Shown here: positions 1-29,270 of the stretch, piece after piece | Layout of the letters: each line of letters opens with the position of its first letter | Position numbering within the stretch: position 1 is the first letter of the stretch | Virus record (IMG/VR): IMGVR_UViG_3300009161_000167 | Span: 1 to 29,270 of that record | Origin: a virus | DNA: 29,270 nucleotides | Strand: one strand, 5' to 3' | Position numbers and translations under genes: made by a program | Notes under the pieces: generated by a model | Databases searched by the model: none | The model's input: the letters and a program-made list of their open reading frames with translations, nothing else | Told to the model about the DNA's origin: nothing

Positions 1-911
1 AATTGATGCGGGTACCAATGCGGTACACCTGCGGACAGGCACGCACGGGCGACACTTTTTTGTTGATGTCCCACGCTCCACGGGAACCACCTGTCACAAA
101 ATGTCTTGGGCATGTGGGCCTGAAGTAGTTCAACCGCCGGTGCCGGAATCAGGACAAATGCAACGCCGATGTACTTTTCCGTCTTGTGCTTTTCGAGCCG
201 ATATATCCAGTGCTCGCGTGACATGTCGCAATCTTGCGGGGTCATGGACAGCAGTTCTTTGGACCGCATCCCCGTCAAACGCTGCACCTGAATCGCGATC
301 TTGACACCGGCGGGAAGGTAGGGCAGGGCTAGTTCATACTGACTATCCGTGACCGGCTCCACGGGCGGATTGTCCACGGCACCCTCCCGCCCAGGTGCGA
401 TCGGCTTGACGGCTGCCAGCCGCTGCCACACGTCCGGCTCCACTAGATTCTCTTCAACCGCCCACTTAAAACACGCGATTATCTGGGTCGCTCGTTTGTT
501 GACTGATCTCCGCACGTGGCCTTTTTTGATCAGGCTCTTCCGGACCGCCTTTAGTTGTACCGGCCCAAACTCGCCAGCGAGCTTACTCCCATATAGATCA
601 GTGAGCGAGTCCACCGCATATCGCAAGTTGACGGCCTCGGTACGACCGTTCTTGTTCTGGCCGTAATAGGTGACGCAATGGGCCAAATACCTGATGCCCA
701 GCTCCATCACCGTTAGCGGCTGTGCAGGCACGACCTCAACGGGCCAGTCACCGGTCGCGTAGATAATTTCGCAGAACTCGTAAAACGCCTGGCGAGATTC
801 CGGCGAGTTGAACGCCCCAGGCAGATACTTATACACAGTGTTGAAATAGATTCTGGCGCGACCAGAACTATGTAACGTGTACTTGGGTATAGGGTTAGGT
901 GGGCGAGACAT
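1..911 (-). CDS. int: Tyrosine recombinase (phage integrase), 3' end cut by window
   Basis: An uninterrupted reading frame of 303 codons runs from ATG at 911 to the window edge. It would catalyse site-specific integration and excision of the phage. Residues about 70-170 look like the core-binding SAM-like domain. The catalytic domain follows, with the box I arginine R216 in TGMRSKEL and the beta-hairpin lysine K243 in HKT. The last readable residues, W-Y-P-H-Q, are where the box II H-x-x-R begins, so H/R, the last His/Trp and the nucleophilic Tyr lie outside the window. The HKT motif and the W-x-P-H-Q ending recall integrases common in planctomycetes (family knowledge). The RBS is weak (GGTGG five bases before ATG). 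It lies downstream of a - strand regulator and the tRNA-like segment. Family assignment is firm; the missing C-terminus cannot be judged. Confidence 0.92.
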   Translation of the reverse strand, partial: MSRPPNPIPKYTLHSSGRARIYFNTVYKYLPGAFNSPESRQAFYEFCEIIYATGDWPVEVVPAQPLTVMELGIRYLAHCVTYYGQNKNGRTEAVNLRYAVDSLTDLYGSKLAGEFGPVQLKAVRKSLIKKGHVRRSVNKRATQIIACFKWAVEENLVEPDVWQRLAAVKPIAPGREGAVDNPPVEPVTDSQYELALPYLPAGVKIAIQVQRLTGMRSKELLSMTPQDCDMSREHWIYRLEKHKTEKYIGVAFVLIPAPAVELLQAHMPKTFCDRWFPWSVGHQQKSVARACLSAGVPHWYPHQ

Positions 912-932
912 GTCGCCACCGTCGAAAATTCT

Positions 933-1010
933 CAACATTGTTGTCTAAGAAGTCCGGATAAGTTGAACACTTAACGTCTTGTCTTAAATGTCTTAATCCT
1001 AAAGACTTAG
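933..1010. repeat. Short repeats next to integrase, possible integrase arm sites
   Basis: TGTCTTAA occurs at 980-987 and 989-996, nine bases apart, with a related TGTCTAA at 942-948 and an inverted AGACTTAG at 1003-1010. A small palindrome, CAACATTGTTG, lies at 933-943. Short directly repeated sites close to int and to a tRNA-like segment are what lambda-type integrases use as arm sites. That role here is inference from position only. No convincing sigma70-type promoter for int is seen in 912-1015. Confidence 0.35.
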
Positions 1011-1015
1011 GCCAA

Positions 1016-1092
1016 TACACCCGGCACGATTTGAACGTGCGACCTTTTGCTCCGGAGATTTGCAAGAGGTTCGGTTCAATCCTTCTCGGTGT
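1016..1092 (-). other. tRNA-Arg(CCG)-like segment, candidate attachment site or degenerate tRNA
   Basis: On the - strand, 1016-1057 reads like the 3' half of a tRNA. The anticodon loop is CTCCGGA (anticodon CCG, Arg) and the variable loop AGGTC. The T stem is perfect, GCACG/CGTGC, around the loop TTCAAAT; then come CGGGTGT and a discriminator A. The 5' half is poor. ACACC at 1088-1092 can pair with GGTGT (five of seven acceptor pairs), AGG/CCT gives a three-pair D stem without the conserved GG, and the anticodon stem is only TTGC/GCAA around an 11-base loop. Total length is 77 bases. A good 3' half with a bad 5' half is typical of phage attP sites that rebuild a host tRNA. It could also be a decayed phage tRNA. 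Phage-like genes lie on both sides, which suits attP better than a prophage end. Confidence 0.45.
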
Positions 1093-1145
1093 GTAAGCCA
1101 TGTGTCACCAACGGATTGCGAGTTAGAGGGACGGGGACGGGTTAG

Positions 1146-1418
1146 TTAGCGGGCGATTGTAGAGTGCATCACTATCGTGGGCGACGATTCGCCTGACAGT
1201 TCAGCGAACCAGTTTGAATAAGCCTGGTCGCGTTTTGATTCAGACAAGACCAGAAATTCCTTGATTGCGGCCATCACGATTGCTGCGTGGCGTGGTCGTC
1301 GATTTCCGAACATCTGGTCAGTCATGCGTAATCTGGATATTTCCATATCAAGATCAGCTAGGATTTGAGGGGCAACCCGCAAATCCATCCGAGCGGATAG
1401 AACATCTGCTTTCGACAT
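1146..1418 (-). CDS. Small ribbon-helix-helix-like DNA-binding protein
   Basis: 90 residues. A strand-like N-terminal stretch (residues 9-17, ARMDLRVAP) is followed by two helices (about 18-32 and 43-58, the latter RHAAIVMAAIKEFLVL). This fits an Arc/CopG/MetJ-type ribbon-helix-helix regulator, though weakly. The start is decided by a very strong Shine-Dalgarno (AGGAGG, seven bases before ATG) and by a promoter with TTGACG/TATGAT at 1441-1469. It is transcribed away from the RHH gene at 1570 and towards int, so it is a candidate lysogeny or excision regulator. The function is inferred from fold and place; no close family is recognised. Confidence 0.72.
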   Translation of the reverse strand: MSKADVLSARMDLRVAPQILADLDMEISRLRMTDQMFGNRRPRHAAIVMAAIKEFLVLSESKRDQAYSNWFAELSGESSPTIVMHSTIAR

Positions 1419-1440
1419 CGGTACCTCCTTTCTTACTTAC

Positions 1441-1469
1441 ATCATATAGGTATACCGGCAAAACGTCAA
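1441..1469 (-). promoter_or_regulatory. sigma70-type promoter for the leftward regulator
   Basis: On the - strand, TTGACG (1469-1464) and TATGAT (1446-1441) are separated by exactly 17 bases, about 20 bases upstream of the Shine-Dalgarno of the 1146-1418 gene. Confidence 0.75.
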
Positions 1470-1478
1470 ATACGTTTT
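1460..1478. promoter_or_regulatory. Operator-like inverted repeat over the leftward -35 box
   Basis: AAAACG at 1460-1465 and CGTTTT at 1473-1478 form a dyad with a seven-base spacer. It covers the -35 hexamer of the leftward promoter and lies about 25 bases upstream of the rightward -35. A repressor bound here could switch the two divergent promoters. A second small palindrome, GGTATACC (1449-1456), sits in the spacer of the leftward promoter. The operator role is inference. Confidence 0.45.
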
Positions 1479-1502
1479 CCCGATATTCCTTCCTATTACT
1501 GA

Positions 1503-1531
1503 TTGACGGCAATTCGCAAATGGTGTATAAT
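1503..1531 (+). promoter_or_regulatory. Strong rightward early promoter
   Basis: TTGACG (1503-1508), a 17-base spacer and a perfect TATAAT (1526-1531), 38 bases before the ATG at 1570. The 34-base core from 1501 is repeated at 4760 with 29 of 34 matches, so the phage reuses this promoter for its second early operon. Confidence 0.85.
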
Positions 1532-1569
1532 CCGAAAGTGTCATGTAGTTTGTAACACAAAGGGAAACC

Positions 1570-1746
1570 ATGAAAAAAAAATCCACTGATGATAGTCGCA
1601 CTGAAGTTAGGCTACCTGCCCCGTTAAAAAGGGCTTTGCGGGTCTACTGTGCCCAAAACGACCTGAGCATTCAGGAGTGCGTGATCCATGCAATCAAGGG
1701 ACAAATCGAAACAGAGGTGTTGTGCGATGTCACCAACCAAACCTGA
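1570..1746 (+). CDS. Ribbon-helix-helix regulator, 58 aa
   Basis: First gene of the rightward early operon. It begins MKKKSTDDSRTEVRLPAPLK and continues with RALRVYCAQNDLSIQECVIHA. This is the classic Arc/CopG layout: one beta strand (TEVRLP), helix A (APLKRALRVYCAQND), a turn and helix B (SIQECVIHAIKGQIE). RHH proteins bind DNA as dimers through the paired strands. It faces the leftward regulator across the switch region, so it may be the early repressor or an arc/cro-like control protein (inference). AAGGGA lies just before the ATG. The gene is short and overlaps the next gene by 20 bases, so it is easy to miss. Confidence 0.75.
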   Translation: MKKKSTDDSRTEVRLPAPLKRALRVYCAQNDLSIQECVIHAIKGQIETEVLCDVTNQT

Positions 1747-1900
1747 TTTGATCTGGGAGCAACCGCTTGGTGTGGTTCGCGGCGAACTGAGCGAGCCAGA
1801 TCCGTGGATCGTTGATCCGCATGTAAAAGAAGAACGGGAAGCAATTCAAGCGGAGGGGCAACCCTCCGCACAAATAAGAGAGGTCAGGGCAGCAGGATGA
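1727..1900 (+). CDS. Small hypothetical early protein, 57 aa
   Basis: Start chosen at ATG 1727 (MSPTKPDLIWEQPLGVVRGE), because it has GAGG ten bases upstream and overlaps the RHH gene only slightly. The protein is acidic and polar, with no membrane segment, and ends four bases into the next gene (ATGA overlap), so translation is probably coupled to the nuclease. I do not recognise a family. Confidence 0.55.
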   Translation: MSPTKPDLIWEQPLGVVRGELSEPDPWIVDPHVKEEREAIQAEGQPSAQIREVRAAG

Positions 1901-2550
1901 ACGCGATACCGACGCACTACAACGGGATCAATTTCCGGTCTCGTCTTGAAGCGAAATGGGCAAGGTTTTTCGACCTGCTCGGGTGGCCATATGAATATGA
2001 GCCAATCGACCTTAACGGGTATATTCCGGACTTCGTTCTAAAGTTTGCAAAGATGCCGATCTACGTTGAAATCAAGCCGTCTATGACGGTCAAAGATCTG
2101 AAAAGCGACTGCCAGAAAGCTCGCCTAGCTACGCTCGGGAAAAGACTCCTTTGTCTTGGCGGATCTTGTGAGCTGCCAGACGAGTACACGGAGTTTGCAT
2201 TTGGAGTTCAGGCTGTAAGGTTGAATTTGTGCGACGAAGAGTACGCTAAATTGTGGATTGAAATATTTGGAAAGGGCAATCCAAATCATGAAGAGTGGGA
2301 CGTAAGCGACCCGTCAACTCAGATGTGTGTTATTGGACACATGGACGAATCAGAAATTCACAAATGTAAGGAATGCGGCCTGTTCTATCCGAATTGTGAT
2401 GGATACAGTTCTTGTCCAAATTGTGGATATCACAGTAAAGGCAGGTCTGTTGAAGAGTATTTGTCAGCGAAAGAACACGTGATGACAGCATGGAAAGAAG
2501 CGACAAACACTATTCAGTACAAGCGGATTTTTAAAGCCGGGAAGGACTAA
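1897..2550 (+). CDS. PD-(D/E)XK nuclease with C-terminal zinc cluster
   Basis: 217 residues. The N-terminus has the restriction-endonuclease fold seen in TnsA-like and other phage nucleases: E18 in SRLEAKWARFF, D45 in YIPDF and the E58-I-K60 pair in YVEIKPS. These are the metal-binding and catalytic residues of PD-(D/E)XK enzymes. A second part (about 155-180) carries C157, C160, C167, C173 and C176, a zinc-ribbon-like cluster probably for DNA or protein contact. It sits just before the primase-helicase, so a role in phage DNA processing is likely; host DNA attack is an alternative. Several lines in the second half have about 37-40% GC, clearly below neighbouring genes, which hints at separate acquisition. 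Confidence 0.78.
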   Translation: MNAIPTHYNGINFRSRLEAKWARFFDLLGWPYEYEPIDLNGYIPDFVLKFAKMPIYVEIKPSMTVKDLKSDCQKARLATLGKRLLCLGGSCELPDEYTEFAFGVQAVRLNLCDEEYAKLWIEIFGKGNPNHEEWDVSDPSTQMCVIGHMDESEIHKCKECGLFYPNCDGYSSCPNCGYHSKGRSVEEYLSAKEHVMTAWKEATNTIQYKRIFKAGKD

Positions 2551-2555
2551 TCACT

Positions 2556-4523
2556 ATGTCCTGGCCTGATTATTTCGACGCCTGCAAACGCAACGACACG
2601 TTTGCAGCGTTCGAGGCTTTAGCGGCAATTGGCGTCCTCCCAGTCGTGAACGGGGAGGACAAGAAGGGCAAGATCAAGCGGCCAATGGCTGCTGCCGGTG
2701 AGGCTTGGCAACACATCACGACTGATCAATGGCGTGAGCGTCTTATAGGATACCTCCAAAATGGTGTCCCTGTGGGGATCGGGTGCAAGCCGGTCGGTTA
2801 TCTTGTGGTCGATGTTGATCCGCTGGATAAGGATACGAGACGACTGCCGACCGCATGGAAGGAAGCGGCACAGTTCCTGTTCGGTTCTGACGACTGGCCT
2901 AGTTCGATGGTTGCCAAAACCGAGGGAGGTGCTCACGTCTGGTTCATTGTCACAGATTCAATTTTGGCGGCATGGGATCGGGGCGGAAAATTGAAGATTG
3001 AACTGCCATCAGGGGACGCGATAGAAATCTTTGTCGGCATAGCCGATTCAGGCAGTCAGGTGGCATGTGCTCCAAGTGACGGCAAGCGGATCTCCATCCC
3101 GATGCCACCGATACCACTGCCGGAATCGGCGGAACAGGCGATCTTGCGAGCACTCACACAGCCGGAAAAACCGAAGGTTGATCCTACCAGGGTGATTGGC
3201 AATGTTTCAAGCGATTTTGAATGGGCCAAAATCGCACTCAGTAAAGGTTACTTAGACACCCAGCTTTCAGATTATGACAAGTGGCTATCGGTCGGCATGG
3301 CACTCACTCACAAGTTTGGGGAAGACGGTGCGGAGTTGTGGGAGCAATGGTCAGCCAGGCACGACAAACACGTTGACGGCGAATGCTCGGTCAAGGTCAG
3401 ATCGTTCAAGCGGGTGGACGGTGATAAGCAGATTCGGTTCGGAAGTCTAATCCAGATCGCGAGGGCCAACGGAGCAGCTGCTCCGCAACAATCAATCGAG
3501 CCAGTGCCGATGGAAATGTTTGAGGGCATCCCAGACGCAACGAACGTAGCCGATATTCTGGCTTTGATGAAAGAGAGAACGTGGCTTTGGGGTGATCCGG
3601 AGACCAACGTGGGGTGGTTTGTCAAACGCGGTTTGCACTTGGTAGAGGGCAAGGAAGGTACGGGAAAGACACGATGGCTGATGGATCTGGCAAGACGCTG
3701 GTCGCTCGATTTGAAGTGGCCAGATGGCACAGAAATCACGATGGATACCGACTCCAAGATCCTGTTCGTTGCTGCCGATTCGCACTGGGATCAAGTGGCA
3801 ATGTGCAGCGAATCCTTTGGGATTGACCCAGAAAACGTGATATTCACCGGACCCAAAAACGACCCCTACGGATTCACAAATTTAGACGATCCCAAGACCA
3901 TCGCTATCATTCGCCTCTGGTGCGAACGATACAAGATCGGCATGGTGGTGATTGATACCCTGATGGCCGCGTCATCACGTCCATTGGTCGATCCGCAGGA
4001 AGTTGCCAAGATCGCTGCTCCACTGCGGGAACTTGCCCGTGACATGAACGTTGCCGTGGTACTTGTCGGACACCTGAATAGCCAGGGCGAAACTTGGGGG
4101 CGTGCGATGGGTCGAACCTGCGATCATGTGATCAGAATGGAAGCAGATGAGACAGATGAGCAGAACATCACGATCAAGTCTGTGAAAGCACGTTGGAACC
4201 GGTTCGCACTTCCGGTCATTCAGGGCCGGCAAAGCGAAACCGGCTGGGAGTATTCCACGACCGGTTCCGATAGCAACGATGAAAAGCAGGTTAAAGGGCG
4301 TGCCGGTGCAGAGATCGCTGTCAGGGCACACATCACCGCCTGTGGCAAAACAGCATGGGGAGAGATCCAAGACGAACTGACGGAACAGGGCCACGCCAAG
4401 AACACGATTGATCGGGCTTTGAAGTTTATGGTCGCCACATCAGTCCTGATGAAGTGGGAAGAACACTTCCCATCGGGCAAAAAATGTACCTTTTACGACT
4501 TCGAACCGGGTCAGTCCCAATAG
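2556..4523 (+). CDS. Prim-pol / RecA-type helicase fusion (replicative primase-helicase)
   Basis: 655 residues with three parts. Residues 1-190 form a bifunctional primase-polymerase domain, with the metal-binding D86-x-D88 in LVVDVDP and H127 in GGAHVWF. Residues about 210-305 resemble the PriCT-type primase C-terminal domain (WLSVGMAL, LWEQWSARHD). Residues about 345-560 are a RepA/DnaB-type helicase core: Walker A at 364-372 (EGKEGTGKT), Walker B VVIDT at 464-468 and a GHLN sensor motif at 505-508. The last 75 residues look like a winged helix. The protein could prime and unwind phage DNA by itself. The repeat-rich origin candidate begins inside its last codons and runs on behind it. No separate DNA polymerase gene is seen in this window. 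Confidence 0.9.
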   Translation: MSWPDYFDACKRNDTFAAFEALAAIGVLPVVNGEDKKGKIKRPMAAAGEAWQHITTDQWRERLIGYLQNGVPVGIGCKPVGYLVVDVDPLDKDTRRLPTAWKEAAQFLFGSDDWPSSMVAKTEGGAHVWFIVTDSILAAWDRGGKLKIELPSGDAIEIFVGIADSGSQVACAPSDGKRISIPMPPIPLPESAEQAILRALTQPEKPKVDPTRVIGNVSSDFEWAKIALSKGYLDTQLSDYDKWLSVGMALTHKFGEDGAELWEQWSARHDKHVDGECSVKVRSFKRVDGDKQIRFGSLIQIARANGAAAPQQSIEPVPMEMFEGIPDATNVADILALMKERTWLWGDPETNVGWFVKRGLHLVEGKEGTGKTRWLMDLARRWSLDLKWPDGTEITMDTDSKILFVAADSHWDQVAMCSESFGIDPENVIFTGPKNDPYGFTNLDDPKTIAIIRLWCERYKIGMVVIDTLMAASSRPLVDPQEVAKIAAPLRELARDMNVAVVLVGHLNSQGETWGRAMGRTCDHVIRMEADETDEQNITIKSVKARWNRFALPVIQGRQSETGWEYSTTGSDSNDEKQVKGRAGAEIAVRAHITACGKTAWGEIQDELTEQGHAKNTIDRALKFMVATSVLMKWEEHFPSGKKCTFYDFEPGQSQ

Positions 4524-4559
4524 TTAGTCCCAACTCCCAAGTTGGGTATATATATACCC
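4513..4559. other. Palindromes at the left edge of the putative origin
   Basis: Inverted copies of the iteron core (AGTCCCAA) lie at 4513-4520 and 4526-4533. CCCAACT (4529-4535) pairs perfectly with AGTTGGG (4540-4546) across a four-base loop. It is directly joined to a perfect 16-base palindrome, GGGTATATATATACCC, at 4544-4559. The two cannot form fully at the same time because they share GGG. An AT-only core flanked by GC arms melts easily. The first hairpin could also end transcription of the primase gene. Confidence 0.6.
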
Positions 4560-4567
4560 CAACACGT

Positions 4568-4705
4568 GGGACTAAGTAGCGTGGGACTAAGTTGGGACTA
4601 AGTTGGGACTACTTAAATTTAAGCGTTTCGTATTTTTTGGGAGTGGTTTGGGAGTGGTCCCAAGGTGGTTTGGGACTAAGTAGGTTGGGACTAACTTTGG
4701 GACTA
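4568..4705 (+). repeat. Iteron array, probable replication origin
   Basis: Seven copies of GGGACTA, four of them continuing as GGGACTAAGT, start at 4568, 4583, 4594, 4605, 4672, 4687 and 4699. Spacings are 15, 11, 11, 67, 15 and 12 bases, so the best copies recur about once per helical turn. In the 67-base gap lie a perfect palindrome, CTTAAATTTAAG (4612-4623), and two copies of TTGGGAGTGG eleven bases apart (4637, 4648), followed by an inverted TCCCAA. Iterons plus AT-rich palindromes beside an initiator/helicase gene are the usual layout of a theta-type phage or plasmid origin. No gene of normal size is seen between 4524 and 4865. Confidence 0.7.
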
Positions 4706-4726
4706 GAAATCAGGAGTCGGGTCGCC

Positions 4727-4765
4727 ATGAAAATAAAATCTAAAAATTCCGCACTTTGGGATTGA
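4727..4765 (+). CDS. Possible 12-codon leader peptide
   Basis: ATG at 4727 with AGGAG ten bases upstream encodes MKIKSKNSALWD. It lies between the iterons and the next promoter, and its stop codon falls on the -35 box at 4762. It is AT-rich and basic. It may be chance; only the good ribosome binding site argues for it. Confidence 0.2.
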   Translation: MKIKSKNSALWD

Positions 4766-4790
4766 CGGCAATTACGAAGTGGTGTATTAT
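4762..4790 (+). promoter_or_regulatory. Second early promoter, copy of the 1503 promoter
   Basis: TTGACG (4762-4767), 17-base spacer, TATTAT (4785-4790). The surrounding 34 bases match the promoter at 1501-1534 at 29 positions, including flanking bases outside the hexamers, which suggests common control as well as common strength. Two GTAAGTAA-type motifs follow at 4811-4842, before the gene at 4866. Confidence 0.78.
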
Positions 4791-4865
4791 CCGTATGTCG
4801 GATATGAAGTCAGTAAGTAAGTCATCCAGCCCAGTAAGTAACACTCTTCGCGGAGCACACCCACA

Positions 4866-5177
4866 ATGAACAGCACGTTAGATCAAGACCTATCCGCAGA
4901 CCACCAAGCCCGCCTGACGGCTGGCCTGCGTGAATACGACGACCAATGGATCGAGGGGCAACGCATGGCTCGTGAACTTCAGCAACGGTTTGAGTCGTCC
5001 CGCCAGCGTGAGGAAGAGCAAGACGCTCGACTTTTGGACACCGCTTTTCAGAGCGAGCAACGGTTACTCAACACGATCGAATCGGCCTTATTGGACGACG
5101 ATCACACGGCCAATCTGTCGCACGCCGCCGTGACCATCGCTCGGCTTCGCAGTCGGTTGACGGAGGTGACACGATGA
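4866..5177 (+). CDS. Hypothetical charged helical protein, 103 aa
   Basis: First gene of the operon driven from 4762. It is almost all helix and rich in Glu, Arg and Gln, with a likely coiled coil at about 30-75 (MARELQQRFESSRQREEEQ). No membrane segment or Cys/His cluster is present. GGAG lies ten bases before the ATG. It overlaps the next gene by four bases. The family is not recognised. Position between origin and ssDNA-binding protein suggests a replication accessory or regulatory role (inference). Confidence 0.7.
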   Translation: MNSTLDQDLSADHQARLTAGLREYDDQWIEGQRMARELQQRFESSRQREEEQDARLLDTAFQSEQRLLNTIESALLDDDHTANLSHAAVTIARLRSRLTEVTR

Positions 5178-5395
5178 ACACCATTCTCAACTATCTTGAC
5201 GACCGGACAAGCCGTCTAGTCATCCGCCAGGCAGAAGAAATCATCCGCCTCAAGAACCAGCTCACCACGCTGACGTGGGCGGCACACATCCCGTTGTCGC
5301 TAGCCGATGGCGAGGCAATGACCGCCTGTGATATCGGCGTGTTGCGATCCGAAGTAGAAGCCGCTGAAGACATGTTGGGAGGTGCCAAGCCATGA
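5174..5395 (+). CDS. Hypothetical small protein, 73 aa
   Basis: Coupled by ATGA overlaps to the genes on both sides. The first 35 residues are a charged helix (DDRTSRLVIRQAEEIIRLKN) that could be a coiled coil. The rest holds two more short amphipathic helices. No family is recognised; probably a partner of the neighbouring helical proteins. Confidence 0.62.
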   Translation: MNTILNYLDDRTSRLVIRQAEEIIRLKNQLTTLTWAAHIPLSLADGEAMTACDIGVLRSEVEAAEDMLGGAKP

Positions 5396-5727
5396 GCATT
5401 GAACTGATCGACGACACTGACACGGTTTTAGCTGAACTCAGCAGCAAGATTGTCCGGATCAGGACGCTTGAGCACTCGATCGAAAAGCGTGCCAAGTCGC
5501 GAACCGAGTCACTCAGTGAGGCTCGCGACAATTGCACGTGGCTCCGCAAGATCATCAAGACTGCCCAGGCTGGTCGTGATGCCGGCTGGCTCGAAAGCAT
5601 GCTCGGAGAGATCGAGTCGGAAGGCTTTATCGAAGAGCAATTAGTCGGCGTGCCCGAACACATTATCAACCACGCGATTGCACTGTGCAAACAGGCGATT
5701 GCCAACCAGACACCATCACTGGTGTGA
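5392..5727 (+). CDS. Hypothetical helical protein, 111 aa
   Basis: Third member of the coupled trio, starting on the stop codon of the gene before it. It is mostly helix, with basic and acidic patches (SSKIVRIRTLEHSIEKRAKS) and a more compact C-terminal third (EHIINHAIALCKQAIANQ). Its last base lies in a hairpin that may limit read-through to the ssDNA-binding protein gene. No family is recognised. Confidence 0.65.
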   Translation: MSIELIDDTDTVLAELSSKIVRIRTLEHSIEKRAKSRTESLSEARDNCTWLRKIIKTAQAGRDAGWLESMLGEIESEGFIEEQLVGVPEHIINHAIALCKQAIANQTPSLV

Positions 5728-5760
5728 CTCGCCAATGTTCGCTTGTTGGCCGTGGCGAGT
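5727..5760 (+). terminator. Stem-loop between early genes and ssDNA-binding protein gene
   Basis: ACTCGCCA (5727-5734) pairs with TGGCGAGT (5753-5760), eight perfect pairs with an 18-base loop. There is no U run, so it is a weak terminator at best. It may protect or separate transcripts. Confidence 0.35.
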
Positions 5761-5808
5761 TTACAACCGTTCCAAACAGATCACAAACGACACAAACGGA
5801 TCCAAATA

Positions 5809-6546
5809 ATGAGCACTGCAACCAAAACCGAATCAATTTACGGCAAGAAAACATGGACTCCACAAGGGGTTCTGAGCTATCCACACCTGTTTGAACCACG
5901 GGTGAACGAGTACAAAAACAACAAACTGTTTTACCAGGCCACCATCTTGGTGCCCAAAGTGGACATGTTTGAAGAGCTGGCCGCTGAAATGCAATCCATC
6001 AGCGAAAAGGCTTTCGGCCCATCGTATCGCAAACTGTCCACCCACTCGAACTGTGCTATCAAAGATGGGGACAAGTTGCTCGATAAAGAAGGGGTGCTTA
6101 AAACCAATCACCCTGAGGCTGGCTGTTGGGTGATATCCGCCAGCACCGGGTCGGCATTCCCGCCAAACGTGATTGACCGCAACGGTAGACCAATTACGGA
6201 TCACAACGCAATTTACGGCGGCTGTATCGGTCAACTGCTGGTGACACCAGCGACCTATCGAGTGACTAAGAATTTCGGAGTGTCACTGTACCTGGTCGCA
6301 TTTATGAAACTCGCTGACGGCGAAAGTTTCGGCGGCACATCAGGATTTAATCCGGTTTGCGATATGCCAGCGACGATCGAAGTTGCTGCCCACCTACGGG
6401 GCAGAATGCAGGTTCGCCCAGGCGGAATCGCGACACCCGTTGAAACTGATTCCGATCGGATCATGCGAACTCATTTTGATGCTACTCGCAACAACGGCCA
6501 CGCGGTTGACCAGTCAGACGATGGCACCGGCGATATCCCATTCTGA
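5809..6546 (+). CDS. ssb: DUF2815-type ssDNA-binding protein with SSB-like tail
   Basis: 245 residues from ATG 5809 (MSTATKTESIYGKKTWTPQG). It matches the DUF2815 pattern of phage single-strand binding proteins: an early SYPHLFEPR segment, a middle NVIDRNGRPITDHNAIYGGC segment, and GVSLYLVAFMKLADGESFGG towards the end. It should coat ssDNA during phage replication or recombination. The end is the notable part: an acidic stretch closing in SDDGTGDIPF, very like the D-I-P-F tip by which bacterial SSB recruits its partners. The RBS is poor. It stands alone between a hairpin and a strong terminator, so it is probably produced at its own level. Confidence 0.83.
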   Translation: MSTATKTESIYGKKTWTPQGVLSYPHLFEPRVNEYKNNKLFYQATILVPKVDMFEELAAEMQSISEKAFGPSYRKLSTHSNCAIKDGDKLLDKEGVLKTNHPEAGCWVISASTGSAFPPNVIDRNGRPITDHNAIYGGCIGQLLVTPATYRVTKNFGVSLYLVAFMKLADGESFGGTSGFNPVCDMPATIEVAAHLRGRMQVRPGGIATPVETDSDRIMRTHFDATRNNGHAVDQSDDGTGDIPF

Positions 6547-6561
6547 CCCCACGGACGGTCG

Positions 6562-6591
6562 CCCAGGCTGGTCATACGCAGCCAGCCTGGG
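6562..6591 (+). terminator. Intrinsic terminator after ssb
   Basis: CCCAGGCTGG (6562-6571) and CCAGCCTGGG (6582-6591) form ten perfect pairs around a ten-base loop, followed by ATTTTC. It lies 16 bases after the ssb stop codon. Confidence 0.7.
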
Positions 6592-6627
6592 ATTTTCACC
6601 ACCACCACGACATTTGAAAGGTAAGTA

Positions 6628-6837
6628 ATGAACACTGATTTAGAGCTGCTCAAAACCGAGATTGACCGCTTGTCACAGCGGGTCCAGATGGCAATCGACG
6701 AGCCTAAGACCGATCCTGAACTGGTCTCGCGAGCCATGACCGATGTCCGGTGGCAATGGCGGTGGATGGAGTCCAAGACACCGGACCGCATCCCGTTTCA
6801 ATCGTATGTAAATGGCTCAGACGAGGTGCAATCATGA
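6628..6837 (+). CDS. Hypothetical protein, 69 aa
   Basis: Starts at ATG 6628 with GAAAGG eight bases upstream, inside a GTAAGTAATG sequence. It has a heptad-like helix at the start (LELLKTEIDRLSQRVQMAI) and a Trp-rich middle (VRWQWRWME). It ends with an ATGA overlap into the next gene. No family is recognised. Confidence 0.62.
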   Translation: MNTDLELLKTEIDRLSQRVQMAIDEPKTDPELVSRAMTDVRWQWRWMESKTPDRIPFQSYVNGSDEVQS

Positions 6838-7184
6838 CCACCGCAACAATGGCAGCACCACTGTTTACAGCCGCCGAAACATTTCTGGCCGCCCGTGCCA
6901 AGAGATTAAACATGGCCGAAATCACCCTAATTAGTATGTGGCCGGAACGGGCGGGCAAGTACAAGCGAGTCATCGACTACGCTCGCAGAGATTTTGACCA
7001 CGCTCTGGCTCGCAACCTGGCTGCCGATCCTGACACGGATCCAGCCGAGATCGTGCGGTTGATGAATCACCAGCCTTACGACCGCATCGTCTCGCTTGGG
7101 TCTGACAAGGATGGTAACGAGTTTCTAGTGGAGGAGTCCCAGGCAGGTCGTCACTGGACAGCCCACCCCGAACAGTTGCAATAA
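6834..7184 (+). CDS. Hypothetical protein, 116 aa
   Basis: Coupled to the gene before it; start ATG 6834 with GAGG nearby. The N-terminal half is helical (APLFTAAETFLAARAKRLN). The C-terminal half reads like a small beta domain (DRIVSLGSDKDGNEFLVEES). It is the last gene before the structured noncoding stretch upstream of csrA. Function unknown. Confidence 0.65.
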   Translation: MTTATMAAPLFTAAETFLAARAKRLNMAEITLISMWPERAGKYKRVIDYARRDFDHALARNLAADPDTDPAEIVRLMNHQPYDRIVSLGSDKDGNEFLVEESQAGRHWTAHPEQLQ

Positions 7185-7326
7185 GATCAGTCCCGTAAGC
7201 CGCTATGCTCCATAGTCCTCAGGCGGTGGTAATTGTGGCTCGGTGGAATCCTTACCACCCGCTCTCGCACGCACGAGAGCAAGAGCGATCGGGCCGGGAA
7301 CCGAGCGATTACCAAGCGGGCTGCAT

Positions 7327-7386
7327 CCGCCGTCAGTGGCTCAAGGGGGACGTATTTCCCCGGGTGGGTTCGATTCCCACCGGCGG
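7327..7386 (+). other. tRNA-like element with perfect T arm but no D arm
   Basis: CCGCCG (7327-7332) can pair with CGGCGG (7381-7386) as an acceptor-like stem. It encloses the arm GGGGA/TCCCC and a textbook T arm GTGGG-TTCGATT-CCCAC (7364-7380). There is too little sequence for a normal D arm plus anticodon arm, and no convincing anticodon or 3' CCA. A longer fold starting further upstream, as in tRNA-Ser/Leu, was tried by eye and does not close the acceptor stem. It may be a tRNA mimic or a decayed tRNA inside the larger structured region. Confidence 0.35.
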
Positions 7387-7388
7387 CT

Positions 7389-7419
7389 TGTCAGGGCTAG
7401 TCGATATCCAGCCCTGACA
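7389..7419 (+). terminator. Ten-pair hairpin inside the structured region
   Basis: TGTCAGGGCT and AGCCCTGACA pair perfectly around an 11-base loop, directly after the tRNA-like T arm. No U run follows, so it may close an RNA 3' end by processing, or be a structural element and not a terminator. Confidence 0.45.
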
Positions 7420-7562
7420 GACTCTCGGTTAGTTGATTCCGAAGTTGTTTATCCGGCACCAGCTGGGCAACCTCACTTGAACTGCGGGGAGTTGGTCAAT
7501 CGGTACTCGCGCCGGTGGCTTCATACACCACCGGCACTCAATCAACATGGAGGTTACAGCAG

Positions 7563-7760
7563 ATGCTAGTCCTAAAATGCAAAATCGGCGAAGAAATCGT
7601 GATTTCAGTCAACGGAATCGAAACCGTCTTGACGGTCACGGAATCGCATCACGGTGCGGTTAAGCTGGGTTTCTCGGCTCCACCGGAGGTGGTGATTGAT
7701 CGGCGGATCGTGTGGGCTAAGAAGATGATGAATGCAGTTGAAACAGGGAAAACATCATGA
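7563..7760 (+). CDS. csrA: CsrA/RsmA-family RNA-binding regulator
   Basis: 65 residues from ATG 7563, fixed by GGAGG at 7549-7553. The pattern is the CsrA one: MLVLKCKIGEEIVI at the start, a variable turn, then VKLGFSAPPEVVIDRRIVW. CsrA dimers bind GGA in RNA hairpins and block or stabilise messages. R47/R48 match the conserved arginine near the end of the core. The usual R6 of the first RNA-binding strand is Cys here and R7 is Lys, so RNA affinity or specificity may differ. It sits directly behind a hairpin-rich leader with exposed GGA motifs and overlaps the AP2 gene by four bases. A phage CsrA could redirect host translation or its own late genes (inference). Confidence 0.85.
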   Translation: MLVLKCKIGEEIVISVNGIETVLTVTESHHGAVKLGFSAPPEVVIDRRIVWAKKMMNAVETGKTS

Positions 7761-8161
7761 CCCTCACCACCCTGACAAGCAAACGCATCGCGATCGTGCG
7801 ACAGTACAAAAGCGAGCACCCTGACAGCAACTTCCCAGACGATCGCGACCTTGATGCCGAGGTACCAGGGAGCGGCGAACTGATCAGTGCGCTAGGGACG
7901 ATCGTTGAACATCACCAGCAGTACAAAATCAAGAGCGGCGGCACGATCGGCATCAGCTATTGCAAGACGCACCGGTCGTTTGCCGTCCATATCGGCAATG
8001 GAAACCATCGCTACGGTTACTACACAGCCAAGGAAGCGGCTGCGGCATATGACGCGGCTGCACTAGCGAGATACGGCGAAGACGCGGTCCTGAACGACCC
8101 TGACGCGGTGGACACTTTACAACTAGATGTGAGAGATAAAATATTATCGACAATTCTTTAA
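7757..8161 (+). CDS. AP2-domain DNA-binding protein
   Basis: 134 residues. The segment at about 60-113 carries the AP2 signature: a GGTIGISYCKTHRSFAVHIG start, an aromatic HRYGYYTAKEAAAAYDAAAL helix, and RYGEDAVLN at the end. AP2 domains in phages usually accompany HNH endonucleases; no H-N-H residues are visible here, so this is probably a stand-alone DNA-binding protein. The N-terminal 55 residues are variable and charged. Translation is coupled to csrA by ATGA. Confidence 0.75.
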   Translation: MTLTTLTSKRIAIVRQYKSEHPDSNFPDDRDLDAEVPGSGELISALGTIVEHHQQYKIKSGGTIGISYCKTHRSFAVHIGNGNHRYGYYTAKEAAAAYDAAALARYGEDAVLNDPDAVDTLQLDVRDKILSTIL

Positions 8162-8217
8162 TCAGCCTATACGCACTGGAAAATGATCGACACTTTCGCA
8201 GCGAAACGCTTGTTTCA

Positions 8218-8472
8218 TTGCGGGAAGCACTGCAAACGGTACTCGATAAAAGGATCGGTTACGAACGTTTTTCGGTCTATTCTGATCCACGCTCGCAACG
8301 GACCGAAATCCTATTCATCCGCCGCGGGCAACTGGCGTGGTTCGTTTTAGATAAGCCGAACGATTCCGACCTGTTGCAATTCGCCCGTGACCTTAATTGG
8401 ATGTGCCACTTGGATCCGCAATTGGCAGACTTTTCACCGTTACAGGAGGCATCAATCCGATGCACAGCATGA
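8218..8472 (+). CDS. Hypothetical protein, 84 aa or slightly longer, start uncertain
   Basis: The frame is open from 8140 to the stop at 8470-8472. The only usual start codon is TTG at 8218, which lacks a clear ribosome binding site. The stretch before it (8161-8217, LYALENDRHFRSETLVS) also looks coding, so an unusual start (ATT 8143, ATC or CTG) or coupling from the AP2 gene is possible. The protein has an alternating strand pattern (RFSVYSDPRSQRTEILFIRR). It overlaps the next gene by 13 bases. Family not recognised. Confidence 0.5.
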   Translation: MREALQTVLDKRIGYERFSVYSDPRSQRTEILFIRRGQLAWFVLDKPNDSDLLQFARDLNWMCHLDPQLADFSPLQEASIRCTA

Positions 8473-8693
8473 CAGATGAGCAGATACTAATTGTCAAGGC
8501 GGCTAGATCGTTGCACCAACTCGGTGCGATGGCGGCACGGTTTGACGCTGTCGCACGGTCGCAAGAGAGTTGCAATCTGGCTACGGCGTTTGAAGTCAAA
8601 CACGAATTGCTGGCTTATTGCAATCGCAACGGGATATCGGCAGTGGAATTTAAAGAACGGGAATACAAGGAGAATCTTGATGACACCGCTTGA
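8460..8693 (+). CDS. Hypothetical helical protein, 77 aa
   Basis: Start ATG 8460 (MHSMTDEQILIVKAARSLHQ), chosen because AGGAGG lies ten bases upstream. A second in-frame ATG at 8469 is possible. Mostly helical, with no membrane part. It overlaps both neighbours. No family is recognised. Confidence 0.62.
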   Translation: MHSMTDEQILIVKAARSLHQLGAMAARFDAVARSQESCNLATAFEVKHELLAYCNRNGISAVEFKEREYKENLDDTA

Positions 8694-8967
8694 TTTTATC
8701 GCATCGTTACCACACGGTGAGGCCAAGGCTGCGGCGTTGACGGTCTACAACCTGATGACGCCGGTGTGGACCGAAATCACTGACGATCCGGCAACGCTGC
8801 CGGAGAATGGGATGTGGCTCGAAGGGAAAAATAAGCAACGTAGGTTTCTGGCGATGTGGGGGAACTCCACAGAACCAACAATAAAAAAGTGGAAGTCGTA
8901 CGATTTTTTTGACCGGAAGTACGGATCGAGAAACACCATGACGCCTACACACTGGAGGCCGATCTGA
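8680..8967 (+). CDS. DUF551-like small protein, 95 aa (paralogue 1)
   Basis: Start ATG 8680 with AAGGAGA eight bases upstream. The C-terminus TPTHWRPI matches the T-H-W-x-P ending of DUF551 proteins, a widespread phage family of unknown function, and the same ending is found in the next gene. The middle holds aromatic positions (WKSYDFFDRKYG). Its last codons TGG AGG CCG ATC also supply the GGAGG ribosome binding site of the next gene, eight bases before that ATG. Confidence 0.62.
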   Translation: MTPLDFIASLPHGEAKAAALTVYNLMTPVWTEITDDPATLPENGMWLEGKNKQRRFLAMWGNSTEPTIKKWKSYDFFDRKYGSRNTMTPTHWRPI

Positions 8968-9218
8968 TGAGCGAATGGATCACCCTGGACGGCACGCCCG
9001 ATAAACTGCCGCCGCCTTTCCAATTAATCGCGGTTCGGACCACCGAGGGATTCGAGTTTCTTGCCACCCGTGATGCAGATCCAGAAAAGTATCGTGACTG
9101 GTGCTGGTCGAAAGTTGTCAACCCGTATTGGCACTCTGATAAGCAAGCTATTGTCTTCGACGAGCAAGACTTGGAACCGCAGGACTGGATTGTTACTCAT
9201 TGGAGGCCGATCGCATGA
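8967..9218 (+). CDS. DUF551-like small protein, 83 aa (paralogue 2)
   Basis: Starts on the last base of the previous stop codon. MSEWITLDGTPDKLPPPFQL followed later by VTHWRPIA is the DUF551 pattern (W-I-x at the start, T-H-W-x-P at the end). It is distinct in sequence from the gene before it, but shares ending and gene junction: again TGG AGG CCG ATC places GGAGG eight bases before the next ATG at 9215. Function unknown. Confidence 0.7.
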   Translation: MSEWITLDGTPDKLPPPFQLIAVRTTEGFEFLATRDADPEKYRDWCWSKVVNPYWHSDKQAIVFDEQDLEPQDWIVTHWRPIA

Positions 9219-9544
9219 GCTGCCCTGACTACTACTTACTGACCTCAGGTCGTGAATTTATCGACTTCGCAAACACCGAGCTTTCCGCCTGGCTAAAACC
9301 ACGGGTCTCTCACGAGGTCTATCACTGCATAATCTCCGCAATGGAACATCGGTTCCGGTGCGGAAATAAGCCCGGCGAAGCGGAGACGGACAAATCAGCA
9401 GAAGAGTTCTGGCTTTCGCGGGCAGTGTGGACCCACGTCAAATCTCGCACCGGGCCTTACTTCATGAGCGATATCATGCCAGTAGTTCTGGCGATGGTGG
9501 ATTCCGAGCGGCGCAAGAAAGATCTAAAGAAGGTAAACTCATGA
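9215..9544 (+). CDS. Hypothetical protein, 109 aa
   Basis: Start ATG 9215, overlapping the previous stop. Mainly helical, with VYHCIISAMEHRFRCGNK and FWLSRAVWTHVKSR segments and a basic C-terminus (RRKKDLKKVNS). The spacing of aromatic and charged helices is faintly like phage DUF3310/nucleotide-kinase-related small proteins, but I cannot confirm this. Four-base overlap with the resolvase gene. Confidence 0.62.
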   Translation: MSCPDYYLLTSGREFIDFANTELSAWLKPRVSHEVYHCIISAMEHRFRCGNKPGEAETDKSAEEFWLSRAVWTHVKSRTGPYFMSDIMPVVLAMVDSERRKKDLKKVNS

Positions 9545-9990
9545 CCATCATCGGAATCGACCCCGGCTTATCCGGTGGTATCGCAGTAATTGAAAACGGG
9601 CGAATCGTTGAAACGCACCGCATGCCGATTGTCAAGTTTTTCGGTAAGAAGGTACTGGATTCACGCGGCCTTCGGGAGATCCTGATCGAGCGTGATTATG
9701 CCAGCCGCGTCATTATCGAAAAGGTTCACGCGATGCCCGGCCAGGGCGTCACGTCCACGTTCACTTTTGGCTTCGGCGCAGGTGTGATCGAAGGTGTTTT
9801 GGCTGGCATCACAATGCCGTTCGAATATGTGACGCCTCAGAAATGGCAGTCTATTCTGAACGGGATTGATTCCAGTCTAAAAAAGAAACGGTCTGTCGTA
9901 TATTGCAACGGACGTTTCCCCACGATCGGTAAATTGACCGATGGGGAGGCCGATGCGGTTTGCATGGCCCTGTGGGCAGGTGGTGTGTGA
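9541..9990 (+). CDS. RuvC-like Holliday junction resolvase
   Basis: 149 residues with an RNase H-type fold. D7 lies in IIGIDPGLSGG, E60 in RVIIEKVHAMPGQG, and D134 and D138 in TDGEADAVCMA, matching the four acidic residues of RuvC in order and spacing. It would cut branched DNA made by phage replication and recombination before packaging. It closes the early operon and is followed by a 54-base gap before the methyltransferase. The N-terminal start at ATG 9541 places the IDPG strand at the very start, as in RuvC. Confidence 0.88.
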   Translation: MTIIGIDPGLSGGIAVIENGRIVETHRMPIVKFFGKKVLDSRGLREILIERDYASRVIIEKVHAMPGQGVTSTFTFGFGAGVIEGVLAGITMPFEYVTPQKWQSILNGIDSSLKKKRSVVYCNGRFPTIGKLTDGEADAVCMALWAGGV

Positions 9991-10044
9991 TTTCGGCGGG
10001 ATCGGTGGTAAGATAGTTGCGTTGGTTACTTACGGAGACCGTGC

Positions 10045-11301
10045 ATGAAGATCAAGACAGTCGCCATCGGTTCGATATCTCAAGACCCCGCGAACCTGCG
10101 AAAGCACGGCGAAAGGAACATTGATGCGATCGTTGCCAGCCTACGCAAGTTTGGGCAGCAACACCCGATCGTGATCGACTCCACGGGTATCATCCTATCG
10201 GGCAACGGTCGCTACATGGCCGCCGTTAAGCTCGGCTGGAGCGAGATCAAGGTGGTCGAGTCGTCACTCACGGGATCGGCTGCCACCGCTTACGCCATCG
10301 CCGACAACCGGACGGCGGAACTGGCCGAGTGGGACACTACGGCACTGGCTGAGACCTTGCGGGCGTTGCAATCGGAGGAGTTTGATACCAACGCGGCAGG
10401 GTATAGTGATGGCGAGATTGATGCGTTGGTGGAGGGGTTGGGGAGTGAGTTGCTTGGGGCAGATAAAGAGATCGTTGAAGATGAGATTCCGGAGCCACCC
10501 GTTGACCCGATCACCAAGACTGGCGATCTGTGGATTCTTGGTGAACACAGGGTGCTCTGCGGCGATTCGACGAAGGCGGATGATGTGGCACGGCTGATGG
10601 CGGGGGCGAAAGCGGATCTTTGCTTTACTTCCCCACCTTACAACCTGGGCAAGTCTGTTGGACTTCGCAACGGACACCGTAAAGGCATGTCGAGTGCGTA
10701 CAACGATATTGCTGATAATTCGGGCGATTGGCAATCGCTTTTCAGGGATTTTACCGATTTAGCAATATCTCACTCTTTGCTGGTCGCTATAAATGTTCAA
10801 ATGCTTTCTGGAAACAAGGTTGCACTCTGTGAACTTATCGGAGAGTACGCATCACGAATTGTTGATACTGCTGTTTGGGTAAAAACGAACCCGCAACCAG
10901 CCATGGCAGAACAAGTAATGACGAGTGCGTTTGAATTCATAATAATGCTTTCACCAGAACAGGGTCCGACACGGCGAATCTCAACTGGGTCTTTCGGGCG
11001 TGGTCAACTGTCGAATGTCTTTTCGCACGGTACAGCCAGTGGTCATGACTCGTCAATTCATGGTGCAGTCTTTCCGATTGCGGTGGCATGTCATTATGTC
11101 GGCAATTTAACCAAGACTGATAACACCATCTACGATCCCTTCCTCGGCTCCGGCACCACACTAATCGCAGCCCAACAACTCAACCGCAAGTGCTACGGCA
11201 TGGAAATCAGCCCCCAATATTGTGACGTGATCGTGAAACGGTGGGAGAATCTAACGGGCATGGTAGCCGTTCGAGAGACCTCGGTAAAAACACCGGCATA
11301 A
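10045..11301 (+). CDS. ParB-domain / DNA methyltransferase fusion
   Basis: 418 residues. Residues 1-100 are a ParB/Srx-like nuclease-fold domain (ISQDPANLRKH, ILSGNGRYMAA). Residues 160-405 are a beta-class DNA methyltransferase: motif IV TSPPYNL at 195-201, then motif I DPFLGSGTT at 364-372 and CYGMEISPQY. The S-P-P-Y form is usual in N4-cytosine enzymes but also occurs in N6-adenine ones, so the modified base is open. Such fusions are common in phages next to the terminase, and probably shield phage DNA from host nucleases or mark it for packaging. The part between the two motifs is AT-richer (37-47% GC per line at 10741-10980, against 58-67% in sampled upstream lines). GGAG lies seven bases before the ATG. 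Confidence 0.88.
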   Translation: MKIKTVAIGSISQDPANLRKHGERNIDAIVASLRKFGQQHPIVIDSTGIILSGNGRYMAAVKLGWSEIKVVESSLTGSAATAYAIADNRTAELAEWDTTALAETLRALQSEEFDTNAAGYSDGEIDALVEGLGSELLGADKEIVEDEIPEPPVDPITKTGDLWILGEHRVLCGDSTKADDVARLMAGAKADLCFTSPPYNLGKSVGLRNGHRKGMSSAYNDIADNSGDWQSLFRDFTDLAISHSLLVAINVQMLSGNKVALCELIGEYASRIVDTAVWVKTNPQPAMAEQVMTSAFEFIIMLSPEQGPTRRISTGSFGRGQLSNVFSHGTASGHDSSIHGAVFPIAVACHYVGNLTKTDNTIYDPFLGSGTTLIAAQQLNRKCYGMEISPQYCDVIVKRWENLTGMVAVRETSVKTPA

Positions 11302-11318
11302 CATCGGAGACAAAAATC

Positions 11319-11648
11319 ATGCCACCTAACATCCAAAACCTTCGACCACCGTGGCCCAAAGGAACGTCTGGCAACACCGGTGGGCGTCCCAAAAAGCCGC
11401 TCCAAGCAGCCCTTGAAACAGAGCTGGCGTCCAAGCCCGAACTCCTGCGGGCGATGGTGCAAAAGGGCTTGAAGATGGCTCTGGAAGGTGACTTCCGTTA
11501 CTGGTCAGCAATCTGGGACCGGCTGGACGGTAAGGTTCCGCTACCGATCTCTGTGGAGCCGGTGAACACTGAAGATTACGGCATCCTAGTTGAACTACCT
11601 AAACCAGAAATTACCGATGGCGAAAAAAACATTAATTCAGGCGACTGA
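11319..11648 (+). CDS. DUF5681-type protein, candidate terminase small subunit
   Basis: 109 residues from ATG 11319, chosen because GGAGA lies eight bases upstream. The N-terminus PPWPKGTSGNTGGRPKKPLQ is the DUF5681 signature (W-P-K-G-x-S-G-N-x-G-G-R-P). The rest is helical (LLRAMVQKGLKMALEGDFRYW). Proteins of this kind sit directly before large terminase genes in many phages and are good small-subunit candidates. It overlaps the terminase gene by 32 bases. Confidence 0.75.
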   Translation: MPPNIQNLRPPWPKGTSGNTGGRPKKPLQAALETELASKPELLRAMVQKGLKMALEGDFRYWSAIWDRLDGKVPLPISVEPVNTEDYGILVELPKPEITDGEKNINSGD

Positions 11649-12780
11649 CCCACAGAAGCAATTTTGGGCTGACGAATCGAAGTTTACAGCATTCGTCGGC
11701 GGGATCGGATCAGGCAAGACCTTTGCAGGTGCATTGAAGGTGCTCACCATGCCCTCCAACAGCACCGGCATGGTGCTGGCTCCAACCTTCCCCATGCTTC
11801 GGACCGCTTCACTACGAGCGTTTCTGGATATCGCAAGACCTGCGGGCCTGATCGAATCGTTTAACAAATCCGACTACGAAATGGTGCTCAAAGGCAACCG
11901 CACCATTTATTGGCGATCGGCTGACAACCCCGACCGGCTCCGTGGTCCTAACTTGGGGTGGGTCTGGATGGACGAATCCGCCATGATGGATGAAGAGACA
12001 TGGCTTATCGCGATCGGTCGCTTAAGGCAATCACCCGGCCAGGCATGGATGACCAGCACGCCCAGGGGCACACGTCACTGGCTTTACGACCTGGTCAAAA
12101 AGGCTCATGTTTCAGTCACCACAGCCACATCGGCAAGCAACCTGTTCAACCCTGACGACTTTGTTTCCAGCGTCTCGTCAATCGGCTCCGCTGACTGGCA
12201 GCGGCAGGAACTTGGTGGCGAGTTCGTTGAACCGGGCGGGACATTGTTCAAACGGCACTGGTTCAATTCGGTCGACAAATTGCCAGACGGCGAACGATTA
12301 TCAGTCCGATCATGGGACACCGCAGCCACAAGTGGCGGGGGCGATCATTCGGTGGGTCTGAGGATGCACAAGATTGACGGCAAGTATTATGTGGACAGTG
12401 TGATCCGTGGCCAGTGGGGACCGGACGAGCTGGACACCATCCAGCAGCAGACAGCCGAAACCGACGGGCAGGATGTCTCGATTATCTTGGAACGCGAACC
12501 GGGATCGGCGGGCAAGCGAATTAACCAATACACCCGACTCGCTTTGTCTGATTACCACGTGGTCGAAGAGAGCCACACGGGCGGCAAGTATCAACGGGCG
12601 TTGCCATCAGCCAAGGAAGCGGCTCGTGGCGGGATTGTGCTGGTCAAGGGCAATTGGATCACCGCATTTCTCGATGAGATCGCTGATTTCAATGGCGAAA
12701 AAGATCAGGTGGATGACCAGGTGGACGGGCTTTCGCTGGCCTTCAACTACCTGTTTCGAAAAGTGGGCGTATCACTGTAA
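11617..12780 (+). CDS. terL: Terminase large subunit
   Basis: 387 residues from ATG 11617 (MAKKTLIQATDPQKQFWADE). An upstream TTG at 11590 is less likely. The ATPase has Walker A GGIGSGKT at 28-35, Walker B WVWMDE at 115-120 and a coupling motif STPRG at 147-151. The RNase H-type nuclease begins with D234 in RSWDTAA and continues with ILEREPGSAG and a C-terminal DDQVDG acidic segment. It pumps phage DNA into the prohead and cuts it. All functional motifs appear intact. The ribosome binding site is poor, so it probably relies on coupling to the gene before it. Confidence 0.95.
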   Translation: MAKKTLIQATDPQKQFWADESKFTAFVGGIGSGKTFAGALKVLTMPSNSTGMVLAPTFPMLRTASLRAFLDIARPAGLIESFNKSDYEMVLKGNRTIYWRSADNPDRLRGPNLGWVWMDESAMMDEETWLIAIGRLRQSPGQAWMTSTPRGTRHWLYDLVKKAHVSVTTATSASNLFNPDDFVSSVSSIGSADWQRQELGGEFVEPGGTLFKRHWFNSVDKLPDGERLSVRSWDTAATSGGGDHSVGLRMHKIDGKYYVDSVIRGQWGPDELDTIQQQTAETDGQDVSIILEREPGSAGKRINQYTRLALSDYHVVEESHTGGKYQRALPSAKEAARGGIVLVKGNWITAFLDEIADFNGEKDQVDDQVDGLSLAFNYLFRKVGVSL

Positions 12781-12839
12781 GTTAAAAAGAGTTAAGATAT
12801 GGGCTGATAATTACTTGATTCCGGCTTAGGAGCACCACC

Positions 12840-14129
12840 GTGAACTACTTTGGACAGATGATTTCCGGCCTTACAAACGGGGTCAAAACGCTCTTTTCAG
12901 GGCGTGGCGGTGGTGGATCAGTCTACGCACAACGTGCCAGGCAAATACCGTCGGCACGATTCGACTGGATCTCCGAGGCCGGTGATTTCCGACAGAATCC
13001 GGTGGTCGCCTTGGGGCTGGACTGGATCACCCGCAATATCACCAGCGTGCCGCTGAAACTGTACATCAAAACCAAGTTTGGTGAGGAAGTTGAGCTGGAG
13101 GGCCACCCCGTTCTGGACATCCTCAAAACGCCCAACCCGATCTACTCTGGACACGCTCTAATCAGTGCGATCGTGACTGACTTGATGACCAGCGGGACGG
13201 CCTTTGGCTACATCGCCAATACCAACGCGGGATCGGTCGGCGAGCTGTACTGGATGGATGCACGCCAGATGGCACCGGACTTCCCGACCGATGGCTCCAG
13301 ATGGCTAAACCAGTGGAAATACCTACCTGCCGGAACCGGTCGAATTGAAGTCTTTACGCCCGATCAAATGATCGTGTTTAAACGTGGAATTGACAGTTGG
13401 AACGATCGGCTTGGTTACACTCCGCTTCTGGCGTGCTGTCGCGAAATCGCTCTGGTGAATATGCTTTCCGGCTACACCGGAGCGATCCTAAAAAACGCTG
13501 GTGTCACCAATATTGTGGTGACTCCGAGTGGTGAAAATGTGATTCAGGAAAAGCAGCGGGACCAACTGCGAACGACGATCATGGACTCGATCGGCATGGA
13601 CAGCCAAGGCAAGCCGCTTGTTTTCAGCAGCCCGGTGAACGTATCCAGCCTCGGAACCATGCCACGCGACATGATGCTCACTGATGTGGACATGCACGCG
13701 GTTGCGAGGATCACATCAGCGATGGGCCTGTCTCCCATGCTTCTGGGACTCCCTGACCCGGGCAAGACTTACAGCAATTATCGTGAAGCACAAAGGGCCG
13801 CTTGGATTAACTCAATCGTGCCGTTTCAAGAGCTGATTCGACAGACGCTGAACGAACGACTTTTAAGCATTTACGACCCGTCCGGTCGGTTGCAACTCAA
13901 ATGGGATTACGCCAACGTCGAAGCACTGGCCGAGGATCAAAAGGCTCAGGCCGATCGCGCCGTGAACCTGTACAAAACCGGGTTAATCACGCGAAACGAA
14001 GGGCGTCGAATCGTCGCCTTGGAACCGACCGAAGATGGTGACAATTACTTCACGGACAACTCACCAGCACCGGGAGGCGCGTTTGATGGCCAAAAGCAAA
14101 GCCAAATCGGTGTTGAGTCTGAAGCCTGA
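12840..14129 (+). CDS. Portal protein (HK97 family)
   Basis: 429 residues with a GTG start at 12840, seven bases after AGGAG. Typical HK97 portal features are present: NPVVALGLDWITRNITSVPL near residue 60, HPVLDILKTPNPIYSG, and PMLLGLPDPGKTYSNYREAQ in the C-terminal half. It forms the DNA channel at the capsid vertex. A 59-base gap with no clear promoter separates it from terL. The end overlaps the MuF-like gene by 44 bases. Confidence 0.93.
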   Translation: MNYFGQMISGLTNGVKTLFSGRGGGGSVYAQRARQIPSARFDWISEAGDFRQNPVVALGLDWITRNITSVPLKLYIKTKFGEEVELEGHPVLDILKTPNPIYSGHALISAIVTDLMTSGTAFGYIANTNAGSVGELYWMDARQMAPDFPTDGSRWLNQWKYLPAGTGRIEVFTPDQMIVFKRGIDSWNDRLGYTPLLACCREIALVNMLSGYTGAILKNAGVTNIVVTPSGENVIQEKQRDQLRTTIMDSIGMDSQGKPLVFSSPVNVSSLGTMPRDMMLTDVDMHAVARITSAMGLSPMLLGLPDPGKTYSNYREAQRAAWINSIVPFQELIRQTLNERLLSIYDPSGRLQLKWDYANVEALAEDQKAQADRAVNLYKTGLITRNEGRRIVALEPTEDGDNYFTDNSPAPGGAFDGQKQSQIGVESEA

Positions 14130-14943
14130 TCCGGTCAAGGTAAAAGACGAGGAGCGAATATTCCAGTCGGTATCCAAATTGCTCGCCGCGGTTTGGTGGC
14201 GACTGGAGCCGATCTACCGGATAAAGTTTGAGACCGCATCAGGTTACGATCGAAAACAGATGAGTAACCCGATGCGGGTACACATCACGCACGATATCGC
14301 TGATCCGCTGCTTAAACAGTTCGTGGTAGGCATCTTGGGTATCTTCGACGCATCGGCACGGAAAGCCCGCGTGCGATTAGGTCAGCAGGATGTGGCCGAT
14401 TGGGACATCCGCAATGTCTCGGTTTACGATCAGATCAAACGCCACGAAATCCGGCTCGCCATGTCAACGATTGACGACATCCAAGCCAGCACCGCTGATG
14501 AGGCTCAGCGGCTCATCAAGCAAATGCAAAAGGATCTGCTGGAAGGTCAAAAGGCAGGCGACACGCTCAAAGACAAGACCGATCGCCTGGCCAAATATTT
14601 CGGCGAAACGGCACGCTGGAAGGCACGCCGAATCGCGATCACCGAATCATCGCGTGGCCAGAATTACGGCTTTCTGGCTGGAACCGAGGACATGGACACA
14701 GTGGCCGGATATCGCTGGATGTTGTCGTCAGATGCGTGTGAACAGTGCCACCGGGTCGGCACCATCAACGGGCGGCCACGACTGGTGAAAAAGGGGCAAC
14801 CGTTCGCGACTGGTCAAGCGTCCGAAGATTATTACGCCACGATTCAGTGTCCTCCACTGCACCCCGGCTGCCGCTGTAGCGTGTCGGCTGTGATCGACGA
14901 CGAGCAACCGACTAAATGGGATGACACCATCAGCGATCAGTGA
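14086..14943 (+). CDS. MuF-like head morphogenesis protein
   Basis: 285 residues from ATG 14086, with GGAGG eight bases upstream, inside the portal gene's last codons. The C-terminal third carries the Mu gpF signature: RIAITESSRGQNYGF, a C-x-x-C pair (DACEQCHRVG) and CPPLHPGCRCSV. These minor capsid proteins help prohead assembly or are ejected with DNA. No toxin domain is fused at the C-terminus. Confidence 0.9.
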   Translation: MAKSKAKSVLSLKPDPVKVKDEERIFQSVSKLLAAVWWRLEPIYRIKFETASGYDRKQMSNPMRVHITHDIADPLLKQFVVGILGIFDASARKARVRLGQQDVADWDIRNVSVYDQIKRHEIRLAMSTIDDIQASTADEAQRLIKQMQKDLLEGQKAGDTLKDKTDRLAKYFGETARWKARRIAITESSRGQNYGFLAGTEDMDTVAGYRWMLSSDACEQCHRVGTINGRPRLVKKGQPFATGQASEDYYATIQCPPLHPGCRCSVSAVIDDEQPTKWDDTISDQ

Positions 14944-14990
14944 TACACTTAACTTGTTATTGATTACTTACCCACACCGAGGCCGCCGCC

Positions 14991-15821
14991 ATGCTCAAGA
15001 CCACCGAGATCACCGTCAAGGCCAGCCAAGGCGGTTTTGAAGGCTACGCCAGCACCTTTTACAGCCTTGACCGGGCTGGTGACGTGGTCATGCCAGGGTG
15101 TTATCAGGACTGCCTGAAAACGTTCTTGTCTGACAACTTCATTGGCGGATCAATGCACAACTGGTCTGCACCGCTCGGCAAATACACCGATGCCTGGGAA
15201 GATGCCAAGGGGCTATTCGTCAAGGCGAAATTCAGTGACATCGCAGCGGCTAAAGAGATGCGAACGCTTATCAGCGATGGTGTGATTAAGATGCTTTCTG
15301 TGGGCATAGAACCGCTGAAGGTGTCCAATGTCACGCCGACCGAACTTAAAGCGATCTGGGACAAGGCTGGATACGCTCCTGATGAGGATGACTTGAGACG
15401 ATTAAAAAATGCCAAGACAATTCGATTGATCGAAAAGGCTAATTTACTGGAGGTTTCACCCGTGACAGTTCCCGCCAATAGCAACGCCAGAATCATGGCA
15501 TTTAAATCCTGGGATGCTTGCCCACCAGCGTTTAAAAACTTTGTGAATCGTGCTTTGCAGTCGGCACGCCAGATGGTTGGAACCGACCTGAAAGCCGGTC
15601 GCGTGCTGTCAGGTAAGAACGAATTGAAATTGAAGGCGATGCTGGAAGTCTTGGCAAGCGTCACGGAAGAGATCGAAAACCTCTTGAATCTGGTCAGTCA
15701 GTCGCCGATGGATGCGACCGAAGAGGCTGAAGAAGAAGTGGAAGAAGTTCCGGAAAAGAAGTCGCACGAGGTGGGCGTGATCGAGGCGCAACGGCTGGCA
15801 CTCTTGATGGAAATGGTGTGA
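14991..15821 (+). CDS. Prohead protease with scaffold-like C-terminus (HK97 family, U35)
   Basis: 276 residues. The serine protease part shows H56 in SMHNWSAPLGK and S103 in IKMLSVGIEP, the His and Ser of the HK97 maturation protease. After about residue 185 the protein becomes helical, then very acidic (EEAEEEVEEVPEKK), like a scaffolding domain, so it may combine both jobs and be cut away at maturation. The 47-base gap before it contains a GATTACTTAC motif. Unusually, the next capsid gene is not adjacent but 7.4 kb downstream. Confidence 0.9.
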   Translation: MLKTTEITVKASQGGFEGYASTFYSLDRAGDVVMPGCYQDCLKTFLSDNFIGGSMHNWSAPLGKYTDAWEDAKGLFVKAKFSDIAAAKEMRTLISDGVIKMLSVGIEPLKVSNVTPTELKAIWDKAGYAPDEDDLRRLKNAKTIRLIEKANLLEVSPVTVPANSNARIMAFKSWDACPPAFKNFVNRALQSARQMVGTDLKAGRVLSGKNELKLKAMLEVLASVTEEIENLLNLVSQSPMDATEEAEEEVEEVPEKKSHEVGVIEAQRLALLMEMV

Positions 15822-15824
15822 ATC

Positions 15825-16187
15825 ATGAGTGCTGCATTCTTTCAGATCACGGACATCGAACAGGGTGCCGATTGGGCGTTGCTTTTGAACCTTCAAAACA
15901 GCGACGGATCGGCCACAAATTTGACCGGTTGCACACTGAAGATGCAGATCAGGACCGCACCTCTGGACGCAAACGGGACGGTACTTGCCAACCTGACGAG
16001 TAGTAACGGTGGGATCACAATCGTTTCGGCAATCGCAGGCCAAACCAAGATCGCTTTGACAGCCAACCAGACCGCGAACATTCCTGCGACGAATAATTTC
16101 TTCGACGTGTTTTTGACGGATGCCACCGGCAGGACGACACGACCTGTGGAGGGCGGCGCAGCGATCCAGCCGCGAATCACCTCATGA
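15825..16187 (+). CDS. Small beta-rich tail/fibre-associated protein, 120 aa
   Basis: The pattern QGADWALLLNLQNSDGSATN, then LTGCTLKMQIRTAP and a C-terminal YFDVFLTDATGRTTR-type strand, fits the beta-sandwich N-terminal domain found in BppU-like baseplate/fibre proteins. Four-base overlap with the next fibre gene. It opens the fibre cluster. The match is by pattern only; an adaptor linking fibre to virion is the likely role. Confidence 0.6.
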   Translation: MSAAFFQITDIEQGADWALLLNLQNSDGSATNLTGCTLKMQIRTAPLDANGTVLANLTSSNGGITIVSAIAGQTKIALTANQTANIPATNNFFDVFLTDATGRTTRPVEGGAAIQPRITS

Positions 16188-17047
16188 TGACCAACCTGAC
16201 CATCCGGCAATCCTCGCCCGGCAACATCACGATCCGTGGCGAGACCACCGCGTTGACGGTCCGTGGTGCTGCACCCAATACGCTCACTTTACGATCTGAT
16301 ACGGGTGGCTCAATCCTCGCCCCAGCGACCACCACTACTCTGGGCGGGATCATCGTCGGTGACAATCTGTCGATCAACGCCAACGGGCTGCTGTCGGCTC
16401 AGGCAGGAGGTGTGACGGCGTTCAACGGGCGGGCGGGCAATGTTTCGCTGACGGCGAACGATGTTTCTGGCGTTGCGAACGGGTTGTATTTCCCGCTCAA
16501 TGGCAACGTGACTTGCGGGATTGTGACGGCACCGGCATCAGTCCAGGTGAATACTTATTCCAGTCCAAATGAAACCAAAACCATTTATGGCGAGATTAAA
16601 TCGTATTTTGTAGGTACGACCCAGTACACACAATATATCGGTATGCAGCCGGGTGTCACAAATTCTGATCAGTCAGTCGTTTTTGGATCACGCTTTTACG
16701 AGACTGAACCGACCTTTCAGAATCCTACTGCCGGATGGAGGCAATCCGAGCTGTCGATGTCTGCTGCGGTTATTGGGCTGCGATCCACGATCCGTTACGC
16801 CAACGGGACAGCTCAACGCGATATGGGATTCTCCTCTAATATACTTGGCATGAATTTCTACTTTAGCGACCCGCAAATACAGTGTTCAATTGCGGCTAGT
16901 TCGACAGGCATCCAGCTCAATGGACTTGCAAAAGCTCCGTTGCCAGCAGGCGCATCAGCGAGCGTCCCGTCTAGTATTAACCCCATGCAGATCATGAACA
17001 AAGACACCTGCGATAAACTCTACGCCCCTTTTCAGAAGTTGAACTAA
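16184..17047 (+). CDS. Tail fibre-like protein, 287 aa
   Basis: Ala/Thr/Asn-rich N-terminus with TTTTLGGIIVGDNLSINANG, the T-L-G-G-I-x-V-G-x-x-L motif frequent in fibre shafts. It is followed by FNGRAGNVSLTANDVSG and a globular C-terminal part rich in Tyr and Ser. It starts at ATG 16184 on the previous stop; ATG 16187 is an equal choice. Probable fibre or receptor-binding component (inference from motif and context). Confidence 0.68.
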   Translation: MMTNLTIRQSSPGNITIRGETTALTVRGAAPNTLTLRSDTGGSILAPATTTTLGGIIVGDNLSINANGLLSAQAGGVTAFNGRAGNVSLTANDVSGVANGLYFPLNGNVTCGIVTAPASVQVNTYSSPNETKTIYGEIKSYFVGTTQYTQYIGMQPGVTNSDQSVVFGSRFYETEPTFQNPTAGWRQSELSMSAAVIGLRSTIRYANGTAQRDMGFSSNILGMNFYFSDPQIQCSIAASSTGIQLNGLAKAPLPAGASASVPSSINPMQIMNKDTCDKLYAPFQKLN

Positions 17048-17048
17048 C

Positions 17049-17459
17049 ATGAGCGTCTTCACCTCAAAACACAAAGGCGTGATCCAGTCGTTCGCAGGAG
17101 CGGGCAACGGCACATTTTGTGTCGGCGGCTGGCAATATTACGAAGCCAATCTCCCCACGGGCGAAGTGGATGCCAACGGGACCCCGCTTTACGCGATCTA
17201 CGATATTCCGCAATCCACAGTGATGTACGCAGTTGATGACACGGGCAATGGTTGCGAGTTGAAGATGACACCCGCAAGCTATCAACTTTCATCAGCCAAC
17301 GCCACTCTCAACAACGTCACCGTCTGGTCAGCCAATTCGATCCTGACGCAGGACCGAGGTGATGGGCGATATGCCCCAATCCTAAGCACCATTGACGGTG
17401 GCACGGCAACATCCACATCCACAGGCTCTTTTGATGGTGGGAGTGCAATCGCAAACTAA
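17049..17459 (+). CDS. Tail fibre-associated protein, 136 aa
   Basis: Beta-rich protein whose C-terminus has SILTQDRGDGRYAP, the D-R-G-D-G-R-Y motif seen at domain ends in fibres, then a Gly/Ser/Thr-rich tail (GGTATSTSTGSFDGGSAIAN). The stop codon TAA shares its last base with the ATG of the next fibre gene, so the two are made together. It may have been one fibre with its neighbours. Exact role unknown. Confidence 0.6.
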   Translation: MSVFTSKHKGVIQSFAGAGNGTFCVGGWQYYEANLPTGEVDANGTPLYAIYDIPQSTVMYAVDDTGNGCELKMTPASYQLSSANATLNNVTVWSANSILTQDRGDGRYAPILSTIDGGTATSTSTGSFDGGSAIAN

Positions 17460-18310
17460 TGGCACTAATACAAGTCAGACGCGATACCGCTGCAAACTGG
17501 GCTACAGCCAATACCACGCTGGCAACGGGCGAAATCGCCTTTGAAACCGACACGGGAAAGTACAAGATTGGGAAAGCCTCCACAGCATGGGCATCGCTCG
17601 GATACGCAGCCGCCAAAGATTACAGCGACCTGACAGGCACTCCAAATCTGACGATTTATCTGACCACAGCAAATGCAACGTCAACCTATCTCCCATCGGC
17701 TAACTTCACATACGCGAATCTCACAGGTACGCCAAACTTAACGATTTATCTGACCACAGCAAATGCATCTACGACTTATCAACCATTGGGCAACTATGCC
17801 ACGACATCCTGCCTGACCTTTGCCAATCTTACAGGCAAGCCAACAACGCTGTCAGGCTATGGCATCACGGACGGCTACAGCACAAGCAACCCTTCCGGCT
17901 ACATCACTGCTGGTGCAAACAGCTTTACAGGGTCGCAGAATTTACAGGATAACGAACTGATCCGAGCCAAGATTCGAGACTATAGCGAAACGGTTTCCAG
18001 CCCAACGATCTCAGCCGGAACGCTGACATTAAACCTTGAAACGTCCAATATCTTCACGGTCAGCCTCAACGCAGCCATCACAAGCATAACGATCAGCAAC
18101 CCTCCTGCAAGCGGCTCTGGCGGCTCATTTACCTTGATATTTACTGCTGACGGCACTGCACGGGCAGTCACTTGGCCTTCGGCGATTAAATGGGCGGGCG
18201 GCACTGCTCCAACGCTCACATCGACATCTGGCAAAGTGGATAGCTTTGCGTTCTTAACCTCAGATGGTGGAACGAATTGGCAGGGTTATGTTGGAGGTCA
18301 AAACTTCTAA
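17459..18310 (+). CDS. Tail fibre protein with Mtd-N-like start and internal repeat
   Basis: 283 residues. The N-terminus (IQVRRDTAANWATANTTLAT, GEIAFETDTGKYKIG) matches the small trimerising domain that starts many fibres, including the Mtd N-terminal family. A 30-residue unit (LTGTPNLTIYLTTANA) is repeated once, then comes YGITDGYST, another common fibre motif. The C-terminal part is a beta domain. It is overlapped by the glycine-rich gene, which suggests fibre plus tip adhesin made as a pair. Confidence 0.78.
   Translation: MALIQVRRDTAANWATANTTLATGEIAFETDTGKYKIGKASTAWASLGYAAAKDYSDLTGTPNLTIYLTTANATSTYLPSANFTYANLTGTPNLTIYLTTANASTTYQPLGNYATTSCLTFANLTGKPTTLSGYGITDGYSTSNPSGYITAGANSFTGSQNLQDNELIRAKIRDYSETVSSPTISAGTLTLNLETSNIFTVSLNAAITSITISNPPASGSGGSFTLIFTADGTARAVTWPSAIKWAGGTAPTLTSTSGKVDSFAFLTSDGGTNWQGYVGGQNF
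17651..17767 (+). repeat. In-frame direct repeat in tail fibre gene
   Basis: A 27-base sequence starting ACGATTTATCTGACC at 17651-17677 recurs exactly at 17741-17767, 90 bases (30 codons) later. The surrounding codons are similar but not identical. It is a substrate for slippage or recombination that would change fibre length by 30 residues. Confidence 0.85.
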
Positions 18311-19236
18311 TGATTGCCAACATAATTCGCAATAGCAAAAAGACAATAAGCCTCGATTATCTGATTGTCGCTGGTGGGGGATCTGGGGGATCAGGATCAA
18401 CATTTAATGCTGGTGGTGGCGGAGGTGGAGCCGGAGGCGTTTTGCAAGGAACAATCGGCGTCAATGTAGGCGGCACTTACTCATTAATGGTTGGTACTGG
18501 TGGGGCTACCGCTGCGCCGTTTGCTTTAGGGAACAACGGTACAAGCTCTATTTTCAATACTTTTACGGCGATCGGTGGTGGTGCTGGTGCAAGCCATACG
18601 GTGCAAGGTCAATCGCCAAACAATATTGCAGGATCTGCGGGTGGTTCTGGTGGTGGTGGATCTGGCTCAACTGCTCTGGGTGGAACTGCTGGAGTTGGTG
18701 GTGCTGGAACTGCTGGTCAAGGCAATAACGGTGGGGCTGGCGATAACAATCAACCGTTAAATGGTGGTGGTGGCGGTGGTGCTGGTGCTTCTGGGGGTGC
18801 GTCTGCTACTGGTTCAAACGCAAGGGCTGGAGCGGGTGGTGCTGGCATTTCGTCAAACATCACCGGGAACGTAACTTATTATGGAGGTGGTGGAGGTGGT
18901 GGAATTTATAGCTATAACGGTTCGCCTTATATCGGTGCTTTGCAAGGGCTAGGTGGCATCGGAGGTGGTGGCAACGGTTCAGGAAATCTTTCAACGGCTG
19001 GTGCAAACGGCACAGCAAATACGGGTGGAGGAGGTGGTGGTGGCACTACTAATGATCCTTCTCCAAGAACTCCCGGCGGGACTAATGGTGGTGCTGGTGG
19101 ATCTGGAATCGTAGTTCTTCGATTGCCATCAACAAATTCAATCACCGTTTCTAATCTCACTTATTCGTCGGACACAGTCGGGGCTAACCTCGTATACAGC
19201 TTTACATCCGGCAACGGCACAATCTCAATCGCATAA
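18310..19236 (+). CDS. Glycine-rich receptor-binding candidate (adhesin)
   Basis: 308 residues from ATG 18310, overlapping the fibre stop codon. It opens SLDYLIVAGGGSGG and is dominated by Gly runs (up to seven) separated by Asn, Ser, Thr and Ala. It ends GGAGGSGIVVLRLP plus a short beta tail. This is the glycine-rich domain pattern in which poly-Gly-II helices pack in a sandwich and the loops between them contact the receptor, as in T-even gp38-type tip adhesins. Codon use (many GGT) differs from neighbours. Receptor binding is inference; the domain class is well supported. Confidence 0.75.
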   Translation: MIANIIRNSKKTISLDYLIVAGGGSGGSGSTFNAGGGGGGAGGVLQGTIGVNVGGTYSLMVGTGGATAAPFALGNNGTSSIFNTFTAIGGGAGASHTVQGQSPNNIAGSAGGSGGGGSGSTALGGTAGVGGAGTAGQGNNGGAGDNNQPLNGGGGGGAGASGGASATGSNARAGAGGAGISSNITGNVTYYGGGGGGGIYSYNGSPYIGALQGLGGIGGGGNGSGNLSTAGANGTANTGGGGGGGTTNDPSPRTPGGTNGGAGGSGIVVLRLPSTNSITVSNLTYSSDTVGANLVYSFTSGNGTISIA

Positions 19237-19245
19237 GGAGCAATC

Positions 19246-19803
19246 ATGCAATATTGCCAAGTATCGCCCAACGGTCAAATCTCCGGCCCTCAGTGGCTAC
19301 CACAGTCATTCGCCAATGTCAGCAACTTCCACACGTTGGACACTGATATTCTCGCTCAATACGGGTTCTACCCTTACACGCCTTCGGTCAAGCCGACAAT
19401 CAATCCAGCGACAACTCGACTGGATCAAGTGTTACAACTGGTAGGCTCGAAGGTCACCGAGACATGGATTGTGGTTACGCTCACACCCGATGAGCAAATG
19501 GGCTATTTGATCTCACAAAAAGTGATGCTGAAACAACTCTTAGATCAGCACATGGACGCCCAGGTTGCGCCCCGTGACTTCGATTCGATTCTGACCGCAA
19601 TCACATGGTCAGACAGCACCGTGCCGCAGTGGGCATCAGACGGATCCGCAGCCAAGACCTTCCGTGAGCAGTGTTATACCGTTGCATATAAGATCGAAAC
19701 GGACGTTCTGGCAGGACTTCGCAGCGTACCCACGCCAGCCCAATTCACATCTGAAATGCCCGTGTTGTGGGCACCACCTTCAAACGCGAACGGGACATCA
19801 TGA
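19246..19803 (+). CDS. Tail fibre assembly-like protein, 185 aa
   Basis: Preceded by a good AAGGAG. The N-terminal part (LDTDILAQYGFYPYTP) and the C-terminal part (WASDGSAAKTFREQCYTVAY, then VPTPAQFTSEMPVLW) follow the layout of phage fibre-assembly/DUF4376-like proteins, where an aromatic C-terminal domain with a helix and a P-x-x-x-E-x-P-x-x-W ending is usual. Placed directly after the adhesin, it may help its folding or attach to it. No known chaperone is matched with certainty. Confidence 0.6.
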   Translation: MQYCQVSPNGQISGPQWLPQSFANVSNFHTLDTDILAQYGFYPYTPSVKPTINPATTRLDQVLQLVGSKVTETWIVVTLTPDEQMGYLISQKVMLKQLLDQHMDAQVAPRDFDSILTAITWSDSTVPQWASDGSAAKTFREQCYTVAYKIETDVLAGLRSVPTPAQFTSEMPVLWAPPSNANGTS

Positions 19804-20342
19804 AGCGAATACTTGCGATACTGCTGATGAGCCTACCTACCGTGCAGAGTGCCGAAATCATTTTCGACACGCTCGATAAACCGATCACAAATCTCGTTTA
19901 CACGGGGGCGAATCAGTGGATCTGGCAAGAGTTCAATTCAGGTAACGCTGACACGCTTGACAACTACTTCCTGAACGTGTCGATACCCACATTATCCACC
20001 AATGGCTATCTTTACGTCACATTCGTCGACACTCCAAGTCAGACGCCGATATTATCCTGGCTCTCCCAATGGAGGCTTGATTCGATCCCTACAGATCAGG
20101 TGACAACGCTCGGTTTCTCACGGTTCCCAGAGCATTTCCGACTTGACGTGCAGATGATTCCCCACACGAAGTATTTTTTCGGCATGTCTGGGACCGTACC
20201 TGTGGCATGGGCAAACACCGCCGATGGTTTTTCGGCTCGACTGGTCGCCAATTACATCACGCCAGAACCGCAAACGTGGATAACTGCTATCGTTGCCACA
20301 ATTGCAATGACCGCAATAATTATAGCAAAGGTAAAACGATGA
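19800..20342 (+). CDS. Secreted protein with PEP-CTERM-like sorting tail, 180 aa
   Basis: Residues 1-18 (MKRILAILLMSLPTVQSA) look like a signal peptide cut before Glu19. The body is beta-rich and aromatic. The C-terminus is the striking part: P155-E156-P157, then a hydrophobic stretch (about 159-176, WITAIVATIAMTAIIIA) and the basic end KVKR. That tripartite tail is the PEP-CTERM signal recognised by exosortase in several Gram-negative groups, including planctomycetes. The protein may be exported and handled at the lysogen's or infected cell's surface, for example to block a receptor. An alternative is a simple membrane-anchored lysis or exclusion protein. ATGA-type overlaps join it to both neighbours. 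Confidence 0.65.
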   Translation: MKRILAILLMSLPTVQSAEIIFDTLDKPITNLVYTGANQWIWQEFNSGNADTLDNYFLNVSIPTLSTNGYLYVTFVDTPSQTPILSWLSQWRLDSIPTDQVTTLGFSRFPEHFRLDVQMIPHTKYFFGMSGTVPVAWANTADGFSARLVANYITPEPQTWITAIVATIAMTAIIIAKVKR

Positions 20343-20812
20343 TACTCGCCACCCTCGCCACGCTCCTGCTCGCCTTCGCGCCACCATTCGACGCCAAGGT
20401 GGTATCCGTCCACGATGGCGACACGATCACCGTGCGAACGGATGAAACGATCAAGATCCGCATCAACGGAATTGACGCGCCAGAACTGAAACAACCGTTC
20501 GGACAGGCTAGCAAACAAGCCATGTCAGGGTTGGTATTCGGCCAAACCGTCACCATCAAGCCAGATAAAAAAGACCGTTACGGACGGCTTCTGGCACGCG
20601 TTGAAATCGGCAGTAAAGACACCAGTTTGACGATGGTCGAACTAGGCATGGCGCACTGGTATGAGGCTTATGCCAAACACGACACCCAATTGCAATCCGC
20701 TCAGACACAGGCCAAGACAGCCAGACGGGGCCTGTGGTCGGATCCCAAAGTGGTTGCACCTTGGGACTTTCGGAAAGCCGGTAGACCACCAACGAAAGGT
20801 GAAAAAAAGTGA
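20339..20812 (+). CDS. Secreted SNase-like (thermonuclease family) nuclease
   Basis: 157 residues. A short signal peptide (MILATLATLLLAFAPPFDA) is followed by a complete SNase domain: VHDGDTITV, IRINGIDAPELKQPFG with the R, D and E of the active site, and RYGRLLARVEI with the second arginine. It should cut DNA and RNA outside the cytoplasm, with Ca2+ as usual cofactor. Placed between the PEP-CTERM-like gene and holin-like genes, it may destroy entering foreign DNA in the periplasm, recycle host DNA, or thin released DNA at lysis. The last codons overlap the next gene (GTGA). Confidence 0.86.
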   Translation: MILATLATLLLAFAPPFDAKVVSVHDGDTITVRTDETIKIRINGIDAPELKQPFGQASKQAMSGLVFGQTVTIKPDKKDRYGRLLARVEIGSKDTSLTMVELGMAHWYEAYAKHDTQLQSAQTQAKTARRGLWSDPKVVAPWDFRKAGRPPTKGEKK

Positions 20813-21030
20813 TTAAAGATATTTTGGGTCAGGTCAATTACAACCAAGCACGCATGACGATCATACGGGCAGCCGGTGTGGGGCTTATCACGGCACTCGG
20901 AGTGGTATCAACTGATCTGCCAAAAATCATTGATACACTCGCACCGCTGGGACTTGCACTCACTTTTGCAATCGGCCAACTTGCCCATTACCTCGCATCT
21001 GGCGATAAACTCCCACCCTCGCTGAGCTAA
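20809..21030 (+). CDS. Holin-like small membrane protein, 73 aa
   Basis: GTG start at 20809, with AAAGG about ten bases upstream. Two likely membrane helices lie at about 17-35 (TIIRAAGVGLITALGVVS) and 42-64 (DTLAPLGLALTFAIGQLAHY), with short polar ends. This is the layout of class II holins. Its neighbours (secreted nuclease, second membrane protein, peptidase) support a lysis role. Holin families are too diverse to assign one. Confidence 0.6.
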   Translation: MIKDILGQVNYNQARMTIIRAAGVGLITALGVVSTDLPKIIDTLAPLGLALTFAIGQLAHYLASGDKLPPSLS

Positions 21031-21035
21031 CACCA

Positions 21036-21308
21036 ATGCAACCGACTGATATTCCGGCCACCGCTGATTATTCAATTCTCACAATCCCCATCTGGTTTGT
21101 ATATTCCACCTGGACTGTTGCGGATATCGCAATTCAGCCGGAGGAATCAGTTGTGATTGCATTTATCAGATCTATTCCCGCCATGCTGGCAACAGCAGCG
21201 GGGGTCATTCAGGCGATCTACTCGATACGCCTCAAACGCGAAAAAATGGCGATCGAAAAGGAATTGAAACTCAAAGAACTTGAGCGACGCTTCCCCGATC
21301 CAGATTGA
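21036..21308 (+). CDS. Second holin-like membrane protein with charged tail, 90 aa
   Basis: Two hydrophobic segments (about 12-33 and 38-64) are followed by a highly charged helix, RLKREKMAIEKELKLKELER. This fits a holin or antiholin with a cytoplasmic coiled tail. It lies five bases after the preceding membrane gene and is followed by an intrinsic terminator at 21349. The ribosome binding site is weak. Confidence 0.6.
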   Translation: MQPTDIPATADYSILTIPIWFVYSTWTVADIAIQPEESVVIAFIRSIPAMLATAAGVIQAIYSIRLKREKMAIEKELKLKELERRFPDPD

Positions 21309-21348
21309 GATCCGTGGCCCGCCTGCTGGGATGAAGCCACGTCAAATG

Positions 21349-21376
21349 GTGTTCCCGAAAACTGTTTCGGGAACAT
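21349..21376 (+). terminator. Intrinsic terminator inside the lysis region
   Basis: TGTTCCCGAAA (21350-21360) pairs perfectly with TTTCGGGAACA (21365-21375) around a four-base loop, plus one G-U pair, and is followed by TCCTCTATTTCC. It separates the holin-like genes from the Cys-rich gene. Confidence 0.7.
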
Positions 21377-21408
21377 CCTCTATTTCCCTTAAAAACAAGG
21401 CTCAACAC

Positions 21409-21636
21409 ATGCTCGCAGAACTCTTTATCGTCACCGCTCAGAGCTGTCAGAACGGTCAATGTCCACCTGCCGTGCAATCCTCGGTAGTTGCCACCACCGT
21501 GACTGTCATCAACAGTACGCAAGTTGCACCAGTCGTGTTCGTTGCGACAGCACCACCACGGCTTGCACGATGGCGTTTCCCGAACATCTTTCACCGACCA
21601 ATTGCAATTGGGTGTTATGGCGGGAAATGCAAATGA
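21409..21636 (+). CDS. Small Cys-containing protein, 75 aa
   Basis: Start ATG 21409 is chosen because it lies after the terminator and has AAGG eight bases upstream; an earlier in-frame ATG at 21280 would run through the terminator hairpin. C-x(4)-C pairs lie at both ends (SCQNGQCPP, GCYGGKCK), with a hydrophobic centre (SSVVATTVTVINSTQVAPVV). Possibly exported or disulphide-linked. ATGA overlap with the next gene. Function unknown; a spanin-like or lysis accessory role is only a guess. Confidence 0.5.
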   Translation: MLAELFIVTAQSCQNGQCPPAVQSSVVATTVTVINSTQVAPVVFVATAPPRLARWRFPNIFHRPIAIGCYGGKCK

Positions 21637-21878
21637 CACCAACCGCATCAACCGAAGACCGGAATAACATGGGCTTCCCGCTCATCCCATTTGCGGTCCT
21701 GTGGCCTCTGATCAGGCTGGTAGCCGTTCCATTAATCCAGTCAGTGTTGCCAGCACTACTCCGCAAGATCGCTGACACGCTCGACTCTGGCGAGCCAGGC
21801 ACTATCTCCGCCGATGAGTTGGGTGAATTGATTGACGGTCAGAAGTCGCAAATGCACGCAGTCTACAAGGGGGAATGA
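21633..21878 (+). CDS. Small membrane protein, 81 aa
   Basis: Start ATG 21633 overlaps the previous stop. A long hydrophobic helix or hairpin (FPLIPFAVLWPLIRLVAVPL plus IQSVLPALL) is followed by an acidic helical tail (TISADELGELIDGQKSQ). Overlaps with both neighbours show it is part of the same transcription unit. Could be a further holin/antiholin-type protein. Confidence 0.58.
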   Translation: MTPTASTEDRNNMGFPLIPFAVLWPLIRLVAVPLIQSVLPALLRKIADTLDSGEPGTISADELGELIDGQKSQMHAVYKGE

Positions 21879-22384
21879 TGCTCAAGTCACTGGCACTACT
21901 ACTGACATTTGCCGTGCCGGTGATGGCAGACACGGGACAGGCGACATCCCTGCCCGCCATGTCAGAGTCGTCATGGATCTTTGTCGATCAAGGCAACACC
22001 TACCTGATCGGCAAACAATCCGGCTCGGTACTGATCCTGCGGTCTGGTGACGAGCCGCGACCACAACCACGACCGATACCGATACCGATCCCTGATGCGA
22101 TCACGGGCGTTAAGTGGTTGAGCGTGATCGTTGACACGGACAACCCCGATCAGGCGGCGTGGCGGACTGATTCCGCCCTTAGAACAGAAGTCGAGCGCAA
22201 GGCGATCAATTACCGCTCGTATCTGACGAGCGAATCGGACGTTGACAGCCTTGGATTTCGTGCGTTATTGCAATCGACCGGCACGCCGTGCGTTATCCTA
22301 CAGGACGCAAACGGCAAACTGGTCAAGACGATTCGGCCTGCCAATCTTGCCGATATCATGGCGATTCTGGAGGCGATCAGATGA
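21875..22384 (+). CDS. Exported protein with Pro-rich linker and thioredoxin-like domain
   Basis: 169 residues. Signal peptide (MLKSLALLLTFAVPVMA) using ATG 21875 or 21878, a short beta part, a Pro/Arg-rich linker (PRPQPRPIPIPIPDAITG), and a C-terminal domain of about 90 residues. That domain ends GTPCVILQDANGKLVKTI and a helix, recalling the cis-Pro strand and last hairpin of thioredoxin. The usual C-x-x-C is absent, so redox activity is doubtful. It directly precedes the papain-type peptidase, overlapping by four bases, so it may be its partner in the envelope. Confidence 0.6.
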   Translation: MMLKSLALLLTFAVPVMADTGQATSLPAMSESSWIFVDQGNTYLIGKQSGSVLILRSGDEPRPQPRPIPIPIPDAITGVKWLSVIVDTDNPDQAAWRTDSALRTEVERKAINYRSYLTSESDVDSLGFRALLQSTGTPCVILQDANGKLVKTIRPANLADIMAILEAIR

Positions 22385-23178
22385 GCCAGCCCGAACTATT
22401 TCCCTGCTTCGGGAACGACTGGCGTGGCATGGGCAACCGTCCACCGTCGATCAGCCTAAAGCTCGGTTCGCAGCCACTTCCCGCCATCCTGCCAAGCGAA
22501 TGGGTGGAATTCGATCTCACCGCATCGCCAAACTTCCCAATAAAGATCAAAGATCAAGGGCAGTTCGGTGCCTGCAACGGACACGCCGCAGCCACATCGC
22601 TGGAAGTGGCTCGCTGGATTGCCGGTCAACCTCATATCGACCTATCACCCTGGTTGATTTATGCCGATCTGTGCCGTGGTTGGGACACCGGGTCAAGCAT
22701 TGCCGAGGCACTCCAACTACTTGAGAAGTCAGGCACTTGCGAGACTTCGCTGGTTCCATTCGGCACAATCAACCCATCGTCAGTCAAGCAACAGGCTCGC
22801 AACGATTGCAAGCGATTCAAAATTGAGATCGGTACGACACTCCTGACTTGGGATGATTTGTGCGTTGCAACGCAGCTGCGACGACCGTTCAATTTCTCGA
22901 TCCCAGTCAACACCGGATTCAATGCACTCGACGCCAACGGTTGCCCATCGAACAGGTCAGGCTCGCACAACCACGCCGTGATGGGCGGGCTAGGGATGCG
23001 AAAGGCCGCTGATGGGCAATGGCTCATCAGGTGGCAGAACAGTTGGGGTACGCGATGGGGTCAAAATGGGCGTGCCTGGCTGTGTGAACGGAACATCGAG
23101 GGCTGGGGTTTTGATGCCTACAGTGTCTCGGCAATTGCAACGATCACGCCTGACACGGCACCTGCTCTTGCATCTTGA
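22381..23178 (+). CDS. Papain-family (C1) cysteine peptidase
   Basis: 265 residues. All four C1 signature residues are in place: oxyanion Q59 (KDQGQFG), nucleophile C65 (FGACNGHAAATS), H198 (GSHNHAVMGGL) and N220 in WQNSWGTRWGQNG. There is no signal peptide and no obvious propeptide beyond about 50 residues, so export would need the holin or virion. Being last in the holin-like cluster, it may act as the endolysin or cut surface protein on entry. Phage lysins of the papain fold normally belong to CHAP or NlpC/P60; a true C1A pattern with N-S-W-G is unusual. Peptidoglycan versus protein as substrate cannot be told from sequence. Confidence 0.85.
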   Translation: MSQPELFPCFGNDWRGMGNRPPSISLKLGSQPLPAILPSEWVEFDLTASPNFPIKIKDQGQFGACNGHAAATSLEVARWIAGQPHIDLSPWLIYADLCRGWDTGSSIAEALQLLEKSGTCETSLVPFGTINPSSVKQQARNDCKRFKIEIGTTLLTWDDLCVATQLRRPFNFSIPVNTGFNALDANGCPSNRSGSHNHAVMGGLGMRKAADGQWLIRWQNSWGTRWGQNGRAWLCERNIEGWGFDAYSVSAIATITPDTAPALAS

Positions 23179-23271
23179 CTAGATTACTTGATAATGTAGG
23201 TACATGATTATCTGTGGCCGTTACGGGCAGGCCGCAGACTTAACTTAGCCCGGCGCAAAGGTTACTGAAGC
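23179..23271 (+). promoter_or_regulatory. Leader region before the capsid gene
   Basis: 93 noncoding bases. They contain a GATTACTTGATAAT-type motif (23183-23195) shared with the gap before the portal, and a hairpin CTGTGGCC/GGCCGCAG (23212-23237, one G-U pair). AAAGG lies 11 bases before the ATG. TTGACT at 23175 lacks a good -10 at 16-18 bases, so a promoter is possible but not shown. Confidence 0.35.
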
Positions 23272-24735
23272 ATGAATACCGAGATTGCCAATTTGCAGTC
23301 CGAAGCCACCGGCCTAAAGGCACGTGCTTCGGAACTCCTCGCTAAAGCCAGTTACACGCCTGAAGAGGCGATTGAAATGACATCCGTCCAAAAGCGGATG
23401 CAAGCTATCCACATCGCGATCACCAAGTCGCAAGAACTTGAGACTGTCCGTAGTCTGTTGCAAACCAGCGTCACAGCCCAAAATAGCTGGGAAACGCAAG
23501 TTCCCGCCACCAATCGACCGGCATCCGTCTACGATGTCAAGGGCACTCCGCCTGGCTACACGCCACAGCCCGGCATGATTAATGGTGGGTACAAAGTTAA
23601 CCTTGTAAACAAGGCTTTTCTGCCCGAAATCGAGCCAAAAGGCGCGACTGTCGAAGCGTACCTGTCCGAAGGTTATTCGCTCGAAACAATTGAAAAGGCT
23701 TGCACGCCGGAATACAAACGCGAAATCATCAAGTTCATGCGAAGTGGTGGACGTGATTACGCTGGAGCCGGTGATATCGTTCGCAAGGCCTTTACCGAAG
23801 GCGTTGCCGCTGGTACATCCGGTGGTGGTGCTGCTCTGGTGCCGATCCAGTGGTCCGAACTGATCATGACGCCTCCGATGGCCGGTATGCTGCAGGATGC
23901 TGTCAGGACCATCCCGACAACCGCACTGACGACTCGCTTCCCACGGGTCCGAACCGCTCTTGTGGGCAACTATCCGATCCTTCCAGCCTCTCCCGTCACA
24001 GTCTTGTGGGGCGGTGAAACGCCCACGAATGCTAACCAGACTGATCAGGGTAGCGCACTGATCGTTGATCAGATTGACATTAACGTCAACGAGGTATGGG
24101 CTTACGGCCTATTCTCAATTTCGTTGCTGGAAGATAATGCCTACGGTCTTTCGACTTTGATTCCCGATATCTTCCAAAAGTCGTTGATGGTCGCAACCGA
24201 TGCTGCAATCGTCGCGGGGACCGGGATAGGCCAGCCTAACGGGTTGACCGAAGCGTCCGTACTCCCGACAACCGCGGTGGTCACAAGTACAGGCGACAAA
24301 ATCGGTTACAAAGATCTGACGAACCTGTTCTACGGCGTCCCTCAGCAGTTCCGTGCCAACGGTTCGTGGTTGATGAATTCGAACACGCTGGGCAAGATTG
24401 CCAGCCTTGTCGATACATCCGGTCGTGGCATTTTCCTGCCGAATTACGGCTTCATTGGTGACACTCCTGGTGGTGGCACGAATTGGCTGAACGGTAGCCT
24501 TTTGGGTCGCCCGATTATCATCTCCGAAAACGTCCCAGACATCGGAACAGCCACTTACCGTGGCCTGTATTACGCCGATTTCAAGTCGCTTTACTACATG
24601 TTGGATCGGGTTAGCCCGACCATCAAAGTCAACGACCAACCCGCCTACAAAAATGGTGCCTACGAATTCGTCCTTCGCGCCCGTCGCGGTGGTCGGATCG
24701 TACAGCCATACGCCGGGCGTGTTCTGGTCAGTTGA
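23272..24735 (+). CDS. Major capsid protein (HK97 fold)
   Basis: 487 residues. Residues 1-75 are a coiled-coil delta-domain-like start (IANLQSEATGLKARASELLA). The HK97 body follows: a P-loop-like stretch near PIQWSELIMTPPMAG, repeated strands (RTALVGNYPILPASPVTVLW, ELWAYGLFSISLLED-like), GTGIGQPNGL, GSLLGRPIIISENVPD and the E-F-V-L-R-A-R end. It forms the icosahedral shell. No protease gene precedes it directly; the prohead protease is 7.4 kb upstream. A strong hairpin follows the gene and probably adjusts its expression relative to the connector genes. Confidence 0.92.
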   Translation: MNTEIANLQSEATGLKARASELLAKASYTPEEAIEMTSVQKRMQAIHIAITKSQELETVRSLLQTSVTAQNSWETQVPATNRPASVYDVKGTPPGYTPQPGMINGGYKVNLVNKAFLPEIEPKGATVEAYLSEGYSLETIEKACTPEYKREIIKFMRSGGRDYAGAGDIVRKAFTEGVAAGTSGGGAALVPIQWSELIMTPPMAGMLQDAVRTIPTTALTTRFPRVRTALVGNYPILPASPVTVLWGGETPTNANQTDQGSALIVDQIDINVNEVWAYGLFSISLLEDNAYGLSTLIPDIFQKSLMVATDAAIVAGTGIGQPNGLTEASVLPTTAVVTSTGDKIGYKDLTNLFYGVPQQFRANGSWLMNSNTLGKIASLVDTSGRGIFLPNYGFIGDTPGGGTNWLNGSLLGRPIIISENVPDIGTATYRGLYYADFKSLYYMLDRVSPTIKVNDQPAYKNGAYEFVLRARRGGRIVQPYAGRVLVS

Positions 24736-24766
24736 TTTATTAGTTGCTTAGTTCTCCGCCGCCCCG

Positions 24767-24799
24767 TCCCGCCTGCATGTCTTCCCCGTGCAGGCGGGA
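24767..24799 (+). terminator. Strong hairpin after the capsid gene
   Basis: TCCCGCCTGCA (24767-24777) pairs perfectly with TGCAGGCGGGA (24789-24799), eleven pairs plus a possible G-U. The tract after it (TCTATTTC) is only weakly U-rich, so partial termination or 3' end protection is likely. Confidence 0.65.
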
Positions 24800-24820
24800 T
24801 CTATTTCAAGAGATACCACC

Positions 24821-25375
24821 GTGCCAATCTCGCCATCGGTCACCAATCTGTATCCACAGCTCGCCGCACTTGCGCCGGGGCCTCTACAGGCTCTCGCAAT
24901 GGCTGCCGAATCGTTTCTGGTGCAATCGTTGGGCCGCGAGATTTCCGCCGGAACTAAAATACAAACTTTCAAAGGTGAAAATCAGTCGATATTGTGGCTC
25001 AACTGTTCGCCCGTTACCGCCATCACATCCGTGGTCATCAGCGGAACGGCAGCAGACATCACCGGATTGAAATTCGATTCCGATGGTCGGTTGTCGCGAC
25101 AATATCAAGGCTTTCAGAATCAGCTTTTAGGCTGGACACCGGGCGTCTCGAATATCGTCGTCACGTACACATCCGATGGGCTTGACCAGACAGTGCAGGA
25201 CATGCTCATAGGTGCGTTCATGAGCTGGATGCTCGACATGCAGTCGAAATCATCGGTCGCTTCCAGCGAGTCCATTGGCGACTATAGCTATGTGCTAAAC
25301 ACGGCGTTTATGAAGGGTTTGCCACCCTTCCTTTCGACACTGATTCAGCCTTATCGCATCATGGCGGCGGGTTAA
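24821..25375 (+). CDS. Head-tail connector protein, 184 aa
   Basis: GTG start at 24821 (MPISPSVTNLYPQLAALAPG), placed after the hairpin. The layout of HK97 gp6/YqbG-type connectors is visible: helices at the start, a beta insertion (ITSVVISGTAADITG), and a C-terminal helical part with YSYVLNTAFMKGLPPFLSTL. It would form the ring under the portal. Position between capsid and gp10-like genes supports this. Confidence 0.75.
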   Translation: MPISPSVTNLYPQLAALAPGPLQALAMAAESFLVQSLGREISAGTKIQTFKGENQSILWLNCSPVTAITSVVISGTAADITGLKFDSDGRLSRQYQGFQNQLLGWTPGVSNIVVTYTSDGLDQTVQDMLIGAFMSWMLDMQSKSSVASSESIGDYSYVLNTAFMKGLPPFLSTLIQPYRIMAAG

Positions 25376-25380
25376 AAAAT

Positions 25381-25779
25381 ATGGCCACAAATATCACTGT
25401 CAAATGGCGTGGTAATAAATATTCTCGCAACGTTCATGTTGCGATGGTCAAGGCTATTCAGCGTTGCACATTCAAAATGGACGAATTCACCAAGGACACC
25501 TTGGGAGTCGCCGGAAACGGTGTCCCATCGGCACCCGGCACACCTCCGCACAAGCAAACCGGATACCTGAGAAATTCAATCGGGTTTGAAATTGCACCTG
25601 ACGGTTTATCCTCTAAAGTCGGGCCACGGGATCTCATGAAATACGGTCGCGTACACGAGTTTGGTGATGCAGAGGCAGGCTTGCCCGCCCGCCCGTTCCT
25701 TGGACCCGCGTTTCAAAGGGCGTTACCGATCATGCAACAGAAGATCCGCGACGCATTAAAAAAGGCAGGTACAAAATGA
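25381..25779 (+). CDS. HK97 gp10-like neck protein
   Basis: 132 residues. The signature APGTPPHKQTGYLRNSIGFE, later KYGRVHEFGDAE, and ARPFLGPAFQRALP is that of the HK97 gp10/head-tail joining family. It helps join head and tail. It is five bases after the connector gene and overlaps the next gene by four bases. Confidence 0.9.
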   Translation: MATNITVKWRGNKYSRNVHVAMVKAIQRCTFKMDEFTKDTLGVAGNGVPSAPGTPPHKQTGYLRNSIGFEIAPDGLSSKVGPRDLMKYGRVHEFGDAEAGLPARPFLGPAFQRALPIMQQKIRDALKKAGTK

Positions 25780-26144
25780 GCTTGCCCGCCAATCTGCTAA
25801 ATGCAACCGCAACGATCTATAAAGAGACCAACACCAAGGGCACGATGGGACAGCCTGCACAGGCTCTCGTCAAGGTCATTGCATGTCGCTGCCGGGTCGA
25901 TCAAAAGTCCACATTTCGCTATGTCCAAAAGGGCAATTTCGAGCAGACCCTAGGCCGGTACACGGTCTATCTGCCGGGTGTCCAAATACAACCGGTCGAG
26001 CAGAAGTTCTGGATGCGACTCCAATCTGACACCGGGCTTGATTTCACCGCCCAGGTGGACTCTGTCCGGTTGCCATCGCTGGCTAATCACCACACCGAAG
26101 TGGAAGTCATCCGCCGCAAACCTAGTCTGGCGGTGCCGGCGTGA
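25776..26144 (+). CDS. Head closure / head-tail adaptor protein
   Basis: 122 residues of mainly beta structure: LLNATATIYKETNTKGTMGQ at the start, then CRCRVDQKSTFRY and LGRYTVYLPG. This order and size fit SPP1 gp16-like head-closure proteins, which follow the gp10-like gene or precede it in many siphophages. Coupled to both neighbours. Confidence 0.72.
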   Translation: MSLPANLLNATATIYKETNTKGTMGQPAQALVKVIACRCRVDQKSTFRYVQKGNFEQTLGRYTVYLPGVQIQPVEQKFWMRLQSDTGLDFTAQVDSVRLPSLANHHTEVEVIRRKPSLAVPA

Positions 26145-26515
26145 ACCTCCCGCAACTGATTCAGGCTTACTGGACTGCAAACAAAGGCTCGCTCCCCGAT
26201 TTGTGGTTGGAATATGCACCAGCCACCGACGATCCACCGGTTGCCGTGGTCACGCCTGCCGGGTTCAGCCGTGACTACGCCAATAATCCATTTTACATGG
26301 ACACCTACAGATACAAGTTTTCGATACTCGATATCGACGCCGTTGCAGCCTACACCAACGGTTTTGCGGCGATCACCATGATGACCGGTTTCACCTGCCC
26401 CGGCCTGATTAATATCACGAGCGAGCCAGAACAGTTTGCGACTCCATTTTCAACGGGTCAAACGAATATCTGGACGTTTGAATTCTCGATTGATTTCCTC
26501 GTTACTCCATCCTGA
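26141..26515 (+). CDS. Tail terminator-like protein
   Basis: GTG start at 26141 overlapping the previous stop. 124 residues with PQLIQAYWTANKGSLPDLWL at the start and an alternating-strand end (TNIWTFEFSIDFLVT). Size, place and alpha-beta pattern fit the tail terminator that caps the tail tube. No sharp motif exists for this family, so the assignment leans on order. Confidence 0.66.
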   Translation: MNLPQLIQAYWTANKGSLPDLWLEYAPATDDPPVAVVTPAGFSRDYANNPFYMDTYRYKFSILDIDAVAAYTNGFAAITMMTGFTCPGLINITSEPEQFATPFSTGQTNIWTFEFSIDFLVTPS

Positions 26516-26533
26516 CCCTGAAAGGCTATCGAA

Positions 26534-26983
26534 ATGGCTCTCAAAGGCAATCCGCAGACGTTCCGAAACGGCACCGTTTTGATCTCACCAATCACGCAAA
26601 ATCTTGTCGCCAATAGCACCGGCAACACGACGCTCGTGATTAAGTCCGGTTCCATTGACGGTGAAATCGAAGTGGCTGAGGCACCGACAAATCAGAACGG
26701 TACCTTGGTGGCTTATGGCAACGCCAAGACCACGCTGGAACTCTCCTGCTATGTCAGTCAGTCCAACCTGACGGCACCCTTTGCCAACGGCACCGCCTGG
26801 ACGTTCCGCCGTGGTGATTATCTGACGGCAAATATCACGGCTGGAAGTCTCTCTGTACTCGGGACATTCATGGTCACGAAGTACGCCACAAGTTTGGACC
26901 CAAATGACATCCTCAATATGGATTTCAGCTTGCAGAATCACGGCGATCTCACAACCGAGAATTGCACACTCGTCGCCAATTAA
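26534..26983 (+). CDS. Major tail (tube) protein
   Basis: 149 residues, beta-rich, beginning MALKGNPQTFRNGTVLISPI and including IKSGSIDGEIEVAEAPTNQN and LDPNDILNMDFSLQNHGD. The strand layout, size and place immediately before the tail chaperone identify it as the tube subunit. It likely stacks as hexamers around the tape measure protein. Confidence 0.75.
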   Translation: MALKGNPQTFRNGTVLISPITQNLVANSTGNTTLVIKSGSIDGEIEVAEAPTNQNGTLVAYGNAKTTLELSCYVSQSNLTAPFANGTAWTFRRGDYLTANITAGSLSVLGTFMVTKYATSLDPNDILNMDFSLQNHGDLTTENCTLVAN

Positions 26984-26992
26984 GGACCGATC

Positions 26993-27478
26993 ATGCCAGC
27001 CGTATTTCATTTAAACGAACTTGGCGATGACTTCATTGAAGTCGAATCCGGCGGGGCAATTTTTAAATTGTCCCCGCTCACGATCGGTGGCCGGTCACGG
27101 ATCCAAGCCACGGTGCGGAAAGTGGCTGACGATCCGATGGATCTGGCCAACATCGCCAGCCGTGGTCAGGCTCCTGCCGTGGTGGCTGAGATCTTCAAGG
27201 TTGCGATCCGTCAACGCGCCTACTTTCCACCCGCAATTGACTCCGAAGACGGCGTGGCGTTAATCCTCCGCTCGATTGATCTACAGGTGGCCGTGGTTGC
27301 GGAGATGATGCGGAAGTTTCAGCCGGACACCTCGTCAGCACAGGCCGCCGCCATCGTGGATGTGATGGATCCGATGCGGTTTGCTGACTTGGCGACCTAC
27401 GCTTGGACAGGCCGCAGACCGGGTGATCCAAACCCGACTCCGGCGGATCAGGCGACCCCGTCAATTGGCATAAACTGA
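26993..27478 (+). CDS. Tail assembly chaperone, short form (gpG-like)
   Basis: 161 residues in frame 0, mainly helical after a beta start (VFHLNELGDDFIEVESGGAI). It ends shortly before the tape measure gene. It should coat the tape measure protein while the tube assembles. The end of the gene carries a slippery heptamer (27430-27436) that yields the longer gpGT-like form. Confidence 0.82.
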   Translation: MPAVFHLNELGDDFIEVESGGAIFKLSPLTIGGRSRIQATVRKVADDPMDLANIASRGQAPAVVAEIFKVAIRQRAYFPPAIDSEDGVALILRSIDLQVAVVAEMMRKFQPDTSSAQAAAIVDVMDPMRFADLATYAWTGRRPGDPNPTPADQATPSIGIN

Positions 27479-27651
27479 TTCGCCATCTAGTCGTCGAATG
27501 CCATCTGTCTTATCGGGACGTGTTGGAACTGACACCTTTGCAAGCCATCGCCCTGGTCACTGAAGATTCGGACCCACCGGGGCTGTTGCAACCCGACACG
27601 CTGCTATCTATCACCCGGTCGCTGGAAAGGATCTATCATGGCGGGGAATGA
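26993..27651 (+). CDS. Tail assembly chaperone, long form by -1 frameshift (gpGT-like)
   Basis: After AAACCCG at 27430-27436 the ribosome can slip back one base. The -1 frame reads on as DSGGSGDPVNWHKLIRHLVV and further to TGA at 27649-27651, giving 219 residues. That frame has its own stop (TGA 27424-27426) just four bases before the heptamer, so only slippage in this window makes the fusion. The extension is well formed (LELTPLQAIALVTEDSD) and overlaps the tape measure start by 14 bases, the usual lambda G/GT arrangement. Confidence 0.8.
27430..27436 (+). promoter_or_regulatory. Programmed -1 frameshift site A AAC CCG
   Basis: Fits X XXY YYZ, with the zero-frame codons AAC (27431-27433) and CCG (27434-27436) re-pairing as AAA and CCC. 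It is the only such heptamer in the permitted stretch 27427-27478. Confidence 0.78.
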
Positions 27652-29050
27652 AGTCTCTCAACTTTATGTCCGGATCGGGACCAACCTTTCCGGCTTGACA
27701 TCGGGGCTGTCGAAGGCGTTTTCAGCGATCGGTGGATTCGCTAAACAGGTCGGATCGGTTGCACTCGGGACCATCCTCGCCAAAGGCATCGGCGGAGCGT
27801 TTTCGATGGTCGCCAACGGCATCGGCGACAGCATCAGCAACGCCAGCACCCTGAACGAAACGCTCTCCAAGACGGACGTTTTGCTGGGTAATTCCGCAGA
27901 TCAAGCCAAAAAGTTTTCCGCCGCTTTGGAATCGAAGGGGCTTGGCTCGCAGGCGGAAATCCTCGAAAGTTATCTCGCCAGTGTCAACCAACTGACCAAT
28001 CAGGGCGTCGGCAAACAAATGGCACAAAACCTTGCCGAGCAACTGGAGGTCAGGGTGGGCGATCTTGCCAGTCAGGACAACGCCGATCCGAAGATGATCC
28101 GTGAGAATCTGGCATCAGCGATGGCTGGTGAATTCCAGATCCTTCGCAAGTACGGTGTGGATGCAAGCGCAGAGGACCAGCAAGCCAGCGGGAAAACCCG
28201 GTCGGAATATGTGATCAGTAAATTTATGACCAAAACCAAACGATCCGAAGGCGATTTTGATCGGACCAAATACGGTTTCGCCAATCTTGGGCGGGCCTCC
28301 GACACCAAGACCACCGCCGCATCGACTCGGGTGGGTCAGGATTTATTGATCGTTGGTCAAGCGTTCCAATATTTCCGTGGCCGATTCATGGACACGATTA
28401 TGAAGGTGGCTGAAGGTGGTGCGTTCAAAAAGCTGGGCGAAAACATCTACACCGCGTTTTCGTACATCGCTCTTGCCGCTGATGCACTCATCGGACCGAT
28501 CGTCAACGCACTGACCAACGCTCTCACCACCGTGTCAGGTTACGCCGCACAAGTGGCCGCGTTTTTGGCTAATCCTGCCGACACATGGACTCTGGTCACC
28601 AACAGCATCGCACTTGCCCTACTGACCATCTGGGAGACGCTCACGTCAGTTGCAAACAAGTTAAGTCTCGGACTAATTGCCAAGCAAGACATGGGGGGTG
28701 CCAAGCAAGCGATTTACGATGAAAACGCAGCTGCGTCAGAACGCATCGCGGCATCAAAGGCATCGTTTGACGCTCAGGTGGGCGACCTGAAGGATAAGTT
28801 CACCGCCTCCACACCGTCTTTGAGCGGTTCTGGTGCCCTCGGCATGAACGCACCCGCCGCCACCAGCATGAAAGCCAGTTCCTCCGCTTTCAACTCGCTC
28901 CTGTCTGGCGTGTTCGCTCAAAAGCCTGACAAGCAATTGGCGGTGATGCAACAAATTGCAGTCAACACGACACCAAAGGACACCGGAGCAGCACCGGTCA
29001 CCAATAAAGCCACACTTGCAACACCTAAAACCGGAGGCGGAATCCTGTGA
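27638..29050 (+). CDS. Tape measure protein, 470 aa
   Basis: Start MAGNEVSQLYVRIGTNLSGL is typical of tape measure proteins. A small hydrophobic stretch (about 30-60), long helices (about 70-180) and two hydrophobic segments (about 270-335, FSYIALAADALIGPIVNALT and SIALALLTIWETL) follow, with a low-complexity Ala/Ser/Thr tail. It sets tail length and is ejected at infection. 470 residues is short for the family, suggesting a tail of roughly 70 nm using the usual 0.15 nm per residue. No peptidase or lysozyme motif is seen in it. Confidence 0.86.
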   Translation: MAGNEVSQLYVRIGTNLSGLTSGLSKAFSAIGGFAKQVGSVALGTILAKGIGGAFSMVANGIGDSISNASTLNETLSKTDVLLGNSADQAKKFSAALESKGLGSQAEILESYLASVNQLTNQGVGKQMAQNLAEQLEVRVGDLASQDNADPKMIRENLASAMAGEFQILRKYGVDASAEDQQASGKTRSEYVISKFMTKTKRSEGDFDRTKYGFANLGRASDTKTTAASTRVGQDLLIVGQAFQYFRGRFMDTIMKVAEGGAFKKLGENIYTAFSYIALAADALIGPIVNALTNALTTVSGYAAQVAAFLANPADTWTLVTNSIALALLTIWETLTSVANKLSLGLIAKQDMGGAKQAIYDENAAASERIAASKASFDAQVGDLKDKFTASTPSLSGSGALGMNAPAATSMKASSSAFNSLLSGVFAQKPDKQLAVMQQIAVNTTPKDTGAAPVTNKATLATPKTGGGIL

Positions 29051-29270
29051 TGATTTTTGACGGCTGGATACCGCACACGGACGGCTTTGGATATTCGGGT
29101 GAAGCCAACACGCTGACCTATTCAGGCCGCTGGCGTGCCCCTTACAGCACGCTGACACTCACACAGGCACGCAACCTGATCGACCCCGCAGGACGGTTCC
29201 TTGCCGCTGCAAATGCGACGATCGGAACACCATCACCCGCGTACAGTTATAAAGAGCAAATCGAGCATTC
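29050..29270 (+). CDS. Distal tail-type protein, start only
   Basis: ATG 29050 lies on the last base of the tape measure stop codon. 73 codons are readable (MIFDGWIPHTDGFGYSGEAN...) before the window ends. The place right after the tape measure fits a distal tail or minor tail protein, but too little is visible to name a family. Confidence 0.7.
   Translation, partial: MIFDGWIPHTDGFGYSGEANTLTYSGRWRAPYSTLTLTQARNLIDPAGRFLAAANATIGTPSPAYSYKEQIEH

Follow-up and report, generated by a model that had tools for sequence, protein, structure and literature searches.

The window analysed here, a stretch of 29,270 bases from an IMG/VR virus record, contains a 378-nt region (7185-7562) between a gene for a 116-aa protein and a csrA-family gene (Table 1). 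The upstream protein has no match in Pfam or PHROG, and its AlphaFold model is of low confidence (mean pLDDT 67.3). Pfam scores of 40.8 bits (window protein) and 54.2 bits, against a cut-off of 27, and retention of the RNA-binding residues place the proteins encoded downstream in the CsrA family, as the initial annotation had proposed for the window. The arginine aligned with R44 of E. coli CsrA is kept in 7/7 CsrA proteins and L4 in 6/7 (phenylalanine in contig L037); the CsrA proteins of contigs L037 and L038 are merely 28-34% identical. Neither the region nor the sequence immediately preceding it yielded a sigma-70-like promoter, a result that speaks neither for nor against co-transcription. 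The gene 3' of csrA differs among the phages, which are mosaics carrying terminase and ssDNA-binding proteins in strongly diverged versions.

Other features of the window lie outside this locus. A tyrosine-integrase match at 105-305 (minus strand, left end of the record; 24.4 bits, below the cut-off of 27.1) suggests a temperate phage. A papain-family cysteine protease (Peptidase_C1, 34.2 bits; cut-off 20.7) is encoded at 22366-23175, directly before the capsid gene. Just past the primase-helicase gene, eight copies of TGGGACTA (seven on the plus strand, one on the minus) are arranged around an AT-rich stretch at 4525-4705; 0.38 copies are expected, 0/100 shuffles reach eight, and the repeats are possibly iterons of a replication origin.

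The region upstream of csrA is a structured, noncoding and conserved RNA. Five perfect stem-loops that do not overlap, each with at least 6 pairs, lie within it, a number reached by 0/500 dinucleotide-preserving shuffles (mean 1.19) and by 3/308 stepped windows of the record, and the 378-nt fold has z = -2.94, with 1/100 shuffles folding as well. The initial annotation had counted six perfect stem-loops of 6-10 pairs; the region is indeed hairpin-rich, but we count 5 pairs in the sixth, the GGGGA stem. The absence of a good gene, also noticed from the window alone, is confirmed by the homologues. Indels among them measure 1, 2, 4 and 5 nt in addition to 3 nt, which is not how coding sequence behaves, and a coding reading of open reading frames such as 7205-7417 and 7243-7569 is ruled out by the frame-breaking indels. 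The remark in the initial annotation that the RNA was not recognised as any known class agrees with a search of the window in which no Rfam family reached its gathering threshold. Permissive Rfam searches of three loci (the window, L016 and L009) gave sub-threshold matches only, and ARAGORN found no tRNA in the window and none in 16 loci.

Comparison of the homologues resolves three parts: module A, a tRNA-like element (TLE) and the csrA leader. Compensatory changes back helices in each part. Covariation over the whole structure exceeds all 500 column shuffles in both alignments, at 0.266 in A1 (13 rows; shuffled mean 0.151) and 0.297 in A2 (17 rows; shuffled mean 0.146), and slid registers score 0.032-0.088. 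The count of two-sided pair changes does not exceed the shuffles in A2 (196/500 as high), nor does that of further pair types in A1 or A2 (300 and 488 of 500). Alignment cells overstate independent events because the rows are related and recombine; L007 agrees with the window as far as module A extends and then switches inside the TLE. Covarying pairs and conservation of hairpins beside csrA had been named beforehand as a test of the initial annotation, and both are present.

Table 1. Positions of features at the csrA locus of the window and of pentamer arrays in related contigs
Feature	Position	Strand	Description
Upstream gene	6834-7184	+	116 aa; conserved in 15 other contigs
Module A	7185-7328	+	144-nt multi-junction RNA; seven helices by model
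Module A P1	7185-7196/7316-7327		
Module A P2	7199-7204/7222-7227		
Module A P3	7228-7236/7305-7313		
Module A P4	7238-7241/7283-7286		
Module A P5	7242-7246/7255-7259		
Module A P6	7261-7266/7275-7280		
Module A P7	7289-7292/7301-7304		
Perfect stem-loops	7225-7259, 7261-7280, 7363-7381, 7389-7419, 7511-7535		
TLE	7329-7388	+	about 60 nt; comparative alignment, sub-threshold Rfam tRNA-Sec and mascRNA matches
TLE acceptor	7329-7334/7382-7387		6 bp
TLE GTGG	7336-7339		D-loop position
TLE arm at anticodon position	7345-7349/7357-7361		
TLE T-arm	7363-7368/7376-7381		6 bp; loop TTCGATT 7369-7375
csrA leader	7389-7562		
Leader-start hairpin	7389-7419	+	10 pairs in window; consensus GTCAG/CTGAC
Leader domain	7421-7492	+	ACTCTC 7421-7426 with GGGAGT 7487-7492; inner helix 7441-7447/7468-7474; hairpin 7453-7457/7462-7466
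GC-rich hairpin	7511-7535	+	about 13 nt upstream of Shine-Dalgarno
Shine-Dalgarno GGAGG	7549-7553	+	only always-kept ANGGA
csrA	7563-7760	+	65 aa; Pfam, PHROG CsrA-like, solved CsrA structures
GGYNN array	L100:889-1661		
GGYNN array	L009:4528-5312		
GGYNN array	L010:4530-5118		
GGYNN array	L014:2662-3393		
GGYNN array	L018:4523-4894		
GGYNN array	L036:1427-2184		
GGYNN array	L088:1-1097		
GGYNN array	L027:8917-10068	reverse	

Queries with the csrA protein, the upstream protein and two DNA patterns showed that 17 further IMG/VR contigs carry the RNA, making 18 loci with the window, 17 of them distinct in sequence. csrA follows the RNA in 17/18 loci; contig L019 ends before it. Fifteen contigs were found through the upstream protein, and the T-arm is of tRNA type in 15/15. 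The T-arm pattern itself led to L037 and L038, whose upstream gene is a different one that we read as RecT-like. The TLE, the leader and csrA stay together despite this different upstream gene, and also despite the loss of module A from L011, L012 and L016; TLE and leader are present in all loci as far as the contigs extend. With a covariance model, R1, each of 13 records shows a single strong copy; record G010 has an additional 14-bit match.

Wider searches returned a single 22-nt T-arm match in phage DNA, none in plasmids, no tblastn match of the window CsrA among phages, and no match of the TLE pattern or the upstream protein in genome contigs. Among viral contigs, the CsrA alignment returned only those of L037 and L038, the upstream protein returned the same 15 contigs again, and an AP2-gene alignment brought a few further contigs, of which the five searched with model R1 (L088, L094, L100, L102, L103) gave no TLE; L100 starts inside the leader and carries csrA. 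A looser TLE pattern matched 37 stretches, 15 in the family and 22 others (23 matches) whose sequences look like tRNA-type or chance matches. An 18-nt hairpin of module A (18 of 146 model positions) was matched outside the family in L024, L025 and L029, and we take these matches as chance because the opposite strand of the 18 nt reads GGKDST. Another phage contig has a short tRNA-like sequence near tRNA-like sequences (L062:11811-11867, minus strand; 23.1 bits to R1), which seems to have no anticodon arm.

Eight contigs of these phages carry GG-Y-N-N pentamer arrays between csrA and an AP2-like gene; the window is without one. Each array has 54-140 pentamers in which the two N positions take nearly any value, interrupted by 3-10 copies of a hairpin unit of about 38 nt. 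Of the 56 copies of this unit, 27 are distinct, and the two strands of its inner stem seem to change together. An Rfam search of the L100 array gave only a chance-level match of 12.2 bits; G-quadruplex RNA and protein-binding DNA are our guesses as to what the arrays are. Close to tRNA genes on another phage contig, 138 kb long, nine GGYNN pentamers form one run (L042:4279-4323).

Module A is present in 13/18 loci and absent from 5/18, namely L011, L012 and L016, where its first bases GATCAGTCCCGT remain, and L037 and L038. The loss in the first three looks, from the sequence, like a deletion between CCGCC repeats. Five pairs of P3 and four of P6 are changed on both sides. P4 (GCTC/GAGC or GAGT, changed to GTCC/GGAC) and P7 (TCGG/CCGA, TCAG/CTGA or TCGG/CTGA) pair in 13/13, with compensatory changes and with G-U in some rows; together they replace, after inspection, the P4 drawn by RNAalifold, since the MAFFT alignment is shifted there. 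P1, P2 and P5 have no two-sided changes in the 13 rows and are consistent with the alignment. The P5 loop (AATCCTTA) might contact the P7 loop, which is a guess. An alternative fold, in which AGCCGC at 7198-7203 pairs with the 3' strand of the TLE, could form in 13/13 module-A loci; it is 1.6-6.6 kcal/mol worse than the separate-domain fold in 12/13 and 0.8 better in L008, and the separate-domain fold is the predicted minimum in 11/13. No Rfam 15 model matches module A; an intron, a self-cleaving ribozyme and a riboswitch were considered for it, and none gave an Rfam match.

The TLE has a T-arm and a paired acceptor like those of tRNA. The T-stem is paired 6/6 in 18/18 loci in three compensated forms, GGTGGG/CCCACC (once CCCGCC), GGCAGG/CCTGCC and CGTTGG/CCAACG, around an invariant loop that fits TTCRANY. 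The acceptor, GCCGTC/GGCGGC, varies to GCCGTT/AGCGGC and GTCGTC/GGCGGC; a C-G pair becomes U-A in 5/17 rows, and the innermost pair is mismatched in 2/17 rows, each time singly. Acceptor and T-stem form a stack of 12 bp, the length of the acceptor/T stack of tRNA, and GTGG is kept at the D-loop position. By inspection of alignment A4 there is no D-stem and no conserved anticodon loop; where an anticodon arm would be, there is an arm paired in 97.1% of cells, with a loop of variable length and sequence. The acceptor is followed by TTGTCAG and not by CCA. In the permissive Rfam searches the window scores 23.8 bits with tRNA-Sec and 17.8 with mascRNA-menRNA; L016, which is without module A, scores 28.8 and 25.4 bits (E 0.0031 for the latter), and L009 scores 24.3 bits with tRNA-Sec and 16.7 with the Deinococcus Y RNA (E 2.2), with mascRNA-menRNA not listed. 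The TLE is not filed under any of these families because no score reaches its gathering cut-off (47 bits for tRNA-Sec, 42.5 for mascRNA-menRNA and 80 for Y RNA). To judge from its conserved parts, the TLE is a tRNA mimic that by its anatomy probably cannot decode.

A canonical tRNA T-arm and a tyrosine-integrase match in 11/14 records (9 over the cut-off) could point to a decayed tRNA gene or to a tRNA fragment of attP type. However, the TLE is 3.9-8.4 kb from the integrase match in 10/11 records and 28 kb from it in G011, the T-stem varies and the acceptor 3' strand and flank are fixed, and the TLE is more than a tRNA 3' end because both acceptor strands are kept with compensation. We therefore give such a relic very little credence. 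Retention of the tRNA elbow and not of the anticodon would also suit a mimic that acts in trans, the TLE, alone or joined to module A, being released as a stable small RNA. Such an RNA might be Y-RNA-like, or it might serve as a decoy that occupies tRNA enzymes or defence nucleases directed against tRNA. The single copy per phage record (13/13) and the weak Y RNA match in L009 are in its favour, but that match is far under the cut-off, a TROVE (Ro60/Rsr) gene is found in 0/14 phage records (which may be fragments; the control matched in Deinobacterium chartae), and nothing would tie a free RNA to csrA. We think action in trans rather improbable.

The csrA leader begins with a hairpin that starts 2 nt past the acceptor in 18/18 loci. 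In the leader domain, two pairs of the inner helix are changed on both sides; the outer helix, shifted in the MAFFT alignment, was placed by inspection. The GC-rich hairpin is paired in 16/16 rows with letters, one pair changing from GC to UA. The GGA sites lie where the initial annotation put them. The GGA of GGGGA (7486-7490) is predicted to be paired, with an unpaired probability of 0.01-0.05 in the window, and folding of 16 leaders predicts the site to be paired in most of them, with partial exceptions (e.g., the first G in L014). In 17/17 leaders that reach it, the Shine-Dalgarno GGA takes the form ANGGA, and its predicted pairing ranges widely among leaders.

These sites bear on two further readings of the RNA. 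A hairpin-rich RNA adjoining csrA recalls the CsrB-type decoys that sponge CsrA, the target or decoy envisaged by the initial annotation. A decoy is not supported because GGA, at 2-6 per leader, is below the shuffled mean in 18/18, and the sites other than the Shine-Dalgarno are mostly paired by prediction. The hairpin thought to present GGA at 7245-7247 (GGTGGTAA/TTACCACC) cannot form in 6/13 homologues. We rejected the decoy on these counts and on the loss of that hairpin, and regard it as the least plausible reading of all. The earlier interpretation is partly supported; it missed the tRNA-like core and the separability of module A.

An uncut cis-regulatory leader is a more serious alternative, albeit an unlikely one: the folded RNA would control translation or transcription of csrA, with CsrA repressing itself at the Shine-Dalgarno. 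The RNA is always beside csrA where the contig reaches (17/17), and the constant ANGGA form of the Shine-Dalgarno GGA makes autoregulation through the leader conceivable, but Shine-Dalgarno function alone accounts for that GGA. ACAAGGAT, about 83 nt before the start, occurs in 5/8 distinct type-2 csrA loci and 0/6 type-1 loci (Fisher p 0.031, in a comparison chosen after seeing the data); against this, ACAAGGAT is predicted paired, and leader forms and csrA types have been mixed by recombination. Such a leader would have no need of a tRNA mimic.

We tentatively favour another reading, to which we give somewhat less than an even chance: a composite noncoding RNA lies between two phage genes, and its TLE is a tRNA-type processing mark that separates two mRNAs and is cut by host RNase P. 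We favour it because 1 nt separates the end of P1 in module A from the TLE in 13/13 and the leader hairpin follows at 2 nt, because RNase P recognises a 12-bp acceptor/T stack with a T-loop, and because there are precedents in M3, C4, mRNAs and MALAT1. RNase P is described as processing phage M3 RNA, phage C4 RNA and mRNAs (PMC11143913). It also generates the MALAT1 3' end, by a cut in front of a tRNA-like RNA, after which that end adopts a triple-helix fold (PMC12941219). The points against a processing mark are the Rfam scores below cut-offs, the missing CCA, the acceptor mismatch in 2/17 rows and the dispensability of module A.

Comparison among loci establishes the fold, the tRNA-type T-arm, the close fit of the flanking helices and the association with csrA as features of the sequence; from these we infer transcription, the cut, protection of the ends and an effect on csrA expression. 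Host RNase P, perhaps with RNase Z, would recognise the TLE and the transcript would be cut there. Module A, as a compact fold, would cap the 3' end of the upstream message, and the csrA message would start with a protective hairpin at its 5' end. The outcome would be a separate, stabilised mRNA for csrA.

If the processing mark is real, phage mRNAs have a tRNA-punctuation module that uses a non-decoding tRNA mimic, and the global regulator CsrA comes under tRNA-processing control during infection; module A would add a structured RNA class. Even without cleavage, this is a conserved phage RNA of unrecognised class whose helices have comparative support and whose parts are defined precisely enough for mutagenesis.

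Many phages carry CsrA/RsmA, and repression of host CRISPR-Cas has been proposed for it (PMC8450108, PMC9928087). Within the literature covered, which lay mostly outside subscription journals, we found no paper on a tRNA-like RNA before phage csrA. Other phage csrA loci differ from this one: eight INPHARED records have a CsrA match, and the five of their regions that were examined contain no TLE according to model R1. The csrA of Vibrio phage VvAW1 overlaps the preceding gene. CsrB, CsrC and RsmZ are likewise hairpin-rich and CsrA-linked, but the RNA described here has no GGA enrichment. Bacterial Y RNAs have a tRNA-like module beside another fold, as this RNA does; they differ in that their Rfam match is confined to L009 and far below threshold. 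tRNA, tRNA-Sec and the tRNA-like domain of tmRNA share with the TLE the T-loop TTCGATT, GG at the D-loop position and the 12-bp stack, whereas the TLE is without D-stem or CCA, has a variable loop in place of the anticodon, is not called by ARAGORN and reaches 23.8-28.8 bits with tRNA-Sec.

The nearest parallel in arrangement is the MALAT1 3' end with mascRNA (RF01684), a small tRNA-like RNA directly after a folded element, with L016 giving the best mascRNA score. The present match is sub-threshold, occurs in phage between two protein genes and has a cut that is only proposed, and module A is a different fold and is dispensable. By analogy, the locus may be a phage counterpart of MALAT1/mascRNA, in which a tRNA mimic recruits RNase P to a polycistronic message, module A forms the protected 3' end and the hairpin protects the csrA 5' end; we consider this stronger claim doubtful. 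In MALAT1, the RNase P cut precedes the tRNA-like RNA (PMC12941219).

Follow-up and report, generated by a model that had tools for sequence, protein, structure and literature searches.

The window analysed here is a whole virus record of 29,270 bases, and it carries a gene (19800..20342, + strand) for a 180-residue, predicted exported protein with a PEP-CTERM-like tail. The reading frame opens with ATG and is shared with homologues, the tripartite tail is conserved, both neighbouring genes overlap the frame, and the gene is tightly linked to one of the tail-fibre region. We give a probability of roughly 45% to the reading that a host exosortase displays this phage protein on the cell envelope, where it would mask or change a surface feature bound by the phage fibres.

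Anatomy of the predicted exported protein

The protein begins with MKRILAILLMSLPTVQSAE and ends with ITPEPQTWITAIVATIAMTAIIIAKVKR. Residues 1-18 (19800..19853) form a signal-peptide-like start, and cleavage, placed by eye, is likely near VQS-AE (VQG-SE in relatives). The body (19854..20255) is a predicted beta-sandwich according to AlphaFold2 and belongs to no recognised family in the searches made. It is followed by the P-E-P codons CCA GAA CCG (residues 155-157; 20262..20270), and then by a hydrophobic helix with a basic K-V-K-R end (20277..20339; AlphaFold2 and hydropathy), so that the protein closes with AKVKR. In a 17-residue scan, hydropathy rose above 1.2 only in segments starting at residues 4-7 and 157-164, and there is no hydrophobic stretch besides the start and the tail. 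The helix near the C-terminus covers residues 157-180, where the PEP-CTERM criterion is about 14 residues. These elements had been named by an earlier sequence-only reading (N-terminal signal peptide, C-terminal P-E-P, hydrophobic helix, K-V-K-R) and are confirmed, with a signal-peptide-like start as judged by eye and hydropathy. The 180 residues include no cysteine, and none occurs near the starts of the homologues; thus there is no N-terminal lipobox of the kind found in Llp/Cor-type proteins and unimolecular spanins.

AlphaFold2 models the whole protein with a pLDDT of 60, and the body taken from a relative with 71. Foldseek searches against the PDB and viral models returned no match with E <=0.001, and the best VIA-align Z scores (6.0 and 6.1, not significant) fall among unrelated beta-sandwiches. 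Scattered non-significant fold matches include carbohydrate-binding modules. By sequence the protein has no match in the PDB, and PHROGs gave no useful family for it. A beta-sandwich of modest confidence with no significant fold match suggests binding and proves nothing.

Conservation of the tail and model scores

Scanning with capsid and portal genes gave the first two relatives, L002 and L015. Their alignment, used as the next query, recovered 13 viral records, and a wider alignment recovered the same 13; including the window, the set comprises 14 viral records and ten distinct proteins. The window protein shares 45-50% identity with the other nine, which are mutually close (body 92-99% identical to L040; whole-gene dN/dS 0.108). 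A dN/dS for the tail by itself is unreliable, infinite dS values having been capped. P-E-P is kept before the C-terminal helix in all ten distinct proteins, as the sequence-only reading had asked of the homologues, and since nine of them are so alike in the body this conservation amounts largely to comparing one lineage with another. In all ten there is also a T two residues after P-E-P, and a hydrophobic stretch leads to an end with one or more basic residues. The stretch after P-E-P varies in sequence and length, and the P-E-P codons vary synonymously (GAA/GAG, CCG/CCT). Some relatives end in VPEPSTW or VPEPSTY tails (VPEPSTWLLG, VPEPSTYLLG), and the basic end ranges from K-V-K-R in the window and AKAKK in L002 to just LIRCVK or LIGRFI in other homologues.

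The tail is more than a chance product. A rule requiring P-E-P within the final 35 residues, a hydrophobic 12-mer shortly after it and a basic residue among the final eight selected 3 of 1138 distinct six-frame ORFs of at least 80 aa (window plus loci L001-L035), and all three belong to the target family. Among shuffled tails, 14 of 227,600 (6e-5) satisfied the same rule.

Scores against PEP-CTERM models are uneven. The window protein had no PEP-CTERM match in Pfam, NCBIfam or with TIGR02595, and its helix gave a weak match to the unrelated TIGR00941 (E 0.026). Pfam PF07589 matches eight of the ten distinct homologues (best E 0.014), and RepD-like_N also weakly matches eight of the ten (E 0.036). 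In NCBIfam the ten homologues matched eight families, seven of which are PEP-CTERM types; six homologues matched TIGR02595 (best E 0.092). In hmmscan no member of the target family passes the curated TIGR02595 cut-off of 16 bits, relatives reaching 13.6 (best) and 8.7 bits. A profile search of genomes with the same model gave 17.5-17.6 bits, over the cut-off, in 5 of 21 records and 13.8 bits in five more; among control genomes, 12 of 14 gave a match and 2 of 14 passed the cut-off. Judged by cut-off the family is not a PEP-CTERM member; judged by anatomy it is PEP-CTERM-like. The PEP-CTERM assignment made from the sequence therefore stands in part: P-E-P is conserved and homologues match the models, PF07589 included, but the window protein is unscored and no member exceeds the TIGR02595 cut-off in hmmscan. 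We consider it probable that the tail is functional.

Gene neighbourhood and link to the fibre cassette

Upstream on the same strand, we identified an Mtd_N domain protein (PF18454; 17459..18310), a probable fibre component, and a glycine-rich protein (PF21722; 18310..19236), a probable fibre tip by position. They are followed by a gene (19246..19803, +) whose stop overlaps the target start by 4 bases; it has no family match, so its role in the fibre rests on position. The target stop in turn overlaps by 4 bases the start (20339) of a gene for an SNase-family nuclease (20339..20812, +; Pfam) with a signal-peptide-like start. Next come two small membrane-type genes (20809-21030 and 21036-21308, +), holin-like in size and position and with no family match, and then, within a lysis-type run, a papain-family protease (22381-23178, +; PF00112, phrog_16701), after which lies the major capsid gene. 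The target thus sits in a tail-fibre and lysis-type run. No peptidoglycan hydrolase is among the 21 Pfam families matched by the 43 window proteins, so the papain-family protease may be the lytic enzyme. An unknown 169-aa protein (21875-22384, +) has a signal-peptide-like start, as does the SNase, and several neighbours of the target may therefore be exported. Elsewhere, the window encodes a CsrA-type regulator (7557-7760, +; PF02599, E 2.3e-10 with the window proteins pooled, assigned to this ORF by sequence) and a ParB-like domain apparently fused to a DNA methylase (10045-11301, +; PF02195 and PF01555; fusion inferred from ORF length and sequence).

The target is tightly linked to the fibre-region gene directly upstream, the fibre role of that gene being assigned by position. 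Used as a query, the upstream gene picked out 56 viral loci. At the 13 where it is 82-91% identical the target is present in 13/13, and at the 43 where it is 41-49% identical the target occurs in 0 of 42 testable loci (L145 has 211 bases downstream only); the fibre-cassette records are related to each other, so these counts are not independent. The 13 close loci are the same contigs as in the target scan, which is why no close upstream copy without the target is seen. In most of the 43 distant-copy loci another small membrane-type gene comes next instead of the target. Three different head modules precede the target and its cassette; their portals share 99%, 31% and 25-27% identity with the portal of the window. 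The flanking SNase is unevenly conserved (53-88% where found), and loci L003, L008 and L023 have an SNase 86% similar, a different fibre gene and no target.

The window diverges far more in the target than in the upstream gene. Compared with L002, L036, L040 and L047 in blocks of 20 codons, it has nucleotide identities of 0.62-1.00 for the upstream gene and 0.44-0.67 for the target, and at the SNase start they are 0.75-0.91 (window against L002), a pattern that looks like allele exchange. At the fibre-tip position the window has a glycine-rich gene, and 8 of the 9 other records compared there share another C-terminal end (ends compared, not aligned). Strict co-variation of the target allele with the fibre tip gene was considered and dropped; L046 has a third fibre end and the common target allele.

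Life style and host

A partial tyrosine integrase gene (3..305, - strand) runs off the contig edge, with a PF00589 score of 24.4 bits (cut-off 27.1; E 2.2e-5). PF00589 exceeds its cut-off in 10 of 21 phage records, including the target-bearing G005, G008 and G013; the window aside, the remaining records with the target have no PF00589 match, but these records are fragments. Direct repeats of 84 and 127 bases stand at the ends of two relatives without the target, which are 34.8-36.3 kb long. The sequence-only reading had proposed surface change or superinfection exclusion in lysogens. The integrases are compatible with such a life style, but the target lies in the tail and lysis gene run and not in a lysogeny region; since it overlaps the fibre-region gene and the SNase gene, with the holin-like genes beyond, expression from a lysogeny region is unsupported.

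No exosortase was detected in the 21 phage records, and no tRNA in the window. Host searches of genome contigs by target alignment and by portal alignment confirmed no relative, a weak absence because just two peptide patterns were used per scan. In phages and plasmids, the matches to the portal and the protease are remote (<=26-29% identity among the matches listed) and point to no host.

PEP-CTERM proteins on other viral contigs

The pattern VPEPxTW located 47 stretches in viral contigs, and 42 of them (all except L070, L079, L090, L095 and L115) have PEP-CTERM-looking tails by eye; four of the 42 come from the target family and two from one contig. Among 37 records drawn from 37 pattern loci, a portal occurs in 4 and a phrog_2 terminase in 15 (16 of 39 counting the window), 17 in all, and the remaining records may be host flanks or misclassified contigs. 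In a TIGR02595 scan of nine proteins, six outside the target family and three inside, five did not pass. Four of the six outside passed (L098 at 20.4, L100 at 25.1, L106 at 24.3 and L114 at 21.6 bits); L096 (15.0 bits) and L108 fell below the cut-off. The L098 and L100 records carry a phrog_2 terminase, L096 adjoins terminase and portal genes, the terminase match of L106 is weak, and L114 has none. A candidate portal at L106:2941-4680 was rejected, PHROGs having given no family. PEP-CTERM proteins thus appear to recur on contigs of unrelated phages, some of which may hold host flanks.

One PEP-CTERM protein (ATLQIEVFDNG...), by eye unrelated to the target, recurs on L074, L077, L078, L081, L084, L093, L100, L105, L106, L114 and L116. 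At L096, a gene (2214-2771, +) about 1 kb before the terminase and portal genes encodes a protein that by eye resembles a C-type lectin and ends in a VPEPSTW tail.

Discussion

The anatomy of the target predicts that it is exported, that its last helix stops in the inner membrane and that P-E-P then lies at the outer face, where exosortases are thought to act (PMC1569441). The Sec pathway of the host would export the protein and the last helix would hold it in the inner membrane, until a putative host exosortase recognises P-E-P and transfers the protein to the outer surface or to the polysaccharide of that surface; keeping polysaccharide attached to the cell is the supposed role of PEP-CTERM proteins (PMC12188702). 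There the beta-sandwich body would most likely cover or alter a surface feature bound by the phage's own fibres, and infected cells and debris would then take up no related phages or new progeny. The linkage of the target to a fibre gene suggests that it acts on whatever surface the fibre recognises, and by way of this cassette superinfection exclusion is plausible, with T5 Llp as the precedent (PMC9586334). Exclusion proteins are described as made early in the same paper; the target gene has a late look, and the late expression that we envisage would better suit the protection of progeny from debris.

The helix could also be an anchor only, with the target a plain membrane-anchored periplasmic protein whose P-E-P is incidental and on which no exosortase acts. 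The lack of a PEP-CTERM score for the window protein, with relatives below cut-offs in hmmscan, is what this reading would lead one to expect. It accounts poorly for a P-E-P retained in all ten distinct homologues beside a drifting helix, for the rarity of such tails after shuffling and for the VPEPSTWLLG and VPEPSTYLLG tails of relatives, and we regard it as unlikely. Display by exosortase could instead serve release or a change of the matrix, the target being a late surface protein that binds polysaccharide and, acting with the exported nuclease and the papain-type protease, loosens cells or biofilm to allow spread. The overlap with the SNase gene, the nearby holin-like genes, the protease in the same run and the carbohydrate-binding modules among the non-significant beta-sandwich matches all agree with such a role. 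We nevertheless think it quite improbable, because the link is to the fibre-region gene and not to lysis genes, as the three target-less loci with a similar SNase illustrate, and none of the fold matches reaches significance (best Z 6.1).

Unimolecular spanins have a C-terminal membrane helix, a beta-rich periplasmic body and an N-terminal lipid-anchor cysteine that defines the class. The target resembles them in its helix and beta-rich body, and its late position near holin-like genes would suit a lysis protein anchored in the outer membrane by its N-terminus and in the inner membrane by its C-terminal helix. Neither the window protein nor the starts of its homologues have the lipid-anchor cysteine, however, and the target is linked to a fibre gene, which makes a spanin very improbable.

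Our preferred explanation remains that the target is displayed by a host exosortase and acts on the surface recognised by the fibres. More broadly, and only tentatively, phages of exosortase bacteria may place their own proteins on the envelope through the host PEP-CTERM route, which would give exclusion or surface-change proteins a third mode of anchorage, next to lipoproteins and integral membrane proteins, would have arisen in several unrelated phage lineages and would here take the form of a swappable allele within a tail-fibre cassette. In the titles and abstract starts of the literature on this and neighbouring themes, we found no description of a phage-encoded PEP-CTERM protein. If the idea holds, viruses exploit a bacterial sorting system that is itself poorly understood in its mechanism, and the target is a small, testable exosortase substrate. 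Fibre-linked alleles would then point directly at the phage's binding partner on the cell, and there would be a rule by which to look for exclusion proteins in phages whose hosts make protein-polysaccharide envelopes.

Haft 2006 outlines PEP-CTERM proteins by a signal peptide and, at the C-terminus, P-E-P, a hydrophobic helix and a basic end (PMC1569441). Like the exosortase (EpsH) substrates described there, the target combines a signal-peptide-like start, a body without known homology, P-E-P, a helix and a basic end. Unlike bacterial substrates it is encoded by a phage, its family scores below the curated models or not at all, and the basic cluster is weak in relatives. The Llp protein of phage T5 is described as a small exported superinfection exclusion lipoprotein that is encoded adjacent to and downstream of the receptor-binding gene and blocks the receptor, and other exclusion lipoproteins are also placed by the receptor-binding locus (PMC9586334). 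The target shares with these Llp/Cor-type lipoproteins a small predicted exported phage product encoded beside receptor-binding genes, the fibre role being assigned here by position. It differs from them in having no lipobox, in a late-looking gene run and in its anchor, which, if there is one, would be the candidate C-terminal sorting tail.

Follow-up and report, generated by a model that had tools for sequence, protein, structure and literature searches.

A papain-type peptidase with an exported partner, a candidate proteolytic lysis effector in a mobile phage gene cassette

What might a papain-type cysteine peptidase do at the end of a phage gene cassette that resembles those used for lysis? 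The window (the whole stretch of DNA analysed here, a linear virus record of 29,270 bases that is a fragment of a genome) encodes such an enzyme as the last member of a run of co-directional genes, given below in their order along the DNA. An earlier note on this DNA had placed the papain gene at the end of a cassette, and that cassette is conserved among relatives as tail fibres, small membrane proteins, an exported partner and the papain.

15825..19803, + strand: tail-fibre part of the apparently mobile cassette, comprising gp15825, gp16184, gp17049 and gp17459 (tail-fibre family), then a glycine-rich protein and gp19246
within 15825..19803, + strand: gp19246, a putative fibre-assembly protein, by position
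20207..20812, + strand: staphylococcal-nuclease-type (SNase-type) protein (PF00565, E=1.2e-24)
20809..21030, + strand: TM1, a 73-aa hydrophobic protein, holin-like in appearance only
21036..21308, + strand: TM2, small and hydrophobic, its C-terminus charged; it resembles a holin or spanin in appearance only
21280..21636, + strand: small Cys-containing ORF (QSCQNGQCP...CYGGKCK) that overlaps its neighbours and has relatives at the equal position
21459..21878, + strand: small protein containing a single, strongly hydrophobic segment, conserved in relatives in its C-terminal part only
21875..22384, + strand: exported partner, built from a signal peptide, a small beta domain at residues 33-56, a linker rich in Pro and a thioredoxin (Trx) fold at the C-terminus
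22381..23178, + strand: C1 papain-like cysteine peptidase of 265 aa, signal peptide absent, with an N-terminal segment of ~45 residues followed by the peptidase domain; active site Q59, C65, H198 and N220

The papain gene is real and intact, is under purifying selection and encodes a predicted peptidase. Its product matches Peptidase_C1 in Pfam (PF00112, E=3.5e-8; score 34.2 bits, cut-off 20.7) and phrog_16701, named ‘peptidase’, in PHROGs, and its closest solved structure by sequence is xylellain (3ois, E=8.9e-6). An AlphaFold2 model built with 38 homologues has a mean pLDDT of 86, and a Foldseek search with it returns xylellain first (E=3.9e-13) and then cathepsins. The catalytic Gln, Cys, His and Asn stand in the C1 order; Q59, C65 and H198 show no variation across the 38-40 homologues aligned, and at least 90% of them retain N220, with G in its place in one (L024). 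Among close relatives Ka/Ks is 0.04-0.09, synonymous changes far exceeding non-synonymous ones, and we therefore take the product to be a functional protein rather than an accident of the sequence. The Pfam match, the fold match and the Ka/Ks values rule out a chance likeness to papain, and the claim that this is a true papain-type peptidase with these four catalytic residues stands. PF00112 was the sole Pfam match; we found neither an I29-type propeptide (E up to 0.1) nor a muralytic catalytic or cell-wall-binding domain. The missing I29 propeptide does not exclude the protein from family C1, since this element is typical of eukaryotic papains and not of every member. The gene starts at the ATG at 22381, which shares four bases (ATGA) with the stop of the upstream gene; a longer ORF with a GTG start is not the papain gene, because the ATG is kept among relatives while the in-frame sequence 5' of it varies.

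The genes upstream are harder to classify. Small hydrophobic proteins do precede the papain, as had been proposed, but their description as holin-like goes too far: neither TM1 nor TM2 matches a holin family in a profile search at E up to 1. The nuclease gene has a likely internal start, which would give the protein a signal-peptide-like N-terminus, and the true start of the ORF at 21459..21878 is probably internal as well, because only its C-terminal part is conserved. We note separately an ORF at 19767-20342 that ends in a PEP-CTERM-like tail (TPEPQTW, a hydrophobic stretch, KVKR) and, close to its beginning, contains a stretch resembling a signal peptide; a search for a PEP-CTERM Pfam match was negative, and a host exosortase may act on its product.

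No lysin is visible within the window. The contigs of relatives are circularly permuted with respect to it (BLAST), and one of them, G005 (36.3 kb), extends past the end of the window, where tail-tip genes and a handful of small genes lead on to the integrase that stands at the start of the window. Because G005 closes the circle in this way, as inferred from gene order, the segment absent from the window is open to inspection in a relative. For G005 and G006, and then for G016, G022 and G023, each protein cluster was represented by one member in a Pfam scan, which also took in the proteins of G033 and G034. The G005 and G006 representatives were compared with PHROGs as well; the input consisted of greedy ORF calls of at least ~60-65 aa, leaving out genes labelled as head or integrase. 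No lysozyme, amidase, CHAP, NlpC/P60, M15, M23 or transglycosylase domain was found in these seven among the matches listed, and Amidase_2 was seen in 0 of 27 records. A canonical lysin in the segment outside the window was thus looked for through G005 and not found. The earlier note had seen no lysozyme, amidase or CHAP gene here, and the scans of relatives agree with it, among the matches listed; a standard endolysin elsewhere in the genome, which would have spoken against its proposal, did not appear in the near-complete relatives scanned.

The lack of a familiar lysin is not in itself evidence that the papain takes its place. At ~22 loci, including those of the near-complete G037 and G039, a short exported Trx-like protein is encoded and the papain is absent; TM1- and TM2-like genes are seen in G037 and G039, and prohead protease and capsid are retained. 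No lysin family was recognised in G037 or G039 among the matches listed, so either this group has a lysin of an unfamiliar kind or lysis can proceed without the papain. Because papain-less relatives too are without a recognisable lysin, the absence of a known one does not alone make the papain the lysin. The same group weakens the idea that the partner is solely a papain inhibitor, since it keeps the Trx-like gene. Where fully read, its short Trx-like gene lies directly 5' of a Mu F-like head gene (L256:13615-14004; 22 loci L368-L389).

One of the small cassette genes may instead encode an unrecognised lysin, or release may be non-lytic; in either case the papain would only assist. The presence of TM1-like, TM2-like and Trx-like genes in the papain-less group fits this, as does a planctomycete phage reported to be released chronically and to leave its host unlysed (PMC10945688); with such release described, a missing lysin need not imply a new one. 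We nevertheless regard this explanation as unlikely, as on its own it leaves unexplained both the occupation of one slot by two papain lineages and the constant match of papain and partner, which we describe below.

The planctomycete host that had been suggested for this phage is not borne out. A terminase scan gave mixed phyla, the best match (35%) being in a Planctomycetota contig; a DNA-pattern profile scan of bacterial genome contigs found no relative of the phage papain, and 392 genomes of the phylum of that best match yielded only remote papain and remote capsid matches. Examination of a prophage whose capsid shows 25% identity told us nothing about the host. The accompanying view that planctomycete envelopes offer few classical cell wall targets is at odds with the finding that these bacteria possess lysozyme-susceptible peptidoglycan sacculi (PMC4432640).

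The gene that precedes the papain offers a second line of evidence. The papain had been said to overlap a secreted thioredoxin-like protein, and we find a 4-base overlap, an export signal by sequence and a predicted Trx fold, although the CXXC redox motif is absent from the alignment of partner homologues. The C-terminal domain is predicted with pLDDT >90, and its top Foldseek matches are thioredoxin-fold proteins (probability 1.00, at an E of only ~3e-3); no Pfam or PHROG model matches the window's partner. In G040 the partner homologue has a lipobox-like sequence at its N-terminus.

A second papain lineage (papain II; ~300 aa, PF00112 confirmed, and ~15-21% identical to the lineage in the window, papain I) occupies the papain slot of related contigs. 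The partner beside papain II retains the N-terminal domain, whereas its C-terminal domain is of another type and looks helical. Papain I stands with the Trx-type partner at all 66 of its unique loci and papain II with the helical type at 10/10, so that the types match in 76/76; this count covers unique loci with enough sequence to judge and sets apart six remote homologues, two of which were later found with a Trx-like partner. Every locus with a full-length partner type and enough sequence also has the matching papain type. The papain II phage G034 and G009 have many structural proteins that are 86-96% identical, and differ in their papain and partner type. We infer that papain and partner interact physically, although linkage between adjacent genes could arise by joint transfer, without protein contact. 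Three new points are secure: the exported-partner/papain module, the co-variation of types, and the replacement of one papain lineage by another in a single slot. We also note that in some phages (G002 11466-12236, G040 8520-9290, L183:3269-4108) partner and papain are separated by an inserted PAPS-reductase/ATP-pyrophosphatase-like gene; papain I modules have one, and so does a papain II module, where the gene is a different one.

Relatives of the papain are encoded in 94 IMG/VR stretches, and the cassette, from tail fibres to papain, is found beside several unrelated head and tail gene sets. To judge from gene content, the cassette moves between unrelated head modules, which speaks against a role bound to one capsid type and fits functions directed at the host envelope, because fibres and lysis genes both serve these. 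At 17459-18310 of the window, part of a tail-fibre gene is ~97% identical to a gene of G009, a phage with unrelated head and tail genes, and this points to a recent exchange of the cassette.

This mobility bears on two other roles. One is that of a second head-maturation protease, suggested by the position of the papain between the prohead protease and capsid genes in the window, and likewise in G005, G006 and G008. As the main reading, head maturation is ruled out by the cassette's occurrence beside unrelated head modules; the same papain accompanies these, a separate S78 prohead protease is present, and the papain-less phages keep prohead protease and capsid. We give a role of this kind hardly any credence. 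The other is that of a virion-associated protease, in the tail or with the fibres, that would cut a surface protein layer at entry. In its favour, the papain travels with tail-fibre genes across different head modules. It is, however, a separate single-domain protein in which no fibre-attachment or oligomerisation domain was recognised (Pfam, PHROGs), it is paired with an exported partner, and its cassette is common to phages with very different tail proteins, all of which makes this role quite improbable.

A stronger competitor is that papain and exported partner form a moron module, which would digest host proteins, block superinfection or alter the envelope of the lysogen, with no part in lysis. 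Integrases are carried by these phages (one is present in the longer relatives), the partner and the nuclease look exported, some relatives do without the papain, and distant phage papains lie outside lysis regions. Against this, the papain sits inside a presumed late operon, with tail-fibre genes on one side and head genes on the other, which is an atypical site for a moron; the full-length partner type always has its matching papain where the sequence suffices; and no other recognisable lysin was found in the relatives scanned. We therefore consider a moron module somewhat unlikely, but a serious contender.

Papains of other phages point in both directions. At E up to 1 the window's papain matches only 3 of 50,697 records. 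In phage THSA-485A a papain gene lies directly 3' of that for a GH25 lysozyme (an endolysin) with a peptidoglycan-binding domain, and the two proteins share a similar C-terminal segment (14/32 identical, pairwise E=7e-9). Foldseek matches in BFVD include C1 peptidases of uncultured phages (best 47% identity) and also phage proteins called ‘Peptidoglycan binding-like’ and ‘N acetylmuramidase’, these being names only. The cysteine protease gene of Streptomyces phage Sycamore is located close to the integrase, within a tRNA array, and in gut phage DP SC_2_H4_2017 the papain lies beside nucleotide-metabolism-like genes and not in a lysis region; at the latter locus a small lipobox-bearing protein overlaps the papain start (L324:5630-6537), and here too an exported protein thus comes immediately 5' of a papain. 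Remote papains in the 595-kb uncultured phage LR756511 (L045, 29% identity) and in G028 (L102, 46% identity) each come after an exported protein that has a Pro linker and a Trx-like C-terminal part (E 8e-9 and 1e-10 by profile comparison), which suggests that peptidase and partner meet outside the cytoplasm. LR756511.1 in fact carries two different papain-like genes (L045, L326), one with an exported Trx-like partner and the other apparently without.

Taken as a whole, the evidence is best explained, in our view, by the papain being the proteolytic effector of a lysis, or envelope-breaking, cassette, a reading to which we give not far short of an even chance. For it speak the conserved peptidase, the pairing with the partner, the slot shared by two lineages, the presence of the cassette beside unrelated head and tail modules, the two remote papains that also have an exported Trx-like protein upstream, the absence of a recognisable lysin from the relatives scanned, the THSA-485A papain that adjoins an endolysin and has a C-terminal segment in common with it, and the lysin-type names in BFVD. 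Against it speak the papain-less group, the location elsewhere of the Sycamore and DP SC_2_H4 papains, the lack of a holin family match for TM1 and TM2, and the possibility of linkage without contact. It is the papain-less group without a recognisable lysin that keeps us from rating it higher, and the term ‘protein-degrading endolysin’ is a plausible one for the enzyme.

More specifically, and here we are more tentative, a papain-type proteinase might open the envelope in place of a peptidoglycan hydrolase, guarded or guided by a dedicated exported partner in which the C-terminal domain changes along with the proteinase lineage. The papain would accumulate in the cytoplasm, perhaps restrained by its own N-terminal segment, until TM1 and TM2 permeabilised the inner membrane and allowed it to cross. 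Outside the inner membrane it would meet the previously exported partner, which might dock, position or restrain it, and it would then cleave envelope proteins. Papain enzymes of family C1 cleave ordinary L-peptide chains, and protein links are for this reason a likelier target than peptidoglycan cross-bridges.

If the papain does act in lysis, it would represent a protease-based exit route for tailed phages and a tool against envelopes that are held by protein. The module provides a concrete case in which to ask what phages without a recognisable lysin use instead, and the 76/76 matched pairs amount to a direct prediction of a protein-protein interaction. Even if the papain is no lysin, its module occurs commonly in IMG/VR contigs, and the window's partner has no Pfam or PHROG match. 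In the literature searched, we saw no C1 papain described as an endolysin, and papain is absent from the main text of a 2025 survey of viral lytic proteins (PMC12596118).

Lastly, the papain can be set beside known systems. Xylellain of Xylella fastidiosa is its best match by sequence and by predicted fold, is of similar size and also has an N-terminal segment before the domain, but it is a cellular enzyme without a phage partner and is only ~22% identical. The papain of THSA-485A, like phrog_16701, is a C1 papain of tailed phage, and its gene adjoins that of a GH25 endolysin; unlike the window's papain, to which it is 28.5% identical over 70%, it has no exported Trx-like partner and has a canonical lysozyme alongside. 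The L045 and L102 papains have an exported Trx-like partner upstream, as here, and differ in their genome backgrounds. CHAP and NlpC/P60 endolysins share with the papain a broad fold class and Cys-His chemistry, whereas the window's papain matches C1 (PF00112) and neither of those families. The holin-endolysin cassettes of tailed phages likewise run from tail fibres through small membrane proteins to an enzyme without an export signal; in the cassette described here the enzyme has a proteinase fold rather than that of a peptidoglycan hydrolase, the holins are putative, and a dedicated exported partner accompanies the enzyme.
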